64,000 nt of DNA from assembly GCA_009780035.1 (NCBI GenBank), contig WRAU01000001.1, forward strand, positions 62,001-126,000, in the 5' to 3' direction. Origin of the DNA: Alphaproteobacteria bacterium (GTDB lineage Bacteria; Pseudomonadota; Alphaproteobacteria; WRAU01; Hepatincolaceae). Made by a program: the position numbers and the translations under genes. The notes beneath the pieces were generated by a model. It had not been told where the DNA came from. It ran no database searches and saw only the letters and a list, made by a program, of their open reading frames with translations. How positions within the stretch are numbered: the stretch's first letter is position 1; each line of letters starts with the position of its first letter. This document shows positions 1 to 64,000 of the stretch, piece after piece.

Positions 1-1132
1 ATTGCTTTGCTCAGCGACACCAAGCCTAGAAACCCTAAATAATGTAACGGCTGGTAAATATTCATTATTTAAGCTGCAAAACCGCTATAATCAAATGAAA
101 ATGCCCGATATTAATGTTATAGATATGAAAACTGCAGGTTTGCGGGGCGATAAATATTTATCGCAAGATATGCTGCAAAAAATTACAGAAACGCTCTGCC
201 GAAAAGAGCAAGCCCTGCTATTTGTAAATAAAAGGGGATATGCTTCGGCACTATTCTGCACTAATTGCAATGAGAAAGAAACCTGCCCGAATTGTTCGGT
301 ATCGCTGGTAGAGCATCGTTCTAAAAAGTTATTATCCTGCCATTTTTGTGGATTTTCTAAGCCTTATAGCCATATATGCTCGCACTGCAGCGAGGAGGAT
401 ACCCTAATTTCTATGGGGGCAGGTGTAGAGCGAATTTATGATGAAGTGCTGGGTTATTTTCCCGATAAGCGAATTGCCATTCTTTCTAGCGATACCATAG
501 ATTCTCATAAAAAAGCTATGGAGATCGTTCGTAAAATTAATAACTATGAATACGATATTTTAATTGGCACGCAGATTATTTCTAAAGGATATAATTTCCC
601 TTTGCTTACATTTGTAGGCATTGTAGATGCGGATTTTTCCTATAGCCTAGATTTAAAGTCTAGTGAAAAAACTTGGCAGATTCTTTACCAAGCAGCAGGA
701 AGATCGGGCAGAGATAAACTGCAGGGCAGTGTTATGCTGCAAAGCTATGATACAAAAAACGGCATGATAGAATCCCTCCAAAAGAAAGATTATGATTTGT
801 TTATAGAAAAGGAAACCGCAGTGCGAAAATCTTTAGAATTTCCTCCTTTTGGTAAGCTGATTGCCGTGATTGTTTCTTCTAAAAATGCTGTTGAATTAGA
901 AAAATTCTGTAAAACGCTAGAAGACGCTAAGCCGCAAGGTGAAAAATTTGAAGTGCTGGGTCCTGCCAATGCTCCCATATTTTTACTGCGCGGATTCTAC
1001 CGCAAGCGGTTTTTAATTAAATCTGCGAAAGATATTAACATTCAAAAAATAGCTTCCCACTGGCTGCTTAATTCACCTAACCCAAGCACCATAAAAGTTC
1101 AAATAGATGTTGATCCTATTAGTTTTTATTAA
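1..1132 (+). CDS. priA: Primosomal protein N' (replication restart helicase PriA), C-terminal part
   Basis: The protein is cut by the left window edge; the reading frame is open from base 2 and the true start lies upstream. The visible part opens with the helicase motif SATPSLE. It continues through a zinc-binding block with eight cysteines in four CxxC pairs (about residues 86-130), then the helicase segment GTQIISKGYNFP and the arginine-finger motif YQAAGRSGR near residue 234. The C-terminal domain follows and includes LEFPPFGKL. PriA is a 3'-to-5' superfamily 2 helicase that reloads the replisome at stalled forks. The order of motifs is fully typical. The next gene, atpH, starts 177 bases downstream with its own promoter. 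Confidence 0.96.
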   Translation, partial: LLCSATPSLETLNNVTAGKYSLFKLQNRYNQMKMPDINVIDMKTAGLRGDKYLSQDMLQKITETLCRKEQALLFVNKRGYASALFCTNCNEKETCPNCSVSLVEHRSKKLLSCHFCGFSKPYSHICSHCSEEDTLISMGAGVERIYDEVLGYFPDKRIAILSSDTIDSHKKAMEIVRKINNYEYDILIGTQIISKGYNFPLLTFVGIVDADFSYSLDLKSSEKTWQILYQAAGRSGRDKLQGSVMLQSYDTKNGMIESLQKKDYDLFIEKETAVRKSLEFPPFGKLIAVIVSSKNAVELEKFCKTLEDAKPQGEKFEVLGPANAPIFLLRGFYRKRFLIKSAKDINIQKIASHWLLNSPNPSTIKVQIDVDPISFY

Positions 1133-1202
1133 AATACAAGAAACAATACAGCAGGGTGTATATTTATTCGGCTTTTTACCTAGTTAAACCCATATTCTGC
1201 CC

Positions 1203-1230
1203 GTCATGCCTATGCCAATACGGCATCCAT
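1203..1230. repeat. REP-like palindrome remnant
   Basis: A short sequence beginning gtcatgcc and ending ggcatccat, with a degenerate centre. It matches the arms of the other gtcat(g/a)cc...catccat palindromes at 6480, 8457, 18161 and 29990. It lies between priA and the atp promoter. Its stem is partly lost, so it is probably a decayed copy. Confidence 0.6.
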
Positions 1231-1250
1231 AAAAATTATTGTTAAATTAT

Positions 1251-1279
1251 TTGAAAAATAACAATAAATAGTGTAGAAT
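1251..1279 (+). promoter_or_regulatory. Sigma-70 type promoter of the atp operon
   Basis: TTGAAA at 1251-1256 and TAGAAT at 1274-1279 are separated by exactly 17 bases, close to consensus in both boxes. The predicted start lies about 25 bases before the atpH start codon. It is the only good promoter upstream of the atpH-atpA pair. Confidence 0.7.
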
Positions 1280-1309
1280 CTTAATTGTTGAGAATTAAGG
1301 CTAAGTTGA

Positions 1310-1888
1310 ATGATAAATTTAGAATTAGAAAGAGATATTAAAAAATACAGCACAGCTCTTTTAGATCTGGCTAAGTCTCAAAATTTACTGGACACCGTAA
1401 ATTCTGACATGCAAATTATGGCAGATGTTTTCGCAAAAATTTATTCCTCGCGCTCGGGTAGCGAAGAATACACAGAAATTGCAAAAAAATTTCTGGTAAC
1501 ATCTAACGCCAAGCAAATGGAAATTATCAAAAACATTTTGCAAGAGTTGAATATCAGCAAATTGGTTTCTAACTTTGTAATGCTTTTATTAATTTCAAAA
1601 AAAATCACTATATTAAGGCATTTAGTAGAATCTTGGGATTCTTTGTTTTTAACTTACAGTGGGTATTTTAAAGTATCTGTTGCCAGTGTTATTCCTATAA
1701 GCGAACAGCAGGAGGCAAAAATCAAAGGAATTATTGCAAAATCTCATGGTGAAAAATTCTTTTTAGAAAAAACAATAGATCCAACCATCTTAGGTGGTTT
1801 AGTAATTAGGCTAAAAAATCAAGTTATTGATGATAGTCTGGCGAGTAAAATCAAAAAGATTGAGAATAATGTAAGGGGAAGCATATAA
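1310..1888 (+). CDS. atpH: F1F0 ATP synthase subunit delta
   Basis: Encodes a 192-residue delta (OSCP-like) subunit, which joins the F1 head to the peripheral stalk of ATP synthase. The length and helix-rich N-terminal half fit the family. The C-terminal segment has the conserved pattern ending [25 protein letters not shown] at 1297-1300 serves the ATG. The stop codon overlaps the atpA start in the arrangement TAATG, which implies translational coupling. First gene of the F1 operon. The F0 genes are not in this window, as is usual in alphaproteobacteria where F1 and F0 operons are separate. Confidence 0.95.
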
Positions 1889-3426
1889 TGAGTCAAAATA
1901 AAGACCAGCTTATTGATGTTATAAAAAATCAACTTGAAAAAATAGATTTTGGTGCCGATTTAAGCGAATCCGGAGTTGTTTTATCGGTTGGTGATGGCGT
2001 TTCTAAAGTATATGGCTTAGAAAATGCCGCAGTTGGTGAAACTGTAGAATTTCAAGACGGCACAGAGGGAATCTGTTTTAACTTAGAAGAAGACAATGTT
2101 GGGGTAATTATTTTAGGCAGTGATTCGAACATTGAAAGCGGTCATACCGTAAAAAGACTTCACAAACAGCTGGAAGTAAAAACCGGTAAAGGCATATTAG
2201 GCCGCGTGCTTGACGGACTAGGGAACCCTATAGACGGCAAAGGTGAATTAGTATCTGAGTCTATTCGGGCAGTTGAAATAAACTCACCGGGCATTATTGA
2301 TAGAAAATCAGTAAATAAGCCGTTTCAAACAGGCATAAAAGTTGTGGATTCGTTAATTCCTATCGGACGCGGACAAAGAGAATTAATAATCGGCGATAGA
2401 CAAACCGGTAAAAGTGCTTTAATTTTAGATTCCATAATTTCGCAGAAAAAAATTAACGATGCGGCAAAATCTGAAGATGACAAAATGTATTGCGTTTATG
2501 TTGCCGTAGGTCAAAAAAGATCAACAGTAGTGCAAATGGTGCAAGCCTTAGAAGAAAAAGGGGCTATGGAATATACTTGCGTGGTATCGGCAACAGCAAG
2601 TGATTCAGCTACCGTGCAGTACATGGCTCCTTATGTGGGCTGTGCTATTGCTGAATATTTCAGAGACAACGGCATGCACGCGGTAATTTTTTATGACGAT
2701 TTATCAAAACAGGCAGTTGCATACAGACAGGTGAGCTTGCTTTTAAGAAGACCTCCTGGACGTGAGGCTTATCCAGGCGATGTGTTCTATTTGCATTCAC
2801 GGCTTCTTGAACGCGCTGCACAAATGAGCGATGAAAAAGGCGCAGGTTCACTAACAGCAATTCCGGTTATTGAAACTCAGGCAAACGATATTTCTGCTTA
2901 TATTCCAACCAATGTAATATCTATTACCGACGGGCAAATATTCTTGGAAACCGATCTTTTCTTTCAAGGCATAAGACCAGCAGTTAATATCGGGAACTCG
3001 GTTAGTAGGGTTGGCGGTGCTGCTCAAACTAAGGCTATTAAAAAGGTTACAGGGTCTGTTAAGCTAGAATTGGCGCAATACCGCGAAGTGGTTAAATTTT
3101 CGCAGTTTGCCTCAGATTTAGATGCTTCTACTAAAAAACAATTAGAAAGAGGCAGAAGATGGACAGAGGTGTTAAAGCAAGATCAATATGTTCCTATGAC
3201 TTTAGCGCAGCAGGTTTTAAGTTTGTTTTCTGTAGGGCAGGGTTATTTAGATGGAGTGCCTGTTCAGCGCATTAAAGACTATGAGGCAGCAATGCTAGAT
3301 GAAGCGGGTAGAGCTATTCCTAGCGTTATTAGCAACATAGAGAATACAAAAGATTTCTCGGCTGATGATATGAAAGCTACCCATGAGTTTTTAAAAGATT
3401 TTTCTGAAAAGTATTTAAAAAATTAA
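1888..3426 (+). CDS. atpA: F1F0 ATP synthase subunit alpha
   Basis: 512 residues, the standard length for the non-catalytic nucleotide-binding alpha subunit of F1. The Walker A motif GDRQTGKS is at about residues 169-176. The conserved segments [13 protein letters not shown] and [13 protein letters not shown] are intact. The RBS AAGGGG at 1873-1878 lies inside the end of atpH and the genes overlap by one base. The product works with beta (atpD), gamma (atpG), delta and epsilon at the inner face of the cytoplasmic membrane. Confidence 0.98.
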
Positions 3427-3498
3427 AAATTCTTGGCGGTATAATTGCAATAAAAATAAGGGTAATAGTATATCCCTATATAATTAAAAAGAATTAAG

Positions 3499-4407
3499 AT
3501 GAGCAGTTTAAGAGATATAAAAAAAAGAATTGGTAATGTTGGAGTGATTGAAAAAATGGCGCAGTCAATGAAAGCCATATCTACATCGCGCCTTGCTGCT
3601 GCTAAATCTTTTCGTAAAACTAACGATGACTATCTTAGTGTTTCTAAAGAAATTTTAGAAACTCTCTTGGTGTTAGAGAAAAAGGAAGTTTCTTCTAATG
3701 TAGAATTTATTAAAAATATGTTTAGCATTAAAGAAGAAGCAGACTACAAAAAAACTCTCTATATATTTGTCAGCTCAGATAGAGGATTGTGCGGTTCTTA
3801 TAACAGTAATGTGTTTAGAATGTTAAACCAAAATATTGCTGGTAAAACGGCTGGCAATTATTTGGTTTTCCCTATTGGTGCAAAATCTTTGTTGTTTTCT
3901 AACAAATTGCCTAAGGAAAAAGTTTTAGATTTATTTATGAACTCGGATATTAAGCATAACCTAAGTGATGGTATTACGAAAGCTGCTGATTATATTTCTT
4001 CTCTTGTAGTTAATGCTGAAATTGATAGAATCCAATTTATTTATACTAGAAGTATAAATATTATGCTGCAAGAAGTATTTGCAGAGACAGTTTTTCCAAT
4101 TATCCCACAAGAAACTAAAGATGTGGAAAAAACTAAGGAAGCTATCAGCAAAAATATTGTTACCGATGATAAAAACTTTAGCGATTTAGCCGGCGAGCTG
4201 TTAAAACAATATATTGCAATTAATATTTTTGATAAAATAACCCAAGCAGCAGTAAGCGAACATGCCAGCCGTTTAAATGCTATGTCTGGAGCTTTTGATA
4301 ACTCTAAAGAATTAAAACGCATTCTTAATTTAGAATACAATAGAACAAGACAGGGTTTAATTACTAAAGAATTAATAGAAATAATTTCTGGTGCGGAGGC
4401 ACTTTAG
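3499..4407 (+). CDS. atpG: F1F0 ATP synthase subunit gamma
   Basis: 302-residue gamma subunit, the central rotor shaft of F1. The N-terminal helix starts SLRDIKKRIGNV with the conserved tail KAISTSRLAAA. The C-terminal helix contains EHASRLNAMSGAFDNS and LNLEYNRTRQGLITKEL, both family hallmarks. A 72-base gap with little structure separates it from atpA; the ribosome binding site is weak. Its product sits inside the alpha3beta3 ring and couples proton flow to catalysis. Confidence 0.97.
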   Translation: MSSLRDIKKRIGNVGVIEKMAQSMKAISTSRLAAAKSFRKTNDDYLSVSKEILETLLVLEKKEVSSNVEFIKNMFSIKEEADYKKTLYIFVSSDRGLCGSYNSNVFRMLNQNIAGKTAGNYLVFPIGAKSLLFSNKLPKEKVLDLFMNSDIKHNLSDGITKAADYISSLVVNAEIDRIQFIYTRSINIMLQEVFAETVFPIIPQETKDVEKTKEAISKNIVTDDKNFSDLAGELLKQYIAINIFDKITQAAVSEHASRLNAMSGAFDNSKELKRILNLEYNRTRQGLITKELIEIISGAEAL

Positions 4408-4422
4408 AAAGAAATTTAATAA

Positions 4423-5877
<1,455 letters not shown>

Positions 5878-5978
5878 GAATTGAATCTACTGAGCTTTCT
5901 ATTCATAAGTTTTGTCCCTCATGTGGTTTTACACTACGGAGAAAAACCTCTAAATATAAAGCTAAATAGATTCAATCC
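5878..5978. repeat. Palindromic element, family P, copy 1 (atpD-atpC)
   Basis: About 100 bases forming a long imperfect hairpin. The outer stem is ATTGAATCTA (5880-5889) with TAGATTCAAT (5967-5976). Inside, GAGCTTT pairs with AAAGCT and a central arm carries GTCCCTCA. The 3' half ctaaatataaagct recurs at 29313-29411 and 29833-29931 and in diverged form at 61523-61610. It starts right after the atpD stop codon, so it is transcribed inside the atp operon. It may affect mRNA stability or expression of atpC. Confidence 0.8.
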
Positions 5979-6016
5979 TTATAAATTTTGAATATTTATT
6001 AGGTAATGGTAGTTTA

Positions 6017-6433
6017 ATGTCAGACTTAAAATTAAAAATAGTATCAAATAATGGCACATTATTAGAACAAAATGTAGAGATGGTAGTTTTGCCGGGATAT
6101 TTTGGCGATATAGGAATTACCGCTGGCGAGAGGGTTTTTGTTTATTTATTAAAAGCAGGAATTGTTTATGTTTTTAATAATGGCAATGTATCCGCGCGTT
6201 ATTTTATTTTTGGCGGCAGATTTAAACTAGAAAATGATGAGCTTATTGTTGTAACTGAAAATCAAATGATTGATTTATCTAAAATTAATAGAGAAGATAT
6301 TAATAGCAAAATTCAACATTTTGAAGATTTAAAATCTAAAACCGATAACCAAACTCTTGTTGAAAATTACGAAAATACTATTGCCGGCTTTAAAGAAGCT
6401 CTGTTATCTGAAAACATTCGGCTTTATAAATAG
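6017..6433 (+). CDS. atpC: F1F0 ATP synthase subunit epsilon
   Basis: 138 residues, with an N-terminal beta-sandwich of the epsilon family (LVSNNGTLLEQ-type start replaced by IVSNNGTLLEQ, then VVLPGYFGDIGI) and a C-terminal helical hairpin. Epsilon binds gamma and limits ATP hydrolysis. The central phrase normally read as PG..G is present at residues 27-31. It lies 139 bases after atpD because of the inserted palindrome. A weak 7-bp hairpin (6451-6457 with 6472-6478) follows the stop codon. Confidence 0.93.
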   Translation: MSDLKLKIVSNNGTLLEQNVEMVVLPGYFGDIGITAGERVFVYLLKAGIVYVFNNGNVSARYFIFGGRFKLENDELIVVTENQMIDLSKINREDINSKIQHFEDLKSKTDNQTLVENYENTIAGFKEALLSENIRLYK

Positions 6434-6479
6434 TTAAAACAATTATATATATAAGCTAATTATTCAAAAACAGCTTATC

Positions 6480-6507
6480 GTCATACCGTGCTTGACACGG
6501 TATCCAT
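6480..6507. repeat. REP-like palindrome
   Basis: Perfect 8-bp stem ATACCGTG (6483-6490) and CACGGTAT (6496-6503) around CTTGA, flanked by gtc and ccat as in the other copies. Same family as 1203, 8457, 18161 and 29990. Confidence 0.75.
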
Positions 6508-6773
6508 AGAATTATTATACAAAAAACAAAATTTCAATTGAACCAATCTGCAATTTATGTAGCGTTGCTACATAGAATCGAGCTTAGTCGTATCACCTTT
6601 TGGTGATACTCCAATTTTAACTTTTTCTGTTTGGGTGCTGTTTTTCAACAGTATGATGATGATTGGTATTCATTACTCAAATATTTATTAAACTTAATTT
6701 TATTAAATGAAACTAATTTTTATATTGTGAAATTATATTATTTTTATTAAACTAAAAGTTAGAAATTAAAATT

Positions 6774-6803
6774 TTGTGTTGTGTAAAATATAAAAGTTAT
6801 AAT
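6774..6803 (+). promoter_or_regulatory. Promoter of the mannitol dehydrogenase family gene
   Basis: TTGTGT at 6774-6779 and a consensus TATAAT at 6798-6803 with 18-base spacing, 37 bases before the GTG start. The -10 box is perfect and the -35 box is moderate. Confidence 0.5.
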
Positions 6804-6840
6804 GCTTTAAATTACAGATTTAATTGATAGGAGAGCTAAA

Positions 6841-8442
6841 GTGCCAGAAATTAAGCGGCTAAAGGGGGGTGTAAAATTCCCTGCTTATAGCTATAAAGAA
6901 ATTCAAAAGAATACTAAGCAAAATCCTAAGTGGATTCATTTCGGCGGAGGGAATCTTTACCGTTGTTTTCATGCCAAAGTAATGCAAGATTTATTAGAAA
7001 AAAATCTTGAAAATACTGGAATTATCGTAGTTGAAACTATAGGGCGTGATCTTGTTGAAGAATATTATCATGCTTATAATAATCAAAGCCTAACTACAGT
7101 TATGAAAAGTGATGGAACCCTTGAGAATGAACTTATACACGCCACAGCAGAGGCTCTTTATCTGGCAAATGATGATAAATTCATCAGCAATTATCAGCAT
7201 TTAAAAAATTATTTTACAAATCCTTCATTGCAAATAGTCAGCTTAACCATTACCGAAAAAGGTTATAGTCTGCATGATTCTCATGGAAATTTACTGCCGA
7301 AAGCTATTAGCGATACTCAAACTATCAATCTCTTAGAATTGCAAACAACTATGGGAATTCTTGCAGGCTTGCTGCTTATTCGCTATCAAAGTCAGGCAAA
7401 GCCGATTGCTTTGCTTTCTACAGATAATTTTTCGCACAATGGTGATAGGTTAAAAAGTGCTGTTGCCGCTATAATAAACGGTTGGGAAGCTAATAATTTA
7501 GTGGGCAAAGATTTTATAAATTGGGCTTTAAATTCTGTGAGCTATCCTTTTTCTATGATTGATAGAATTACGCCTGCGCCATCAAGCATTGTAGCGCAGC
7601 AGCTGCTAAATTTAGGAATCGAGGGTGTGCAACCTTTTAAATCTAGCAGCGGTATAGAACTAGCAGCGTTTGTAAACACCGAAGAAAGACATTACCTTGT
7701 AATAGAAGATAATTTTCCCAATGGGCGTCCGCAACTAGAGAGTGCGGGGGTTTTATTGGGAGATAGAGACACGGTTAATAAGGCAGATTTAATGAAGGTT
7801 TGTTCCTGCCTTAATCCTTTGCATACGGCTTTAGCAGTTTTTGGCTGTCTATTAGGATTTAATAAAATTTATGATGAAGTGCAGGATGCAGACCTTAATG
7901 CGTTGATTAAAAGGCTAGGCTATGACGAAAATCTCCCAGTGGTAGAAGATCCAAAAATTATTAATCCTAAAGATTTTATTGATGAAGTAATAAATGTTAG
8001 GTTTGCCAATCCCAATATTCCAGATATGCCGCAAAGAATTGCTGCTGATACCTCACAGAAAATTAGTATTCGTTTCGGTGAAACCATTAAAAAGTATGCA
8101 GAGCTGCAGAAAGTTCAAAACCTTAAGTTTATTCCGCTTGTAATTGCCGGGTGGCTGCGCTATTTGTTGGCGGTTGATGATAATGGAACGGCTTTTCAGC
8201 CAAGTCCAGATCCGCTTTTAAAAGAGTTGCAAAATTGTATGAAAGATATTAAATTAGGCATGGCTATTACTTTGCCAGAAGTTCATGAAATTTTAAAGCC
8301 TATCTTAAGCAATGCAGCAATTTTTGGTAGCGATTTGGTAGCAATCGGATTAAATGAGAAAATTGAGCAAGATTTTCTATCTCTAATAAAAGCACCAAAC
8401 GCAGTTAGACAAACTTTGCAGCAGAAATTGCTGAATAAGTAA
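6841..8442 (+). CDS. Mannitol dehydrogenase family (polyol NAD-dependent) oxidoreductase
   Basis: 533-residue long-chain polyol dehydrogenase, expected to interconvert a sugar acid or ketose and a polyol with NAD(P). Visible family marks: the N-terminal Rossmann start IHFGGGNLYRCFH (about residues 32-44), the STDNFSHNG segment, SMIDRITP near residue 242, and the catalytic-helix region with Lys319, Asn325 and His328 in CLNPLHTALAVFGCLLG. GTG start, with AGGAG at 6829-6833. No carrier, kinase or regulator is adjacent, so the substrate (mannitol, fructuronate, tagaturonate or another) is not determined. It stands alone between housekeeping operons, flanked by REP-like repeats on both sides. Lateral acquisition is possible. 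Confidence 0.85.
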   Translation: MPEIKRLKGGVKFPAYSYKEIQKNTKQNPKWIHFGGGNLYRCFHAKVMQDLLEKNLENTGIIVVETIGRDLVEEYYHAYNNQSLTTVMKSDGTLENELIHATAEALYLANDDKFISNYQHLKNYFTNPSLQIVSLTITEKGYSLHDSHGNLLPKAISDTQTINLLELQTTMGILAGLLLIRYQSQAKPIALLSTDNFSHNGDRLKSAVAAIINGWEANNLVGKDFINWALNSVSYPFSMIDRITPAPSSIVAQQLLNLGIEGVQPFKSSSGIELAAFVNTEERHYLVIEDNFPNGRPQLESAGVLLGDRDTVNKADLMKVCSCLNPLHTALAVFGCLLGFNKIYDEVQDADLNALIKRLGYDENLPVVEDPKIINPKDFIDEVINVRFANPNIPDMPQRIAADTSQKISIRFGETIKKYAELQKVQNLKFIPLVIAGWLRYLLAVDDNGTAFQPSPDPLLKELQNCMKDIKLGMAITLPEVHEILKPILSNAAIFGSDLVAIGLNEKIEQDFLSLIKAPNAVRQTLQQKLLNK

Positions 8443-8456
8443 TTAAACTATCCCCA

Positions 8457-8519
8457 TCATACCGTGCTACAATACGGTATCTTTCTAAAATTGTCATACC
8501 GGCTACGCCTTTATCCATT
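8457..8519. repeat. Two REP-like palindromes in tandem
   Basis: The first copy (8457-8481) has stem ATACCGT (8459-8465) with ACGGTAT (8474-8480). The second (8493-8519), gtcataccgg to tatccat, is degenerate and has largely lost its stem. Same family as the copy at 6480. Together with that copy they bracket the polyol dehydrogenase gene. Confidence 0.65.
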
Positions 8520-8693
8520 TTCTCTTGACAATTATATACATATAGCGTATCACACAGTTGTGATGTAAACAATAGGAGGTAAAGTTTCCATCATGATGTA
8601 GTTTTTTACAACAAGCTATTATAAATTTAGTAGTATATTAATATCTTTAGGATATAATTAATTTCATTAAGCAAATGTTTAAAAGTTAATTAT

Positions 8694-9857
8694 ATGAAGA
8701 AAAAAAGAATTACGATTATTGGAGCAACGGGAAGTGTAGGGAAATCGGCATTTAATGTGGTTGCCCGTAATCGTGAAATCTTTGAAGTAGAAGCCTTAGC
8801 AGCGAAGTCTAATTATCAAGACCTTGCTAAGCAAGCTATAGCTTTACAAGCCGAAAAAGTTTTTATTGAAGATGCGCAGTTTTATCCGCACCTTGTGAAA
8901 GAACTAGCTAACACAAATATAAAAGTTTTTGCATCTTCACAGGAGATTATTAATTTTATCCCACAAAATACCTCAGAAACTATTTTAATCTGCTCTTCCG
9001 GATATGAAAGCATTCCTTATTTTTATACGGCTTTAAAATCTAATAAAACTATTGCTATGGCTAATAAGGAAGCTATTGTATGCGGCGGAAGTTTTGCCAC
9101 TGAGTTGCTGGGTAAATCAAAGGCACAGGTTATTCCTGTAGATTCCGAGCATAGTGCGCTGTTTCAATCCTTAATGGCTGGCAAAAAGGAAGATATTGCT
9201 AATCTTATAATTACTGCTTCAGGCGGGGCTTTCGTAGATTACTCACTGGAAAATTTAAAAACTGTCTCTAAAGAGCAGGCTCTGCGCCATCCTACTTGGA
9301 GTATGGGTAAAAAAATTACCATAGATTCTTCTACGCTTATGAATAAAGCCTTAGAGGTAATTGAGGCAGCAGTATTATTTAATATGGATGCTGCAAAAAT
9401 TGAGGTTTTGCTGCATCGCCAATCTATTTTACATGGCGGTGTAAATTATAAAGACGGCAGTTTTGTAGGACATTTTTCTTATCCTAATATGGAAATTCCT
9501 GTTGCCTATGGCTTATACTATCCGCATAGAATTAATACCTCTGTTAAAACCTTAAACTTAGCAGCAATTTCTAGCCTAGTGTTTGAAAAGCTAAATGAGG
9601 AAAGATTTTCTGCTGTAAAATTAGCTAAGCAGGCTTTAAAATATGGCAAAAATTATCCTTGTGCTTTAAATGTTGCAAACGAGGTAGCAGTAGAATCATA
9701 TTTAGCAGATAAAATTAGTTTTCATAAAATTGTAGATGTGGTAGAATACACTCTAGGAAAAACTATCCCAACAAATATAAATAGTGTGGCTGATATTGCT
9801 TTGAGTGTAGCAATATCTAAAGCAATTGCTGTTGAATATGTTAATAAACTAATATAA
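8694..9857 (+). CDS. dxr: 1-deoxy-D-xylulose 5-phosphate reductoisomerase
   Basis: 387 residues, the usual length. Converts DXP to 2-C-methyl-D-erythritol 4-phosphate in the MEP pathway of isoprenoid synthesis, which supplies undecaprenyl phosphate for the murein genes further along. The NADPH motif GATGSVG is at residues 10-16. The substrate and metal-binding segments PVDSEHSALFQS, TASGGAF and the long motif WSMGKKITIDSSTLMNKALE are intact. No clear Shine-Dalgarno sequence precedes the ATG. It is followed nine bases later by rseP, the conserved alphaproteobacterial order. Confidence 0.97.
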   Translation: MKKKRITIIGATGSVGKSAFNVVARNREIFEVEALAAKSNYQDLAKQAIALQAEKVFIEDAQFYPHLVKELANTNIKVFASSQEIINFIPQNTSETILICSSGYESIPYFYTALKSNKTIAMANKEAIVCGGSFATELLGKSKAQVIPVDSEHSALFQSLMAGKKEDIANLIITASGGAFVDYSLENLKTVSKEQALRHPTWSMGKKITIDSSTLMNKALEVIEAAVLFNMDAAKIEVLLHRQSILHGGVNYKDGSFVGHFSYPNMEIPVAYGLYYPHRINTSVKTLNLAAISSLVFEKLNEERFSAVKLAKQALKYGKNYPCALNVANEVAVESYLADKISFHKIVDVVEYTLGKTIPTNINSVADIALSVAISKAIAVEYVNKLI

Positions 9858-9865
9858 AGGCGTGA

Positions 9866-10948
9866 ATGATTGTTGAGACAATAAATTTTATTAAAGAATA
9901 TATTTTAGGTTTTTTTGTATTAATTTCTGTTCTCGTGTTTGTTCACGAATTAGGACATTATCTTTTTGCAAGAATGTTTAAAGTGAAAGTTGAATCTTTC
10001 TCCATTGGTTTTGGCAGAGAACTTTTCGGATGGACAGATAAATCTGGCACGCGCTGGAAGATTTGCCCTATTCCCTTTGGTGGCTATGTGAAAATGAAAG
10101 GAGAAATGATTGAATCCGAAAATTCTAATGCCGAGCACGATAAAGATGCTTTTCAGGCTAAGGCTTTGTGGCAGAAATTTTTGATTGTTTTTGCCGGTCC
10201 TTTGTTCAACTTAATTTTCCCAATTTTTATTTTATTTTTTATAGCATTTTTTGCGGGAGTTCATACGATTTCTCCGCAAATAGGTAAAGTCTTAGAAGAT
10301 AGTCCGGCTTATAATATTTTAAAACCTCAAGATATTATTTTAGAAGCTGGCAACAAAAAAATTAAAGATTTTAGCGATCTGCAGCAGGTAATTTCTTTAA
10401 ATCCTAACAACACTCTTAATTTAAAAGTTTTGCGGGATTCAAAAAATGTAAATCTGCAGGTTAAAGTAGGTTCAAAAGAAGTAAGCGGCTATACTGTAGG
10501 ATTTTTAGGAATAAGCGCATCTATGGATGGCTTGAAATCTTACCGCTATTCGGTTGGAAAATCTTTATCTTACACCTATAATACCTATGTTGATGTAGTT
10601 GGCTTAATGCTTAAAGGGCTTGGAAAATTATTTATTGGTCAGGTGAGCTTAGATGATATTGGCGGACCTATTAAGATTGCAGAACTGCAGGGCGATTCTT
10701 TAAAAAAAGGCATAGATTCTTGGATGTTTTTTATGTCTTTATTATCGCTGAATTTGGCAATTATTAATTTGCTTCCCATACCTGCTCTTGATGGCGGGCA
10801 TCTGCTTTTATATGCAGTGCAAGGAATCACTAGAAAAAAAATCAGTTTTAAGATTCAAAGTTTTTTAATGCAAATAGGATTTATGTTTTTAATTGCCCTA
10901 ATGGTTTTGGTGGTGCTTAAAGATATATTTTCTTTTATTCTAAAATAA
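9866..10948 (+). CDS. rseP: Site-2 intramembrane zinc metalloprotease RseP
   Basis: 360 residues, with a membrane segment carrying HELGH (residues 27-31, zinc-binding and catalytic) near the N-terminus. A single periplasmic PDZ domain lies at about residues 125-200. The C-terminal LDGGH motif supplies the third zinc ligand. RseP cleaves membrane-bound anti-sigma factors or signal-peptide remnants in the inner membrane. AAAGG lies just before the ATG. It sits between dxr and bamA, the classic outer-membrane biogenesis order. Confidence 0.96.
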   Translation: MIVETINFIKEYILGFFVLISVLVFVHELGHYLFARMFKVKVESFSIGFGRELFGWTDKSGTRWKICPIPFGGYVKMKGEMIESENSNAEHDKDAFQAKALWQKFLIVFAGPLFNLIFPIFILFFIAFFAGVHTISPQIGKVLEDSPAYNILKPQDIILEAGNKKIKDFSDLQQVISLNPNNTLNLKVLRDSKNVNLQVKVGSKEVSGYTVGFLGISASMDGLKSYRYSVGKSLSYTYNTYVDVVGLMLKGLGKLFIGQVSLDDIGGPIKIAELQGDSLKKGIDSWMFFMSLLSLNLAIINLLPIPALDGGHLLLYAVQGITRKKISFKIQSFLMQIGFMFLIALMVLVVLKDIFSFILK

Positions 10949-10959
10949 GATTATGTTAT

Positions 10960-13242
10960 ATGAAAATATTTAAAAGCATTATTTGTGTCCTAATTGTGCT
11001 GTTCTTTTCGCTGAATGTTTTTGCGGCGCAGATTAAGCAAGTTCAAATTAAAGGCAACAGCAGAGTTATATCCAATTATATAGAATCTCTCCTTTCTGCA
11101 GAAGTAGGAGAAGATTATTCCATAGACAAACTAAATGCGGATTTAAAAACTTTATATGCCACAGATCTTTTTGGGAGTGTTGATGGCAGCTTTGAAAATG
11201 GCATTGTAGCTATTAAGGTGGTTGAAAGTCCTTTAATTGATAACATAACTTTTAGCGGCAATTCTAAATTAAAAAGCGATGTTCTTATGAAAGAAATTTC
11301 GTCGCAAAAGAGGTCTCCTTTTTCACAGAATCGTTTAAATTTAGATATTCAAAGAATTACTGAACTATATTATAAAAGCGGTTTTTTCTCTGCTGCTGTT
11401 AATTTTGAAATAGTCCATAAGGAATTTAACCGCCTTGATATTGTATTTAGAATTCAAGAGGGACGCAAAACTTTAATTGATACCGTAATTTTTATGGGAA
11501 ATAGTGCTTTTCCTGATAGCGAGTTAAAATCGCAAATGCTGACTAAAGAATCAAGATGGTGGCGGTTATTCAATGCCGGCGATGTTTATGATATTAACAG
11601 AATTCTTTATGACGGTGAATTATTACGGCAGTTTTATTTAGAAAACGGCTATCCTAATTTTAGCGTTTTATCAAATTTTTCCGAGCTTTCTATGCATAAC
11701 GGCTTTATAATTACCTATGTTTTAGAAGAAGGCGAACGCTACCGTTTCGGTGATGTTTCTCTTAATATAAAACTTTTAGATTTACTTCCGCATGAGGAAG
11801 AAATTATGAAAGAAATTACGCTTATTGATAGAAGAGACTGGTTTAAAAATTCTCGTCTGCAACGGCAGGTGTTGAGAATTAAAGATAAAATTAATGCACT
11901 GGGCTATCAATTTGTTAGCGTTGAACCGCAAATGATTTTTAACGATGTTTCTAAGCGCGTGGATATTGTTTTTGTAATTGATGAACAAGATAAACTATTT
12001 GTGCATCAAGCTAATATTACGGGCAATCGCAGAACTCGTGATTATGTAATTAGACGCGAGCTGAAGTTTGCTGAACAAGATGCTTTCGATCAAGATAGAG
12101 TCAACATGGCGCAAAGAAATTTGCAGCAAACCGGCTATTTTTCTAGCGTAAATATTTCAGATTCGCCATCAGATTATCCTGGTAAAATTAATTTGGATAT
12201 TAATGTAGAAGAAGTATCTACTGGATCAATTTCTGTGGGCGGGGGATTCTCAACGGTTGATAGATTACAATTTGAAGCCAGCTATGCAGAAACAAACTTA
12301 TTCGGCACTGGAAATTATTTCGGCGTTAGTTTGAATTTATCACAAATGACTAAAATGTATAATGTAACTCTTAGCAATCCTTACTTTTTGGGACGTGAAT
12401 TATTTGCCAGTGCCTCAGTTTATAGAAGAGACAGCGGAGCTAGTAATTTATCTAGTCTAACCCTATATCAAAATTTAGAGCAAGGGATTTCTACATCATT
12501 AGGCTATCGGTTAACTGACTATATCTCGCAAAGATGGGGTTACAGCTTGTTCTACAGAAATATCTACAATGTTAATCCTAATGTATCTTTAAGCATTAAA
12601 GAATTAGCAGGAACATCTTTTGTATCCTCTATTTCGCACACACTTTCCTATAACAGCACCGATAACCCTATTTTCTCTACCCGCGGAATTGATGCCAGCT
12701 TAACTACAGAGTATGCAGGACTGTTTGGTGATAGTGACTACATCAAAAATACCTATAGGAGTGTATGGTATTACTCGGTATTTGAAGATGTAGTATTCTC
12801 TGCCCTTGGTTCAGTTGGAGTTATTGAAGGTTTAAACGGACAGAAAGTAAAAATCATCGATAAGTATAACTTAGGCGGACCAACTCTGCGCGGATTTAAA
12901 ATTGGAGCAAACTATGGCGGAATTGGACCTATGGATGCTACAACCGGAGAATCTCTAGGCGGTAAATATATGTTTAGAGGATCATTCCAGCTAGAAACTC
13001 CAATGCCGGGAGTTAAGCAGTATGGTTTATTAGTTTATACTTTCAGCGATTTTGGAACTGTTACTGATTTTTCTAATAACCCTTATATTTTAGATTCTAG
13101 AACTATTAGAGTATCGGCAGGAGTTGGTCTATCTTGGCGCTCGCCTGCTGGGGTAATTAGCTTAGATTTAGGATTCCCAGTTAAAAAAGATCCTATGGAT
13201 GCAACAGAAATGATTTTCTTAAACTTCGGCACAAGAATTTAA
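10960..13242 (+). CDS. bamA: Outer membrane protein assembly factor BamA
   Basis: 760-residue Omp85 protein. It has a signal peptide (about residues 1-22, ending VFAAQ), five POTRA domains over roughly residues 22-410, and a 16-strand beta barrel containing the conserved VGLSWRSPAGVISLDLG near the end. It ends with an aromatic-type terminal strand (FLNFGTRI). It inserts beta-barrel proteins into the outer membrane with its lipoprotein partners. A BamF-like gene (26125) and a BamB-like gene (63602) are elsewhere in the window. The usual downstream lpxD-fabZ-lpxA genes are absent; a GNAT gene follows instead. Confidence 0.97.
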   Translation: MKIFKSIICVLIVLFFSLNVFAAQIKQVQIKGNSRVISNYIESLLSAEVGEDYSIDKLNADLKTLYATDLFGSVDGSFENGIVAIKVVESPLIDNITFSGNSKLKSDVLMKEISSQKRSPFSQNRLNLDIQRITELYYKSGFFSAAVNFEIVHKEFNRLDIVFRIQEGRKTLIDTVIFMGNSAFPDSELKSQMLTKESRWWRLFNAGDVYDINRILYDGELLRQFYLENGYPNFSVLSNFSELSMHNGFIITYVLEEGERYRFGDVSLNIKLLDLLPHEEEIMKEITLIDRRDWFKNSRLQRQVLRIKDKINALGYQFVSVEPQMIFNDVSKRVDIVFVIDEQDKLFVHQANITGNRRTRDYVIRRELKFAEQDAFDQDRVNMAQRNLQQTGYFSSVNISDSPSDYPGKINLDINVEEVSTGSISVGGGFSTVDRLQFEASYAETNLFGTGNYFGVSLNLSQMTKMYNVTLSNPYFLGRELFASASVYRRDSGASNLSSLTLYQNLEQGISTSLGYRLTDYISQRWGYSLFYRNIYNVNPNVSLSIKELAGTSFVSSISHTLSYNSTDNPIFSTRGIDASLTTEYAGLFGDSDYIKNTYRSVWYYSVFEDVVFSALGSVGVIEGLNGQKVKIIDKYNLGGPTLRGFKIGANYGGIGPMDATTGESLGGKYMFRGSFQLETPMPGVKQYGLLVYTFSDFGTVTDFSNNPYILDSRTIRVSAGVGLSWRSPAGVISLDLGFPVKKDPMDATEMIFLNFGTRI

Positions 13243-13245
13243 AAA

Positions 13246-13839
13246 ATGCTTAAAGTAATTAAAGCCCAGCCAGAAGATGCTGCATATGTTGTTAGCTTAA
13301 TGTATAAAGCATTAGGTGATTATGCCGATTTTTTAATGGCATCAAATAATCCTAATAAAACCATCTCTTGTATGGAGGCATGCTTTAAGTCTAATCAGCC
13401 GCATCAGCTGCATTATAGCAATTGCCTAGTTGCTGTAATGGATAATGAAATAATAGGCGAGGCAACCTGCTATGCCGGCAATAAGATTCCTGCTTTTAAT
13501 AAAAATTTATCGTCTATTATTGCAGAATTTCCTAAAGATTATACTAAAATTAAACATGTGGTAGATATGCTGCAGCATCTTAAAGAAGCTGATGCCGATG
13601 AATACTATATGGATACCCTAAGCATACAGCAAAAACATCAGCATACAGGCATTGGACATTATCTTTTACAGGCAGTTTATGCAAAAGCCGCTCAAGAGGG
13701 TTTTTCTAAATTATCCATTGTGGTGCAATATGGCAAAGAGTATCTTTTAGACTATTATATTAAACAAGGATTTTTCCTAACTGAAGATAGAGATTTAGGC
13801 GGCATTAATTATCATCGCCTTTTAAGAACCTTGCAATAA
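13246..13839 (+). CDS. GNAT family N-acetyltransferase
   Basis: 197 residues with a GNAT fold. The acetyl-CoA loop appears as QQKHQHTGIGHYLLQAV (motif A, about residues 127-143), and the C-terminal part is YYIKQGFFLTEDRDLGG. The substrate is not predictable from sequence. It starts three bases after the bamA stop and is probably co-transcribed with it. The region faces the minus-strand thiol genes end to end. Confidence 0.85.
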   Translation: MLKVIKAQPEDAAYVVSLMYKALGDYADFLMASNNPNKTISCMEACFKSNQPHQLHYSNCLVAVMDNEIIGEATCYAGNKIPAFNKNLSSIIAEFPKDYTKIKHVVDMLQHLKEADADEYYMDTLSIQQKHQHTGIGHYLLQAVYAKAAQEGFSKLSIVVQYGKEYLLDYYIKQGFFLTEDRDLGGINYHRLLRTLQ

Positions 13840-13872
13840 TTACCGGGTATGACGGTATGGTGTAAGAGACCA

Positions 13873-13900
13873 GCCGAGAGTCTTCAGCAACTCTCTCGGC
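13873..13900. terminator. Hairpin between convergent genes
   Basis: Inverted repeat GCCGAGAG (13873-13880) with CTCTCGGC (13893-13900) and a 12-base loop, located between the ends of the + strand GNAT gene and the minus-strand oxidoreductase. There is no clear T tract on either side, so termination activity is inferred only from position and stem strength. Confidence 0.45.
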
Positions 13901-13918
13901 ATGATAATACTGTATAGG

Positions 13919-15301
13919 TTAAACTTTCTTTTTAGCAGAAGCTACATTCCCTAAAATATTCAGGGCTTCCCAAGTTCTTGTAAAAGGCGGGGCATAGGCG
14001 AAGTCTAGCATGCCTAGTTCTTCTACGGTTAAGCCTTTTTCAACGGCTGCTGACAAAGCATGAATCCTTAAAACCGTGCCGTTTTTGCCTAAAATTTGTC
14101 CGCCGATAATTACTCCTGTATCTGGATTAGTCAATACTTTCATAAAAACTCTAGCATTGCCTGGATAATAATTAGTATGGTTATAATCTTCCACAAAAGT
14201 TTTGTTATATGGAATATTATGCTTTTTGGCTTCATATTCAGTAAGCCCAGTTTTGCCAAGTTCAACATCTAATACTTTCAGCATGGAAGATCCAATGCTG
14301 CCGGTAAATTTAGATGGTATTCCCGCAATGCTGTCGGCAGCCACTCTTGCCATTTTATTAGCAATAGTTGCCAATGGAATATATACATCGTGCTTAATAA
14401 TTTTATGATAAACTGAAGCGCAATCGCCAATGGCATAAATATTGGCAATATTTGTTCTGCCTTCCCTATCAACTAGCAAAGCTCCGTTAGGTAATTTTTT
14501 AAACGTAATATTATCAAGAAAATGCGTATTAGGGACGAATCCTTTAGATACAATTAAAATATCACTTTGAATTGTAAAACTTTCATGATGGGCATCTGTA
14601 TTATGATTATTTGTATGGGCGTTAATTTGCACACCTTTTCCAGTATTATCAATTTTTTCCACATGAGCTTTTAAATATATATTAATATTATGCTTCCGCA
14701 GTTCTTTTTCTAGTGCTTCTTCAAAATCATCATCTAAAATGTTAGAAGTCAAGCTATGTTTAAAATCAATAATATTAATTGTATCCACACTGGGAATATT
14801 CTTAAAGGCTTCTAATAATTCTAGCCCAATAAAGCCTGCTCCTAAAATTGAAACCGATTTAACCTCGCCTTTAGCTATTTTATCTTTTATTGCATGGGCA
14901 TCATAAAGGGTTTTTACCGTAAAGGTATTAGTATTATTACATATTTCAAAATCTCGTGGGGTTGCTCCGCTGGCAATAATCAGCTTATCGTAATTTTCAA
15001 CTTTTTTTTGTCCGTTTTCTAAATTTTTTACTGTAAGCGTTTGCGCCTTTTCATCTACCGATAGCACACGATGCTTAATAAAAATTTTTAATCCCGTGTT
15101 CTGTAATTCTTCAACCGTTCTTGCAAACAGATTTTTTTCATTGTCAAAAAAATTGCCGATATAATAAGGAAGTCCGCAGGCGCCAAAGCTAACATAGTCT
15201 ATTGAATCATAAACTATAACTTCAGCCGATGGCAAATTTCTTTTAAGCCGAGCTGCTGCTGTCATGCCACCGCCTTGGGCTCCGATTATTATAACTTTCA
15301 T
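13919..15301 (-). CDS. FAD-dependent pyridine nucleotide-disulfide oxidoreductase (CoA-disulfide reductase/NADH oxidase type)
   Basis: 460 residues. N-terminal FAD-binding motif IIIGAQGGGMTAA (residues 4-16). The single redox cysteine Cys42 lies in SFGACGLPYY, the signature of the CoA-disulfide reductase/NADH oxidase branch. The NAD-binding motif SILGAGFIGLE is near residue 150, the second FAD motif IYAIGDCA near 290, and a dimerisation domain follows. Such enzymes reduce CoA disulfide, polysulfide or O2 with NAD(P)H. It follows a cystine carrier gene by four bases on the same strand. This suggests a role in reducing imported disulfides, but that is inference. Confidence 0.88.
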   Translation of the reverse strand: MKVIIIGAQGGGMTAAARLKRNLPSAEVIVYDSIDYVSFGACGLPYYIGNFFDNEKNLFARTVEELQNTGLKIFIKHRVLSVDEKAQTLTVKNLENGQKKVENYDKLIIASGATPRDFEICNNTNTFTVKTLYDAHAIKDKIAKGEVKSVSILGAGFIGLELLEAFKNIPSVDTINIIDFKHSLTSNILDDDFEEALEKELRKHNINIYLKAHVEKIDNTGKGVQINAHTNNHNTDAHHESFTIQSDILIVSKGFVPNTHFLDNITFKKLPNGALLVDREGRTNIANIYAIGDCASVYHKIIKHDVYIPLATIANKMARVAADSIAGIPSKFTGSIGSSMLKVLDVELGKTGLTEYEAKKHNIPYNKTFVEDYNHTNYYPGNARVFMKVLTNPDTGVIIGGQILGKNGTVLRIHALSAAVEKGLTVEELGMLDFAYAPPFTRTWEALNILGNVASAKKKV

Positions 15302-15305
15302 TAAA

Positions 15306-16682
15306 CTACTCCTCTGCTGTTTTAACTACGGTATCGCTATTATAAATATCGCTGTTAATGTTTTTGGTTGCTTTGGCTGCAACTAACGAAGATAGCACGG
15401 AATCATTAACATTCAGCATAGTTCTTGCCATATCAAGAATTGGCTCAATCCCAATTAAAATTGCCACAAGGGTAAGGGGCATATTAAAGGTTGATAATAC
15501 CGCAATTGCCGCAAAAGTTGCTCCGCCGCCTACACCGGCAATGCCGAAAGAACTGATGGTTATAATGGCAATCAGTGATAATATGAATCCTATGCTAGTT
15601 GGGTCAATTCCTACGCTTGGCGCCAGCACTACGGCTAATATTGCCGGATAAATTCCAGCGCAGCCATTTTGTCCCATAATTGCACCAAAAGATGCTCCAA
15701 TAGAGGCAATGGTTGGCTGAACGCCAAAGGCATCAGTTTGGGTTCTAATATTCATGGGAATTGATGCTGCACTGCTTCTGCTGGCAAAGGCGAATAGCAG
15801 CAGAGGCATAACCTTTTTAATATAGGTAAAAATATTAAAGCCAAACATTATTAAAATTATCATATGAATTATAAACATAATAATAATCGCCGCATAAGTT
15901 GCTGCCACAAAACTTGCTAAAGAAAGAATATCTGTGTAAGAGCTGGTAGCGGCAATTTCAGTAAACAATGCAAAAATTCCGTAAGGAGTTAAACGCAGCA
16001 CAATTACCACAAGGCGCATAACTATTTTATAAAGCACATCAATGCCAGATTTGAATTTTTCAGCGGTTTGGGGATCTTTCTTAAGAACGCCCAAATAGGC
16101 TATGCCTACTAAAATAAAGAAAATTACCAGTGAAGCAATAGAGTTGCCTCTTGCTCCTGTCATATCGGCAAAAGGATTGGTGGTGATAAAATCAGTAAAA
16201 ATAGAAGAAAAAGACCGTTCAAAGAAAGATTCCTGACGAGCTGCTAATTTAATTAAAGTTTGCTGATCCGGTGATGCTGCAGCAGTAAGGGAATCTAGGT
16301 TAAGTCCAAATCCTAAGGTTACTAAAATTCCCACAAGGGCAGAAACTGCCACCGTAAACAGCAGCATAAAAATAATTATAGAGATTGGTTTTCCCATCTG
16401 CTGATTAGCGCCTATTTTGGTCATTGCTGAAAGCACTGCCACGCAGATAATTGGATACACTAGCATTTGCAATAATTTAACATAGCCGTTGGCAAATATA
16501 GAATAAATATCCATAGATCTGTTTAATATCGCATCAGTAGAGGTATAATGGATAAAAATTCCAACAATGGCTCCTAAAACCAGCCCTGTGAATACTCTTT
16601 TATTAAAAGAGATATGTTTTCTTTGTAATATAAATAGAAAAATTAATACAACTAATAATATAGCCATATTTAGAATAAACAT
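15306..16682 (-). CDS. tcyP: L-cystine symporter, TcyP/YdjN type (DAACS family)
   Basis: 458-residue membrane carrier of the dicarboxylate/amino acid:cation symporter superfamily, with about eight hydrophobic segments. Marks include NGYVKLLQMLVYPII near residue 66, a re-entrant serine-rich loop FASRSSAASIPMNI and QNGCAGIYPAILAVVLAP. This pattern and the length resemble L-cystine uptake protein TcyP more than glutamate or C4-dicarboxylate carriers. AGGAG lies just before the ATG and a strong promoter is present (16713-16741). It is probably co-transcribed with the downstream disulfide reductase, giving a cystine import and reduction pair. Confidence 0.85.
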   Translation of the reverse strand: MFILNMAILLVVLIFLFILQRKHISFNKRVFTGLVLGAIVGIFIHYTSTDAILNRSMDIYSIFANGYVKLLQMLVYPIICVAVLSAMTKIGANQQMGKPISIIIFMLLFTVAVSALVGILVTLGFGLNLDSLTAAASPDQQTLIKLAARQESFFERSFSSIFTDFITTNPFADMTGARGNSIASLVIFFILVGIAYLGVLKKDPQTAEKFKSGIDVLYKIVMRLVVIVLRLTPYGIFALFTEIAATSSYTDILSLASFVAATYAAIIIMFIIHMIILIMFGFNIFTYIKKVMPLLLFAFASRSSAASIPMNIRTQTDAFGVQPTIASIGASFGAIMGQNGCAGIYPAILAVVLAPSVGIDPTSIGFILSLIAIITISSFGIAGVGGGATFAAIAVLSTFNMPLTLVAILIGIEPILDMARTMLNVNDSVLSSLVAAKATKNINSDIYNSDTVVKTAEE

Positions 16683-16712
16683 GATTCGTCTCCTTTAAAC
16701 AATACTATGTTT

Positions 16713-16744
16713 AGTATAGCAATGATTTTGATAAATATCAAAAT
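16713..16744 (-). promoter_or_regulatory. Promoter of the cystine carrier operon with overlapping operator-like palindrome
   Basis: Read on the minus strand: TTGATA (16741-16736), a 17-base spacer, then TATACT (16718-16713) preceded by TGC as an extended -10. A perfect inverted repeat, ATTTTGATA-AA-TATCAAAAT (16725-16744), covers the -35 box and would suit a dimeric repressor. No regulator gene is adjacent. Confidence 0.6.
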
Positions 16745-16788
16745 TATTATAAATATGGAAATAAAACAAAAATTAAACTATATTATAC

Positions 16789-16872
16789 AGTATGATATAA
16801 TTAAATAACAGAGGTTGTATGTATTTATATAGTATGATATAATTAAATAACAGAGGTTGTATGTATTTATAT
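16789..16872 (+). repeat. 42-bp perfect tandem duplication containing promoter, RBS and start codon
   Basis: Two identical 42-base copies, 16789-16830 and 16831-16872. Each holds an extended -10 (TGATATAAT; TATAAT at 16796-16801 and 16838-16843), a Shine-Dalgarno-like AGAGG and an ATG with the first four codons of the HAD gene. The first ATG (16819) opens a seven-codon frame, MYLYSMI, that stops at 16842. The second ATG (16861) opens the real gene. The exact identity points to a recent event. Confidence 0.9.
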
Positions 16873-17334
16873 TTTTTTGATTTAGATGACACAATTTGCA
16901 ATACAGCACAAGCGGTTAAGCATTTAGAAAGCAAATATAATCTTAAAAAAGAAGATTATGCTGATGAACATGAGTATTTTCAAGTTTTAGATAATAAGCT
17001 CCGAGAATACGGCTTAGATAATATTAGTATTTTAGAGAATTCTACCGTCTCGCTTTTACAGCAGTTAATTAAAGACAAGGCCCATGATAATATTTATTAT
17101 ATAACCGCTCGTGAAAGCACAGTTCGTCAAGAAAGCGTTGTCTGGCTGAAAAAATATAATCTATGGCTGGGCGAAGACAGGCTTTTAATGGATACGCAGA
17201 ATATTAAGGGCAAAACCATTGACGGAATTATGAGCAGCAGCGATAAACAGTTCGCATTTTTATTTGATGATTTAATAGATAATCATAAAGAGGCGGCTTC
17301 TTATAAAAAAATAATTTCTTGTTTTCCAATTTAG
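16861..17334 (+). CDS. HAD superfamily hydrolase (small phosphatase)
   Basis: 157 residues. Motif I FDLDDT has the nucleophile Asp7 and acid/base Asp9. Motif II is seen as YITARE near residue 80, and motif IV as LFDDLIDN near residue 139. The layout resembles small 5'-nucleotidase-like or sugar phosphatase HAD proteins with little or no cap; the substrate is unknown. The gene starts inside the second copy of a 42-bp duplication, so promoter and start region are doubled. It is followed 10 bases later by an SDR gene, probably in the same transcript. Confidence 0.8.
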   Translation: MYLYFFDLDDTICNTAQAVKHLESKYNLKKEDYADEHEYFQVLDNKLREYGLDNISILENSTVSLLQQLIKDKAHDNIYYITARESTVRQESVVWLKKYNLWLGEDRLLMDTQNIKGKTIDGIMSSSDKQFAFLFDDLIDNHKEAASYKKIISCFPI

Positions 17335-17344
17335 AAGGTTAAAT

Positions 17345-18094
17345 ATGCAGACGATTTTCATCACCGGAGGCACTTCCGGCATTGGTTTTGCCTTAGCAGA
17401 ACATTATTTGGCTGGGGGCAATCGGGTAGTAATTACTGGGCGCACTGAATCTAAGTTAAACGAGGCTGCAAATAAGCTGTTGGAATACGGCGATTTACTG
17501 ATTACCAAACTAATAGATGTAGTTGATGCTTCTGGTATGAAAGAGTATATCATTGAAATTGATGATAAATATACTATTGATATGATAATTGCTAATGCAG
17601 GAGTTTCAGCAGGGGTATCTTCCGTAGCAGATTTTGATGCAACGGCAAGAAACATTTTTGATATTAATGTTTATGGCGTATTTAATACGGTTCACCCTAT
17701 TTTAGAACGTATGCAGTCCCGTAGGGCAGGGCATATAGTTTTAATTTGTTCTATGAGCGCTTTTTTTGGACTTACATCCGCAGTTTTTTATGCCAGTTCA
17801 AAAGCGGCAATTAAATCTTACGGCGAAGGCTTGCGGATTCTTATGAGCGATTACAATGTAGATGTATCCACAGTTTTTCCCGGCTTTGTAGAAAGCAGCA
17901 TTACAAGGGCGAATAAATTCGGCATGCCTTTTCTAATGGGGGCTCAGCAGGCGGCAGGGATTATTACTGCTGGGCTTGCCAAGAAAAAAGGCTATATTTT
18001 GTTTCCTTTAAGAATGCGGCTATTAATTGGCATGATTGCAATTTTACCGTTTTTTGTAAGGGAAAAAATTCTTAAAAGATTGCCGCATAAATAA
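17345..18094 (+). CDS. Short-chain dehydrogenase/reductase
   Basis: 249-residue classical SDR. The cofactor motif TGGTSGIG is at residues 7-14, NAG at 84-86, catalytic Ser136, and the YxxxK pair Tyr149 and Lys153. The C-terminal tail is hydrophobic (residues 225-240, LLIGMIAILPFFV), as in membrane-associated SDRs that act on lipids or long-chain substrates. The substrate is not predictable. It likely forms a two-gene transcript with the HAD gene. Confidence 0.87.
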   Translation: MQTIFITGGTSGIGFALAEHYLAGGNRVVITGRTESKLNEAANKLLEYGDLLITKLIDVVDASGMKEYIIEIDDKYTIDMIIANAGVSAGVSSVADFDATARNIFDINVYGVFNTVHPILERMQSRRAGHIVLICSMSAFFGLTSAVFYASSKAAIKSYGEGLRILMSDYNVDVSTVFPGFVESSITRANKFGMPFLMGAQQAAGIITAGLAKKKGYILFPLRMRLLIGMIAILPFFVREKILKRLPHK

Positions 18095-18160
18095 TATAGA
18101 CAAGTCAACAAAAATATATTTATAATACTTATAAATATACACAAAAGCTCAATAAGATTC

Positions 18161-18230
18161 GTCATGCTGTGCTTGACACGGCATCTATTTGCAGTATAAT
18201 TTCGTGGATGCCGATTTTCATCGGCATGAC
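18161..18230. repeat. REP-like composite palindrome carrying a consensus promoter
   Basis: A 70-base element with arms gtcatgctgtg... and ...tcggcatgac at its ends, plus an internal hairpin ATGCCGAT/ATCGGCAT in the right half. Same family as the repeats at 6480, 8457 and 29990. It lies between the SDR gene and ettA. Confidence 0.75.
18173..18200 (+). promoter_or_regulatory. Consensus sigma-70 promoter inside the repeat, upstream of ettA
   Basis: Perfect TTGACA (18173-18178) and perfect TATAAT (18195-18200) with 16-base spacing, pointing at ettA 63 bases downstream. Both boxes lie within the REP-like element. Confidence 0.6.
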
Positions 18231-18262
18231 GAAGAATTTATTCACAAAACTAAGGATTTTCT

Positions 18263-19933
18263 ATGGCACAATTTGTTCTAACAATGAAAGATGTAAAAAA
18301 AGTTTTTCCAGGTGGCAAAACTATATTAAAAGGCTTGTATCTGTCATTTTTTGAAGATGCAAAAATTGGGATACTTGGGCACAATGGTGCGGGTAAATCT
18401 ACTTTCATGAAAATTGTGGCAGGACTAGATAAAGAATACACAGGTGAAATTTGGGTTCGCGATGGTATTAAAGTAGGATATTTAGCACAAGAACCGCGTT
18501 TGAATGAAAGTTTAACTGTTAAAGAAAATATTATGGAATCTGTGGCAGAAATTCAAGCCCTAGTTGATCAGTTCAACGAGGTAAGTATGAAATTTGCCGA
18601 AGAAATGACAGACGCTGAAATGGATAAACTGCTAGAATTGCAAGGACAGCTGCAAAATCAGATAGATGCCAAAGACGCTTGGGATTTAAACCGCCAAATA
18701 GATATTGCTATGGACGCTTTACGCTGTCCTGCTGGAGATTCTAATATTAAAAATTTATCAGGCGGTGAAAAAAGAAGAGTGGCTTTGTGCAAACTTCTGC
18801 TTGAAAAACCAGATATTCTATTGCTAGACGAACCAACCAACCATTTAGATGCGGAATCGGTAGCTTGGCTGGAACGCTACCTTAAAGAATATAAGGGCAT
18901 GGTTCTTGTTATAACCCATGATAGATACTTCCTAGATAACATTACCAATTGGATATTAGAGCTTGAACGCGGCGAGGGCATTCCTTACGAGGGCAATTAT
19001 TCCGCATGGCTGCAGCAGAAACAAAAAAGATTAGCGCAGGAAGAAAGAGAAGAATCTGCACGGCAGAAAACTCTTAAAAAAGAATACGAATGGGTATCGG
19101 CAAGCCCAAAGGCGCGTCAGGCTAAAAATAAGGCAAGAATCACTGCTTACGAAAATTTATTATCAGCAGAAAATGAAAATAAGGTTTATGAATCTTCTCT
19201 TATAATTCCGCCGGGTCCTAAGCTGGGCGAAATTGTGATTGAGGCAAAAAATATTTCTAAAGCCTTTGAAAATAAATTACTAATTGACGATTTAAGTTTT
19301 ATTATCCCAAGGGGAGCAGTGGTAGGGATTATCGGAGCGAATGGTGCCGGTAAAACCACACTTTTTAGAATGCTAACCGGCAAGGAAAATCCCGATAAGG
19401 GCAGCATTAGAGTAGGGGAATCGGTAGTTTTGGGCTATGTTGATCAAAGCAGGGATTCACTAAATGACGATAATACTGTGTGGCAGGAAATTTCTGACGG
19501 CATGGATGTAATTCCCATTGGTAAGCGCACTATCCCTAGTAGAGCCTATACGGCGCAGTTTAATTTTAAAGGAGCTGACCAGCAGAAAAAAATCGCCTCC
19601 CTTAGCGGCGGTGAACGCAACCGTGTGCATTTGGCAAAAATGTTAAAATCAGGGGCGAATGTGCTGTTGCTAGATGAACCAACCAATGATTTAGATGTGG
19701 AAACTCTAAGTGCCTTAGAAGAGGCTATTTTAGAATATGCCGGCTGCGTTCTGGTAATATCGCATGACAGATGGTTTTTAGATAGAATTTCCACACATAT
19801 TTTAGCCTTTGAGGGCGATTCTAAAGTGATTTGGAACGAGGGTAACTATCAAGATTACGAAGACGATAAAATTAAAAGATTAGGTATAGACGCTACACAG
19901 CCGCATCGTATTAAGTATCGTCCGCTTGCTTAG
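18263..19933 (+). CDS. ettA: Energy-dependent translational throttle protein EttA (ABC-F ATPase)
   Basis: 556 residues, almost exactly the length of E. coli EttA. Two ABC domains: Walker A GHNGAGKST at residues 39-47 and GANGAGKTT in the second half. Two signature motifs, LSGGEKRRV and LSGGERNRV. An arm and a linker with many charged residues lie between the domains. There is no membrane domain, as expected for the ABC-F family, which binds the ribosomal E site and gates the first elongation step by energy state. AAGGAT at 18252-18257 sets the ATG. Confidence 0.95.
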   Translation: MAQFVLTMKDVKKVFPGGKTILKGLYLSFFEDAKIGILGHNGAGKSTFMKIVAGLDKEYTGEIWVRDGIKVGYLAQEPRLNESLTVKENIMESVAEIQALVDQFNEVSMKFAEEMTDAEMDKLLELQGQLQNQIDAKDAWDLNRQIDIAMDALRCPAGDSNIKNLSGGEKRRVALCKLLLEKPDILLLDEPTNHLDAESVAWLERYLKEYKGMVLVITHDRYFLDNITNWILELERGEGIPYEGNYSAWLQQKQKRLAQEEREESARQKTLKKEYEWVSASPKARQAKNKARITAYENLLSAENENKVYESSLIIPPGPKLGEIVIEAKNISKAFENKLLIDDLSFIIPRGAVVGIIGANGAGKTTLFRMLTGKENPDKGSIRVGESVVLGYVDQSRDSLNDDNTVWQEISDGMDVIPIGKRTIPSRAYTAQFNFKGADQQKKIASLSGGERNRVHLAKMLKSGANVLLLDEPTNDLDVETLSALEEAILEYAGCVLVISHDRWFLDRISTHILAFEGDSKVIWNEGNYQDYEDDKIKRLGIDATQPHRIKYRPLA

Positions 19934-19941
19934 GTAAACCC

Positions 19942-20835
19942 ATGAAAGATTTAGTATTGGCTATCGGCAATTTTGACGGAGTGCACTGCGGGCATCAAAA
20001 AATTATCTCAGCTGCCAAAAATTTAGCAGCTGAGATGGGTTTAGAGAATAATTGGGGTGTAATGTTTTTTGACCCGCATCCTAGAATTGCTTTAAAAAAT
20101 CATTGCGGTTTTTTATTAACATCAACAGCTGAAAAGCTAGAGCTATTAAAAAATCTTGGCGTGCCATGTTTTTATGTTATTCCTTTTAAAGAAATTCAAA
20201 ACTTAAATGCTCATGAATTTTTTCACGAAATTTTACAGAAAAAATATAATGTGAGAGGGTTAATTACCGGTGATGATTTTAATTTTGGTAAAAATCGGCT
20301 GGGGGATGCAAATTTAATTGCAGAACTATCTAAACATACTGGAATTAAATATATATGCCTTGAAAAGCAGATGTATAACGCTGATATTGCCTACTCTTCT
20401 ACCAACATTAGAAAATTAATCGGCGAGGGCAATATTCAATTGGCGAATAATTTATTAGGGCATAATTATAAAATTACCGCCCCCGTTATGCACGGCAATA
20501 AATTAGGAAGGACTCTTGGTTTTCCTACCGCTAATCTATCAATTGCCGAGTATGCTGCTCCTAAATATGGGGTTTATGTGGTATATGCCTTTGTGGACGG
20601 TGTTAGATATAAGGCGATTGCTAATTTTGGTTTGCGTCCAAGTGTATCTAATAAAAAAAAGGAACTGCTTGAGGTTAATTTATTTGATTTTGAGGGCGAT
20701 TTATACGAGGCGAGCATCAGCGTAGAATTTATTGATTTTATTAGAATCGAGCAAAAATTTGCCTCGCTGGAGGATTTAAAAAACCAGTTAAACCAAGACA
20801 AAATTTTTGCTATTAATTATTTTGAAAAATTATGA
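19942..20835 (+). CDS. ribF: Bifunctional riboflavin kinase/FAD synthetase
   Basis: 297 residues. The N-terminal nucleotidyltransferase domain begins AIGNFDGVHCGHQKII (residues 6-21, HxGH-type) and contains DDFNFGKNRLGD. The C-terminal kinase domain has HGNKLGRTLGFPTANL and the GVYVVYA and FGLRPSV segments. It makes FMN and FAD from riboflavin. In many proteobacteria ribF is directly followed by ileS and lspA; here a two-gene insertion separates them. It starts eight bases after ettA. Confidence 0.96.
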   Translation: MKDLVLAIGNFDGVHCGHQKIISAAKNLAAEMGLENNWGVMFFDPHPRIALKNHCGFLLTSTAEKLELLKNLGVPCFYVIPFKEIQNLNAHEFFHEILQKKYNVRGLITGDDFNFGKNRLGDANLIAELSKHTGIKYICLEKQMYNADIAYSSTNIRKLIGEGNIQLANNLLGHNYKITAPVMHGNKLGRTLGFPTANLSIAEYAAPKYGVYVVYAFVDGVRYKAIANFGLRPSVSNKKKELLEVNLFDFEGDLYEASISVEFIDFIRIEQKFASLEDLKNQLNQDKIFAINYFEKL

Positions 20836-20857
20836 CAAAATTTAAAGATGAGAAATC

Positions 20858-21706
20858 ATGGGCATAGAAATATTTAAGAATAAATTTGAAGATTTAGAAG
20901 GTATTTGGCAGTTTGATGAAAACGGCATTGAATTTATTTATGCTAGAGATTTGCAGAAGATTCTAAACTATACCGATTGGAGAAATTTTGAATTAGTAAT
21001 AGATAAAGCTAAAATTTCTTGCAAAGGTAATAATATCAATGTGTTAGACCATTTCGTTGGCGTCAACAAAATGGTCAAAATAGGCTCAAATGCTGCAAGA
21101 GAGTTAGAGGATTACAAACTAACCCGCTATGCTTGTTATTTAACCGCTCAAAACGGTGATTCCCGTAAGGAAGAAATTGCTTTTGCTCAAAACTACTTTG
21201 CCGTGCAAACAAGAAACTTTGAACTTGTAATGCAAAGAAAAGACGACTATGAGCGGGTTTTAGAAAGGTATGAGTTAAAAGAAGCAGAAAGGATATTCTC
21301 GGAAGAACTTTATCAAAGAGGAGTTGATGATAAAGGCTTTGCTAGAATTAGAAGCAAAGGTGATGAGGTATTATTCGGCAGTAATACTACAAAACAAATG
21401 AAAGAAAAGTTAGGTATTCCAGAGAAATATAATAATAGACCATTAGCAGACTTTCTGCACCCTATTGCTATAACTGCCAAGAAGCTAGCAACTCAAATGT
21501 CTAACTATAATGTAAAAGAAAAAGATCTGCAAGGTGAAGAAAATATTACAGAACAGCATAATCAAAGCAATCAGTTAATTAGAGATGCTTTATTAAAAGA
21601 TAATATTTTCCCAGAAAATCTGATGCCTCAAGAAGATATTAAAAAAGTAGAAAGCAGGTTAAATAAAGACTTAAAAACCATTACAAAAAATGTAAATAAA
21701 TTATGA
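20858..21706 (+). CDS. dinD: DinD-like DNA-damage-inducible protein
   Basis: 282 residues, similar over most of its length to E. coli DNA-damage-inducible protein D. It shares the N-terminal BRO-N-like block (ARDLQKILNYTDWRNF), the segment HFVGVNKMVKIGSNA, then the block DYKLTRYACYLTAQNGD and NYFAVQTRNFE, and a C-terminal helical region. E. coli DinD has been described as an inhibitor of RecA filament activity; whether this holds here is unknown. It overlaps the next gene by the four bases ATGA, so the two are translationally coupled. No LexA-type box was identified in the 22-base gap after ribF. Confidence 0.85.
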   Translation: MGIEIFKNKFEDLEGIWQFDENGIEFIYARDLQKILNYTDWRNFELVIDKAKISCKGNNINVLDHFVGVNKMVKIGSNAARELEDYKLTRYACYLTAQNGDSRKEEIAFAQNYFAVQTRNFELVMQRKDDYERVLERYELKEAERIFSEELYQRGVDDKGFARIRSKGDEVLFGSNTTKQMKEKLGIPEKYNNRPLADFLHPIAITAKKLATQMSNYNVKEKDLQGEENITEQHNQSNQLIRDALLKDNIFPENLMPQEDIKKVESRLNKDLKTITKNVNKL

Positions 21707-22788
21707 TAAATAATGAAGTTATAGAAGCATTAGAAAAATTTATTTACTATTTTAAGCATAATGAAAATAGCGAAGAATATAAACTTCTACCTATGTGTAT
21801 TCATTTATATTCTTTTTTAGGGTGTTCTTCTAAATTTTTAGATATTTCTAAGTTAAAACATGACAATTTAAGTGTAGAAGTTAGGAAGTATGATGATTTA
21901 AAATCAATAAGGAAAATAGTTGAAGCTAAAATAGATAAAAAGGGTATAAATAATCTAAGAGAATTAAGAAATGATATATTGCATAATTATTATCTTATAA
22001 ATGATCACTATAATAAAATAGATTATGATAAAATTATCAATATATTCCTTAATTTTATATATACAATAAAGCGAAATCTTAATAAATCTGTAATAATAAA
22101 AAACGCTATAGAAAATATATATTTACAAGATATAAATGAAATTGAAAATTATCAAAATGGAGTAAGGTATAATCTTGCAATAGCTATAAATAGCAATAAG
22201 AATCAAGGGGTAATTGAAGCACTATTAGAGAAATATGATATTTTTGAGCTTGCAGAAATATATGACAAATCCTTTTTATCCATTACAAAACAAGATAAAA
22301 ATTATAAGATAATAGAGTTATTAAATGAAAATGAAGAATTTCATGATAGATTTTTAGAATATACATCTAATTTGTTAAAAGATAATTACGAGATTATTAT
22401 TGAATTATATGAAAATTCAGGATTCACAGAGTTATTAAATGAAATTTTAAATATAAACGATGTGGAAGATATTAAAAAGATTTATGACAAAGCAGGATAT
22501 ACAAATCTTTGGAAAAATGGAGATTGTGATTATGATTATGAATGTTCTGAATGTGGTTTTGAGGCTAGAGACTATATTCTTGGTAAAATAGCCTATGATA
22601 TATCTCATCTGGAATATTTAGAAAAAGAGTTTAGATGTATTAAATGTAATGAGGAGTTTTACTTAGGTAGTTCCTCTGGTGTCAATGAAGACGATGATTA
22701 TGTAAGTAATGAATGCCCTCGTTGTTATAAATTAACTAACGATGGTGATTATTGCGAAGACTGCCAAGGTTATATAGATAAACAGTAA
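21703..22788 (+). CDS. Uncharacterised protein with HEPN-like motif and C-terminal zinc ribbons
   Basis: 361 residues, not recognised as a named family. The helical N-terminal part holds RNDILH (Arg89 to His94), an R-x4-H pattern with a polar residue after Arg, as in HEPN ribonuclease domains. Residues 135-270 are helical and charged. The tail carries four CxxC pairs (281/284, 312/315, 338/341, 351/354), fitting two zinc ribbons. Codon use is markedly more AT-rich than in flanking genes (many ata, aat, tta). It is coupled to the DinD-like gene by an ATGA overlap. A nuclease, toxin or defence role is inference from the motif and the context. Confidence 0.6.
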   Translation: MINNEVIEALEKFIYYFKHNENSEEYKLLPMCIHLYSFLGCSSKFLDISKLKHDNLSVEVRKYDDLKSIRKIVEAKIDKKGINNLRELRNDILHNYYLINDHYNKIDYDKIINIFLNFIYTIKRNLNKSVIIKNAIENIYLQDINEIENYQNGVRYNLAIAINSNKNQGVIEALLEKYDIFELAEIYDKSFLSITKQDKNYKIIELLNENEEFHDRFLEYTSNLLKDNYEIIIELYENSGFTELLNEILNINDVEDIKKIYDKAGYTNLWKNGDCDYDYECSECGFEARDYILGKIAYDISHLEYLEKEFRCIKCNEEFYLGSSSGVNEDDDYVSNECPRCYKLTNDGDYCEDCQGYIDKQ

Positions 22789-22824
22789 TATAAATAAATT
22801 TAAAAAACTATAAGGTTATTAAAA

Positions 22825-25605
22825 ATGGAAAAAGATATAAAAAGCTCGGTGCGTTTGCCGAAAACCGATTTTGCCATGAAGGCGAATCTAGGGTTGTTAG
22901 AAGAAAATGTATTAAAAGCATGGGCGGAAAATAATATTTACAATAAAATTATTGCCAAAAATCAAAACTCTCCGCAGTTCGTGCTGCACGATGGTCCTCC
23001 TTACGCTAACGGACACTTGCATGTTGGTCATGCTTTAAATAAAATCCTCAAGGATATTATTGTTAAATCTTATATCACACAAGGCTACAATACGCCTTTT
23101 GTTTTGGGCTGGGATTGTCATGGTTTACCCATTGAGTGGAAAATTGAAGAAAAATATAAGGAAAAAGGCTTAAAAAAAGAAGATGTAGATATTCAGCAGT
23201 TCCGTACTGAATGTAAAGATTTTGCACTTGGCTGGGTAGCTGTGCAAAAGGAAGAATTTAAACAGCTAGGCATACTTGCCGATTATGATAAATCTTATTT
23301 AACTACGAACTTTGAAGCAGAAAAAGTTATTGTAAGTGCGGTGTTGAATCTATTAAAGGACGGCATTGTTTATCAGGGTAAAAAGCCGGTATTATGGTCG
23401 GTTGTGGAACAAACTGCTCTGGCTGAGGCAGAGGTTGAGTATCAAGATAAAACCTCCGATACTGCCTATGTGGCTTTTAAAGTAGCAGCATCTCCTAGTA
23501 ATTTGGCTGATTGGAATGATGCTAGTGTGGTTATATGGACAACAACTCCATGGACGCTGCCATCTAACCAAGCCGTTGCCTATGGTGAAGAAATTGTTTA
23601 TGGACTTTACGCAGTTGAGCCAAGTGCGGAATCTTCTATATCTGCAAGTCAAAAATTAATTGTAGCAACTGATTTAGCTGAAACTTTATTTAGCAAAATG
23701 CAAGTTTCTTTTAAACTGCTTGATACAACCACTGGATTAGCAGGATTTACACTTCGCCATCCGTTGTATAGTATTGCCGGCTATGATAGAGTTGTGCCTG
23801 CCCTAGCAGGAGGGTTTGTAGAAACTGCTACTGGAACGGGCTTAGTGCATATTGCTCCATCACACGGTGAGGACGATTTTTATTTATGCCAAGACAATAA
23901 AATTACGCCGCTAGAATTTGTGCAAGATGATGGTGTGTTCAGCAAAGCAACTCCGCATTTTGCAGGGGAACATATTTTTAAAGTAAACTCTAAAGTCCTT
24001 CAGGCTTTGGGTGATAATTTGCTGCTGCATGAAAAAATGACGCATTCCTATCCGCATTCGTGGCGTTCAAAAGCTCCGCTGATTTATAGGCTTACTTCCC
24101 AGTGGTTTATAAATATGGATAAAAATAATTTTAGAGAAAAAGCTCTCAAAAGCCTTGATTCTGTAGAATTTTTTCCAAAATCTGGCAAAAATAGACTAGC
24201 TTCTATGGTGGCAACGCGCCCCGATTGGTGTATTTCACGGCAGCGGACTTGGGGGGTGCCTTTAGGAATTTTCTTGCATCGTGAAACTAATAAACCTCTG
24301 ATTGACAGCGAGGTATTTAGTAATGTTATTAACGCTTTTGCTGAGGGAGGTTCATCTGTATGGTTTGATGGCGACCCGCGCAGATTTTTAACGGCTAAAT
24401 ACAATAAGGAAGATTACACTGCGGTAATGGATGTGGTTGATGTTTGGATGGATTCTGGTCTTACTCATAATTATGTGTTAAAAGAAAACAGCATGAAATT
24501 TCCGGCAGATATTTATTTGGAAGGAACAGACCAGCATCGCGGCTGGTTTCAGTCTTCGCTGATAATGTCTTTGCTATTGCTGGGCGTGCCTCCTTATAAA
24601 AAAATTATTACTCATGGCTTTACGCTTGATGAAAAAGCGCAGAAAATGTCAAAATCACTAGGGAATACAATTACTCCTGCCAGCGTAATTAAAGATTTTG
24701 GCGCAGATATTTTAAGACTTTGGGTGGCAAGCAGCGATTTTACGGAAGATGTTTATATCGGTAAAAATATTCTTACCCAGCAGGCAGAGGTTTATAGAAA
24801 AATCCGCAATACTTTGCGGTATTTAATTGCAAATTTAACTTATTATAAAGAAGATGCAGATTATGAAGATCTTGCAGATATTGATAAATGGGTTTTGCAT
24901 AATGTGTTTTCTATAGATGATTTGTATGAAAAGACTTTTACAGAAAGTTTTACGATTCATAGTTTTTTTAACCGTTTATTTAACTTTATGCTTAGTGATC
25001 TATCAGCATTTTATTTTGATATTAAAAAAGATATTCTTTATTGCGATGCTGAAAACTCAAAGGGTTTCAAATCTACCTTAACTGTGCTGAATATTCTGTT
25101 TAACTTTATGCTGAAGTGGCTGTCACCGTTTATTCCTTTTACTATGGAAGAAGCCTATGCGAAAAGATACCTTGTTGACTTGGGAAGTTTGTTTTTGTTC
25201 AATTTTCCTACGGCACACAGTTCATGGCAGGCTGAGGAAATTTTTGATAAATTAGAAAGAATCAAAAAAATCCGCAAAGTAGTAATGGGTTGTTTAGAGC
25301 TAAAACGGGCAAATAAAGAAATTGGCTCTTCCCTAGAGGCAGCACCGATTGTGTATCTATTGGCAGAAGATAAGAGGCTTGTAGAAAGCATTAATTTTGC
25401 TGATATTTGTATTACCTCAAATATCGTAATTAAAGATTTAAGCGAAGCGAAAGAGGGATTATACTCACATGCTGATGTGGAGAATGTTTTTGTGGAATTC
25501 GCAAATGCCAATGGTGAGAAATGTGAGCGGTGCTGGAAGTTTTATGATGAGTTAACTGAAAATCACTTATGCAGCCGCTGCGAAAGCGTAGTATTTAAAA
25601 AGTAA
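22825..25605 (+). CDS. ileS: Isoleucyl-tRNA synthetase
   Basis: 926 residues, class I synthetase of bacterial type. The HIGH motif appears as HVGH (66-69) in PYANGHLHVGHA. The CP1 editing domain contains TTTPWTLPSNQAV, and the KMSKS motif is at residues 607-611. The C-terminal zinc finger is CERCWKFYDE plus CSRC near the end. It charges tRNA-Ile. AAGG at 22811-22814 serves the ATG. lspA follows after 16 bases, the conserved neighbour. Confidence 0.98.
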   Translation: MEKDIKSSVRLPKTDFAMKANLGLLEENVLKAWAENNIYNKIIAKNQNSPQFVLHDGPPYANGHLHVGHALNKILKDIIVKSYITQGYNTPFVLGWDCHGLPIEWKIEEKYKEKGLKKEDVDIQQFRTECKDFALGWVAVQKEEFKQLGILADYDKSYLTTNFEAEKVIVSAVLNLLKDGIVYQGKKPVLWSVVEQTALAEAEVEYQDKTSDTAYVAFKVAASPSNLADWNDASVVIWTTTPWTLPSNQAVAYGEEIVYGLYAVEPSAESSISASQKLIVATDLAETLFSKMQVSFKLLDTTTGLAGFTLRHPLYSIAGYDRVVPALAGGFVETATGTGLVHIAPSHGEDDFYLCQDNKITPLEFVQDDGVFSKATPHFAGEHIFKVNSKVLQALGDNLLLHEKMTHSYPHSWRSKAPLIYRLTSQWFINMDKNNFREKALKSLDSVEFFPKSGKNRLASMVATRPDWCISRQRTWGVPLGIFLHRETNKPLIDSEVFSNVINAFAEGGSSVWFDGDPRRFLTAKYNKEDYTAVMDVVDVWMDSGLTHNYVLKENSMKFPADIYLEGTDQHRGWFQSSLIMSLLLLGVPPYKKIITHGFTLDEKAQKMSKSLGNTITPASVIKDFGADILRLWVASSDFTEDVYIGKNILTQQAEVYRKIRNTLRYLIANLTYYKEDADYEDLADIDKWVLHNVFSIDDLYEKTFTESFTIHSFFNRLFNFMLSDLSAFYFDIKKDILYCDAENSKGFKSTLTVLNILFNFMLKWLSPFIPFTMEEAYAKRYLVDLGSLFLFNFPTAHSSWQAEEIFDKLERIKKIRKVVMGCLELKRANKEIGSSLEAAPIVYLLAEDKRLVESINFADICITSNIVIKDLSEAKEGLYSHADVENVFVEFANANGEKCERCWKFYDELTENHLCSRCESVVFKK

Positions 25606-25621
25606 ATTTTTGAGAAATAGC

Positions 25622-26116
25622 ATGAAACTATTAAAATCTTTTACCAAAAAACAATTATTGGTATTACTGTGCAGCATAGCAGTTTTGGTAGCCTTAGATC
25701 AGCTGGTTAAATATATTGTTTCTGTAAATATGGGTCTTTATTACGATTATATCAAAATTTTACCATTTTTAGAAATCCGCTATATTATTAATACAGGGGT
25801 TAGTTTCAGTTTTTTAGACGGGCTTGATTATAAGCTCATTGCCATAATTTCGTTTGCTGCAATTATTTTAGCTACTTATTTAATTATAAGTTTCTATAAA
25901 GTAGCAGGGATTGAAATGATAATTGCACTAAGCCTGCTGTTGGCAGGAAGTATTGGAAATCTTATAGATAGGCTAAGAATTGGCGGAGTTATAGACTACA
26001 TTCATGTCTTTTGGGGACAGTATAGTTTCCCTATATTTAACTTAGCAGATATTTATATTAATTTTTGTGCTTTAATTATTATAAAAAATGTTATAATGAA
26101 TAAGAAAACCAATTGA
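25622..26116 (+). CDS. lspA: Lipoprotein signal peptidase (signal peptidase II)
   Basis: About 164 residues with four membrane segments. Catalytic aspartates lie in GNLIDRLRIGGVIDY and FNLADIYIN; the other conserved block is INTGVSFSF. It removes signal peptides from prolipoproteins such as the product of the next gene. A TTG 12 bases upstream is in frame, but the ATG at 25622 gives a typical start (MKLLKS) and is preferred. The stop overlaps a possible TTG start of the next gene. Confidence 0.95.
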   Translation: MKLLKSFTKKQLLVLLCSIAVLVALDQLVKYIVSVNMGLYYDYIKILPFLEIRYIINTGVSFSFLDGLDYKLIAIISFAAIILATYLIISFYKVAGIEMIIALSLLLAGSIGNLIDRLRIGGVIDYIHVFWGQYSFPIFNLADIYINFCALIIIKNVIMNKKTN

Positions 26117-26124
26117 AATATACT

Positions 26125-26595
26125 ATGAAAAATACTTTTAAAATTTACCTTATCGGCGGATGCTTGCTGGCATTGCAGGCATGCACGCAAAGCGGATTTA
26201 TTGTAACCAAAAAAGCTTTAGATCCTTTTACCATGTATTCTTATCAGCCGCTTTCCATGCCGCCTATTTATTATTTATCTTCACAAGAAATTGCCGATGA
26301 ACGCCGCTTTATTAAAGAGGGGCAAAATCGCGTGCAGTCTTTATTGTTTGAGAATAATATGAGCGATAGCTTATCGCCGCAGAGAAAAAAAAGCATTCAG
26401 CTATCACAAGGTGATGAGAAGTTTTTAGCATTAGCAGGAGCGAATCAAGATTTATCGCAAGTCCGCCAAAAACTAGATGAAGAATCTCTTGGGCTTACTT
26501 ATCGCAGCCCTAGCTTTATTGAACGGATTTTTTCTAACCATCAAGGCGAAGCCTTAGATAATAAACTTTCAGAGTATAAAAAATACAACCGCTAA
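26125..26595 (+). CDS. DUF3035 (BamF-like) outer membrane lipoprotein
   Basis: 156 residues from the ATG at 26125. A lipoprotein signal peptide ends in the lipobox LQAC with Cys20 as the acylated residue. The mature part starts with a proline-rich patch, PLSMPPIYYL, typical of the alphaproteobacterial DUF3035 family. Members of that family have been linked to the BAM complex as BamF. The rest is charged and probably flexible. It sits directly after lspA, whose product would process it, and before the M16 pair, the usual order in alphaproteobacteria. An in-frame TTG at 26113 is less likely as start. Confidence 0.75.
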   Translation: MKNTFKIYLIGGCLLALQACTQSGFIVTKKALDPFTMYSYQPLSMPPIYYLSSQEIADERRFIKEGQNRVQSLLFENNMSDSLSPQRKKSIQLSQGDEKFLALAGANQDLSQVRQKLDEESLGLTYRSPSFIERIFSNHQGEALDNKLSEYKKYNR

Positions 26596-26604
26596 GGGCT
26601 TAAC

Positions 26605-27921
26605 ATGAGATTTTTCCTAAAATTAGCTGCTTTATTTTTTATGCTTATTAGCACGGCATATGCTAGTGATTACGATACTTTCACACTGCCTAACGGTTTG
26701 GTTGTTCATGTTATTAAAACTAACAGCCCGATTATAACCCATGCCATTGCCTACAATGTGGGGTCAATTGAAGAACGCAGCGCTAAAGAAGGGCTGGCAC
26801 ATTTTTTAGAGCATGCCATGTTTTTAGGCACGAACCGCTATTCTAAAGCCGATTTAGCTCAAATGGTTAAAGAAACCGGCAGCTATTATAATGCTTTTAC
26901 ATCATACGATATTACTCTTTATTATTTTAATCTTCCTGCCCGTCATTTGCAGCGTGTAATGCAGTTTGAAGCTGATCGCATGAAATGGCTGCAGCTTAAT
27001 GAGCTACTGGTGGAAAATGAAAAGCAGGTTATTCTGCAGGAAGCGAAAATGTATCAAAATAATGTCTATAGTGTTTTTTATGATACATTGCGGCGGTATC
27101 TTTTTCCAACTACTAATTATGGCAGAAGTTTAATCGGATATGAAGATTACTTTAAAAAGCTAACCCTTCACGATATTCAAGATTTCTATGATACTTGGTA
27201 TACTCCAAGCAATGCGCAGGTTTTTATTATCGGTAATGTAGATTTTACTGAGGTGCGAAAATTAGCTGATACTTATTATGGTAAAATCCCTAAGGAAAGC
27301 AGAACTTTTATAAGGGCAAAAACCAGCGAAGAAACTTATACTGCTGATATTACTGTGGCTTTTAAAGATAAAAGAGTAAATCAAGAGATTATTACTAAAT
27401 CTTATTTGGTGCCGTCTTTAATTAACGATACTTCTAAAGATAAAAAAGCCGCCTATTCTTTGATAATTTTACAAGATTTGCTATCTTCAAAATTTGGCAA
27501 AATTTATAACTATCTTGTTTTAGAAAAAAAACTTTTAGTTGATTTTTCTGTTAATTATAACGATGAGCAAAAAGGCAGCAGCACCTTTACTTTTACCTTA
27601 GTTCCGAATAAAGGGGTAAATAGTGAACAGGCAACAGCTGCTTTTAATGAAATTCTTAATAAAACTTTAAGTAATGGCTTTAATCAGCTAGATTTACGCT
27701 TAAGCGTTAATCGTATTAAAGATACCCTTGAGCTGATGCGGGAAGATGATATGCAGTATCTATTTATGATTGCAAGGTATCTTAATGCCGGTTTAACTTA
27801 TGAAGAAACCCAAAAATTTGTTAATAACTTAGATAATATTACGCCAAATGATGTCCGCAATACCTATAATAAATATCTTAAAGATGCCCGCTATGTTCTT
27901 GCTACAGCCCACGGAGAATAA
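26605..27921 (+). CDS. M16 family zinc metallopeptidase, catalytic member
   Basis: 438 residues with a signal peptide (about 1-20, ending AYA). The inverted zinc motif HFLEH is at residues 66-70, and the third ligand Glu146 lies 76 residues later, as required for pitrilysin-type activity. It is a periplasmic or envelope peptidase; substrates are unknown. It is followed five bases later by a second M16 protein lacking the zinc motif. Such active/inactive pairs usually form a heterodimer. Confidence 0.92.
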   Translation: MRFFLKLAALFFMLISTAYASDYDTFTLPNGLVVHVIKTNSPIITHAIAYNVGSIEERSAKEGLAHFLEHAMFLGTNRYSKADLAQMVKETGSYYNAFTSYDITLYYFNLPARHLQRVMQFEADRMKWLQLNELLVENEKQVILQEAKMYQNNVYSVFYDTLRRYLFPTTNYGRSLIGYEDYFKKLTLHDIQDFYDTWYTPSNAQVFIIGNVDFTEVRKLADTYYGKIPKESRTFIRAKTSEETYTADITVAFKDKRVNQEIITKSYLVPSLINDTSKDKKAAYSLIILQDLLSSKFGKIYNYLVLEKKLLVDFSVNYNDEQKGSSTFTFTLVPNKGVNSEQATAAFNEILNKTLSNGFNQLDLRLSVNRIKDTLELMREDDMQYLFMIARYLNAGLTYEETQKFVNNLDNITPNDVRNTYNKYLKDARYVLATAHGE

Positions 27922-27926
27922 TTTTT

Positions 27927-29309
27927 ATGCCTCAGAATATTAATAAAACTAAAAAAGCTCCAATTATTAAATACGGTATTATCCTTATTGGCTTAATATT
28001 TTTAGTAGCCGTTTTATCTTATTCTAGACAAGAGAGTTCAGATAATATAATTACTGCCTCATCTGAAAGTTTTATTTCTGCTGTGCAAACTCCGCAAATA
28101 AAAGGACTTAACAATGTTCTTTTATACGAAAATAACGATAATAATATTATTTCCATTAATATAACCTTTAAGGGAGGGGCAGCGCTTGACCCTAAAAACT
28201 ACGAGGGTTTAAGTAATTTTTTAGCCAATGCCATGATAGCAGGAGCTGGCGGTTATTCGGTTTTAGAATTTGCTAGAATGTTTGAAGAGTATTCAATTAA
28301 AATTAATACATCCGCAAGCCGTGATTCTATTACTTTTGAAATAACTGCTTTAAATTACTATAAAAGCAGGGCTTTTAACTTACTGAAGCTAATTCTTAAT
28401 TCTCCTAATTTAAGTAATGAAGAAATTACTTTAACAAAAAATAATGCTATTGTGGAATATAACATAAGGTCGCAGCAACCGAAGTTTCTTGTGGCACAAG
28501 CCTTGCGTAATCAGCTGTTTGGCAGTCATGAGTATTTTAGAGATGTGAATGGCACGCCTAATAGCATTAGTAAAATTACTCCAAAAATCTTAAAAGATTT
28601 TAAGTCTAAGGTAATTACAAAAGATAATATGTATGTGGCAATCAGCGGGAATATTTCAAAGAGCGAAGTTGAAAAAGAACTTAGCGCAATTGCTGCCAGT
28701 CTGCCGAAAGGGGATATGGAGTTTTTAGCTTTAGACTATATCCAGCCGAATTTTACTAATAAAATAATTGAAGTTCCCCTTGCCGGAGCTTCACAAAGTG
28801 AGGTTCTAATAGCCTTTAACTCGCCAAGATTTGATTCTCCCTTATTTCCTTATGCTAGGCTTGTAAATACTTATATGGGATTAATGCCAGACTCCTTATT
28901 ATTTGATAATTTAAGGAATAAAAAGGGTTTAGTTTATACGGTCAGCAGCAGCCTGCAGCAAGACAGCATTAGCAATTATTGGCTGGTTAGTTTAGGGACA
29001 TCTCTTGATAAAACTAATGATGCTATAAATGCAGTTAAGCAAACCTTAGATGGTTTAAAAAACAAAAAATATAACTTTAAAGATATTGTTGTAGCCAAAA
29101 ATTGGATGCTGGATAATGAACTGCGGGTTTTTACAAATAACAGAAGCATCGCCTCATACCTTAATAGAATGCAGTTTCTAGGAATTAACCTCAATCGCAA
29201 TGCTGAATTTGCAAAACTTTATGCCGCAATGACCGCCGATAATATCAATCAAACCTTAGCAAATATTGAAACAAATAATATGGTTATAGTTAAAATAGTT
29301 GATAAGTAA
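27927..29309 (+). CDS. M16 family peptidase-like protein, non-catalytic partner
   Basis: 460 residues. An N-terminal membrane anchor (about residues 14-33, IIKYGIILIGLIFLVAVLSY) is followed by two M16 domains. The place of HxxEH reads LSNFLANAM, so zinc binding and catalysis are lost. The C-terminal R/Y substrate-binding region is kept (LRNKKGLVYTVSS). It likely partners with the preceding active protease, as for other alphaproteobacterial M16 pairs. The stop codon is followed four bases later by a palindromic element. Confidence 0.88.
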   Translation: MPQNINKTKKAPIIKYGIILIGLIFLVAVLSYSRQESSDNIITASSESFISAVQTPQIKGLNNVLLYENNDNNIISINITFKGGAALDPKNYEGLSNFLANAMIAGAGGYSVLEFARMFEEYSIKINTSASRDSITFEITALNYYKSRAFNLLKLILNSPNLSNEEITLTKNNAIVEYNIRSQQPKFLVAQALRNQLFGSHEYFRDVNGTPNSISKITPKILKDFKSKVITKDNMYVAISGNISKSEVEKELSAIAASLPKGDMEFLALDYIQPNFTNKIIEVPLAGASQSEVLIAFNSPRFDSPLFPYARLVNTYMGLMPDSLLFDNLRNKKGLVYTVSSSLQQDSISNYWLVSLGTSLDKTNDAINAVKQTLDGLKNKKYNFKDIVVAKNWMLDNELRVFTNNRSIASYLNRMQFLGINLNRNAEFAKLYAAMTADNINQTLANIETNNMVIVKIVDK

Positions 29310-29312
29310 ATA

Positions 29313-29411
29313 TTGAATATCTTGGCTTTCTACTCATCAGTTTTGCCTATCATGTATTTAAACATACACTAAGGAGCAAAACTTCTAAATATAAACCTTA
29401 ATAAATGCAAA
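29313..29411. repeat. Palindromic element, family P, copy 2 (before rnpB)
   Basis: Aligns with the elements at 5878 and 29833. Shared blocks: ttgaatat, ggctttctactcat, agttttgcc, and the 3' part gcaaaacttctaaatataaa. The outer right arm is decayed (aataaatgcaaa instead of aatagattcaaa), so the outer stem is weak while the inner TTTTGC/GCAAAA stem is kept. It begins four bases after the M16 stop codon. Confidence 0.7.
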
Positions 29412-29433
29412 ATTTTTAATTTCAAAGATTCTA

Positions 29434-29462
29434 TTGCAATATTTTTATATATAAACTATCTT
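29434..29462 (+). promoter_or_regulatory. Promoter of rnpB
   Basis: TTGCAA (29434-29439) and TATCTT (29457-29462) with 17-base spacing. This places the start about six bases downstream, where the P1 stem of RNase P RNA begins. Confidence 0.5.
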
Positions 29463-29466
29463 TAGA

Positions 29467-29968
29467 TTGTCAGATGGTTGGGTAATTGCTGTTTTTTATT
29501 AAACAGAGGAAAGTCCGAGCTTCGCAGAAACAAAAGACCGGATAATTACCGGCTAGGGCAACCTAAGAGAAAGTGCCACAGAAAATATACCGCCCTAAAT
29601 AATGTGCTTGCTTTAAGTATATGATTAGGGTAAGGGTGAAATGGCGGGGTAAAAGCCCACCGCTTTTCTGGCAACAGAAAAGGCAGGGTAAACCTTCTTT
29701 GAAGCAAGACCAAGTTAAATAGAGTCTGTCAGCCTTAAAAACTGGCAAACACCCATGTTTCTGAGGGCTATTATGGTAGGTCGCACGAGGTTATTGGCAA
29801 CACTAACCCCAGATAAATAATTACCGGGCAACTTTGAATATTTTGGCTTTATATTCATAAGTTTTGCCCCTCACATACTACGGGTATGCTACGGGACAAA
29901 ACTTCTAAATATAAAGCTCAATAGATTCAAAGCTGCTTACAGAACTCGGCTTATAGACCATCTGACGA
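29467..29968 (+). ncRNA. rnpB: RNase P RNA (catalytic subunit), with inserted palindromic element
   Basis: Type A bacterial RNase P RNA. P1 is formed by GTCAGATGGT (29469-29478) and ACCATCTGAC (29957-29966). P2 is GGTAATT (29481-29487) with AATTACC (29819-29825). The P4 strands are seen as GAGGAAAGTCCG (29506-29517) and the conserved ACAGAACTCGGCTTA starting at 29939. About 100 bases at 29833-29931 are a family P palindrome placed between P2 and P4 (3' side). Without it the RNA would have the normal length of about 400 bases. It processes tRNA 5' ends together with RnpA protein. Confidence 0.93.
29833..29931. repeat. Palindromic element, family P, copy 3, inside rnpB
   Basis: 99 bases beginning tttgaat and ending attcaaa (perfect outer arms). 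Internal stems: GGCTTTATATT with AATATAAAGC, TTTTGCCCC with its complement, and a central CATAC/GTATG. It is the best preserved copy of the family and is positioned in the junction between P2 and P4 of RNase P RNA, where it should fold as an independent extra hairpin. Confidence 0.88.
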
Positions 29969-29989
29969 TTAAAATTTGGAGACCTTTTT

Positions 29990-30099
29990 CGTCATGCCGT
30001 GCTACGACACGGCGTCCATTCGCAGAATGTTGCAACCGATGAGTTGCATTTTGTTGAATAATCATGGAATTGGATGCTGTGTCGTAGCACGGCATGACG
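29990..30099. repeat. REP-like composite element with 29-bp inverted arms
   Basis: Arms at 29990-30018 and 30071-30099 are inverted copies with only two mismatches; each arm is itself the gtcatgccgtgctacgacacggc...tcca palindrome. The 52-base centre has a small hairpin (gttgcaa...ttgcat). The right arm contains the first ATG of rsmH. Size and structure resemble a miniature inverted-repeat element, but no terminal target duplication is evident. Confidence 0.8.
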
Positions 30100-31062
30100 A
30101 GAATGATAACACTTAACCTAGCACATCTTAAACAAAGCCGTCCGCATTTTCCTGTTTTGATTAAAGAAGTTTTAACTGCCTTAGATCTTTCGCAAGAAAA
30201 TGGGATGCAGAAAACTTACCTTGACTGCACCTTTGGCGCAGGAGGCTACAGCACTTATATCTTAGAAAATCCTAACACGCAAGTAATTGCCATAGATAGA
30301 GATGAAACTGTGCAGCCATTTGCAGAAGATCTAACCAAAAAATACCCCGATAGGTTTAAATTTTTTTTAGAAACATTCTCTAATTATCCCAAAATCTTAG
30401 ATTCTCTTAACATTAAAGTTGACGGTATTATTATGGATTTAGGATTTTCTTCCATGCAAATTAATAATTCAGCCCGGGGATTTTCTTTTAAAAATGACGG
30501 CGATTTATCTATGGCTATGGGTTTAAACAAAATAACTGCTTACGATTTTATAAATAAAGCTGAAGAATCACTTTTGGCAGATGTTATTTTCTATTATGGC
30601 GAAGAGCACAAGGCAAAGCAGATTGCTAAAAAAATTATCTATAAAAGGGGACTTGAGGAAATAAAAACCACAAAGCAGCTGGCAGATATTGTGCGTGGTG
30701 TAGTTGGCGGCAAAGGCAGCATAGACCCAGCTACTAAAACTTTTCAAGCTATTAGAATTTATATCAATGATGAATTGCATGAATTGCAGACAGCTTTAAA
30801 AAAGGCTTATGATTATCTTAATCCTCATGGGAAACTGCTTGTTGTGAGCTTTCATTCCCTTGAGGATAGAATTGTGAAAGATTTTTTTAACGAAAATGGT
30901 GAGACAGTAAAAAAATTTACTAATTATAAACTAAATCCTGCTACAACTAATTCTAAGTTTAAAATATTAACCAAAAAGCCGATTTTACCATCAACGGAAG
31001 AAACTGCCATTAATCCGCCGTCAGGATCTGCAAAATTAAGGGTAGTTGAAAGGATATTATGA
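30094..31062 (+). CDS. rsmH: 16S rRNA (cytosine1402-N4)-methyltransferase
   Basis: 322 residues, first gene of the division and cell wall (dcw) cluster; mraZ is absent. The SAM-binding motif is DCTFGAGGYS (about residues 46-55). The other blocks are DGIIMDLGFSSMQ, the stretch ARGFSFKNDGDLSM and the terminal SFHSLEDRIVKDFF. The first ATG (30094) and the alternative ATG at 30103 both fall in or next to the right arm of a REP-like element. Neither has a strong Shine-Dalgarno sequence, so the start is uncertain by three codons. It overlaps ftsL by four bases. Confidence 0.95.
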   Translation: MTRMITLNLAHLKQSRPHFPVLIKEVLTALDLSQENGMQKTYLDCTFGAGGYSTYILENPNTQVIAIDRDETVQPFAEDLTKKYPDRFKFFLETFSNYPKILDSLNIKVDGIIMDLGFSSMQINNSARGFSFKNDGDLSMAMGLNKITAYDFINKAEESLLADVIFYYGEEHKAKQIAKKIIYKRGLEEIKTTKQLADIVRGVVGGKGSIDPATKTFQAIRIYINDELHELQTALKKAYDYLNPHGKLLVVSFHSLEDRIVKDFFNENGETVKKFTNYKLNPATTNSKFKILTKKPILPSTEETAINPPSGSAKLRVVERIL

Positions 31063-31346
31063 AAAATCTCTTAAATATTTGTATATTTATTATGGTATTT
31101 TTAGTTTTAATTTCCACCATATTGGCACTAAAGCAAAAATTTATGGAAATAAGGATTGTTAGGCTGAATAAAGAAATTTACAAAAATTACGAAGAGCTGC
31201 AATCTCTTAAAGCCCAATGGCACTATCTAAATAACAAAGAATACCTGCAGGCGCTTTCTAAAAAGTATCTGCCAGATTTAGTTAAAGAAATTAAGCAGTC
31301 TGATGTATCGATTCTCCAAAAAAGAGTAAAACCTACAATAGAATAA
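31059..31346 (+). CDS. ftsL: Cell division protein FtsL
   Basis: 95 residues: a short cytoplasmic N-terminus, one membrane segment (about residues 4-24) and a periplasmic coiled coil (residues 25-75). This is the bitopic layout of FtsL, which activates FtsW-FtsI with FtsB and FtsQ. Sequence similarity in this family is low; the call rests on topology and on the place between rsmH and ftsI. AAAGGA precedes the ATG, which overlaps the rsmH stop. Confidence 0.85.
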   Translation: MKNLLNICIFIMVFLVLISTILALKQKFMEIRIVRLNKEIYKNYEELQSLKAQWHYLNNKEYLQALSKKYLPDLVKEIKQSDVSILQKRVKPTIE

Positions 31347-31350
31347 TAAA

Positions 31351-32997
31351 ATGGCAAGCATTGATAACTCTTTTCTTAAAAAAAGATTACATTATGTAGT
31401 ATATACAATCTTTTTTATCTTTTTTATTCTTATTGCTAAGCTGATTTATCTTTCAATTATTGGCTATCAAAAAAATTTATCCCATTACTCTGGCAGCAAA
31501 ACGAAACTTCCCCGCCATGATATTTTAGATAGAAGTGGCAATGTGCTGGCAATTGAAGTTCCCTCTACCTCTGTGTATATAAGACCGAAAGATATTAAAG
31601 ATAAAAATCAAGCTATAGCAGCATTGGTAAGTGCATTAGCTATTAATGAGGCTACGGCAAATAAAATGGTAAATTCTACTGCCTCTTTTTTATGGGTAAA
31701 AAGAAATATAAGCGAGGAAGAGGATAGAAACTTAAAATATCAAGGAGTTTTAGGGATTTATTTCCAAAAAGATACTAAAAGATTTTACCCCTACGGCAGC
31801 ATGTTTTCACATATTGTTGGCATGACAGATATTGATGGCAAAGGGGTTAGCGGCATTGAGAATTCTTTTAATGATGATCTTTACGAAAAGAATATTCAAC
31901 TGTCAGTTGATTTAAAAATGCAAAGAATCCTTCGCGAAACTATTAGCGAGGCTATGGCAAAAAATCAGTCAAAGCATGGCTATGGCATGATTGCCGATCC
32001 TAATAGCGGTGAGGTTTTGGCAATGGTTTCGCTGGAAGATTTTAATCCTAACGATAGAGTGGATATTAACATAAATAATATGTTTAACTATCCAACTCAA
32101 GGATTAATTGAGTTTGGTTCAATCATGAAAGTGTTCAGCGTAGCGATGGCGCTAGAAAATGGCACATATAGAGTTGAAGATTTGTTTGATGTTTCTAAAC
32201 CAATTGTTAACGGAGGATTTTTAATTACCGATTTTTCTTACATGGATAAAGTGCTTAATGTGCCTGAGGTTTTAATGTATTCTTCCAATATTGGCACATC
32301 TATTATGATGAAAGAACTAGGAGTTAATACGCAAATATATTACTTAAATAAATTTAATTTATTTAAGGAAACCAGTCTTGAAATTGCTGAAAAAACTCCA
32401 AGTTTAACCAGCAGCAAATGGAATGAGCTGAACTCCATGACTGTATCCTATGGCTATGGGCTGGCTATTTCTCAAGCTGCGTATGTTAATTCTTTTATTG
32501 CCATGATTAACGGCGGCAATTATATTCCTTTAACTCTTTTAAAAAGAAACGATGAAAATATTCCTGCAAAAAGAGTTCTGTCTGAAGAAACTTCACAGCA
32601 GATGCGTAAAATGCTGCGTTTGGTTGTGGCGAAGGGCAGCGGACGACGGGGTGATGTGGCAGGATATTCTGTGGGCGGCAAAACCGGGTCTGCAGAAAAG
32701 CAAGTAGGCGGCAAGTATCAAAAAAATTTAGTGGTGGCGTCTTTTGTGGCTTTTTTTCCTAGCAATAAACCGAAATATGTTGTGATAGTTAGTATAGACG
32801 AGCCTAAACGCGTGGCTTATAATAACTATAATATAACGGGAGGAGCACTGTCTGCGCCATTAGTGAAAAGCATTATTTCTAAAATTGCAACGGTTGAGGC
32901 AATGGAAAAAATCTCTGATGATACAGCGCAAGTAAATATTAACTCTCAAAAAAGTATTGTTGATTATGTAAAACAAGGAGAAATCGGTGAAAATTAA
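31351..32997 (+). CDS. ftsI: Peptidoglycan D,D-transpeptidase FtsI (PBP3)
   Basis: 548 residues with an N-terminal membrane anchor (residues 15-37), a pedestal domain and a transpeptidase domain. The active-site serine is Ser257 in SIMK (257-260), the second motif SSN is at 311-313, and KTG at 445-447. It is the septal class B PBP that cross-links new murein with FtsW. It overlaps the GTG start of murE by 11 bases. Confidence 0.96.
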   Translation: MASIDNSFLKKRLHYVVYTIFFIFFILIAKLIYLSIIGYQKNLSHYSGSKTKLPRHDILDRSGNVLAIEVPSTSVYIRPKDIKDKNQAIAALVSALAINEATANKMVNSTASFLWVKRNISEEEDRNLKYQGVLGIYFQKDTKRFYPYGSMFSHIVGMTDIDGKGVSGIENSFNDDLYEKNIQLSVDLKMQRILRETISEAMAKNQSKHGYGMIADPNSGEVLAMVSLEDFNPNDRVDININNMFNYPTQGLIEFGSIMKVFSVAMALENGTYRVEDLFDVSKPIVNGGFLITDFSYMDKVLNVPEVLMYSSNIGTSIMMKELGVNTQIYYLNKFNLFKETSLEIAEKTPSLTSSKWNELNSMTVSYGYGLAISQAAYVNSFIAMINGGNYIPLTLLKRNDENIPAKRVLSEETSQQMRKMLRLVVAKGSGRRGDVAGYSVGGKTGSAEKQVGGKYQKNLVVASFVAFFPSNKPKYVVIVSIDEPKRVAYNNYNITGGALSAPLVKSIISKIATVEAMEKISDDTAQVNINSQKSIVDYVKQGEIGEN

Positions 32998-34456
32998 AGA
33001 TATTTTGGAGTTTTATCCGGCTATAGATGTTAATTTAATAGACTTAAATGTAGAAATTACCAACATTACCGATAATTCGCAGCAAGTGGCAGCTGGCAGT
33101 ATTTTTGTGGCGGTGGCTGGTGAAAAATTCAATGGTATTGATTTTATTGAGACTGCACTCAAAAATGGAGCAGCTGCAGCCGTTGTGCCTAAAGAATATA
33201 TAAATAAACTGCCGTATCAAAACTTAATTTATGTAGAAAACACTAGAGATTTCCTTGCGAGAGCCATTTTTTATTTAAACGCTGAATATATTCCCGAAAA
33301 TATTTTAACAGTATCAGGCACTAGCGGCAAAACATCTATATCATTTTTTGTTTCGCAGTTTTTAAAACACCTGCATATTAAAAATATGGTAATCGGCACG
33401 ATGGGAACTTATATCGGTGATAGGCAAATAGACGAAGGCTTAACCAACCCGCCCGCTAATGCTTTAGTTGAATACTTTAAAACTGCTGCTGCAAACAATA
33501 TTAAATATGTAATTACCGAAACTTCTTCCCATGGATTAGCGCAACATAGGACAGACGGCATAAAATTTAAAGTTGCTGGCTGGACTAACCTAACCCAAGA
33601 CCATCTTGACTATCATAAGAGCATGGAAGAATATTTTCTTGCAAAAGCCCGTCTTTATACCAGCGATTTATCAGCTGCTGCAGTAATTAATGCCGATGAT
33701 GAATATGGGGCAAAACTTAGCCAAATGGCATGCAAAGCTGGCAAATCGGTTATTGAATATGGCTTTAAAGGGGCAGATATTAAAATTATTGCAATTCATA
33801 AAGAAGATACATTTCAAACTGTTCAAATATTGTATCAAAATAAGGAGTATGAATTTAGTATTAATTTGATGGGAGAGTTTCAGGTTTATAATATTTTATG
33901 TGCAATGGGAATGCTGTTATCGCAAGGATTTTCCATGCAAGATTTAATTAAAATTGCTCCTTCTGTTAAAAGAGTTAGGGGAAGATTAGAGTTAGTTCCT
34001 CAGCAAAAAATTAATGCTAAAATTTTTGTAGATTATGCTCATAAGCCTGATGCTTTAGAAAAGGTTTTAAAAACTCTTAAAAAAGAAGCGCATAAAAAAC
34101 TTTTTGTGCTGTTTGGCTGCGGTGGTGATCGTGATAAAGTTAAGCGTCCAATTATGGGGAAAATTGCTTCAGAATTAGCAGATACTGTGTATATAACTGA
34201 CGATAATCCTCGTTTTGAAAATGCTGGTGATATTAGAAATGAGGTTGAGAAGGGTATAATTAACAAAGAAGGTTTAGCTGTTTATAATATAGACGGTCGC
34301 GCCGCCGCCATTGCTAAGGCATTGCAAGACTTGCAAGAGGGCGATATTCTGCTGGTAGCTGGCAAAGGTCATGAAGACTATCAAATAATCGGCGATAAAA
34401 AGCATCATTTTAATGATAGTGAAACTATTCTGGAGATATTGAATGCAGTTAAATAA
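32987..34456 (+). CDS. murE: UDP-MurNAc-L-Ala-D-Glu:meso-diaminopimelate ligase
   Basis: 489 residues, three-domain Mur ligase. The ATP loop GTSGKTS is at residues 111-117. The segment DDNPRFENAGDI carries DNPR, the motif that selects meso-diaminopimelate rather than lysine, so the wall should be of the DAP type. GTG start with AAGGAG at 32975-32980 inside ftsI. It overlaps murF by 14 bases. Confidence 0.97.
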   Translation: MKIKDILEFYPAIDVNLIDLNVEITNITDNSQQVAAGSIFVAVAGEKFNGIDFIETALKNGAAAAVVPKEYINKLPYQNLIYVENTRDFLARAIFYLNAEYIPENILTVSGTSGKTSISFFVSQFLKHLHIKNMVIGTMGTYIGDRQIDEGLTNPPANALVEYFKTAAANNIKYVITETSSHGLAQHRTDGIKFKVAGWTNLTQDHLDYHKSMEEYFLAKARLYTSDLSAAAVINADDEYGAKLSQMACKAGKSVIEYGFKGADIKIIAIHKEDTFQTVQILYQNKEYEFSINLMGEFQVYNILCAMGMLLSQGFSMQDLIKIAPSVKRVRGRLELVPQQKINAKIFVDYAHKPDALEKVLKTLKKEAHKKLFVLFGCGGDRDKVKRPIMGKIASELADTVYITDDNPRFENAGDIRNEVEKGIINKEGLAVYNIDGRAAAIAKALQDLQEGDILLVAGKGHEDYQIIGDKKHHFNDSETILEILNAVK

Positions 34457-35855
34457 AGAACAGCTGAGCGCTGCCTTAGGTGAAAACTTAGTAAAAATTA
34501 CCGGAGATTTCAGTTTTAAAAATTACTCTATAGATACCAGAACCATCATGCAGGGAGACTGCTTTATTGCTATTAAAGGCAATAACGACGGTCATCAGTA
34601 TCTGCAAACTGCCATTGCTAAAGGAGCGGCTGCCTTAATTATTGAGGAAGAATACTATAAGCAAAACACACTTAGCTTTTCCAGCCTTATAATTGTTAAA
34701 GATACGCTGATTGCTTTAGCTAAAATAGCTTCTTATAATGCTAAAGCATTTAAAGAAAAAGGCGGCGTGCTAATTGGTATTACCGGCAGTGTTGGCAAAA
34801 CTACTCTTAAAGAAATGCTAGCGTTTGTTTTAGCAAAAAGTAATATAGTTTCTGCAACTTTTGGCAATTATAATAATCATATTGGCTTGCCTTTTTCGGT
34901 AGCCCACATTAAAGATGAAGCACAGTTCGGCGTGTATGAAATGGGAATGAGCAGTTCCGGAGAAATTTCATATTTATCGCATATTTTGCAGCCGCAAGTT
35001 GGTATTATTACCGAAATTACCTCCGCTCATACTGAATTTTTTAAGGATGGACTAGATGGCGTAGCTGCTGCCAAAGCCGAAATTATGGACGGCATGGATG
35101 CGCAGTCTTTATTATTTCTTAATTACGATAATTCATATTTCAGCTTTTTAAAGGAAAAAGCTATAGAGCATGGCATTAAAAAAATAATTTCTTTTTCGCA
35201 GAGCAATAAAGATGCTGATATTTATGTAGAATCTACAAAACTGTTAGAAAATTATCAAATAGAGGTTTATGCTAATATTTTTGGGGAAGGCATTGTTTAT
35301 AAAATTAACTCCATTACCCAGCATAACGCTATGCTGGCAACTTTGGCACTAGGAATTGCTAAAAAGCTGCATGCAGATATTACAAAAGCCTTAGAAAAAT
35401 TTATTGATTTTAAAATACCTAAAGGTCGCGGTGAAATTCTGCAAATTAAATTTAATGATAAAAATATCGTTTTAATTGACGATTCCTATAATGCTAATCC
35501 TAAATCTATGAATAGTGCGCTTTTATCTTTACAGAACTCTCAAAGTAAAAAAATTATTATTTTGGGCAGTATGTTAGAGCTAGGTATTCGTGCACAGGAA
35601 GAGCATATTAAACTTAAAGATTCTCTTGCTGGTATATCAAATATTAAAGAAATTATTTTAGTAGGAGATTTAATGGAGCATCTTTATAAGGCAATAGCAG
35701 ATACAAAAGCGCAGCATTTTAATAATACTGAAGATGCTATGGCTTATCTTAAAAATATTATAGAAGAGGGAGACTTAGTTTTTATTAAGGGATCGCTGGG
35801 AAGCGGTGTTATAAACATATCTAAATATTTACAAAACCCGCTGGATAATTTATAA
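34443..35855 (+). CDS. murF: UDP-MurNAc-tripeptide:D-Ala-D-Ala ligase
   Basis: 470 residues. The ATP loop GITGSVGKTTLKEM is near residues 113-126, followed by the conserved ATFGNYNNHIGLPFS and, in the C-terminal domain, DDSYNANPKSMNSAL. It adds D-Ala-D-Ala to complete the pentapeptide precursor. GGAG (34433-34436) in the end of murE gives the ribosome site. It is followed by mraY after 40 bases. Confidence 0.97.
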   Translation: MQLNKEQLSAALGENLVKITGDFSFKNYSIDTRTIMQGDCFIAIKGNNDGHQYLQTAIAKGAAALIIEEEYYKQNTLSFSSLIIVKDTLIALAKIASYNAKAFKEKGGVLIGITGSVGKTTLKEMLAFVLAKSNIVSATFGNYNNHIGLPFSVAHIKDEAQFGVYEMGMSSSGEISYLSHILQPQVGIITEITSAHTEFFKDGLDGVAAAKAEIMDGMDAQSLLFLNYDNSYFSFLKEKAIEHGIKKIISFSQSNKDADIYVESTKLLENYQIEVYANIFGEGIVYKINSITQHNAMLATLALGIAKKLHADITKALEKFIDFKIPKGRGEILQIKFNDKNIVLIDDSYNANPKSMNSALLSLQNSQSKKIIILGSMLELGIRAQEEHIKLKDSLAGISNIKEIILVGDLMEHLYKAIADTKAQHFNNTEDAMAYLKNIIEEGDLVFIKGSLGSGVINISKYLQNPLDNL

Positions 35856-35895
35856 TGTTGTTTTGTTGCCTTGATGATAAAAATATGAGAAGAAA

Positions 35896-36963
35896 ATGAC
35901 TGTTTTAAATTTGTTAGCTTTAAGCAATATTCCAGTTATATATAGGGCAGGGTTTGCTTTCCTTACTGCCTTAATTTTAATGCTTATTTTAGGCAAACCC
36001 TATATTAAGCTGGTTAAACTTTCAAAAAATTTCCTCCAGCCCATACGCAGCGATGGACCGCAAACCCATATGCAAAAGCAGGGCACTCCTACTTTAGGCG
36101 GACTTTTAATTATGGCGGTTTTTTGGGTTTCTGCACTTGCTTGGATAGGCATCATGAATAATATAATTGTAATTATTTTGCTGGTTTCAGCAGGTTTTAC
36201 CTTGTTAGGATTTACTGATGATTTCTTAAAACTTGCCTTCAAAAACTCTAAAGGATTAAATGGAAAACTGCGGCTTCTTATTGGAGCAGCTATTTCTCTG
36301 TCTGCCATGTATTATTTAGTTTTAGAGTATCCTCCTGAAATTGCCAAAAGTATATTTTTTCCGTTTATTAGCAGTTTCTATATTTATGTTGGGTTTGGCA
36401 TTTTATTTTTCGGCGCTTTTGTAATTGTTGGCACTGCAAACAGTGTTAATTTAACTGATGGTCTTGACGGACTTGCCAGCATGGTAATTATTACTATTCT
36501 AGTTGCTTTTATGCTAGTAATAGTGCTGATTATTACTCCTGGTTTTTATATGAAATTTCTATACAGCTCTATTTTTTATTTTAATAATATTATAGAAATT
36601 TTAGTAGTATGCGCTGCATTAATTGGAGCAATGCTTGGATTTTTATGGTTTAATGCTTATCCGGCTAAAATATTCATGGGTGATGTTGGATCGCTAGGTA
36701 TTGGAGGCACTTTGGGTATTATTGCCGTAAGCCTAAAACAAGAGCTTTTTTTAGCAGTAGCTGGATTGTTTTTAGTAATTGAAAGTCTATCGGTTATTAT
36801 TCAAGTTTACAGCTATAAGCTGCGGGGCAAACGGGTTTTTTTAATGGCGCCTATCCATCACCATTTTGAAAAGAAAGGAATTTCTGAAATTACCGTAGTT
36901 AAACGAATTTGGATTTTTACAATAGTTATGTGTGTAATTGCTTTATTACTGTTGGATATATAA
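35896..36963 (+). CDS. mraY: Phospho-MurNAc-pentapeptide transferase
   Basis: 355 residues, about ten membrane segments. Motifs: the N-terminal QTHMQKQGTPTLGG, FTDDFLK near residue 113, NSVNLTDGLDGLA near 193, and the late MAPIHHHFEKKG. It transfers phospho-MurNAc-pentapeptide onto undecaprenyl phosphate to form lipid I at the inner membrane. It is followed by a hairpin region and then murD, the conserved order. Confidence 0.97.
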   Translation: MTVLNLLALSNIPVIYRAGFAFLTALILMLILGKPYIKLVKLSKNFLQPIRSDGPQTHMQKQGTPTLGGLLIMAVFWVSALAWIGIMNNIIVIILLVSAGFTLLGFTDDFLKLAFKNSKGLNGKLRLLIGAAISLSAMYYLVLEYPPEIAKSIFFPFISSFYIYVGFGILFFGAFVIVGTANSVNLTDGLDGLASMVIITILVAFMLVIVLIITPGFYMKFLYSSIFYFNNIIEILVVCAALIGAMLGFLWFNAYPAKIFMGDVGSLGIGGTLGIIAVSLKQELFLAVAGLFLVIESLSVIIQVYSYKLRGKRVFLMAPIHHHFEKKGISEITVVKRIWIFTIVMCVIALLLLDI

Positions 36964-36969
36964 AAATTT

Positions 36970-37065
36970 TAGCCTTTTTGCTTTTCTATGACATATCTTA
37001 GGTATTTATGTATTATCATACACCGCATACCTAAGATACACCATATAAAAACAAAAGTTTCTAAA
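36970..37065. repeat. Hairpin element between mraY and murD
   Basis: Perfect 12-bp arms TATCTTAGGTAT (36994-37005) and ATACCTAAGATA (37027-37038) with a 21-base loop. Weaker pairing extends outward, and the right side ends acaaaagtttctaaaac, which resembles the 3' half of family P. It starts just after the mraY stop codon like other family P copies. It is either a diverged member or an unrelated attenuator hairpin. Confidence 0.5.
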
Positions 37066-37090
37066 ACAGATTTTTTTGTGAGATTATAAA

Positions 37091-38464
37091 ATGAAAAAAA
37101 TTGCTATTTTAGGTGCAGGAAAATCTGGGCTTTCTGCTTATAGACATTATAGAGATATGGGTTTTGATGTATATCTATGGGATGAAAATCCTGCTAAAGT
37201 AGCAGAACTTGCAGAGTATAATTTTATTAATTATAAAAGTTGGGATTATCGAAATCTTGATTTTATTGTTGTTTCTCCGGGCATTGCTTTAGAGTATCCT
37301 CAAAAACATTTTGTTTTAGAACAGGCAGAAGCATATGGCGTGAAAATTTATGTGGATGTGGAATTGTTTGTTAAAGAAAACCCACAGATTAAATATATTG
37401 CTATTACTGGAACGAAAGGTAAATCAACCACTACGGCTTTAATTCAGCATATTTTTACAGAGGCGGGCAAAAAATGCGGTATGGCTGGCAATATTGGAAC
37501 TCCGGTTTTTGACATTAATCCGTCATTATATGAATACATTGTGTTGGAACTTTCCTCGTTTCAGCTGGATAAAATGAATGAGATTCACTTCCATTGTGCT
37601 TTAGTGCTGAATATAACCGAAGATCATACCGATCATCATGGTGGTTTTGCCAATTATAAACAGGCTAAACTGAGGATTTTTGAGAATCAAAACTTTAATG
37701 ATGTAGCAATTATTAATGCTGATATGTTAAGCGAAATTCAAGAAAAAATCCAAAATTCTAAAATTATTCCAATTTATTCGTCCCCTCTTCATACCGATGA
37801 AAATCGGCATCCATTACACTTCGCAGGAGCTAGTATTATTGTTGGCGAACATTTTATGTTAGACAATTACTTTACCGATAATAAAAACCTGCTATCTTAT
37901 GATGATTTAATTTATTTAAAAGGCAGTCATAATTACTTGAATATTGCCTTTGCTTATGCCGCTGCTAAGTTTTTTAATTTGCCTGAAGATGAAATTATTA
38001 AGGGAGTCTTGAGTTTTCATGGACTTAAACACCGTCAAAATAATTTAGAGACTATTAATAATATAACTTTTATTAATGATTCCAAAGCTACCAATCCCGA
38101 TTCTACATTGCAGGCATTGAAAACTTTCCAAAATGTTTATCTTATTTTAGGCGGCAATGGTAAAACTAAGAATCTTGGCAGTGAAATCATTCCATTTTTA
38201 AGTCGTGCGGAAGGAATCTTTTTAATTGGTAAATCTGCCGAAACTTTTGCAAAAATCCTGCAAGAAAATAATATAAATTTTGTTATGTGCTTTGAGTTAA
38301 AAACAGCAACACATCTAGCGTTTAAGGCTGCTCTAAAAAAAGGAGTTGGCACAGTTTTGCTGTCTCCCGCAGATGCTTCCTTTGACCAATTCAATAGCGC
38401 CGAGCATCGCGGCGACACTTTCATAAAAATTGTGGAAGAATTGAAAATAGAAAAATCAAAATAA
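37091..38464 (+). CDS. murD: UDP-MurNAc-L-alanine:D-glutamate ligase
   Basis: 457 residues. N-terminal Rossmann-like domain starting IAILGAGKSGLSAY, ATP loop GTKGKST at 107-113, and the C-terminal region FINDSKATNPDSTLQAL, LILGGNGK and LLSPADASFDQF. It adds D-glutamate to UDP-MurNAc-Ala. It is followed by a 228-base gap and two non-dcw genes before ftsW. Confidence 0.96.
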   Translation: MKKIAILGAGKSGLSAYRHYRDMGFDVYLWDENPAKVAELAEYNFINYKSWDYRNLDFIVVSPGIALEYPQKHFVLEQAEAYGVKIYVDVELFVKENPQIKYIAITGTKGKSTTTALIQHIFTEAGKKCGMAGNIGTPVFDINPSLYEYIVLELSSFQLDKMNEIHFHCALVLNITEDHTDHHGGFANYKQAKLRIFENQNFNDVAIINADMLSEIQEKIQNSKIIPIYSSPLHTDENRHPLHFAGASIIVGEHFMLDNYFTDNKNLLSYDDLIYLKGSHNYLNIAFAYAAAKFFNLPEDEIIKGVLSFHGLKHRQNNLETINNITFINDSKATNPDSTLQALKTFQNVYLILGGNGKTKNLGSEIIPFLSRAEGIFLIGKSAETFAKILQENNINFVMCFELKTATHLAFKAALKKGVGTVLLSPADASFDQFNSAEHRGDTFIKIVEELKIEKSK

Positions 38465-38692
38465 TTAGCTAAGAATACTTATTATTAACCCCTAACAGTA
38501 ATTTTAAGCAATAAAATTCCACTGCCTAAAATTCTTATTGCTAAATCTATTCATGTGATGTATGTTGATGTATAAATAATAAAATAATAAATAAAAACTA
38601 TACAATTACAATCAATGAGGTATAATAATGGCAAGTTAATTAAATTAATAAAATATTAATAAGTATTAATTTATATTAAGGTTTAAGATATA
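38465..38692. other. Intergenic gap before the accessory pair
   Basis: Very AT-rich, no gene seen. A lone -10-like TATAAT lies at 38621-38626 without a matching -35 box. This is the left border of the two-gene insertion in the dcw cluster. Confidence 0.4.
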
Positions 38693-39232
38693 ATGATTTT
38701 TGATAATCTAGTAAGTAGTATAAATTTAGCTATATTAGTATGTGTTATTTATTATATCATGTGTAGTCTAAAGCCTGAAATAACTATTGTAAAATTTCAA
38801 ACTAAGCATTTAGTATCAATTTTAATTTTTATACTATTATGTGTTGTAATCATATTTGTTAGTATATCTTCATATAAATTATACTCTTTAGATGGTAAAC
38901 AAGATATAACAGAACTTAGTTTCTCTATGCTTCAACTATTTATAGCAATATTTGGTATAACTTTAGCAATTATAGGTTTTTGGAGTTATTCAAGTATAAA
39001 AGATCATGCTGTATCTAAAACTACAGAGCTTACAACTGCAAAATTTAGAGAGTATGATAAAGTAATTGATAAGGTATCTCAAGAATCATTAAAAAATTTA
39101 ACTTCCATTAAAGAGACATATGCTGAAGTAATGAAAGATTTAACAAAAACGAAAAAGAAATCTAAGGATAAGACACAGAGTAAAGAAGGTGTTAATAAAA
39201 GGAAAACAGAAGGAGATATGGAAAATGAATGA
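38693..39232 (+). CDS. Small three-pass membrane protein of unknown function
   Basis: 179 residues, not recognised. Three hydrophobic segments (about 6-24, 43-63 and 79-99) are followed by a charged, lysine-rich tail from residue 105 that is helical or coiled-coil and probably cytoplasmic. The base composition is more AT-rich than in the mur/fts neighbours. Its last eight bases overlap the start of an ImmA/IrrE-type protease gene, so the two are coupled. The pair is inserted between murD and ftsW, which are normally adjacent. One possibility is that the protease acts on or with this membrane protein; this is inference. Confidence 0.65.
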   Translation: MIFDNLVSSINLAILVCVIYYIMCSLKPEITIVKFQTKHLVSILIFILLCVVIIFVSISSYKLYSLDGKQDITELSFSMLQLFIAIFGITLAIIGFWSYSSIKDHAVSKTTELTTAKFREYDKVIDKVSQESLKNLTSIKETYAEVMKDLTKTKKKSKDKTQSKEGVNKRKTEGDMENE

Positions 39233-39719
39233 AAAAAATAGTTTCTTTGAGAATCTGTATCAAGTAGAAAAAAAAGGCTATGTTGATCTTGATGAATTGG
39301 CAAAACTAGAAGGTATAGAACTTATTTATAGCGAACACAATAGGTATAAATATGAATTTGCTGGTTTAATAAAAAGAATTGATGGTAAGTATATAATAAT
39401 TATTAATGGCGACCACCCTAAAAATAGACAAAGATTTACCTTAGCGCACGAAATAGCTCATTATTTTTTACATAAAGACGAAATTGAAGAAGCAGCTATT
39501 GTTGATGATGGGCTATATAGAAGCGGAGTTGCAGATAAGATAGAAAGAGCTGCAAATATTTTTGCTGCAGAAATACTTATGCCTAATAATTTAATTGATT
39601 TTCATATGAATAATTTTCAAGGGAGTAATACCGAAGAAATGCTAGTTTATGTAGCAAAAAAGTTAAGAGTTTCACAGCAGGCTCTTGCCATAAAAATGGG
39701 TATTCCTTTTGATAATTAA
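39225..39719 (+). CDS. ImmA/IrrE family zinc metallo-endopeptidase
   Basis: 164 residues from the ATG at 39225, with AGGAG at 39211-39215 nine bases upstream; an in-frame GTG at 39189 is less likely. The zinc motif HEIAH is at residues 75-79 in FTLAHEIAHYFLH. The third ligand region ERAANIFAAEILMP has Glu116. This is the ImmA/IrrE (PF06114) core without a fused DNA-binding domain. Family members cleave repressors, as ImmA does for ICEBs1 and IrrE-type proteins do for DdrO. No XRE repressor is adjacent; the upstream partner is a membrane protein instead. Confidence 0.88.
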   Translation: MNEKNSFFENLYQVEKKGYVDLDELAKLEGIELIYSEHNRYKYEFAGLIKRIDGKYIIIINGDHPKNRQRFTLAHEIAHYFLHKDEIEEAAIVDDGLYRSGVADKIERAANIFAAEILMPNNLIDFHMNNFQGSNTEEMLVYVAKKLRVSQQALAIKMGIPFDN

Positions 39720-39806
39720 AGATATAAATTTGCTTTATTGAATCTTAACATAAACTTAAACATTTTTTGCTAAACTACCAATATGCAGTAATAAATTGGG
39801 GAAAAG

Positions 39807-40931
39807 GTGTTTTCTAGGAATAGCAAGAATTTTTTAGCAAAGTGGTGGTGGGCAAACGATAAATCTATTCTTTTATCCTTTTTTTTGCTGATGTTTCTTA
39901 GCATTATTTTAGTAATTACGGCTTCACCTTTTGTTGCTATGCGGATTGGCGCCAGTCCGTATTATTTTATTAATAACCATATATCTTACTTATTACTATC
40001 CTGTGGTGTGATATTTGTTATATCCACTCTCGATAAAAGGAAACTTGTTCTCCTTATAATGTTTGGATTTTCTTTAAGCGTCCTTTTAATGCTGTTAGTT
40101 ATTTTTTTCGGCACAGATATTAAAGGAGCGCGCAGATGGATATATCTATTTGGTTTTTCCATTCAGCCCTCAGAGTTTATGAAAGTTTTTTTCCCCGCAT
40201 TTTTAGCATTGATTTGGAAAAGAATGGAATTAGCGAAAAAGGATAAAATATCTATCTATCTAACCCTAACTATAATTTATGCAGCAGTAATAGCCCTGCT
40301 AGTAAAACAGCCAGATTTCGGCAGCAGTATTTTAGTTAGCCTAGTTTTTTTAGGCATACTTTTTATTACTGGCATCAGCTATCTGTGGGTAATAATATTT
40401 TCTTTTATTGCCAGTATTTTATCCGTTTTGGCTTATTTTACAATTCCGCATGTGAATTATCGTGTGAATTCTTTTTTCTTTGAAGAGAAGTCTTATCAAA
40501 CTCTTAAGTCTCTTGAAGCAATTTTCAACGGTAAAATTTTTGGATTAGGAGCAGGACAGGGCGTGGTAAAACAATATCTGCCAGATTCTCATACGGATTT
40601 TATTTTTGCCGTAGGCATCGAGGAATTTGGTTTAATTTTTGGCTTGTTTTTAATACTGATTTACTTAAATATTATTTACCGTCTTTTTTACATCATACAA
40701 AGACAGCAGGATTCATTTAATATAATTGCTACGGCAGGCAGCTTGCTTCTTTTGGCAATTCAAACCTTTATTCATATTGCCTCTAATATTAATTTAATTC
40801 CTACTAAAGGCATGACATTGCCGCTTATATCTTATGGGGGATCTTCTTTAATTGCTATGGCGATATTAATTGGACTGATTTTAAATTTATCTAAAAAAGA
40901 TATACAAAACATCATTTTAAAAGTAGAATAA
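39807..40931 (+). CDS. ftsW: Septal peptidoglycan polymerase FtsW (SEDS family)
   Basis: 374 residues, about ten membrane segments. Motifs GARRWIYLFGFSIQPSEFMK (near 108-127), KQPDFGSS, LPDSHTDFIFAVGIEEFG and the terminal PLISYGGSSLI are typical of FtsW. It polymerises lipid II at the septum with FtsI. GTG start preceded by GGGGA. It resumes the dcw cluster after the accessory pair, with no strong promoter recognised in the 87-base gap. Confidence 0.96.
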   Translation: MFSRNSKNFLAKWWWANDKSILLSFFLLMFLSIILVITASPFVAMRIGASPYYFINNHISYLLLSCGVIFVISTLDKRKLVLLIMFGFSLSVLLMLLVIFFGTDIKGARRWIYLFGFSIQPSEFMKVFFPAFLALIWKRMELAKKDKISIYLTLTIIYAAVIALLVKQPDFGSSILVSLVFLGILFITGISYLWVIIFSFIASILSVLAYFTIPHVNYRVNSFFFEEKSYQTLKSLEAIFNGKIFGLGAGQGVVKQYLPDSHTDFIFAVGIEEFGLIFGLFLILIYLNIIYRLFYIIQRQQDSFNIIATAGSLLLLAIQTFIHIASNINLIPTKGMTLPLISYGGSSLIAMAILIGLILNLSKKDIQNIILKVE

Positions 40932-40962
40932 TAATGATATTTTAAGAACAAGGAAAGAAAAG

Positions 40963-42045
40963 TTGAAGAAAACAATAGCAATTACAACAGGCGGAACCGG
41001 AGGACATTATTTTCCTGCCAAAGCATTATGTGATGCTTTTTTAAAAGATAACTATAAAGTTTTTGTTTTTTTAGATCGCAGGGCATACAAATATAAACAT
41101 ATTTGGGATAAAAATGCAAAAGTGTATAGAATTGCCTCGCTGGGCTTTAAAAATAAATCCCTATGGCATATCATTAAAATGCTGGCTTTTATTAAAATTG
41201 GGTTTTTCCAGTCTTTTTTTCACTTTTTAAAAAATCGTCCCCAAGTTTTAGTAAGTTTTGGCGGATATTCTTCTATTCCTACAGTTTTTGCAGCAATTAT
41301 TTTAAGAATTCCCATAGTTATGCACGAACAAAATGCTACGCTTGGCAAAGCGCATCGTTTGTTTTTAAAGTTTGCTAAAGCTATTGCCACGACTTTTTTA
41401 GATACAAAAAATATTCCCTCTAATACGCGCACTAAGCATGTGGGTCTTCCAGTCCGTAAGGAGTTTGTTTTTTTTAGAAATAAACAAAGAGATGAAAATA
41501 GTGAAAAATTGGGAGTATGTATTCTTGGCGGCTCGCTGGGGGCAAAAATTTTCTCTGATATTATTCCTTTAGCCTTTGCGAAATTAAGTGTTGAAGATCA
41601 GCAAAAAATTACGGTTCATCATCAATGCCGTGAAGAGCTGCTTCTGCAAACTAGCGAGCAGTGGAAAAAAACGCAGATAAACTATATAATTAAGCCTTTT
41701 TTTAACAATATTGCTGAAATTCTATGGGAATCCGATTTAGTAATTGCGCGGGCAGGCTCCTCTAGCATTGCTGAAATTAATACCATAGGAAGATATGCCT
41801 TTTATATTCCATATGCTTTGGCGGCAGAGAATCATCAAGAATTAAATGCCATTAATGCTAAAATGTATTCGGGAGCTGACTATGCTTTAGAAAAAGATTT
41901 CAATGTTGGAATATTGTGTGATGTTATTAAAAAAGCCCTTCATAATAGAGACTTTATTAAAGAAAGAGCAGATATATCTAAAAATAGCGGCAATATTAAA
42001 TCTACAGAAAAATTTAAAGAAATTATAGAAGATATTATTAGGTAA
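40963..42045 (+). CDS. murG: Lipid II synthase (UDP-GlcNAc transferase MurG)
   Basis: 360 residues of GT28 type. N-terminal TTGGTGGHYFPAKAL (residues 6-20), then VSFGGYSSIP, VMHEQNATLGKA and, in the second domain, ARAGSSSIAEI. It adds GlcNAc to lipid I on the inner face of the membrane. The start is TTG, set by AAGGA at 40950-40954 and by the family N-terminus beginning immediately after it. Confidence 0.95.
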   Translation: MKKTIAITTGGTGGHYFPAKALCDAFLKDNYKVFVFLDRRAYKYKHIWDKNAKVYRIASLGFKNKSLWHIIKMLAFIKIGFFQSFFHFLKNRPQVLVSFGGYSSIPTVFAAIILRIPIVMHEQNATLGKAHRLFLKFAKAIATTFLDTKNIPSNTRTKHVGLPVRKEFVFFRNKQRDENSEKLGVCILGGSLGAKIFSDIIPLAFAKLSVEDQQKITVHHQCREELLLQTSEQWKKTQINYIIKPFFNNIAEILWESDLVIARAGSSSIAEINTIGRYAFYIPYALAAENHQELNAINAKMYSGADYALEKDFNVGILCDVIKKALHNRDFIKERADISKNSGNIKSTEKFKEIIEDIIR

Positions 42046-42051
42046 ATATAT

Positions 42052-43473
42052 ATGAAAAATTTATTACAAAACCCATTTTCTTCATCAGTTAAAAACATCT
42101 TTTTTACAGGAATTGGAGGGATTGGCATGAGCGGACTTGCAGAGCTGTTTTCTAATCTTGGCTATAATATCTGCGGCAGTGATATTAAAGAAAATCCCAC
42201 CATTGAAAGATTGCGGAAAAAAGGCATAGTAATATTTACAGAACAGCATAAAGATAATATCAAAGATGCTGATATTTTAGTTATATCTTCGGCAATTAAA
42301 GAAGATAACGAAGAATATAAAGAAGCAGTCCGCTTAGGAATCCCTATTTTTAAACGCTCAAAAATGCTGGCCGAGCTTATGCGTTTTAAATGGAGTATTG
42401 CAGTGGCAGGAACGCACGGCAAAACTACAACCACATCATTAATTTCTCATATTATGCACTATGCTAAGCTAGATCCTACTGCTGTTATTGGCGGCATTGT
42501 TAATTCATGGGGGCAGAACTCCCGTTTTGGCGACAGCAATTGGCTGGTAGCTGAAAGTGATGAAAGCGATGGGTCTTTTTTAGATCTGCCTGCAACCATT
42601 TCGGTGGTAACCAATATTGAAGAAGAGCACATGGAGCATTATCATACCTTTGATAATCTTAAAAGCGATTTTGTCAGATTTATCAGCAATATCCCCTTTG
42701 TGGGTTTTTCGGTGCTATGTATAGATAATTCTGGAGTGCAGGATATTCTGCCTTTAGTGCGCCAGCGCAAAATTATGACTTATGGAGTTTCTCCGCAGGC
42801 TGATTATCGTATAATTAATATTGAATATACTAATAATGGCGTATCATTTGATGTTGAATCAAACATTAAGGGAGTTGAAAAATTAAGAAAAGGCTTCTTT
42901 TTACCTATGTTCGGCGGTCATAATGTGCTGAATGCTGCGGCATCAATTGTTGTTGCAGAAAATATTGGGATAGATGAAGATACTATTAAAGAAGCGCTAA
43001 AAGAGTTTAAAGGAATTAAAAGAAGGTTTACGAATATCGGTTCAATTGGCGAAAGCGTATTTATTGATGATTATGCCCATCATCCCTCAGAGATTGAAGC
43101 AGTAATTAATGCTGCTAATAAAATTAAAAAAGAAGATACTAAAATAATTTCGGTAGTGCAGCCTCATCGCTATACTAGGCTGCGCGATCATTTTGAGAAT
43201 TTCTGCAAGTGCTTTAATACTTCTGATTTTGTAATTGTTTTAGATGTCTATCGTGCCGGTGAAGATCCTATTGAGGGTTATAATGCGGCAGCGCTGGTAA
43301 GCGGAATTCAAAACTACGGTCATAAAAATGTTATGTATGTAAAGGAAGCAGAATTAGCTGATAAAATTCAGGAATTATTAGGCGCTAATAAAACAGAGAT
43401 GGTTTTGTTTATGGGTGCTGGAGATATTACCAATATTGCCTCTCGGGTATTTAATAAAATAAGCAATGGTTGA
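42052..43473 (+). CDS. murC: UDP-N-acetylmuramate:L-alanine ligase
   Basis: 473 residues. N-terminal FTGIGGIGMSGLAE, ATP loop GTHGKTTTTSL near residue 121, ESDESDGSF, and the C-terminal DDYAHHPSEIEAVI and QPHRYTR. This first Mur ligase adds L-alanine to UDP-MurNAc. It overlaps murB by eight bases. Confidence 0.97.
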   Translation: MKNLLQNPFSSSVKNIFFTGIGGIGMSGLAELFSNLGYNICGSDIKENPTIERLRKKGIVIFTEQHKDNIKDADILVISSAIKEDNEEYKEAVRLGIPIFKRSKMLAELMRFKWSIAVAGTHGKTTTTSLISHIMHYAKLDPTAVIGGIVNSWGQNSRFGDSNWLVAESDESDGSFLDLPATISVVTNIEEEHMEHYHTFDNLKSDFVRFISNIPFVGFSVLCIDNSGVQDILPLVRQRKIMTYGVSPQADYRIINIEYTNNGVSFDVESNIKGVEKLRKGFFLPMFGGHNVLNAAASIVVAENIGIDEDTIKEALKEFKGIKRRFTNIGSIGESVFIDDYAHHPSEIEAVINAANKIKKEDTKIISVVQPHRYTRLRDHFENFCKCFNTSDFVIVLDVYRAGEDPIEGYNAAALVSGIQNYGHKNVMYVKEAELADKIQELLGANKTEMVLFMGAGDITNIASRVFNKISNG

Positions 43474-44389
43474 TATGCAGAATTTAATAGATAATTTAAG
43501 AGGGGTGCTGAAGAAAGATTATCCTCTTAAAAATCTTAATTGGTTTAAAGTCGGCGGCACTGCGGAATATTTTTTTGTTCCCGCTGATGTTGAAGATTTA
43601 ATCTTCTTTTTGCAAAATAAACCTATAGACTTAGCTATTACCATACTAGGAGCTGGCTCTAATGCTTTAATCAGTGATATGGGTGTGCATGGAGTTGTTG
43701 TTAAACTTAGCAATTTAAATAGCTGCTATTTTTTAGAAGACGGCACAATTTTTGCTGAGGCAGGATGCTTAAATAGCAATATTTCGCAATTAGCCTTACG
43801 GGGTGATAAAAATATAGTTCCTCCACAAGGAGGGCTAGAATTTCTTTCTGGGATTCCTGGCAGTATCGGCGGAGCTATTACTATGAATGCCGGCAGTTTT
43901 GGCAGGGAATTTTGCGATATTTGCGTATCCGTGCAAGCCTTAACTTTGGAAGGCAAAATTATTAATTTAGATAAGGAAGATTTAGGTTTTGCTTACCGTA
44001 AAAATTCTATTTCAATGCCTTTAATTTTTATTTCAAGCATTTTAAAGGGATACAGCGATATACCTGAAAATATTAACAAAAAGCTGAATGATATTAAAAT
44101 AAAAAGGGAAGACAGCCAGCCGAAAAAAGTTCTTACGGGAGGCTCAACTTTTGCGAACCCTAAGGAGAATAATCCTAAGGGCTATAAAGCATGGGAATTG
44201 ATAGATAAGGTTGGTTTACGCGGCTATAGAATTGGTGATGCGGGATTCTCACAAAAGCATTGCAACTTTATTATAAATTATGGCAGTGCTAAAGCTGAAG
44301 ATATAGAAAAACTGATTATCGAAGCACAGCATCGTGTTAAAGAAGAATTTGGCATTTTGCTGCATCAAGAAATTAAACTAATTAAATAA
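43466..44389 (+). CDS. murB: UDP-N-acetylenolpyruvoylglucosamine reductase
   Basis: 307 residues. The FAD-binding domain contains NTWFKVGG-like NWFKVGGTAEYFF, LGAGSNALISD and GIPGSIGGAITMNAG. The catalytic serine region appears as GGSTFANP. It reduces the enolpyruvyl ether to MurNAc. The ATG at 43466 lies within the end of murC; a second ATG at 43475 is also possible. Confidence 0.96.
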   Translation: MVDMQNLIDNLRGVLKKDYPLKNLNWFKVGGTAEYFFVPADVEDLIFFLQNKPIDLAITILGAGSNALISDMGVHGVVVKLSNLNSCYFLEDGTIFAEAGCLNSNISQLALRGDKNIVPPQGGLEFLSGIPGSIGGAITMNAGSFGREFCDICVSVQALTLEGKIINLDKEDLGFAYRKNSISMPLIFISSILKGYSDIPENINKKLNDIKIKREDSQPKKVLTGGSTFANPKENNPKGYKAWELIDKVGLRGYRIGDAGFSQKHCNFIINYGSAKAEDIEKLIIEAQHRVKEEFGILLHQEIKLIK

Positions 44390-44398
44390 AGGTGAATA

Positions 44399-45313
44399 AT
44401 GCAAAAAGTAGTAGTATTAATGGGGGGAATTTCTAGTGAAAAAGAAATTTCGCTAAAAACAGGGCAGGAAGTTTATGAGGCTTTGGTTGAATCTAAAAAA
44501 TTCTCTGTGGAAAAATATATTTTAGATCAAGATATTTTTGCTTTTATAAATTTTTTGAATAGTAATAAAGATATTATTATTTTCAATGCTCTTCATGGCA
44601 AATTTGGCGAAGACGGACGCATTCAAGCACTGCTTGATTTAATGAAAATTCCTTATACGCATAGCGGAGTTTTAACATCATCGCTAGCTATGAATAAAGT
44701 TCTTACTAAGGAAATTGCTAAAAGTGCAAAAATTCCTACAGCTAAGCATCATAAGTTTAATCCTAAAAATTTTAATGCGGATACCCTTGCAATAAGCTAT
44801 CCTGCAGTTGTGAAACCCATAGATGAAGGGTCTAGCGTAGGAATTTATTTGGTCAATAATAAAGAAGAACTGCAGAATGCAGTATCTAAAATTCAGAACT
44901 TTTCTCAGGTAATGGCAGAAGAATATCTATCGGGCACTGAATGCACTGTTGGACTGTTTAATGGTGAGGTTTTAGCAATCACTGAAATTATTCCTGTTAA
45001 TGCTTTTTATGATTATGAATCTAAATATGCTCTGCAAGGATCTAAACACATTATTCCAGCAAATTTACCTATCCATGCCCAAGAAAATATCAAAGAATAT
45101 GCCCGCAATATATATAATGCTATGCAATGCAGAGGTGCGGTGCGGGTTGATTTTATTTACTGCAGCGAAAAAAATATTCCCTACCTGTTGGAGGTTAACA
45201 ACCAGCCGGGAATGACCAAAACTTCTTTGTTGCCAGAACAAGCTCAATATGCAGGAATTAGTTTTACTGAATTATGTGTAAAATTAATTGCTTTGGCAAA
45301 ATTTGATAATTAA
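44399..45313 (+). CDS. ddl: D-alanine:D-alanine ligase
   Basis: 304 residues with an ATP-grasp fold. Start VVVLMGGISSEKEISLKTG, then FNALHGKFGEDGRIQALLD, PAVVKPIDEGSSVGIYLV and near the end VNNQPGMTKTSLLPEQA, all family signatures. It makes the D-Ala-D-Ala used by MurF. AAAGGTG precedes the ATG. Confidence 0.97.
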   Translation: MQKVVVLMGGISSEKEISLKTGQEVYEALVESKKFSVEKYILDQDIFAFINFLNSNKDIIIFNALHGKFGEDGRIQALLDLMKIPYTHSGVLTSSLAMNKVLTKEIAKSAKIPTAKHHKFNPKNFNADTLAISYPAVVKPIDEGSSVGIYLVNNKEELQNAVSKIQNFSQVMAEEYLSGTECTVGLFNGEVLAITEIIPVNAFYDYESKYALQGSKHIIPANLPIHAQENIKEYARNIYNAMQCRGAVRVDFIYCSEKNIPYLLEVNNQPGMTKTSLLPEQAQYAGISFTELCVKLIALAKFDN

Positions 45314-45377
45314 TAATTTATTTATTATTTTACGCTAAAATTTTTTTAGAGTATGTTTTTAGGATATTTTTATTCAA

Positions 45378-46097
45378 GTGAAGATAAAAAAATTTAACTA
45401 TAGTAAAACTCAAGCCTTTTTAGTTGTTATCTTTAGTGTTTTTGTTGTTGGTTTTAGCTTAATTCTATCATACAAGGTCTATAATTTTATTAAAGTTATA
45501 CCGGTTAGCAGTATTATTGTTAAGGGAGCCTCTGCGAATGTGCGTAATGAGTTAATGGAAGATCTTGCCTTCATTGAAGGGCAGAAAGTAATGGCAGTTA
45601 ATTTAGAAAATCTTAGAGATTATCTTAATTCTCTGCCGTGGATTTATCATGCCTCAGTTAGCAGAAATTTAAGCGGCGAAATTATTATTAATCTAATAGA
45701 GGTTAATCCATATTTTTTATGGATGAATGACGAAGGCAATTACAAATTAATTAATGCCGACGATACTATCTCAGGTGTAAAACTAAATTTTCCGCTGGAA
45801 GATTTAATTACCATAGAAAAAGGCAAGGCAGCGCTAGATAGTTCTCACGAATTAAGATTTTTAATTTATCAGGATTTAGACATTTTAAAAGAAATAAAAT
45901 CTCTTAAATATAACGGCTATCGCTGGGATATTGTGCTTAAAAACGGTCTTGTTATCCGCCTTCCTGAAGTTGATGCTGCCAAAGCCTACGCTGTATTTTT
46001 AGCAATGAATAAAAAATATAACTTTTTAGATAAAAATTTAGAATATATCGATGCTACTCCAACTAATAAACTATTTATAAAGCCAAATGGGGGTTAG
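45378..46097 (+). CDS. ftsQ: Cell division protein FtsQ
   Basis: 239 residues: a short cytoplasmic tail, one membrane segment (about residues 13-35), then a POTRA-type domain starting IPVSSIIVKGASANVRNELM and a beta domain. This is the topology of FtsQ, which binds FtsL/FtsB and recruits them to the septum. GTG start. The position between ddl and ftsA supports the call. Confidence 0.93.
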   Translation: MKIKKFNYSKTQAFLVVIFSVFVVGFSLILSYKVYNFIKVIPVSSIIVKGASANVRNELMEDLAFIEGQKVMAVNLENLRDYLNSLPWIYHASVSRNLSGEIIINLIEVNPYFLWMNDEGNYKLINADDTISGVKLNFPLEDLITIEKGKAALDSSHELRFLIYQDLDILKEIKSLKYNGYRWDIVLKNGLVIRLPEVDAAKAYAVFLAMNKKYNFLDKNLEYIDATPTNKLFIKPNGG

Positions 46098-46100
46098 TGT

Positions 46101-47294
46101 ATGATAAAAGCCCTAAAAAATCTTAAAAAAAATCTTACAGCTAATATTATTGGCGTTATTTCTATTGGTGATATTAGAACCTTTTGCTTAATATATCGGG
46201 TTTATGAAGAAGACGATTACGAGCTTTTAAGTATTGAATCGGTATTTACTTGCGGCTTTGAAAAAGGGACAGTTGTAGATTTAACCAAAGCTCTTGATTG
46301 CCTGTCTAACCTTTTGCAGCTGGCGGAAAAATCTGCAGGCGCTAGAATTATGGATGTTATTGTATCAAGCCCATCCGATAAAACCAAAGTTATTGATTAT
46401 CCCTTTGTAAAAACTTTTAAGAGGGAAATTACCGCTCAAGATTTAAACAATCTTAAGGATAGCAATGAATTTGTTTCTACTATCACTAAAGATGAAATAA
46501 TTATCAGCGTTTTGCCGGGGGCAATTTTTTTAGACGGTAAAAAGGTTGATAATCCTATAGGAATGTATGCCGATAAACTTACTACCGATATTACCATTGT
46601 TCAGTGTTTTGAGCCTTATATCATTAATCTGCTGAATTTATTTGAGCATTTATCAATGAATTTAATTTCAATTGTGCACTCAACTGTGGCGCTGCCATAT
46701 TTGCTTGATATTAATGCCCCAAATTCAGCATTGTTTGTTAATATCGACGCCACCACCACCAATATTAGTATTTCAAATAAATCTAAGATAGTTTATAGTA
46801 AAGATATAAATAACGGGATTAATCATATTTTAAATCAAGCTCTTAAAAATTCAGGCGTAATTGGCAATGTATTAGAGGAAAAAGCGATATATGATATATC
46901 TTTCGCAGCTATTAAAGATAAAACTCTGCGGTTTAATTTTAATGGCAAAGAAATTAATGTGTCTGCGGTAGCTTTAAATAATGAATTGAATAAAGTGATT
47001 ACTTCTTTTTTTCAATTAATAATGCTAGAATGTAAACATATAAACATGAATAATGTAATTAATATTAGCATTATAGGCGAGTGCTCTAATTTAATTAAAT
47101 TGAATGCCCGCTTTGAAGAGCAGATGGGAGCTAATATAATGCTGATTAATAAGCTAAAAGACGAAAAAGCTATGCTGAATAAACCGCTTGAAAGTGTTGC
47201 AAGTTTAAGTATTATAAAATATTATCTTAAAAATAAAAAGGCGGAAAAAACACAAAAAGTGTTGGCTAAAAAACTCAAAGACTTACTATACTAG
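46101..47294 (+). CDS. ftsA: Cell division protein FtsA
   Basis: 397 residues, an actin-like ATPase that anchors FtsZ to the membrane. The sequence is diverged: the phosphate-binding segment appears as NIDATTTNISIS near residues 215-225. The C-terminus is positively charged (residues 375-397), as in the membrane-targeting amphipathic helix. Identity is secured by its position between ftsQ and ftsZ. The ftsZ ribosome site overlaps its stop. Confidence 0.9.
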   Translation: MIKALKNLKKNLTANIIGVISIGDIRTFCLIYRVYEEDDYELLSIESVFTCGFEKGTVVDLTKALDCLSNLLQLAEKSAGARIMDVIVSSPSDKTKVIDYPFVKTFKREITAQDLNNLKDSNEFVSTITKDEIIISVLPGAIFLDGKKVDNPIGMYADKLTTDITIVQCFEPYIINLLNLFEHLSMNLISIVHSTVALPYLLDINAPNSALFVNIDATTTNISISNKSKIVYSKDINNGINHILNQALKNSGVIGNVLEEKAIYDISFAAIKDKTLRFNFNGKEINVSAVALNNELNKVITSFFQLIMLECKHINMNNVINISIIGECSNLIKLNARFEEQMGANIMLINKLKDEKAMLNKPLESVASLSIIKYYLKNKKAEKTQKVLAKKLKDLLY

Positions 47295-47306
47295 GAGGAG
47301 TTTATT

Positions 47307-48971
47307 GTGATTAAAAAATTTACATCAATTGAAGAAGTAAGCAATATTGCTAATGACGATGTATTTAAACCTAAAATTACGGTAATCGGTGTTGGCGGTG
47401 CCGGCACTAATGCAGTTAATAATATGATTGATATGGATTTGCAGGGAGTTAAATTCATAGTTATTAACACAGATTCGCAATCTTTAGAGCGATCAATCTG
47501 CTCTAATAAAATCCAAATAGGACCAAAAGTAACCAAAGGGTTAGGAGCAGGATCGCGTCCTGAGATTGGCATTCAAGCGGCTGAGGAATCTACTGAAGAT
47601 ATTAAAAATGCTCTTGACGGCACCAATATGCTGTTTATTACCTGCGGTATGGGCGGCGGAACAGGAACAGGGGCTTCGCAGGTTATTGCTAAAATTGCTA
47701 AGGATATGGGAATTCTTAGTATTGCTTTTATTACAAAACCTTTTGATTTTGAGGGATCGCAAAGATTAGATATTTCATTGCTGGGAGTTGCAGAGTTAGA
47801 AAAAGTAGTTGATGCTTTGGTGGTAATTTCTAATCAAAATCTATTTAGAGTTATTGAACCTAATACCAGCATGATGAATGCGTTTAGGGTTACTGATAGT
47901 GTTTTATATTCTGGGGTTAAAGCAATCACCGATTTATTGATTTCTAACGGCTTGGTAAATTTAGATTTTAACGATATTCGTTCGGTAATTGAAAATACAG
48001 GCAGAACCATGATTGGAGCAGCAGAGGCTAGCGGCGGCGATAGGGCTGAAATTGTTGCAAAGGCAGCCATATTAAATCCGCTTTTAGAAGAAGTTAGCAT
48101 TTGCGGGGCTAAGCGGGCGTTAATTAATATCACCGGCGGTGATGATATGACGCTTTTTGAGATTGACGAAATTATTAATCTTATTAAATTAGAATTATCT
48201 GAAGAGGCTTTTATTAATTTTGGCACGGTGTATGATGAAAATATGACCGATAAAATTAGGGTATCCATAGTAGCAACAGGGCTTGATACTAATTTTAAAC
48301 CTTTAGAGCAAACACCTCCTAAAATAAGCCCAAAGATTCGTATGAAAATTGAAGAAAACGAAGATAATGAAGAAGATGAAGCGAAACCGGTCTATTCTAA
48401 TATTAGAGCAGATAATGTTGAAAGACAAAGACCTCCAAGAAGAACTAGAGTTGATGAAGAACAACCTAGAAGGAAATTAAGACCAGTGTTAGAGGATAGC
48501 GAACCATTAAGAAAACCGCAGGAAAATTTTGAGAAAACTGTCGGGGTAGAGGCTGTTTCAACCTATCAAAAATCTGTAGCTTTTTATAATAATCAAGAAA
48601 ATGAAGAAGATATAGATAGCAATGAAATTGAGGAAGATTTTGAAGAAGATAGATTTGAAGCTGATGATTCTGTTTTTGAGGAAAGAATCAAACAGGAATC
48701 TGCCTCAGATGCTGAGTATGCCAAACAAAAAGTTGATAGGCAGGTTCTTAAAAATGAAGAATTTTTTGAGGAAAATGAAGCCGAAGAAGTTGGGCTTTTT
48801 GAATTAATAGCTAAAAAAAATAAGCATGAAGAAGAAGCTAAAAAAAGAAATAGTTTAAACGAAGAAGAGCTGCTGCAGATTAAAAATAGAGATAAATTTA
48901 TGCAGAAAAATTCCCCTAAAGAAGAGAATTCTTTTTTTGATTTACCATCTTTTTTGAAAAAAAAGAAGTAG
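47307..48971 (+). CDS. ftsZ: Cell division GTPase FtsZ with a long acidic linker
   Basis: 554 residues, clearly longer than the usual 350-400. The tubulin-like core (about residues 20-335) has GAGTNAVNN, GGGTGTG at 116-122 and the T7-loop segment LDFNDIRSVIENTG. A linker of about 200 residues rich in Glu, Asp, Lys and Arg follows. The protein ends with the conserved-type C-terminal peptide FFDLPSFLKKKK, which binds FtsA. GTG start with a strong AGGAGG at 47293-47298. Last gene of the dcw cluster. Confidence 0.97.
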   Translation: MIKKFTSIEEVSNIANDDVFKPKITVIGVGGAGTNAVNNMIDMDLQGVKFIVINTDSQSLERSICSNKIQIGPKVTKGLGAGSRPEIGIQAAEESTEDIKNALDGTNMLFITCGMGGGTGTGASQVIAKIAKDMGILSIAFITKPFDFEGSQRLDISLLGVAELEKVVDALVVISNQNLFRVIEPNTSMMNAFRVTDSVLYSGVKAITDLLISNGLVNLDFNDIRSVIENTGRTMIGAAEASGGDRAEIVAKAAILNPLLEEVSICGAKRALINITGGDDMTLFEIDEIINLIKLELSEEAFINFGTVYDENMTDKIRVSIVATGLDTNFKPLEQTPPKISPKIRMKIEENEDNEEDEAKPVYSNIRADNVERQRPPRRTRVDEEQPRRKLRPVLEDSEPLRKPQENFEKTVGVEAVSTYQKSVAFYNNQENEEDIDSNEIEEDFEEDRFEADDSVFEERIKQESASDAEYAKQKVDRQVLKNEEFFEENEAEEVGLFELIAKKNKHEEEAKKRNSLNEEELLQIKNRDKFMQKNSPKEENSFFDLPSFLKKKK

Positions 48972-49031
48972 GTAATTATAATGAAAGCTATAGATAGCTC
49001 TATAAATTGACCTTGTTCTTATAAGAATCAG

Positions 49032-49058
49032 GATATAGAATTACCTATATCTTTTATT
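49032..49058 (+). terminator. Possible terminator of ftsZ
   Basis: Stem GATATAG (49032-49038) with CTATATC (49045-49051), six-base loop, followed by TTTTATT. The stem is AT-rich and weak. Confidence 0.35.
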
Positions 49059-49106
49059 ATGATTTGTGGGTAGAGAAGTAAGTAAATTTAGCAAAAATAA
49101 AAAAAC

Positions 49107-49137
49107 AACCCTTACAAATACTGATCTTGTAAGGGTT
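49107..49137. terminator. Bidirectional intrinsic terminator (ftsZ/greA)
   Basis: Perfect 11-bp stem AACCCTTACAA (49107-49117) and TTGTAAGGGTT (49127-49137) with a nine-base loop. It is followed on the + strand by ATTTCTTTTATTTTT and on the minus strand by a long T tract. It lies between the convergent ends of ftsZ and greA and can serve both. Confidence 0.85.
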
Positions 49138-49167
49138 ATTTCTTTTATTTTTATGATTACAAAAATT

Positions 49168-49641
49168 TTACTTATAAATAATCTCTAAAATTTCCCAAGA
49201 TTTTGTTGTTTTAGGAGTGGTATTATCAATAACATCACCTTTCATTTTCCCAATTAAAGATTTCCCCAACGGAGAGGTATAAGAAATTAAGCCTTTTTCT
49301 AAATTAGCTTCAAATTCACCTACGATTTGATAGGTTCTTTTATTGCCTTCATCTAAATCTTCTAATAAAACAGTAGCTCCAAACATTACTCTATCGCTGG
49401 TAATTATTTGCGGATCAATAACCTCTGCTCTGCTGATTAAATCGTCTAAATCTTTGATTCGCGCTTCAATAAAAGCCTGCTGTTCACGGGCAGCGTGATA
49501 TTCAGCATTTTCAGATAAATCGCCTAAATCCCTTGCACTTGAAATAGCTTTAATAACATTAGGACGGTCTTCATTTTTTAGTTTATTCCTTTCAGCTTCT
49601 AAAGACTTAAGTCCCTTTAATGTAGTAGGGTATTTTTGCAT
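49168..49641 (-). CDS. greA: Transcription elongation factor GreA
   Basis: 157 residues. The N-terminal coiled coil has the conserved KNEDRPNVIKAISSARDLGDLSENAEYH segment with the acidic tip (D-x-x-E). The C-terminal FKBP-like domain has SYTSPLGKSLIGKMKGD. It stimulates transcript cleavage by backtracked RNA polymerase. Transcribed away from yqeY, sharing a 153-base divergent promoter region. Confidence 0.96.
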   Translation of the reverse strand: MQKYPTTLKGLKSLEAERNKLKNEDRPNVIKAISSARDLGDLSENAEYHAAREQQAFIEARIKDLDDLISRAEVIDPQIITSDRVMFGATVLLEDLDEGNKRTYQIVGEFEANLEKGLISYTSPLGKSLIGKMKGDVIDNTTPKTTKSWEILEIIYK

Positions 49642-49724
49642 TTTTATTAATCCTCACCAAAAATCTATATTTCTTATTATGAACTAGCAATTATAAGCAC
49701 AAATAAATATCTATATCAAAAGAA

Positions 49725-49754
49725 TTGATATAAAAAGAAATTATATGCTATACT
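49725..49754 (+). promoter_or_regulatory. Promoter of yqeY-dnaG-rpoD
   Basis: TTGATA (49725-49730) and TATACT (49749-49754) with 18-base spacing and an extended -10 TGC just before the hexamer. It lies 40 bases upstream of the yqeY start codon. Confidence 0.6.
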
Positions 49755-49794
49755 AAATTTTATAGTAGTATATAAGATTTAAAGGGTTTAGTCA

Positions 49795-50247
49795 ATGATT
49801 AAAGAAACAATTAAAAATGAGATGGTAGTTGCCATGAAAGCTCAGGATAAACCTCGCCTTACCACTATTCGTATGATTCTTGCTAAAATTAAAGATAAAG
49901 AAATAGAGCTGCGGGGAGAGGCATCGGCAGAACTTAATAACAGCATGGTTTTAACATTGATGCAGCAGATGATTAAGCAAAGAATGGATAGCATTACTGA
50001 ATATACTAAAGCCAACCGCCTAGATTTAGCACAGAAAGAAGAAGATGAAATTGTTGTTATAAAATCTTTCATGCCAGCTCCTCTTGCACAGCAAGAAGTT
50101 AATGAAGCTATTAAAGAGGCGATAGCAGAAATTAAAGCAGCAGGTGTTAAAGATACTGGCAAAGTGGTTAATTATCTTAAGGAAAAATACGCAGGCAGAT
50201 TAGATATGGGAGCAGTCTCCGCTAAAATTAAAGAGTTGCTTTCTTAA
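49795..50247 (+). CDS. yqeY: GatB/YqeY domain-containing protein
   Basis: 150 residues of the YqeY family, related to the tRNA-binding tail domain of GatB. Typical marks are RLTTIRMILAKIKDKEIELRG (here PRLTTIRMILAKI) and the C-terminal GKVVNYLKEKYAGRLDMGAVS. The molecular function is not firmly known; a link to tRNA-dependent amidation or damage response has been suggested for the family. AAGGG precedes the ATG. First gene of the conserved yqeY-dnaG-rpoD unit. Confidence 0.92.
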   Translation: MIKETIKNEMVVAMKAQDKPRLTTIRMILAKIKDKEIELRGEASAELNNSMVLTLMQQMIKQRMDSITEYTKANRLDLAQKEEDEIVVIKSFMPAPLAQQEVNEAIKEAIAEIKAAGVKDTGKVVNYLKEKYAGRLDMGAVSAKIKELLS

Positions 50248-50274
50248 GAAAACAACTATATAAGATATTTTAAT

Positions 50275-52068
50275 ATGCAAGATTTTTTAAATCAGCTGCG
50301 GGACGCCGTTTCTATCGTTGATGTGGTGCAAGAAAAAGTTTCGCTCAGCAAAAAAGGCAGAGAGTATATGGGATTATGCCCGTTTCATGGAGAGAAAACG
50401 CCGTCTTTTTATGTAAACCCGCAGAAAGGTTTTTATTATTGTTTTGGCTGCGGAGCTAAGGGAAATATTTTTACTTTCTATCAAGAAATTTATGGCATGA
50501 GTTTTGCAGAAGCCCTTAAGGCTTTAGCAGATAAAGCAGGTTTGGCTATTCCCAAAAAACTTAATTTAGCAGAAGCATTTAAAGAAGATGCCCGCAAGAA
50601 AACCTTAATTAATATATCAACAATAGCAAGAGATTATTTTACTAAGAATCTTTTTGCTTCTGAGGGCAGCAAGGCGCTTTCTTACTTAAAAAACCGCGGA
50701 TTGTCTCTTGATACTATTAAACAGTTCAATTTAGGCTTTAGCTTTAATGACAGCAAACTGCTATGGGATTTCTTAGAAAAAGAAGGCATTCATGATGAAG
50801 ATATTCTTGAGGTGGGCTTAAAAAATCATAATCAAAAAGGAGAACTATACGATTTTTTTAGGAATCGGGTAATTTTTCCCATACATGATAATCTTGGCAA
50901 ATGCATCGCTTTTGGCGGACGCGGTATGGGTGATGAAATACCTAAATATCTTAACTCTAAAGAAAGTTATATTTTTCATAAGAAAAGCACTCTTTATAAT
51001 CTGCATCTAGCTTTGCAGAATCTCAAAAATAACCATTTAATTATGGTTGAGGGGTATATGGATGTTATTGCCTTGTTTAATGGCGGTTTTAAAACTGCCG
51101 TAGCCGGCTTAGGAACTTCTATAACCATTGAGCATCTTAATATTATTAATAAATATGATAAATCGCCGATTTTCTGCATGGATGGCGATACCGCAGGAAT
51201 AAAGGCAACCAGCCGCATTATATACTTATATCTTAATATTTTAGAAATTGGCATGAATCCAAGATTTGTAATTTTAGAAAATGGCGAAGATCCAGATAGT
51301 TATATTTTAAAGAATGGTCAGCATAAATTTCAAGAGCTCCTAGATAATTCTGCTAGTTTATCACAGACCTTATGGAGCTTAATAACACAGGGTGTGGATT
51401 TAGCACTACCGGAAATTGCGATGAGTGTTTTAAAAGAGCTGCAGACAAATGTATATAAAATTAAAGATAAACAGCTGCGGGAAAGGTTTTTATCTTTTTT
51501 TAAAAATAAAATATATAACTATGGCGAAAATAATAATTCCATACTATATAAGAATAAGCAGAATGAGCAGGAGAATGTGCCATCAGCTAGGGTGGATTAT
51601 TCCGCTCAAAGAGATGCAATTTTAATAGCTTGCGTTTTATGCTATCCTGAAATATTATACGATGTTGAAGAGAAACTGGGGCTATGTCAGTTTGAAAATA
51701 CTACCCTGAATAGAATAAAAGATGCCCTTTTGGCAGATATTAATAATGCAGGCTCTATTTTAGAAAGTTTGCAGAATGAATGCAATTATGTTTTTAGTCA
51801 AAGCTCTGTAGAGCTGAAATTGCCAAACATAACTAGCAAAGAAAATGCGCTGAGCATTTTTCTTGAAGGCTATAACTTAATATTAAAAGAAAATTTATTG
51901 CAGGAAAAGCAGCTTATTATTCAAAAAATTAAGGAATTAGGTGCGCAGCTTAATCGTGAAGACAGCGACACTACACAAATAACGCATAAAATACAAATTT
52001 TAATGCAGCAGCAAATAGAAATATCTAAACACATTGATACTTTGATTAAAGGAAAAATTGATGGCTAA
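50275..52068 (+). CDS. dnaG: DNA primase
   Basis: 597 residues. The N-terminal CHC2 zinc ribbon has Cys35, His38, Cys56 and Cys59 in [11 protein letters not shown] and CFGCGAKG. The TOPRIM core contains [11 protein letters not shown] and the acidic segment [14 protein letters not shown]-terminal helical domain binds the replicative helicase. It makes RNA primers at the fork. It overlaps rpoD by eight bases. Confidence 0.97.
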
Positions 52069-54175
52069 AGAAAAAAATACCAAAACCTCTAACTCTAAAA
52101 ATATTAAAAAGTCAAAGGAATTGGCAAAAAAAGCAGCAAAACCGGCAGCAGATAAAAAATCTTCGGTTAAACAGTCTGTTAAGCTAAAACCCTTAAATGA
52201 TAAAACTAAAACCGAGAATAAAGCTGAGGCGGCTTCTGCTAAAAAATCTTTTTCGGCAGCAGAAAAATCTGAGTTTATTGAAAAAGTTGCCAAAGTTTCT
52301 AAGCAGAAAGGCTATGTTACATACGATGATATTAATAATTCTTTAGCTGAGAATAAACTTAGCGATGTTGATATGGAAGATACTCTTAATATTTTAACGG
52401 ATATGAATATTGATATTTCCGAGAAAAGTTATGATGAATACGAAGGCGGTGAGTTTATACAGCCGGTTGCTGAAAAAGAAAAAACTGAAGAAGTTGAAAT
52501 AACTTATAGCCGCACAGATAATCCTGTTAAGTTATACTATAAAGATATTACCTCTATTTCTAAAAGGCTTACCAAAGAAGGTGAAATTGCGATTGCTAAA
52601 CGCATTGAAGCCGGCAGAAATTTAGTAATGGAGGGCATTTGCGAAGATCCTTTAACTTATGAATTTATTAAAGACTGGCATAGCAAGTATGAGCTTGAGC
52701 AGGCTTATATTAGAAATCTTATAGATTGGCAGCTGTTTTGGAATGATAATGAAGATACTTTTGGTAAAATTGAGGATATAAAAGAAGAACTTTCAAAAAA
52801 ATTCCGGGAAACTCTTAATGATAATCATGAAATTGATATAGAAGGCGAACATGAAAAAGAAGCAGAGCATGAAGACATTCTTGAAACAGAAGAATCTTTA
52901 GAAGATACTGAAAATCCGCCGGAAGTTAGCCTTTCTTTAATTGAGGCTTATATTCAGCCGAAGTTCATGGAAATTATGAAAAAACTTATGGAAACCCATG
53001 AGAAAATCCAAGAAGAACAAAAGAAATTTATGGATTCTTATTTAAAAACTGGAATTTTAGAAAGCGCGCCTCGTGTGGAAAAACTTTTGCAGAAAAGAAG
53101 AGAGCTTGTAAAAAAGGTATTTTTAAATTCTAATACTATCAATAAAATCATTAATAAAACTAGATCTGAATATAATGATATTATTGCCAATGAAAATAGA
53201 ATACTTAAACTGCTTATGGAAACCAATCTAAAAAGAGAAGAAATTTTAGAATTAATTCCTATTATGCTGCTGAATAATGGCTTAGAAATTGTGGCTAAAA
53301 AGAAATCACAGGTTGTTAAAACTATTAACAATTATGGAGAATTCTTAGATAAATACATCGCTGAACTTAAAAAAATTGGCGCAAATTACCATATTGATGT
53401 TAATAGATTTAAAAGCATTGTTAGAATCATTGAAAAAGGTGAAAAGCATAAAAATATTGCTAAGCAAGAAATGATTGAAGGAAATTTGCGTCTAGTTATA
53501 TCTATTGCTAATAAATATTTTAATCGCGGGCTGCAGCGGAGCGATCTTATTCAAGAAGGCAATATTGGCTTAATGCGTGCAGTGCATAAGTTTGACTATA
53601 AACGGGGTCATAAATTTTCAACCTATGCTACATGGTGGATTCGCCAGTCTATTACTCGTGCTATTGCCGATCAAAGCCGCACTATTAGAATTCCTGTGCA
53701 TATGATTGAAACTATCAATAAGGTGGTAAAAACTTCAAACCAGCTGGCGCAAGATTTTGGCAAAGAGGCAATTCCTGAGGAAATTGCCGATAAGCTGAAT
53801 TTATCGGTAGATAAAGTTAGAAAAGTTCTGCGTATTGCCAAAGAACCGGTGAGCTTAGAAACTCCAGTAAGCGATGATGATAGTTTCTTGGGTGACTTCT
53901 TAGAAGATAAAAAAGCCGTGCAGCCTATTGATATGGCAATCCATTCAGACTTAAAGCGGTCTATTAATCAGATTTTATCTACTCTTACTCCAAGAGAAGA
54001 ACGAGTTTTAAGAATGCGGTTTGGATTAGGAACGAATTCAGATAATACTTTAGAAGAAGTGGGCAAACAGTTTACTGTAACCCGTGAGCGTATTCGTCAA
54101 ATAGAAGCAAAGGCTTTGCGTAAATTAAAACATCCAAGCCGCTCTCGCAAATTAAAAAGTTTCTTGGATTTTTGA
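52061..54175 (+). CDS. rpoD: RNA polymerase primary sigma factor (sigma-70)
   Basis: 704 residues. A lysine-rich N-terminus and region 1.1 are followed by region 1.2 ([13 protein letters not shown]). A long acidic non-conserved region (about 220-450) precedes regions 2.1-2.4, including [18 protein letters not shown] and [11 protein letters not shown]. Region 4.2 has [21 protein letters not shown]. It directs housekeeping transcription. The ATG at 52061 is chosen because AAAGGA lies seven bases upstream; a TTG one codon earlier is in frame. Overlaps the end of dnaG. Confidence 0.97.
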
Positions 54176-54285
54176 TGTATTTTTAAAGTATTAAGTTAAA
54201 TACTATATTTACTTAATATATTGATAATTTTTCACTTGCCAATATGTTAAATATTTAGTAATATAATAAAGTCATTTTATGGAAT

Positions 54286-54362
54286 GGGTTTGTAGCTCAG
54301 TTGGTTAGAGCTCCCCGCTCATAACGGGGCGGTCGTAGGTTCGAGTCCTACCGGACCCACCA
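54286..54362 (+). tRNA. tRNA with CAU anticodon (tRNA-Met elongator or tRNA-Ile2)
   Basis: 77 bases with encoded CCA (54360-54362). The acceptor GGGTTTG pairs with CGGACCC, and the D arm is GCTCAGTTGGTTAGAGC. The anticodon stem CCCCG/CGGGG encloses CTCATAA (anticodon CAT), and the T arm GTAGG-TTCGAGT-CCTAC is intact. The variable region GGTCG is reminiscent of bacterial tRNA-Ile(CAU), whose C34 is modified to lysidine, but elongator tRNA-Met cannot be excluded. Confidence 0.95.
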
Positions 54363-54392
54363 TGCCATTAAAAAATCTGCAGAATATTTATT

Positions 54393-54992
54393 ATGGATTT
54401 TAATCTCAAGCAAGAATTTAACCGCAAACTTATCCATCTTAGCTCAAGCATATATCCTATTGCTTATATATTTTTATCTAAAAATATTATGGCTGCTATT
54501 GTAGCCATATTGTTTCTAGCTGTTTTTCTTTGGGATTGCTGCCGCATACGCGGATATAATTTCAGAATCATTACAATTTTCAGTAGTTTTGTTAGAGAAA
54601 AAGAATCTAAAAGATTTATCGGCGCTACATATTTTCTAGCGGCAATTTTATTAGTTGTTGTTATCTTTCCTAAATATATTGCCATAGTAAGCATGTTTGT
54701 TTTAATTTTTTGCGATACTGCGGCTGCTTTAATTGGCAAAACCTTTGGTAAAAATAAAATCAAAGGAACGCATAAATCGCTGGAAGGATTTATTGCTTTT
54801 ATTATCACAGGCTTAGTTATTATGATAATTTATCTGCAGTTAAGGAATATTGCCGATATTAACTCATATTTATTAGCTTTTTTAGCAGTATTTATTACTG
54901 GAATGGTAGAGCTGTTTTCTGATAATTTCAAAATTGATGATAATCTTTCCATTACTCTTGCCATGTCTATTTGCCTATATTTTTTCCTGTAG
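54393..54992 (+). CDS. CTP-dependent dolichol/polyprenol kinase-like membrane protein
   Basis: 199 residues, about six membrane segments. The conserved block FCDTAAALIGKTFGKNKI followed by GTHKSLEG matches the SEC59/VTE5/CdsA-like family that phosphorylates polyprenols, phytol or dolichol with CTP. The substrate here is unknown; recycling of an isoprenoid alcohol is plausible. It is followed four bases later by the phosphoethanolamine transferase-like gene, so both probably form one envelope-related transcript. Confidence 0.78.
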   Translation: MDFNLKQEFNRKLIHLSSSIYPIAYIFLSKNIMAAIVAILFLAVFLWDCCRIRGYNFRIITIFSSFVREKESKRFIGATYFLAAILLVVVIFPKYIAIVSMFVLIFCDTAAALIGKTFGKNKIKGTHKSLEGFIAFIITGLVIMIIYLQLRNIADINSYLLAFLAVFITGMVELFSDNFKIDDNLSITLAMSICLYFFL

Positions 54993-54995
54993 TTA

Positions 54996-56609
54996 ATGCC
55001 CATGAAGAAAATATCTCTTAGCAGCCCTTTTTATGTTTTGTATTTTTCCATATTTTTAGTATTATTCTATGCGCTTCCTAGTGTTATGTTAAAATTAAAT
55101 AATAATGTAGCGGGGGGATTCTCTATTTATGCTTCCGTTAAAAATATTGCGGCTGAATTGCTATTAAGCATAATTTTTGTTGCATTAATTATTTACTTAT
55201 TCTCTTTTTCTAAGATACTGCTGAAGGCTGTTGTAATTTTTTTTATCAGCTTCTCTGCAATTTTATCATATTATGTTTTTTTTAATCATGTCCGCATTGA
55301 TGAATTCTTTATTGCTACACTGGCTGAAGTTCCGTTTAGCGATGCTGGCGAAGCTGTATCTTGGCAGATTTTTCTTTACTTTTTAGTGTTTGGATTAATC
55401 CCAATGTATTTTTGGGTGCATGCAGTTAAAATAAAATATTATGGCAGCAGTTTTTTTTCTAAAACTTTCAAATATTTCTTAGCATTGCTGGCAGTTATAG
55501 CTGTTTTATGCAGCCTTTTGGTTTTTTCATATCTTTTAAATAAAGATTTATATGCAGCAGAAAGGAATCATTATCGGCTTAGAACCTCGCTTAGCATTTA
55601 TATGCCGCTTAATTATGTAGCAGGATTATACCAGTATTTTTTCCAGCTAAGACCAAGCACTCAGTATAATAGTATTAATATTGCAGAAAAATATCCTTTT
55701 GCTTTTTACGATGAGGCTTTTAAAAATAATAACTACACGGTAATTTTGGTGCTAGGAGAAAGTGCACGGGCAGCTAATCAGCAGCTTAATGGTTATTTCC
55801 GTAAAACTAATCCTAATTTGTCTGGCAAGGAAAATCTTGTTAATTTTAGCAATATGACTTCTTGCAATACTTACACGGTTTATAGCGTAAATTGTATGCT
55901 AAGCCGTAAAAAGCGGGTTGATTTCCATTTAGATACCAGTGAAAGCAATCTTATAAGTGTTTTTAAATCTTTAGGGTTTAAAACTTATTATTTTTCTAGC
56001 CAACCGCTTTATAATGAAACTTCCCTTGCCTATTTTTTAGCGGCAGACGCTGATGTAAAGGTTTTTGCCAATCAAGTGCGGTCGGTAATTCCTTCTAATA
56101 CGAATATTTATGATGAATATCTTTTAGACTTTGTAAAAGAAGTAAAGAATGATAATCAAAAAAAATTAATTATTGTGCACTTAATGACTTCGCATACTCC
56201 CTATGAAAAAAGATACCCTAAGGAGTTTGAGGTTTTTAAGTCGCCAACGATAGTAGATTATTATGATAATTCTTTAGTTTATACTGATTATATTCTGTCT
56301 GAATTAATGGATATGTTTAAAGATAAACGAGCATTTCTTTTCTTTGCTTCCGATCATGGCGAAAGTTTAGGTGAAAATGGCATTTATCTGCATGCAGCCG
56401 ATTTTGCTACTGCTCCAAAAGAACAAACTCACATTTTTTCTTTTGTTTGGGTATCGCAATCCATGAAAGAATTATTGGGCAGTAAGTTTAATAAAATTAA
56501 AACTTATAAGCATGCAGAGCTATCCCACGATAACCTTTTTCCAACAATGTTTGATTGTTTAGGAATACAATCAAGCGTTGTTGATAAAAAGCTAAGTTTG
56601 TGCCGCTAG
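54996..56609 (+). CDS. Phosphoethanolamine transferase (EptA/MCR-type, sulfatase fold)
   Basis: 537 residues with five N-terminal membrane segments (to about residue 180) and a periplasmic alkaline-phosphatase-like domain. The metal-binding LGESARAANQQLNGYFRKT is followed by the nucleophile Thr294 in SCNTYTVYSVNC, flanked by Cys290 and Cys300 as in EptA/MCR. DHGESLGENG and a late HAADFATAP-type segment supply the other ligands. It would add phosphoethanolamine to lipid A or another glycan. The ATG at 55002 is an alternative start. Confidence 0.88.
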   Translation: MPMKKISLSSPFYVLYFSIFLVLFYALPSVMLKLNNNVAGGFSIYASVKNIAAELLLSIIFVALIIYLFSFSKILLKAVVIFFISFSAILSYYVFFNHVRIDEFFIATLAEVPFSDAGEAVSWQIFLYFLVFGLIPMYFWVHAVKIKYYGSSFFSKTFKYFLALLAVIAVLCSLLVFSYLLNKDLYAAERNHYRLRTSLSIYMPLNYVAGLYQYFFQLRPSTQYNSINIAEKYPFAFYDEAFKNNNYTVILVLGESARAANQQLNGYFRKTNPNLSGKENLVNFSNMTSCNTYTVYSVNCMLSRKKRVDFHLDTSESNLISVFKSLGFKTYYFSSQPLYNETSLAYFLAADADVKVFANQVRSVIPSNTNIYDEYLLDFVKEVKNDNQKKLIIVHLMTSHTPYEKRYPKEFEVFKSPTIVDYYDNSLVYTDYILSELMDMFKDKRAFLFFASDHGESLGENGIYLHAADFATAPKEQTHIFSFVWVSQSMKELLGSKFNKIKTYKHAELSHDNLFPTMFDCLGIQSSVVDKKLSLCR

Positions 56610-56612
56610 AGT

Positions 56613-57782
56613 TTAATCAATTATAACTTCGGCAATCAGCAGGTTGAAGCAATAATCCAGCCACTCTGTAAGGATTTTTATATCCTGCGGATCAACCGTA
56701 GCTCCTCCCCAAATCCTTATACCCAACGGGGCTTTTTTGTAAGATTTTATATCGTAGGCAATTTCATTTTCACTAAGATAGTCAAAAAATTTCTTCATAA
56801 AAACTTTCTGTTTTTCCTCAGGCATGGCTAAATATTTACTGTCAGTAATTTTTAAGCATAAGGCAAAGTAAGATTGTTTGGTTTCATCTTCGCATAAGAA
56901 ATCTATCCAATTTGTTTCTGCAACCCAAGACTTAATTACATTAAAGTTTTCAATCGCCCTAGCAAAACAAAATTTACTGCCTCCTTGCGATTCTGCCCAA
57001 TTAAGAGCATTAATAAAATCAATAGTGCATAAAAGCGAAGGAGTATTAATCGGGCTGCCGCCTAAAACATCATATTTAACGCTGCCGTCATAATTTTTTA
57101 AGCGATACAGCTGCGGCATAGCTCTGTTTGGTGTGAACTCTTCCAGTCTTTGAACTGCTCTTGGCGATAAAATCAGCATGCCGTGCTGGGCTTCGCCGCC
57201 TAAGCATTTCTGCCAAGAGAAAGTCAGCACATCTATTTTTTGCCAGTCAATTTTTTTAGATAATACATAAGAGGTGCTATCGGCAATAATTAATCCTTTC
57301 CTATCATTCGGTATTCGTTCAAATTCGTTAAAAACTACGCCGCTTGTGGTTCCGCATAGGGTAAATAAAACATCATGATTAGCAAAATCTGCATCCATAG
57401 TATTAGGGTATTTTCCAAAAGGCGCTATAAAAGAGCGGAGATTATTAATTTTAAGCTCATGCTCTAAATTGTGCTGCCACATGTAACCGAATGCGTCCCA
57501 AGCAATGCAGTCAACAGGGATTTTTCCAAGCAGATTCCAAATGGCAATTTCAATGGCTCCGGTGTCTGATCCTGGTGCAATAATTACTTTATAGTTTTGC
57601 GGAATATCTAAAATAATTTTAGTTTTTTCAATTAATGATTGAAAAAGCTCAGCCGCCTCAGCACTGCGGTGCGATCTGCCCAGCAGCTGATGATTAATAT
57701 CCACACTAGGAAAGGTTGGATATTTCTTAGCCGGACCCGGAGAGAATCTAACATTTTTTGGTTTTTGCGTTGGCTTGTTCAT
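56613..57782 (-). CDS. serC: Phosphoserine aminotransferase (class V)
   Basis: 389 residues of the longer SerC type found in alphaproteobacteria and methanogens. It starts with a proline-rich FSPGPAKKYP. The PLP lysine lies in SWQKCLGGEAQHGMLILSP, and the segment APGSDTGAIEIAIWNLLG matches the family. It converts 3-phosphohydroxypyruvate and glutamate to phosphoserine and 2-oxoglutarate. serA, usually adjacent in alphaproteobacteria, is not here. It ends four bases from the convergent EptA-like gene. Confidence 0.92.
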   Translation of the reverse strand: MNKPTQKPKNVRFSPGPAKKYPTFPSVDINHQLLGRSHRSAEAAELFQSLIEKTKIILDIPQNYKVIIAPGSDTGAIEIAIWNLLGKIPVDCIAWDAFGYMWQHNLEHELKINNLRSFIAPFGKYPNTMDADFANHDVLFTLCGTTSGVVFNEFERIPNDRKGLIIADSTSYVLSKKIDWQKIDVLTFSWQKCLGGEAQHGMLILSPRAVQRLEEFTPNRAMPQLYRLKNYDGSVKYDVLGGSPINTPSLLCTIDFINALNWAESQGGSKFCFARAIENFNVIKSWVAETNWIDFLCEDETKQSYFALCLKITDSKYLAMPEEKQKVFMKKFFDYLSENEIAYDIKSYKKAPLGIRIWGGATVDPQDIKILTEWLDYCFNLLIAEVIID

Positions 57783-57844
57783 GATTTACCTCTAAATTAA
57801 AATGTTATTATAGCATTTTATTAATTTGAGATAAAGAGGGGAAT

Positions 57845-58157
57845 ATTTAAGTTTGGGTAGTTTATCAGTTCCAAAAGAGAAACCCGATGGTGCGAGTGGC
57901 TGGAATCGAACCGGACTCGGACGGAGCTTGCAGGATTTAAGTTTGGGTAGTTTACCAGTTCCAAAGGGGAAACCCGATGGTGCGAGTGGCCGGAATCGAA
58001 CCGGACTCGGACGGAGCTTGCAGGATTTAAGTTTGGGTAGTTTATCAGTTCCAAAGGGGAAATCCGATGGTGCGAGTGGCCGGAATCGAACCGGACTCGG
58101 ACGGAGCTAACAGGATTTAAGTTTGGGTAGTTTATCAGTTCCAAAGGGGAAACCCGA
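57845..58157 (-). repeat. Tandem array of degenerate tRNA-Leu copies, 90-bp period
   Basis: Downstream of the intact tRNA-Leu (minus strand) lie three near-identical copies, each 86 bases with a 4-base spacer (58153-58068, 58063-57978, 57973-57888), and a fourth 5' half (57883-57845). The 3' parts (T arm, acceptor 3' strand and CCA) are identical or almost identical to the intact tRNA. The 5' parts keep GGAACTG and the anticodon-loop TTAAA but have lost acceptor and anticodon stem pairing. The fourth copy breaks off in the anticodon loop. Motif starts at 57849, 57939, 58029 and 58119 confirm the exact 90-bp period. Confidence 0.92.
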
Positions 58158-58244
58158 TGGTGCGAGTGGCCGGAATCGAACCGGCACGAGCCGAAGCTCA
58201 CAGGATTTTAAGTCCTGGGCGTCTACCAGTTCCGCCACACTCGC
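58158..58244 (-). tRNA. tRNA-Leu (anticodon UAA)
   Basis: 87 bases with encoded CCA. The acceptor GCGAGTG pairs with CACTCGC. The anticodon stem CAGGA/TCCTG encloses CTTAAAA (anticodon TAA). A long class II variable arm TGAGCTTCGGCTCG and the T arm CCGG-TTCGATT-CCGG complete it. A promoter lies upstream at 58288-58261. Confidence 0.97.
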
Positions 58245-58260
58245 TTAAATCAACATTACT

Positions 58261-58288
58261 ACTATATCAAATTTAAAAAGATTCACAA
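58261..58288 (-). promoter_or_regulatory. Promoter of tRNA-Leu and the repeat array
   Basis: On the minus strand TTGTGA (58288-58283), 16-base spacer, TATAGT (58266-58261); the tRNA begins 17 bases after the -10 box. No terminator was found between the tRNA and the pseudo copies, so they are likely co-transcribed. Confidence 0.5.
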
Positions 58289-58398
58289 CAAAAAAATATG
58301 ATTAATTAAAATTAAGCCGCATTAACCTAAATAAAATAAGATTATCCATAAAACAGTGATACGATTTTAAATGATGAAAAAAGTTTAGTTTTTCATGG

Positions 58399-58797
58399 CT
58401 ATAAAATATCACTTAGCTTGTCAATTACCTCAATATTATACGGCAAAGATGGCAGCTGCTGAATTTTTTCTAAAGAACACCATTGAATTTCTTGATTAAT
58501 TCTAGCGTAAGGAGTATTATGCCATTTTTTACAAACATAGAACAGCACAACATAATGCTTATTGTTATTTTCATATTCAGTAAATGTAAGTTTTTTAGCT
58601 GAATCTAAATCTATATCCACTCCTAATTCTTCTAAAATTTCGCGATGCAAAGCAACAATCGGTGATTCTCCATCTTCTACCTTGCCGCCAGGAAACTGCC
58701 ATAAGCCTTTAAAATTAGGGTTAGTTTCATTTTTTTCTACTAAAATTTCTTGATCTTCATTAATTAGAATGCCAATGCTTACATACACTATTTCCAT
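58399..58797 (-). CDS. mutT: NUDIX hydrolase, MutT type (8-oxo-dGTP diphosphatase)
   Basis: 132 residues from the ATG at 58797; a TTG 21 bases upstream is in frame, but AGG close to the ATG favours the shorter form. The Nudix box runs from GGKVEDGE to REILEELGVD (Gx5Ex7REUxEExGU). The preceding LWQFPGGK and the length are typical of MutT, which removes oxidised dGTP. It is adjacent to secA, a common proteobacterial neighbour, here transcribed divergently. Confidence 0.9.
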   Translation of the reverse strand: MEIVYVSIGILINEDQEILVEKNETNPNFKGLWQFPGGKVEDGESPIVALHREILEELGVDIDLDSAKKLTFTEYENNNKHYVVLFYVCKKWHNTPYARINQEIQWCSLEKIQQLPSLPYNIEVIDKLSDIL

Positions 58798-58861
58798 ATT
58801 ATACCTAAAAATCCTCAAAATTTTAAAAATTTTATATTAATTACTGATAGTATAATCTATA

Positions 58862-58890
58862 TTGTAAATAGTTTAAATATGTTTTATACT
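58862..58890 (+). promoter_or_regulatory. Promoter of secA
   Basis: TTGTAA (58862-58867) and TATACT (58885-58890) with 17-base spacing, 38 bases before the secA start. Confidence 0.5.
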
Positions 58891-58927
58891 TTAAGCGCTT
58901 TTAATTGTAGTTTTTAATAGGTAATGA

Positions 58928-61528
58928 ATGTTAAGCGTAAAAAATTTATTTTATAAAAATCCTAACGATAAAATTCTAAAAAAATATCAGCCGTTTGTGG
59001 TAAAAATCAACGCTTTAGAAAGTGCTATGGAAGGATTAACAGATAGCGAACTAAAACAGAAAACTACAGAATTTAAAGATAGAATCAAAAGCGGCACCAC
59101 ACTGAATCAAATATTGCCAGAAGCCTTTGCGGTTGTGCGCGAGGCATCTAAAAGAGTTTTAGGATTGCGGCATTTTGATGTGCAGCTTATGGGCGGTATT
59201 ACTCTGCATAATACCATGATTGCTGAAATGCTTACAGGGGAAGGAAAAACCTTAGTTTCAACTTTGCCGGCTTATTTAAACGCCCTAGAAGAGAAAGGCG
59301 TTCATATAATTACAGTGAACGATTATCTTGCCAAGCGGGATTCTCAAAACATGGGCAAGGTTTTTAATTTTTTAGGATTAACCGTAGGTTTAGTAATTGC
59401 AGAAACCGCTGAGGAAGATAGGCAGGCAGCTTATGCTTGCGATATTACCTACGGCACAAATAATGAGTTTGGCTTTGATTATCTGCGCGATAACATGAAG
59501 CTGGCAGTAAGCGATATTGTGCAGCGTCCGTTTAACTATGCCATTGTCGATGAGATAGATTCCATTTTAATTGATGAAGCAAGAACTCCCTTAATAATCT
59601 CTGGTGCTAGTGATGATAGAACCGAGTTCTATAAAATTGCTGACGGTTTTGTAAAATTTTTCACAAAAGTTGAAGATTTTGAAGTAGATGAAAAGCATAA
59701 AACCATTAATATGACAGAAAAAGGCTTAGAAAAAGTTGAAAAACTTTTAAGCAAAGCCGGCTTAATAATGAATGGCTCGCTGTTTGATCCGCAGAATATT
59801 CAGCTTTATCATTTTATTACCCAAGCCTTGCGCAGCCATCATCTATTTAAGCTGGAAGTTGACTACATTGTTAAAGAAGGGCAGGTGGTAATTATTGATG
59901 AGTTCACAGGAAGAATGATGGACGGGCGTAGATTCTCTGATGGTTTGCATCAAGCCTTAGAAGCAAAAGAGGGTTTAAAAGTGCGCCAGGAAAATCAAAC
60001 CCTAGCCTCTATTACCTATCAAAACTATTTTAAAATGTATCCAAAACTATCGGGCATGACAGGCACAGCCATGACAGAGCAAACCGAGTTCGTAGAAATT
60101 TATGGTTTAAAAGTGGTGGCAATTCCATCTAACATGCCGGTTGCCCGTAAAGATACTAATGACGAAATTTATCTTACCTATAAAGATAAAGAAAATGCCA
60201 TCGTGCAAAAAGTTCAAGAATGCTACAATGCAGGACAGCCGGTGCTTATAGGAACTGTAAGCATTGAAAAATCTGAAGCCTTAAGCCATGCTTTGCAGAA
60301 GGCAAAAATTCCCCACAATATTCTTAATGCTAAGCATCATGAAAAAGAAGCCTATATTATTGCACAGGCTGGCAAAGTTAAGGCTATTACTATTGCTACC
60401 AATATGGCGGGTCGGGGAACAGATATTCAGCTTGGCGGTAATGCTGATATGCTAATTCAGCAGGAAATTCTTGAAGGCATGAGCGAAGAGGAAGTGCTTA
60501 ATAAAATTGAAAGCATTACTAAGCAAGTGCGTGCAGATAAAGAAACCGTAGTGGCAGCCGGCGGCTTATGCGTAATAGGCACAGAAAGGCATGAAAGCAG
60601 AAGGATTGATAATCAGCTGCGCGGTCGTAGCGGCAGGCAGGGTGAGCCTGGTTCTTCAAAATTTTATATTTGCTTAGAAGACGATTTAATGCGAATATTC
60701 GGTTCTAACAAACTTGAAGGGGCTTTAAAAAAACTAGGGTTTAAAGAGGGTGAAGCCATATCGCATCCTATGATTTCTAAGGCGATTGAAAAAGCCCAAA
60801 AGAAAGTAGAGCAATACAACTTTGAAGTGCGGAAAAATCTGTTAAAATTTGATAATGTAATTAACGAACAGCGTCAAATTATTTATGAACAAAGAAAGCA
60901 GTTCATGCTAGGGCAGATTGATATTATGGGTATGTTTTATGCTAATTTAGAAGAGGTAAGCGATAATGTGCTGGAAATGCACTGCCCAGAAGACACGCAT
61001 CGTGAAAACTGGAATTTAAACTCTCTGCGGGCAGATTTACTGCGGATTTTTAATATAGACGACGCTAATTTAGAAAAAGTTTTAATTGAAGAAGCGGCTA
61101 GCCTTGAAGAATTTCAAGAAAATATAATTAATAAGTGCAAAGAAGGTTTGAAACAGAAAATAGATTTAGTAGGCGAAGAAAATTTTATTAATGTGCTGAA
61201 AGATATAACTTTGCAGCTGCTGGATAATGCTTGGAAAAGAAATCTGCTAGAGCTGGATTATGTGCGGGGCTCAATTAACCTAAGGGCTTATGCCAATAAA
61301 GATCCCTTTAACGAGTATCAAAAAGAATCATTTTATTTGTTTAAAAATATGCTGGCAGAATTTAAAGAAAGGGAAATTAGCGTAATTAACCATCTGCAAT
61401 TTAGACTTGAACCTGCAGCATCGCAGCCGCAGGAAAATTTGCCGCCCATAGATTTTTCTAAAGTAGGCAGGAATGATCCTTGTCCTTGCGGTTCGGGTAA
61501 GAAATTCAAGCAATGCCACGGGAGATAA
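58928..61528 (+). CDS. secA: Preprotein translocase ATPase SecA
   Basis: 866 residues. The Walker A MLTGEGKTLVS is at residues 101-111, the DEAD-box motif appears as VDEIDSILIDEART, and the helicase motifs NMAGRGTDIQLGG and QLRGRSGRQGEPG follow. The C-terminal zinc finger CPCGSGKKFKQCHG binds SecB or ribosomes. It drives export of unfolded proteins through SecYEG. The last two codons and the stop lie at the edge of a palindromic element. Confidence 0.98.
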   Translation: MLSVKNLFYKNPNDKILKKYQPFVVKINALESAMEGLTDSELKQKTTEFKDRIKSGTTLNQILPEAFAVVREASKRVLGLRHFDVQLMGGITLHNTMIAEMLTGEGKTLVSTLPAYLNALEEKGVHIITVNDYLAKRDSQNMGKVFNFLGLTVGLVIAETAEEDRQAAYACDITYGTNNEFGFDYLRDNMKLAVSDIVQRPFNYAIVDEIDSILIDEARTPLIISGASDDRTEFYKIADGFVKFFTKVEDFEVDEKHKTINMTEKGLEKVEKLLSKAGLIMNGSLFDPQNIQLYHFITQALRSHHLFKLEVDYIVKEGQVVIIDEFTGRMMDGRRFSDGLHQALEAKEGLKVRQENQTLASITYQNYFKMYPKLSGMTGTAMTEQTEFVEIYGLKVVAIPSNMPVARKDTNDEIYLTYKDKENAIVQKVQECYNAGQPVLIGTVSIEKSEALSHALQKAKIPHNILNAKHHEKEAYIIAQAGKVKAITIATNMAGRGTDIQLGGNADMLIQQEILEGMSEEEVLNKIESITKQVRADKETVVAAGGLCVIGTERHESRRIDNQLRGRSGRQGEPGSSKFYICLEDDLMRIFGSNKLEGALKKLGFKEGEAISHPMISKAIEKAQKKVEQYNFEVRKNLLKFDNVINEQRQIIYEQRKQFMLGQIDIMGMFYANLEEVSDNVLEMHCPEDTHRENWNLNSLRADLLRIFNIDDANLEKVLIEEAASLEEFQENIINKCKEGLKQKIDLVGEENFINVLKDITLQLLDNAWKRNLLELDYVRGSINLRAYANKDPFNEYQKESFYLFKNMLAEFKEREISVINHLQFRLEPAASQPQENLPPIDFSKVGRNDPCPCGSGKKFKQCHGR

Positions 61529-61610
61529 GTCTGTAGTGCTTTCCCCCTTACATATGTTTAATATGTTACGGGGAAAAGCTCATAGTATCAAGCTCACCAC
61601 AGACTTATCT
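61523..61610. repeat. Palindromic element, family P (diverged copy), overlapping the secA stop
   Basis: Perfect 12-bp outer arms AGATAAGTCTGT (61523-61534) and ACAGACTTATCT (61599-61610). The inner arm is GCTTTCCCC with GGGGAAAAGC, and the core is CATAT/ATATG. Inner blocks align with the family P copies (cccct...acggg and the 3' ctcatagtatcaagct). The secA stop codon (61526-61528) lies inside the left arm. Followed by CTTTT, so it may also act as a terminator. Confidence 0.72.
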
Positions 61611-61660
61611 CTTTTGGAAGTAAGGTTCTTTTGGCTTTAATCGGTGTCATAAGGAAAAAA

Positions 61661-62143
61661 ATGCCATTTAATAATGTTGATTATTTTATTTTGTTTCTTA
61701 GTTTTTTCAGCATTTATACTGCTGGAAAAAATGGTTTGCTGGCAGAGTTTATTGGCGGCGTTTCTATGGTGTTGGCGCTTAGCATTACTTATATTTTCGG
61801 CAGCCGGATTGAAGAAAAAATTATGGAGGTAATAGGAGTTAAATTTATCAGCATGATATTTTCTTATGCGGTAATTTTTATTGTGCTTCTTAGTTTGCTG
61901 TATTACATTATGAATTTAATTGTGCCGAAACATTTTGTAAAAACTTCAACCGATAGAATCCTTGGAGCTTTATTCGGTGCTTTTAAGTTTTTTGTGCTGT
62001 TCTTGATTTTTGTTTATGTGCTTAATTTGTTGTTTCCTATTTATTCTCAGCCTGATATACTGCGGGAATCTTATTTAAAAACCCTTGCTGATAATATACT
62101 TTCCAGCGGAATTATGCAATACCTTCAAGACATAATAAAATAG
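61661..62143 (+). CDS. cvpA: CvpA family membrane protein
   Basis: 160 residues from the ATG at 61661, supported by AAGGA at 61651-61655; an upstream in-frame TTG is less likely. There are four hydrophobic segments, the N-terminal NNVDYFILFLSFFSIYTAGKNG and the late STDRILGALFGAFKFF, as in the CvpA/colicin V production family. The function is poorly defined, linked to envelope stress tolerance and, in E. coli, colicin V export and purF expression. Confidence 0.85.
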   Translation: MPFNNVDYFILFLSFFSIYTAGKNGLLAEFIGGVSMVLALSITYIFGSRIEEKIMEVIGVKFISMIFSYAVIFIVLLSLLYYIMNLIVPKHFVKTSTDRILGALFGAFKFFVLFLIFVYVLNLLFPIYSQPDILRESYLKTLADNILSSGIMQYLQDIIK

Positions 62144-62237
62144 TTGATTTATAAAATCCTAGTGGAAATTAATTATAAACAATGCTATAATAAATAAGGT
62201 TATTAGAACTTGAATAATTAAGTCTTATGGTGAGTTG

Positions 62238-62861
62238 ATGCTGCATACATATAATATTTTTAACACATTCCTTCTTGCATTTTTTGCATTTTTTGCTACA
62301 GTTTCGCCTTTAAATGTCTTGATTGTTTTTATGTCATCTACAGGGAAATACTCCTCTGAAGAAAGAAAAAAGATTGCTATAAAATCTATAACGGTAGCCT
62401 CTATAGTTTTGGTAGTGTGTATGCTTTTTGGCATAGTTGTTTTTAGATTCCTAGGAATAGAGCTTCACTCAATTAGAACTGCCGGCGGAATTTTGCTATT
62501 GCTTACAGCCATAGGCATGATGTTCGGGGAAGACAAAGAAAGCGTAGATATTTCTCCTACTAAAAAAGATATTTCAATTTTTCCTATGGCAGTTCCAATA
62601 ATTGCAGGACCAGCTGGAATTACCACAAGCATGCTGGTTTTTCAAAGCTATTCTGACATACTGTTAAAAATGAGTGTATTCGCAGCTCTTGTAAGCAATT
62701 TGGTATTAACGATGGTTTTATTATTGCTTTCTGATAAAATTATTACTAAAATTAAAAAGTCGGTTATGGAAGTTTTTTTAAGAATAGCCGGATTAATTCT
62801 AGCAAGTTTAGCAGTTCAATTTATTTTTGATGGCATTCGTGCCGCCAAAATTTTTAGTTAA
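62238..62861 (+). CDS. MarC family integral membrane protein
   Basis: 207 residues from the ATG at 62238 with GGTGA just upstream. Six membrane segments in two halves. The family marks are AFFATVSPLNVLIVFMS near the start, IRTAGGILLLLTAIGMM and PIIAGPAGITTSMLV. MarC proteins are of unknown function despite the historical antibiotic-resistance name. It lies 14 bases before a TPR gene. Confidence 0.88.
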   Translation: MLHTYNIFNTFLLAFFAFFATVSPLNVLIVFMSSTGKYSSEERKKIAIKSITVASIVLVVCMLFGIVVFRFLGIELHSIRTAGGILLLLTAIGMMFGEDKESVDISPTKKDISIFPMAVPIIAGPAGITTSMLVFQSYSDILLKMSVFAALVSNLVLTMVLLLLSDKIITKIKKSVMEVFLRIAGLILASLAVQFIFDGIRAAKIFS

Positions 62862-62875
62862 TTTAGGATTAAATA

Positions 62876-63562
62876 ATGGAAAATAAAGAAAAAGAAGATA
62901 GTTCTTTTATTAAAGAAATAGAAAAAGACATTAAAAGAGATAGGCTTATTAAGGCTTTTTTGGTTTATAAGAAATTTGTTATTATCGGCACAATAATATT
63001 AGCTACTATGTTTGCTGTTTATTATGGCACAGAAACTATGCACCAAATGAAAGCCGATAAAAACTCTGTGGTGTTTTCTGAAGTTAAAGACGCCATGAGC
63101 GCCGGTGATTTGCCTAAAGCATTAATTCTGCTAGATCAGCTTATAAATCAAGGAACTGACGGCTATGTTTTTGTTTCATATTTAGAAAAAGTTAATATTC
63201 TTATGGCGCAGGGTAAAACTCAAGATGCGCTTAATACTCTTAAAGAAGCTGCTAAGGTGGTTTCTTTGCCAAGCTATTATAAAGATATGTTAAAATCTTT
63301 AGAATTTATGGCTAGAATGAACAACAATGAAGGTGAAGATTTAGCCCAGCTAGCTAGTGATATAAAAGCTAACTTAAGAAATGATGATCCCTTTTATTTT
63401 CATAATTTAGAAATGTATGCGGCAACCCTTTTTATGCTAAATCAGTATGAAGAATCTTTAAAAACATATACAATGATTATCGAAGCGCAGGGCGATAATA
63501 TCCCTGCTGATATAAAAGCAAGAGCGAAAAGAGCAAAATCTGTCCTTGTTAGCCTAAAATAA
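62876..63562 (+). CDS. YfgM-like tetratricopeptide membrane protein
   Basis: 228 residues. A charged cytoplasmic N-terminus, one membrane segment (about residues 34-50, FVIIGTIILATMFAVYY) and a periplasmic TPR-like helical domain (residues 65-225) match the YfgM/DUF2133 layout. YfgM associates with SecYEG and periplasmic chaperones in E. coli. In many proteobacteria it precedes bamB and der, and a BamB-like gene follows here. Confidence 0.82.
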   Translation: MENKEKEDSSFIKEIEKDIKRDRLIKAFLVYKKFVIIGTIILATMFAVYYGTETMHQMKADKNSVVFSEVKDAMSAGDLPKALILLDQLINQGTDGYVFVSYLEKVNILMAQGKTQDALNTLKEAAKVVSLPSYYKDMLKSLEFMARMNNNEGEDLAQLASDIKANLRNDDPFYFHNLEMYAATLFMLNQYEESLKTYTMIIEAQGDNIPADIKARAKRAKSVLVSLK

Positions 63563-63601
63563 TAAACAGGGTTCTCTCAAAATTGACGAGAGTGAGATTG
63601 C

Positions 63602-64000
63602 ATGATTATTAAACTTTATAAAAAAATATTTTTTACCTTGTTTTTCTTAGGTATTTTCACTCAGCCTATATTGGCTGCAAATGAGAATTGGGAGCAGCTT
63701 TATTCTCGTGTTGATGCCATTATGCCAAAGATTTCTTTTATGAATATTAATGCCGATAAAGGCTTAGAAACCATGCGGATTTCTAAGTTTGATGTAGGGC
63801 GCTCTTATCGCGGCAATAAAAGACCGCCGAATATTCTTATTAAAGATGGTTTCCTTTATATGCTGGATTCTAATAATACCATTGCTGTATTTTCTTTAGA
63901 TAGAAGACGCGTAATTAAAAGGTTTCCGCTAAGAGAACAGCGGCGTGCGACTGCTTCTGGCATGGCAGTTTACGAAAATAATCTTTATATAACTTTTGAA
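63602..64000 (+). CDS. bamB: BamB-like PQQ-repeat beta-propeller protein, N-terminal part
   Basis: 133 codons visible, cut by the right window edge. A signal peptide (about residues 1-26, ending ILAA) is followed by the start of a beta propeller: FDVGRSYRGNKRPPNILIKDG, FLYMLDSNNTIAVFSLD and SGMAVYENNLYITFE. There is no lipobox cysteine in the visible part, unlike E. coli BamB. Position after a YfgM-like gene supports the call. BamB scaffolds BamA in outer membrane protein assembly. Confidence 0.72.
   Translation, partial: MIIKLYKKIFFTLFFLGIFTQPILAANENWEQLYSRVDAIMPKISFMNINADKGLETMRISKFDVGRSYRGNKRPPNILIKDGFLYMLDSNNTIAVFSLDRRRVIKRFPLREQRRATASGMAVYENNLYITFE

Follow-up and report, generated by a model that had tools for sequence, protein, structure and literature searches.

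RNase P RNA is an essential ribozyme of tRNA processing. Short tandem repeats (STRRs) in the RNase P RNA of heterocyst-forming cyanobacteria reportedly lie in helix P12. Such repeats were described by Vioque (1997), as cited in PMC2858038, and they resemble the locus reported here in that a sequence repeated elsewhere in the genome occupies a peripheral helix of the ribozyme. They consist of short units in tandem, however, whereas the present element is a single 99-nt palindrome in helix P19. In the open-licence literature, searches for a palindromic element within RNase P RNA gave no earlier report, though such reports may exist.

Several other classes of element are comparable in part. REP and BIME elements of enterobacteria are 35-40 nt in length, lie near stop codons and are linked to Y1 transposases. 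The family described here likewise consists of imperfect intergenic palindromes close to stop codons, but its members are longer and no Y1 match was obtained in its genome. Terminal inverted repeats are shared with MITEs. The intervening sequences of rRNA are also hairpin inserts at the tip of a variable helix in an essential RNA; removal by RNase III is a property of theirs, while the present insert is one of many dispersed copies. Rickettsia palindromic elements (RPEs) are known for in-frame insertion in open reading frames (PMC10969869). The RPE parallel drawn in the first-pass annotation of this DNA is partial and one of description: it extends to dispersed palindromes of ~100-150 nt, a reduced alphaproteobacterial genome and tolerance within an essential gene. 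The parallel fails for the mode of insertion: RPEs enter protein genes in frame, whereas the present family avoids ORFs, abuts stop codons and is oriented with GC skew, the sole within-gene copy found being the one in rnpB.

The rnpB gene and the site of its palindromic repeat

The window is the whole stretch of DNA that was analyzed, 64,000 nt from an alphaproteobacterium of the Hepatincolaceae (contig WRAU01000001.1, positions 62,001 to 126,000 of the forward strand). A complete bacterial type A rnpB gene lies at 29470..29969 (+). It measures 500 nt with the insert and scores 264.1 bits against RF00010, and its alignment spans model positions 1-367 with the insert present. A genome-wide search returned this single match and no second rnpB, in an assembly that lacks 1-2% of the genome. 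The features of the gene referred to below are as follows.

29481..29487, + strand: P2, 5' strand, GGUAAUU, pairing perfectly with 29819-29825
29727..29747, + strand: extra small hairpin between P16 and P17, read directly and present as an insert in the RF00010 alignment
29819..29825, + strand: P2, 3' strand, AAUUACC (AATTACC in the DNA), from the sequence and the RF00010 alignment
29826..29832, + strand: retained P19 stem, 5' side, GGGCAAC, paired with 29932-29938 in the local fold
29833..29931, + strand: 99-nt palindromic repeat at the tip of P19 (model R1, 103.7 bits)
29932..29938, + strand: retained P19 stem, 3' side, GCUGCUU, from the local fold
29939..29953, + strand: J19/4 and the 3' strand of P4, ACAGAACUCGGCUUA, intact by the RF00010 consensus alignment

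The palindrome and the 3' strand of P2 had been assigned to these same coordinates in the first-pass annotation, correctly so by both the sequence and the RF00010 alignment. Its statement that all core helices persist also agrees with the full-length match to the type A model. Despite the insert, nothing is missing from P2, P4 or the conserved core, and in P4 the U of CUCGG (3' strand) is matched by an A in the 5' strand UCCGAGC. Its starting point for the 3' strand of P4, 29939, was nearly right; the ACAGAAC that begins there is J19/4, and the strand proper starts a few bases later. What has to be replaced is its description of the site as a short P2-P4 junction bordering the core, since the stretch in question contains P19.

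Helix P19 is located just ahead of J19/4 and P4 (PMC13022451) and is present in bacterial type A RNAs (PMC2858038). Among 37 other alphaproteobacterial rnpB genes, the stretch from P2 to P4 is 11-33 nt long in 35 and 4 nt long in two. The same stretch of the window gene is 113 nt long, and the palindrome makes up 99 of them. Most of the P19 stretches listed for alphaproteobacterial relatives form hairpins, and they occupy the same place, between P2 and J19/4-P4, as the arm that is lengthened here by the element. Relatives do not carry the long segment as an ordinary helix: in three sister genera of the window's bacterial family the P19 hairpins are 18, 21 and 27 nt. Immediately beside the element, GGGCAAC and GCUGCUU remain base-paired, with two wobbles and a single mismatch; this preserves a short P19 stem with the element at its tip. 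Judged by alignment and pairing, the element sits at the tip of a peripheral, optional helix of variable length, a location that would direct the insert away from the core, on a helix absent in some relatives.

The insert is predicted to fold as a hairpin of its own. For positions 29819-29945 the folding energy is -44.5 kcal/mol (z = -8.2), a value equaled by 0 of 200 shuffled sequences, and when the full RNA is folded, the extended P19 arm has 42 pairs with a mean probability of 0.94. Note that P2 is poorly recovered in the minimum-energy fold of the whole RNA (probability ~0.19), as is usual for a pseudoknotted ribozyme.

The repeat family and its placement

The 99-base element had been proposed to be a dispersed repeat, and the searches bear this out. 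Using 29833-29931 as query, BLAST gives 24 matching places or strands in the element's own genome, and a covariance model built from 18 copies gives 87 distinct places in 761 kb of that genome. These 761 kb are stretches picked for holding hits, which biases copy density and should not bias position or orientation. With a refined model, at least 126 strand-hits were obtained genome-wide, corresponding to roughly 90 places in the 1.42-Mb genome. The rnpB element is 88% identical to locus C17:7606. Three further copies are found in the window.

29312..29411, + strand: second copy (R1, 87.1 bits), starting 2 nt past the stop codon of the gene that precedes rnpB, which is M16 peptidase-like (ORF end 29309)
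5881..5976, + strand: third copy (R1, 77.6 bits), directly after the stop codon of a likely atpD, whose C-terminus is full length relative to G003
36968..37065, + strand: fourth copy (R1, 57.5 bits)

Other repeats were also seen. An unrelated palindrome (29986-30103, -74.6 kcal/mol) begins 17 nt past the 3' end of rnpB and extends into the first codons of a predicted rsmH ORF, with about eight similar places in the 761 kb. At 57755-58204 a 180-nt repeat occurs in four overlapping copies, spaced by 90 nt, that reach into a tRNA gene (58161-58244), and a 42-nt tandem duplication (98% identical) is located at 16783-16866.

Each element is an imperfect hairpin of ~98 nt. Over 53 copies, using 29 tested pairs, 90.7% of cells are paired versus 74.5% in shuffles, and changes on both sides of a pair are found in 263 cells versus 81. 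The covariation score is 0.473 versus 0.181 for shuffled alignments and is lost when the partner is slid by one to three columns. The family is thus a covariation-supported hairpin. Terminal inverted repeats (columns 1-6 with 101-106) are paired in 78.9% of cells, and five of their six pairs exhibit two-sided changes. The main helix holds 460 Watson-Crick, 30 A-C and 11 G-U pairs, and this scarcity of G-U pairs hints at maintenance of the palindrome as DNA, for example by hairpin-templated correction. The flanks of family members are mutually complementary for ~3 nt beyond the model, and no direct target-site duplication is conspicuous by eye. General insertion of the family into the loops of pre-existing hairpins is unsupported, because flank complementarity ends after those ~3 nt; unlike the family in general, the window rnpB has a real stem that continues beyond the element.

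With ORFs called by a simple rule, 86 of the 87 copies lie outside predicted ORFs, where intergenic DNA is ~13% of the sequence, and the one remaining copy overlaps an antisense ORF. When the window and the copy-holding stretches were scanned with Rfam, rnpB was the only RNA gene found to have a copy within it. A co-oriented gene lies upstream of 66 copies, and 55 of these start at -7 to +7 nt of its stop codon, a rule to which the rnpB copy is an exception. The proteins encoded upstream are as long as their orthologues (median C-terminal difference 0 in 30 comparisons), and on these grounds we rejected elements that insert within genes, truncating them and supplying the stop codon. As an observation in its own right, the stop-codon rule is echoed at RNA genes by copies lying 8 nt past a tRNA gene (L105:12667-12737; region L105:12667-12841) and 13 nt past an SRP RNA gene (L130:3162-3255; region L130:3162-3366). 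Of the 87 copies, 81 are oriented in accord with the local GC skew (binomial p 7e-18), and many of these have neighboring genes that point the opposite way. This bias suggests that insertion is linked to replication or to single-stranded DNA.

Could the copies instead be functional hairpins of gene ends, acting in formation of mRNA 3' ends or in translation termination as some REP elements do, with the rnpB copy a stray product of their spread? Their closeness to stop codons, the full-length upstream proteins, and the copies that closely trail tRNA and SRP RNA genes would all fit such a function. Yet where the two conflict, orientation tracks GC skew and not gene direction, and the few G-U pairs of the main helix give no sign of selection on a sense RNA. 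In addition, the family was undetected at E 0.01 in the sister genera G001 and G003, so a function at gene ends would be dispensable. We consider such a role for the family rather doubtful.

Searches for a Y1 transposase and for reverse transcriptases identified no mover of the family. The Y1 transposase model (PF01797) gave no match in the window genome and was positive in five control genomes. The one reverse transcriptase found (590 aa, L144:622-2394, at ~114 kb of G000:C3) has a TOPRIM-like C-terminal part and, from domains read by eye, is probably a retron-type defence gene. A group II intron reverse transcriptase was rejected as the mover because this sole enzyme looks retron-like.

Recurrence in relatives and origin of the insert

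The 580-nt rnpB of the sister genus G002 (contig CANHGT010000018.1) contains two copies of the family, both antisense to the gene. One is in P12 (L033:1346-1444, E 1.8e-8) and the other is between P16 and P17 (L033:1136-1234, 37.6 bits with model R2), at the same site as the small hairpin at 29727..29747 of the window. Only five family members were found in the G002 genome; the chance that two of five would fall in rnpB is ~3e-6 for the whole genome and 2e-4 if ~13% of it is open to insertion. Under the same two assumptions, one of ~92 copies in the window rnpB is unsurprising when taken alone (0.03 to 0.19). The 5' part of the G002 rnpB also occurs as a partial, degenerate duplicate directly upstream of the gene (L033 ~1680-1747, minus strand).

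The P12 and P16-P17 regions of other relatives have other, smaller extra hairpins or inserts. In G001, P12 of rnpB carries a 213-nt AT-rich insert (L032:1252-1464), which was rejected as a dispersed repeat, having just one weak partial match elsewhere. In G013, which belongs to another family, P12 of rnpB carries a different dispersed repeat (L035:1253-1390; L150-L155), and one copy of it reads in frame in a purD-like ORF (L153). Together with the copies in G002, this repeat suggests that, in this part of the Alphaproteobacteria, repeats land recurrently in side helices of RNase P RNA. Weak matches to the repeat family of the window also come from three genomes outside its bacterial family (G112, G023 and G013), a hint that the repeats may extend beyond one order; the G112 and G013 matches have the central CTCATGTAT...ATACAC motif in common and are also TAG-flanked. 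The distant member in G112 (L202:1501-1597) lies ~100 nt from the 5' end of a 23S rRNA gene.

We estimate at roughly 85% the probability that a dispersed palindromic repeat has inserted in the P19 loop of a type A RNase P RNA and is tolerated there, with the ribozyme functional. A copy of the repeat would have entered the loop of P19, a peripheral helix of variable length, and the near-perfectly self-complementary insert would form an independent rod atop what remains of the P19 stem. Nothing would change in P1-P5, P15-P18 or the conserved core, and the ribozyme would keep working with a long P19. Self-folding would explain why the insert is tolerated. As the first-pass annotation had it, the ribozyme probably functions with an added hairpin domain. 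We infer from the sequence that the RNA is active with the insert in place and still contains it when mature.

A different fate for the same hairpin would be cutting by an RNase III-like enzyme, leaving an RNA in two pieces joined through P1, P4 and the P19 stem; such cutting would be a compatible addition to insertion rather than a replacement for it. A nearly continuous stem of ~40 pairs, similar in size to the intervening sequences of rRNA, could offer a substrate, and the break would lie outside the core. In the local fold, however, internal loops interrupt the stem, its longest unbroken helix is ~10-11 pairs, and nothing in the sequence demands cutting. We regard it as unlikely.

Insertion of a repeat copy also has to be weighed against P19 having grown in place, or against an extension useful to the host (for protein binding or as a folding aid) and held by selection. 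Either origin would fit the P19 hairpin found in nearly all relatives and the pairing that the insert preserves. Such growth would have to account for 99 nt that are 88% identical to another locus and match an orientation-specific family at many loci, for the mere 18-27 nt of the sister genera at this position, and for the presence of the same family in other rnpB helices of G002; its probability is accordingly small, and the element appears to have moved in. A misassembly that placed a repeat within rnpB, of the kind that dispersed repeats can cause, is close to negligible given a gene that lacks nothing to either side of the insert, P1, P2 and P4 that close correctly, a long contig, and an independent MAG of a sister genus that also has the family inside rnpB.

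More tentatively, and perhaps against the odds, the insert may represent a widespread and undescribed family of mobile palindromes in alphaproteobacteria of reduced genome, addressed to stop codons and oriented by replication, for which RNase P RNA would be a recurrent target (three insertions in three peripheral helices of two genera).

Implications for RNase P RNA and for palindromic repeats

If a repeat copy has indeed entered P19 and is tolerated there, the locus reveals where large foreign inserts can be accommodated in an essential ribozyme. Together with the copies in G002, it indicates that one repeat family can enter RNase P RNA repeatedly and at different side helices. The family follows two unusual rules, one of position at stop codons and one of orientation with replication (as read from GC skew). 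These rules may be used to work out how palindromic repeats spread without a known transposase.
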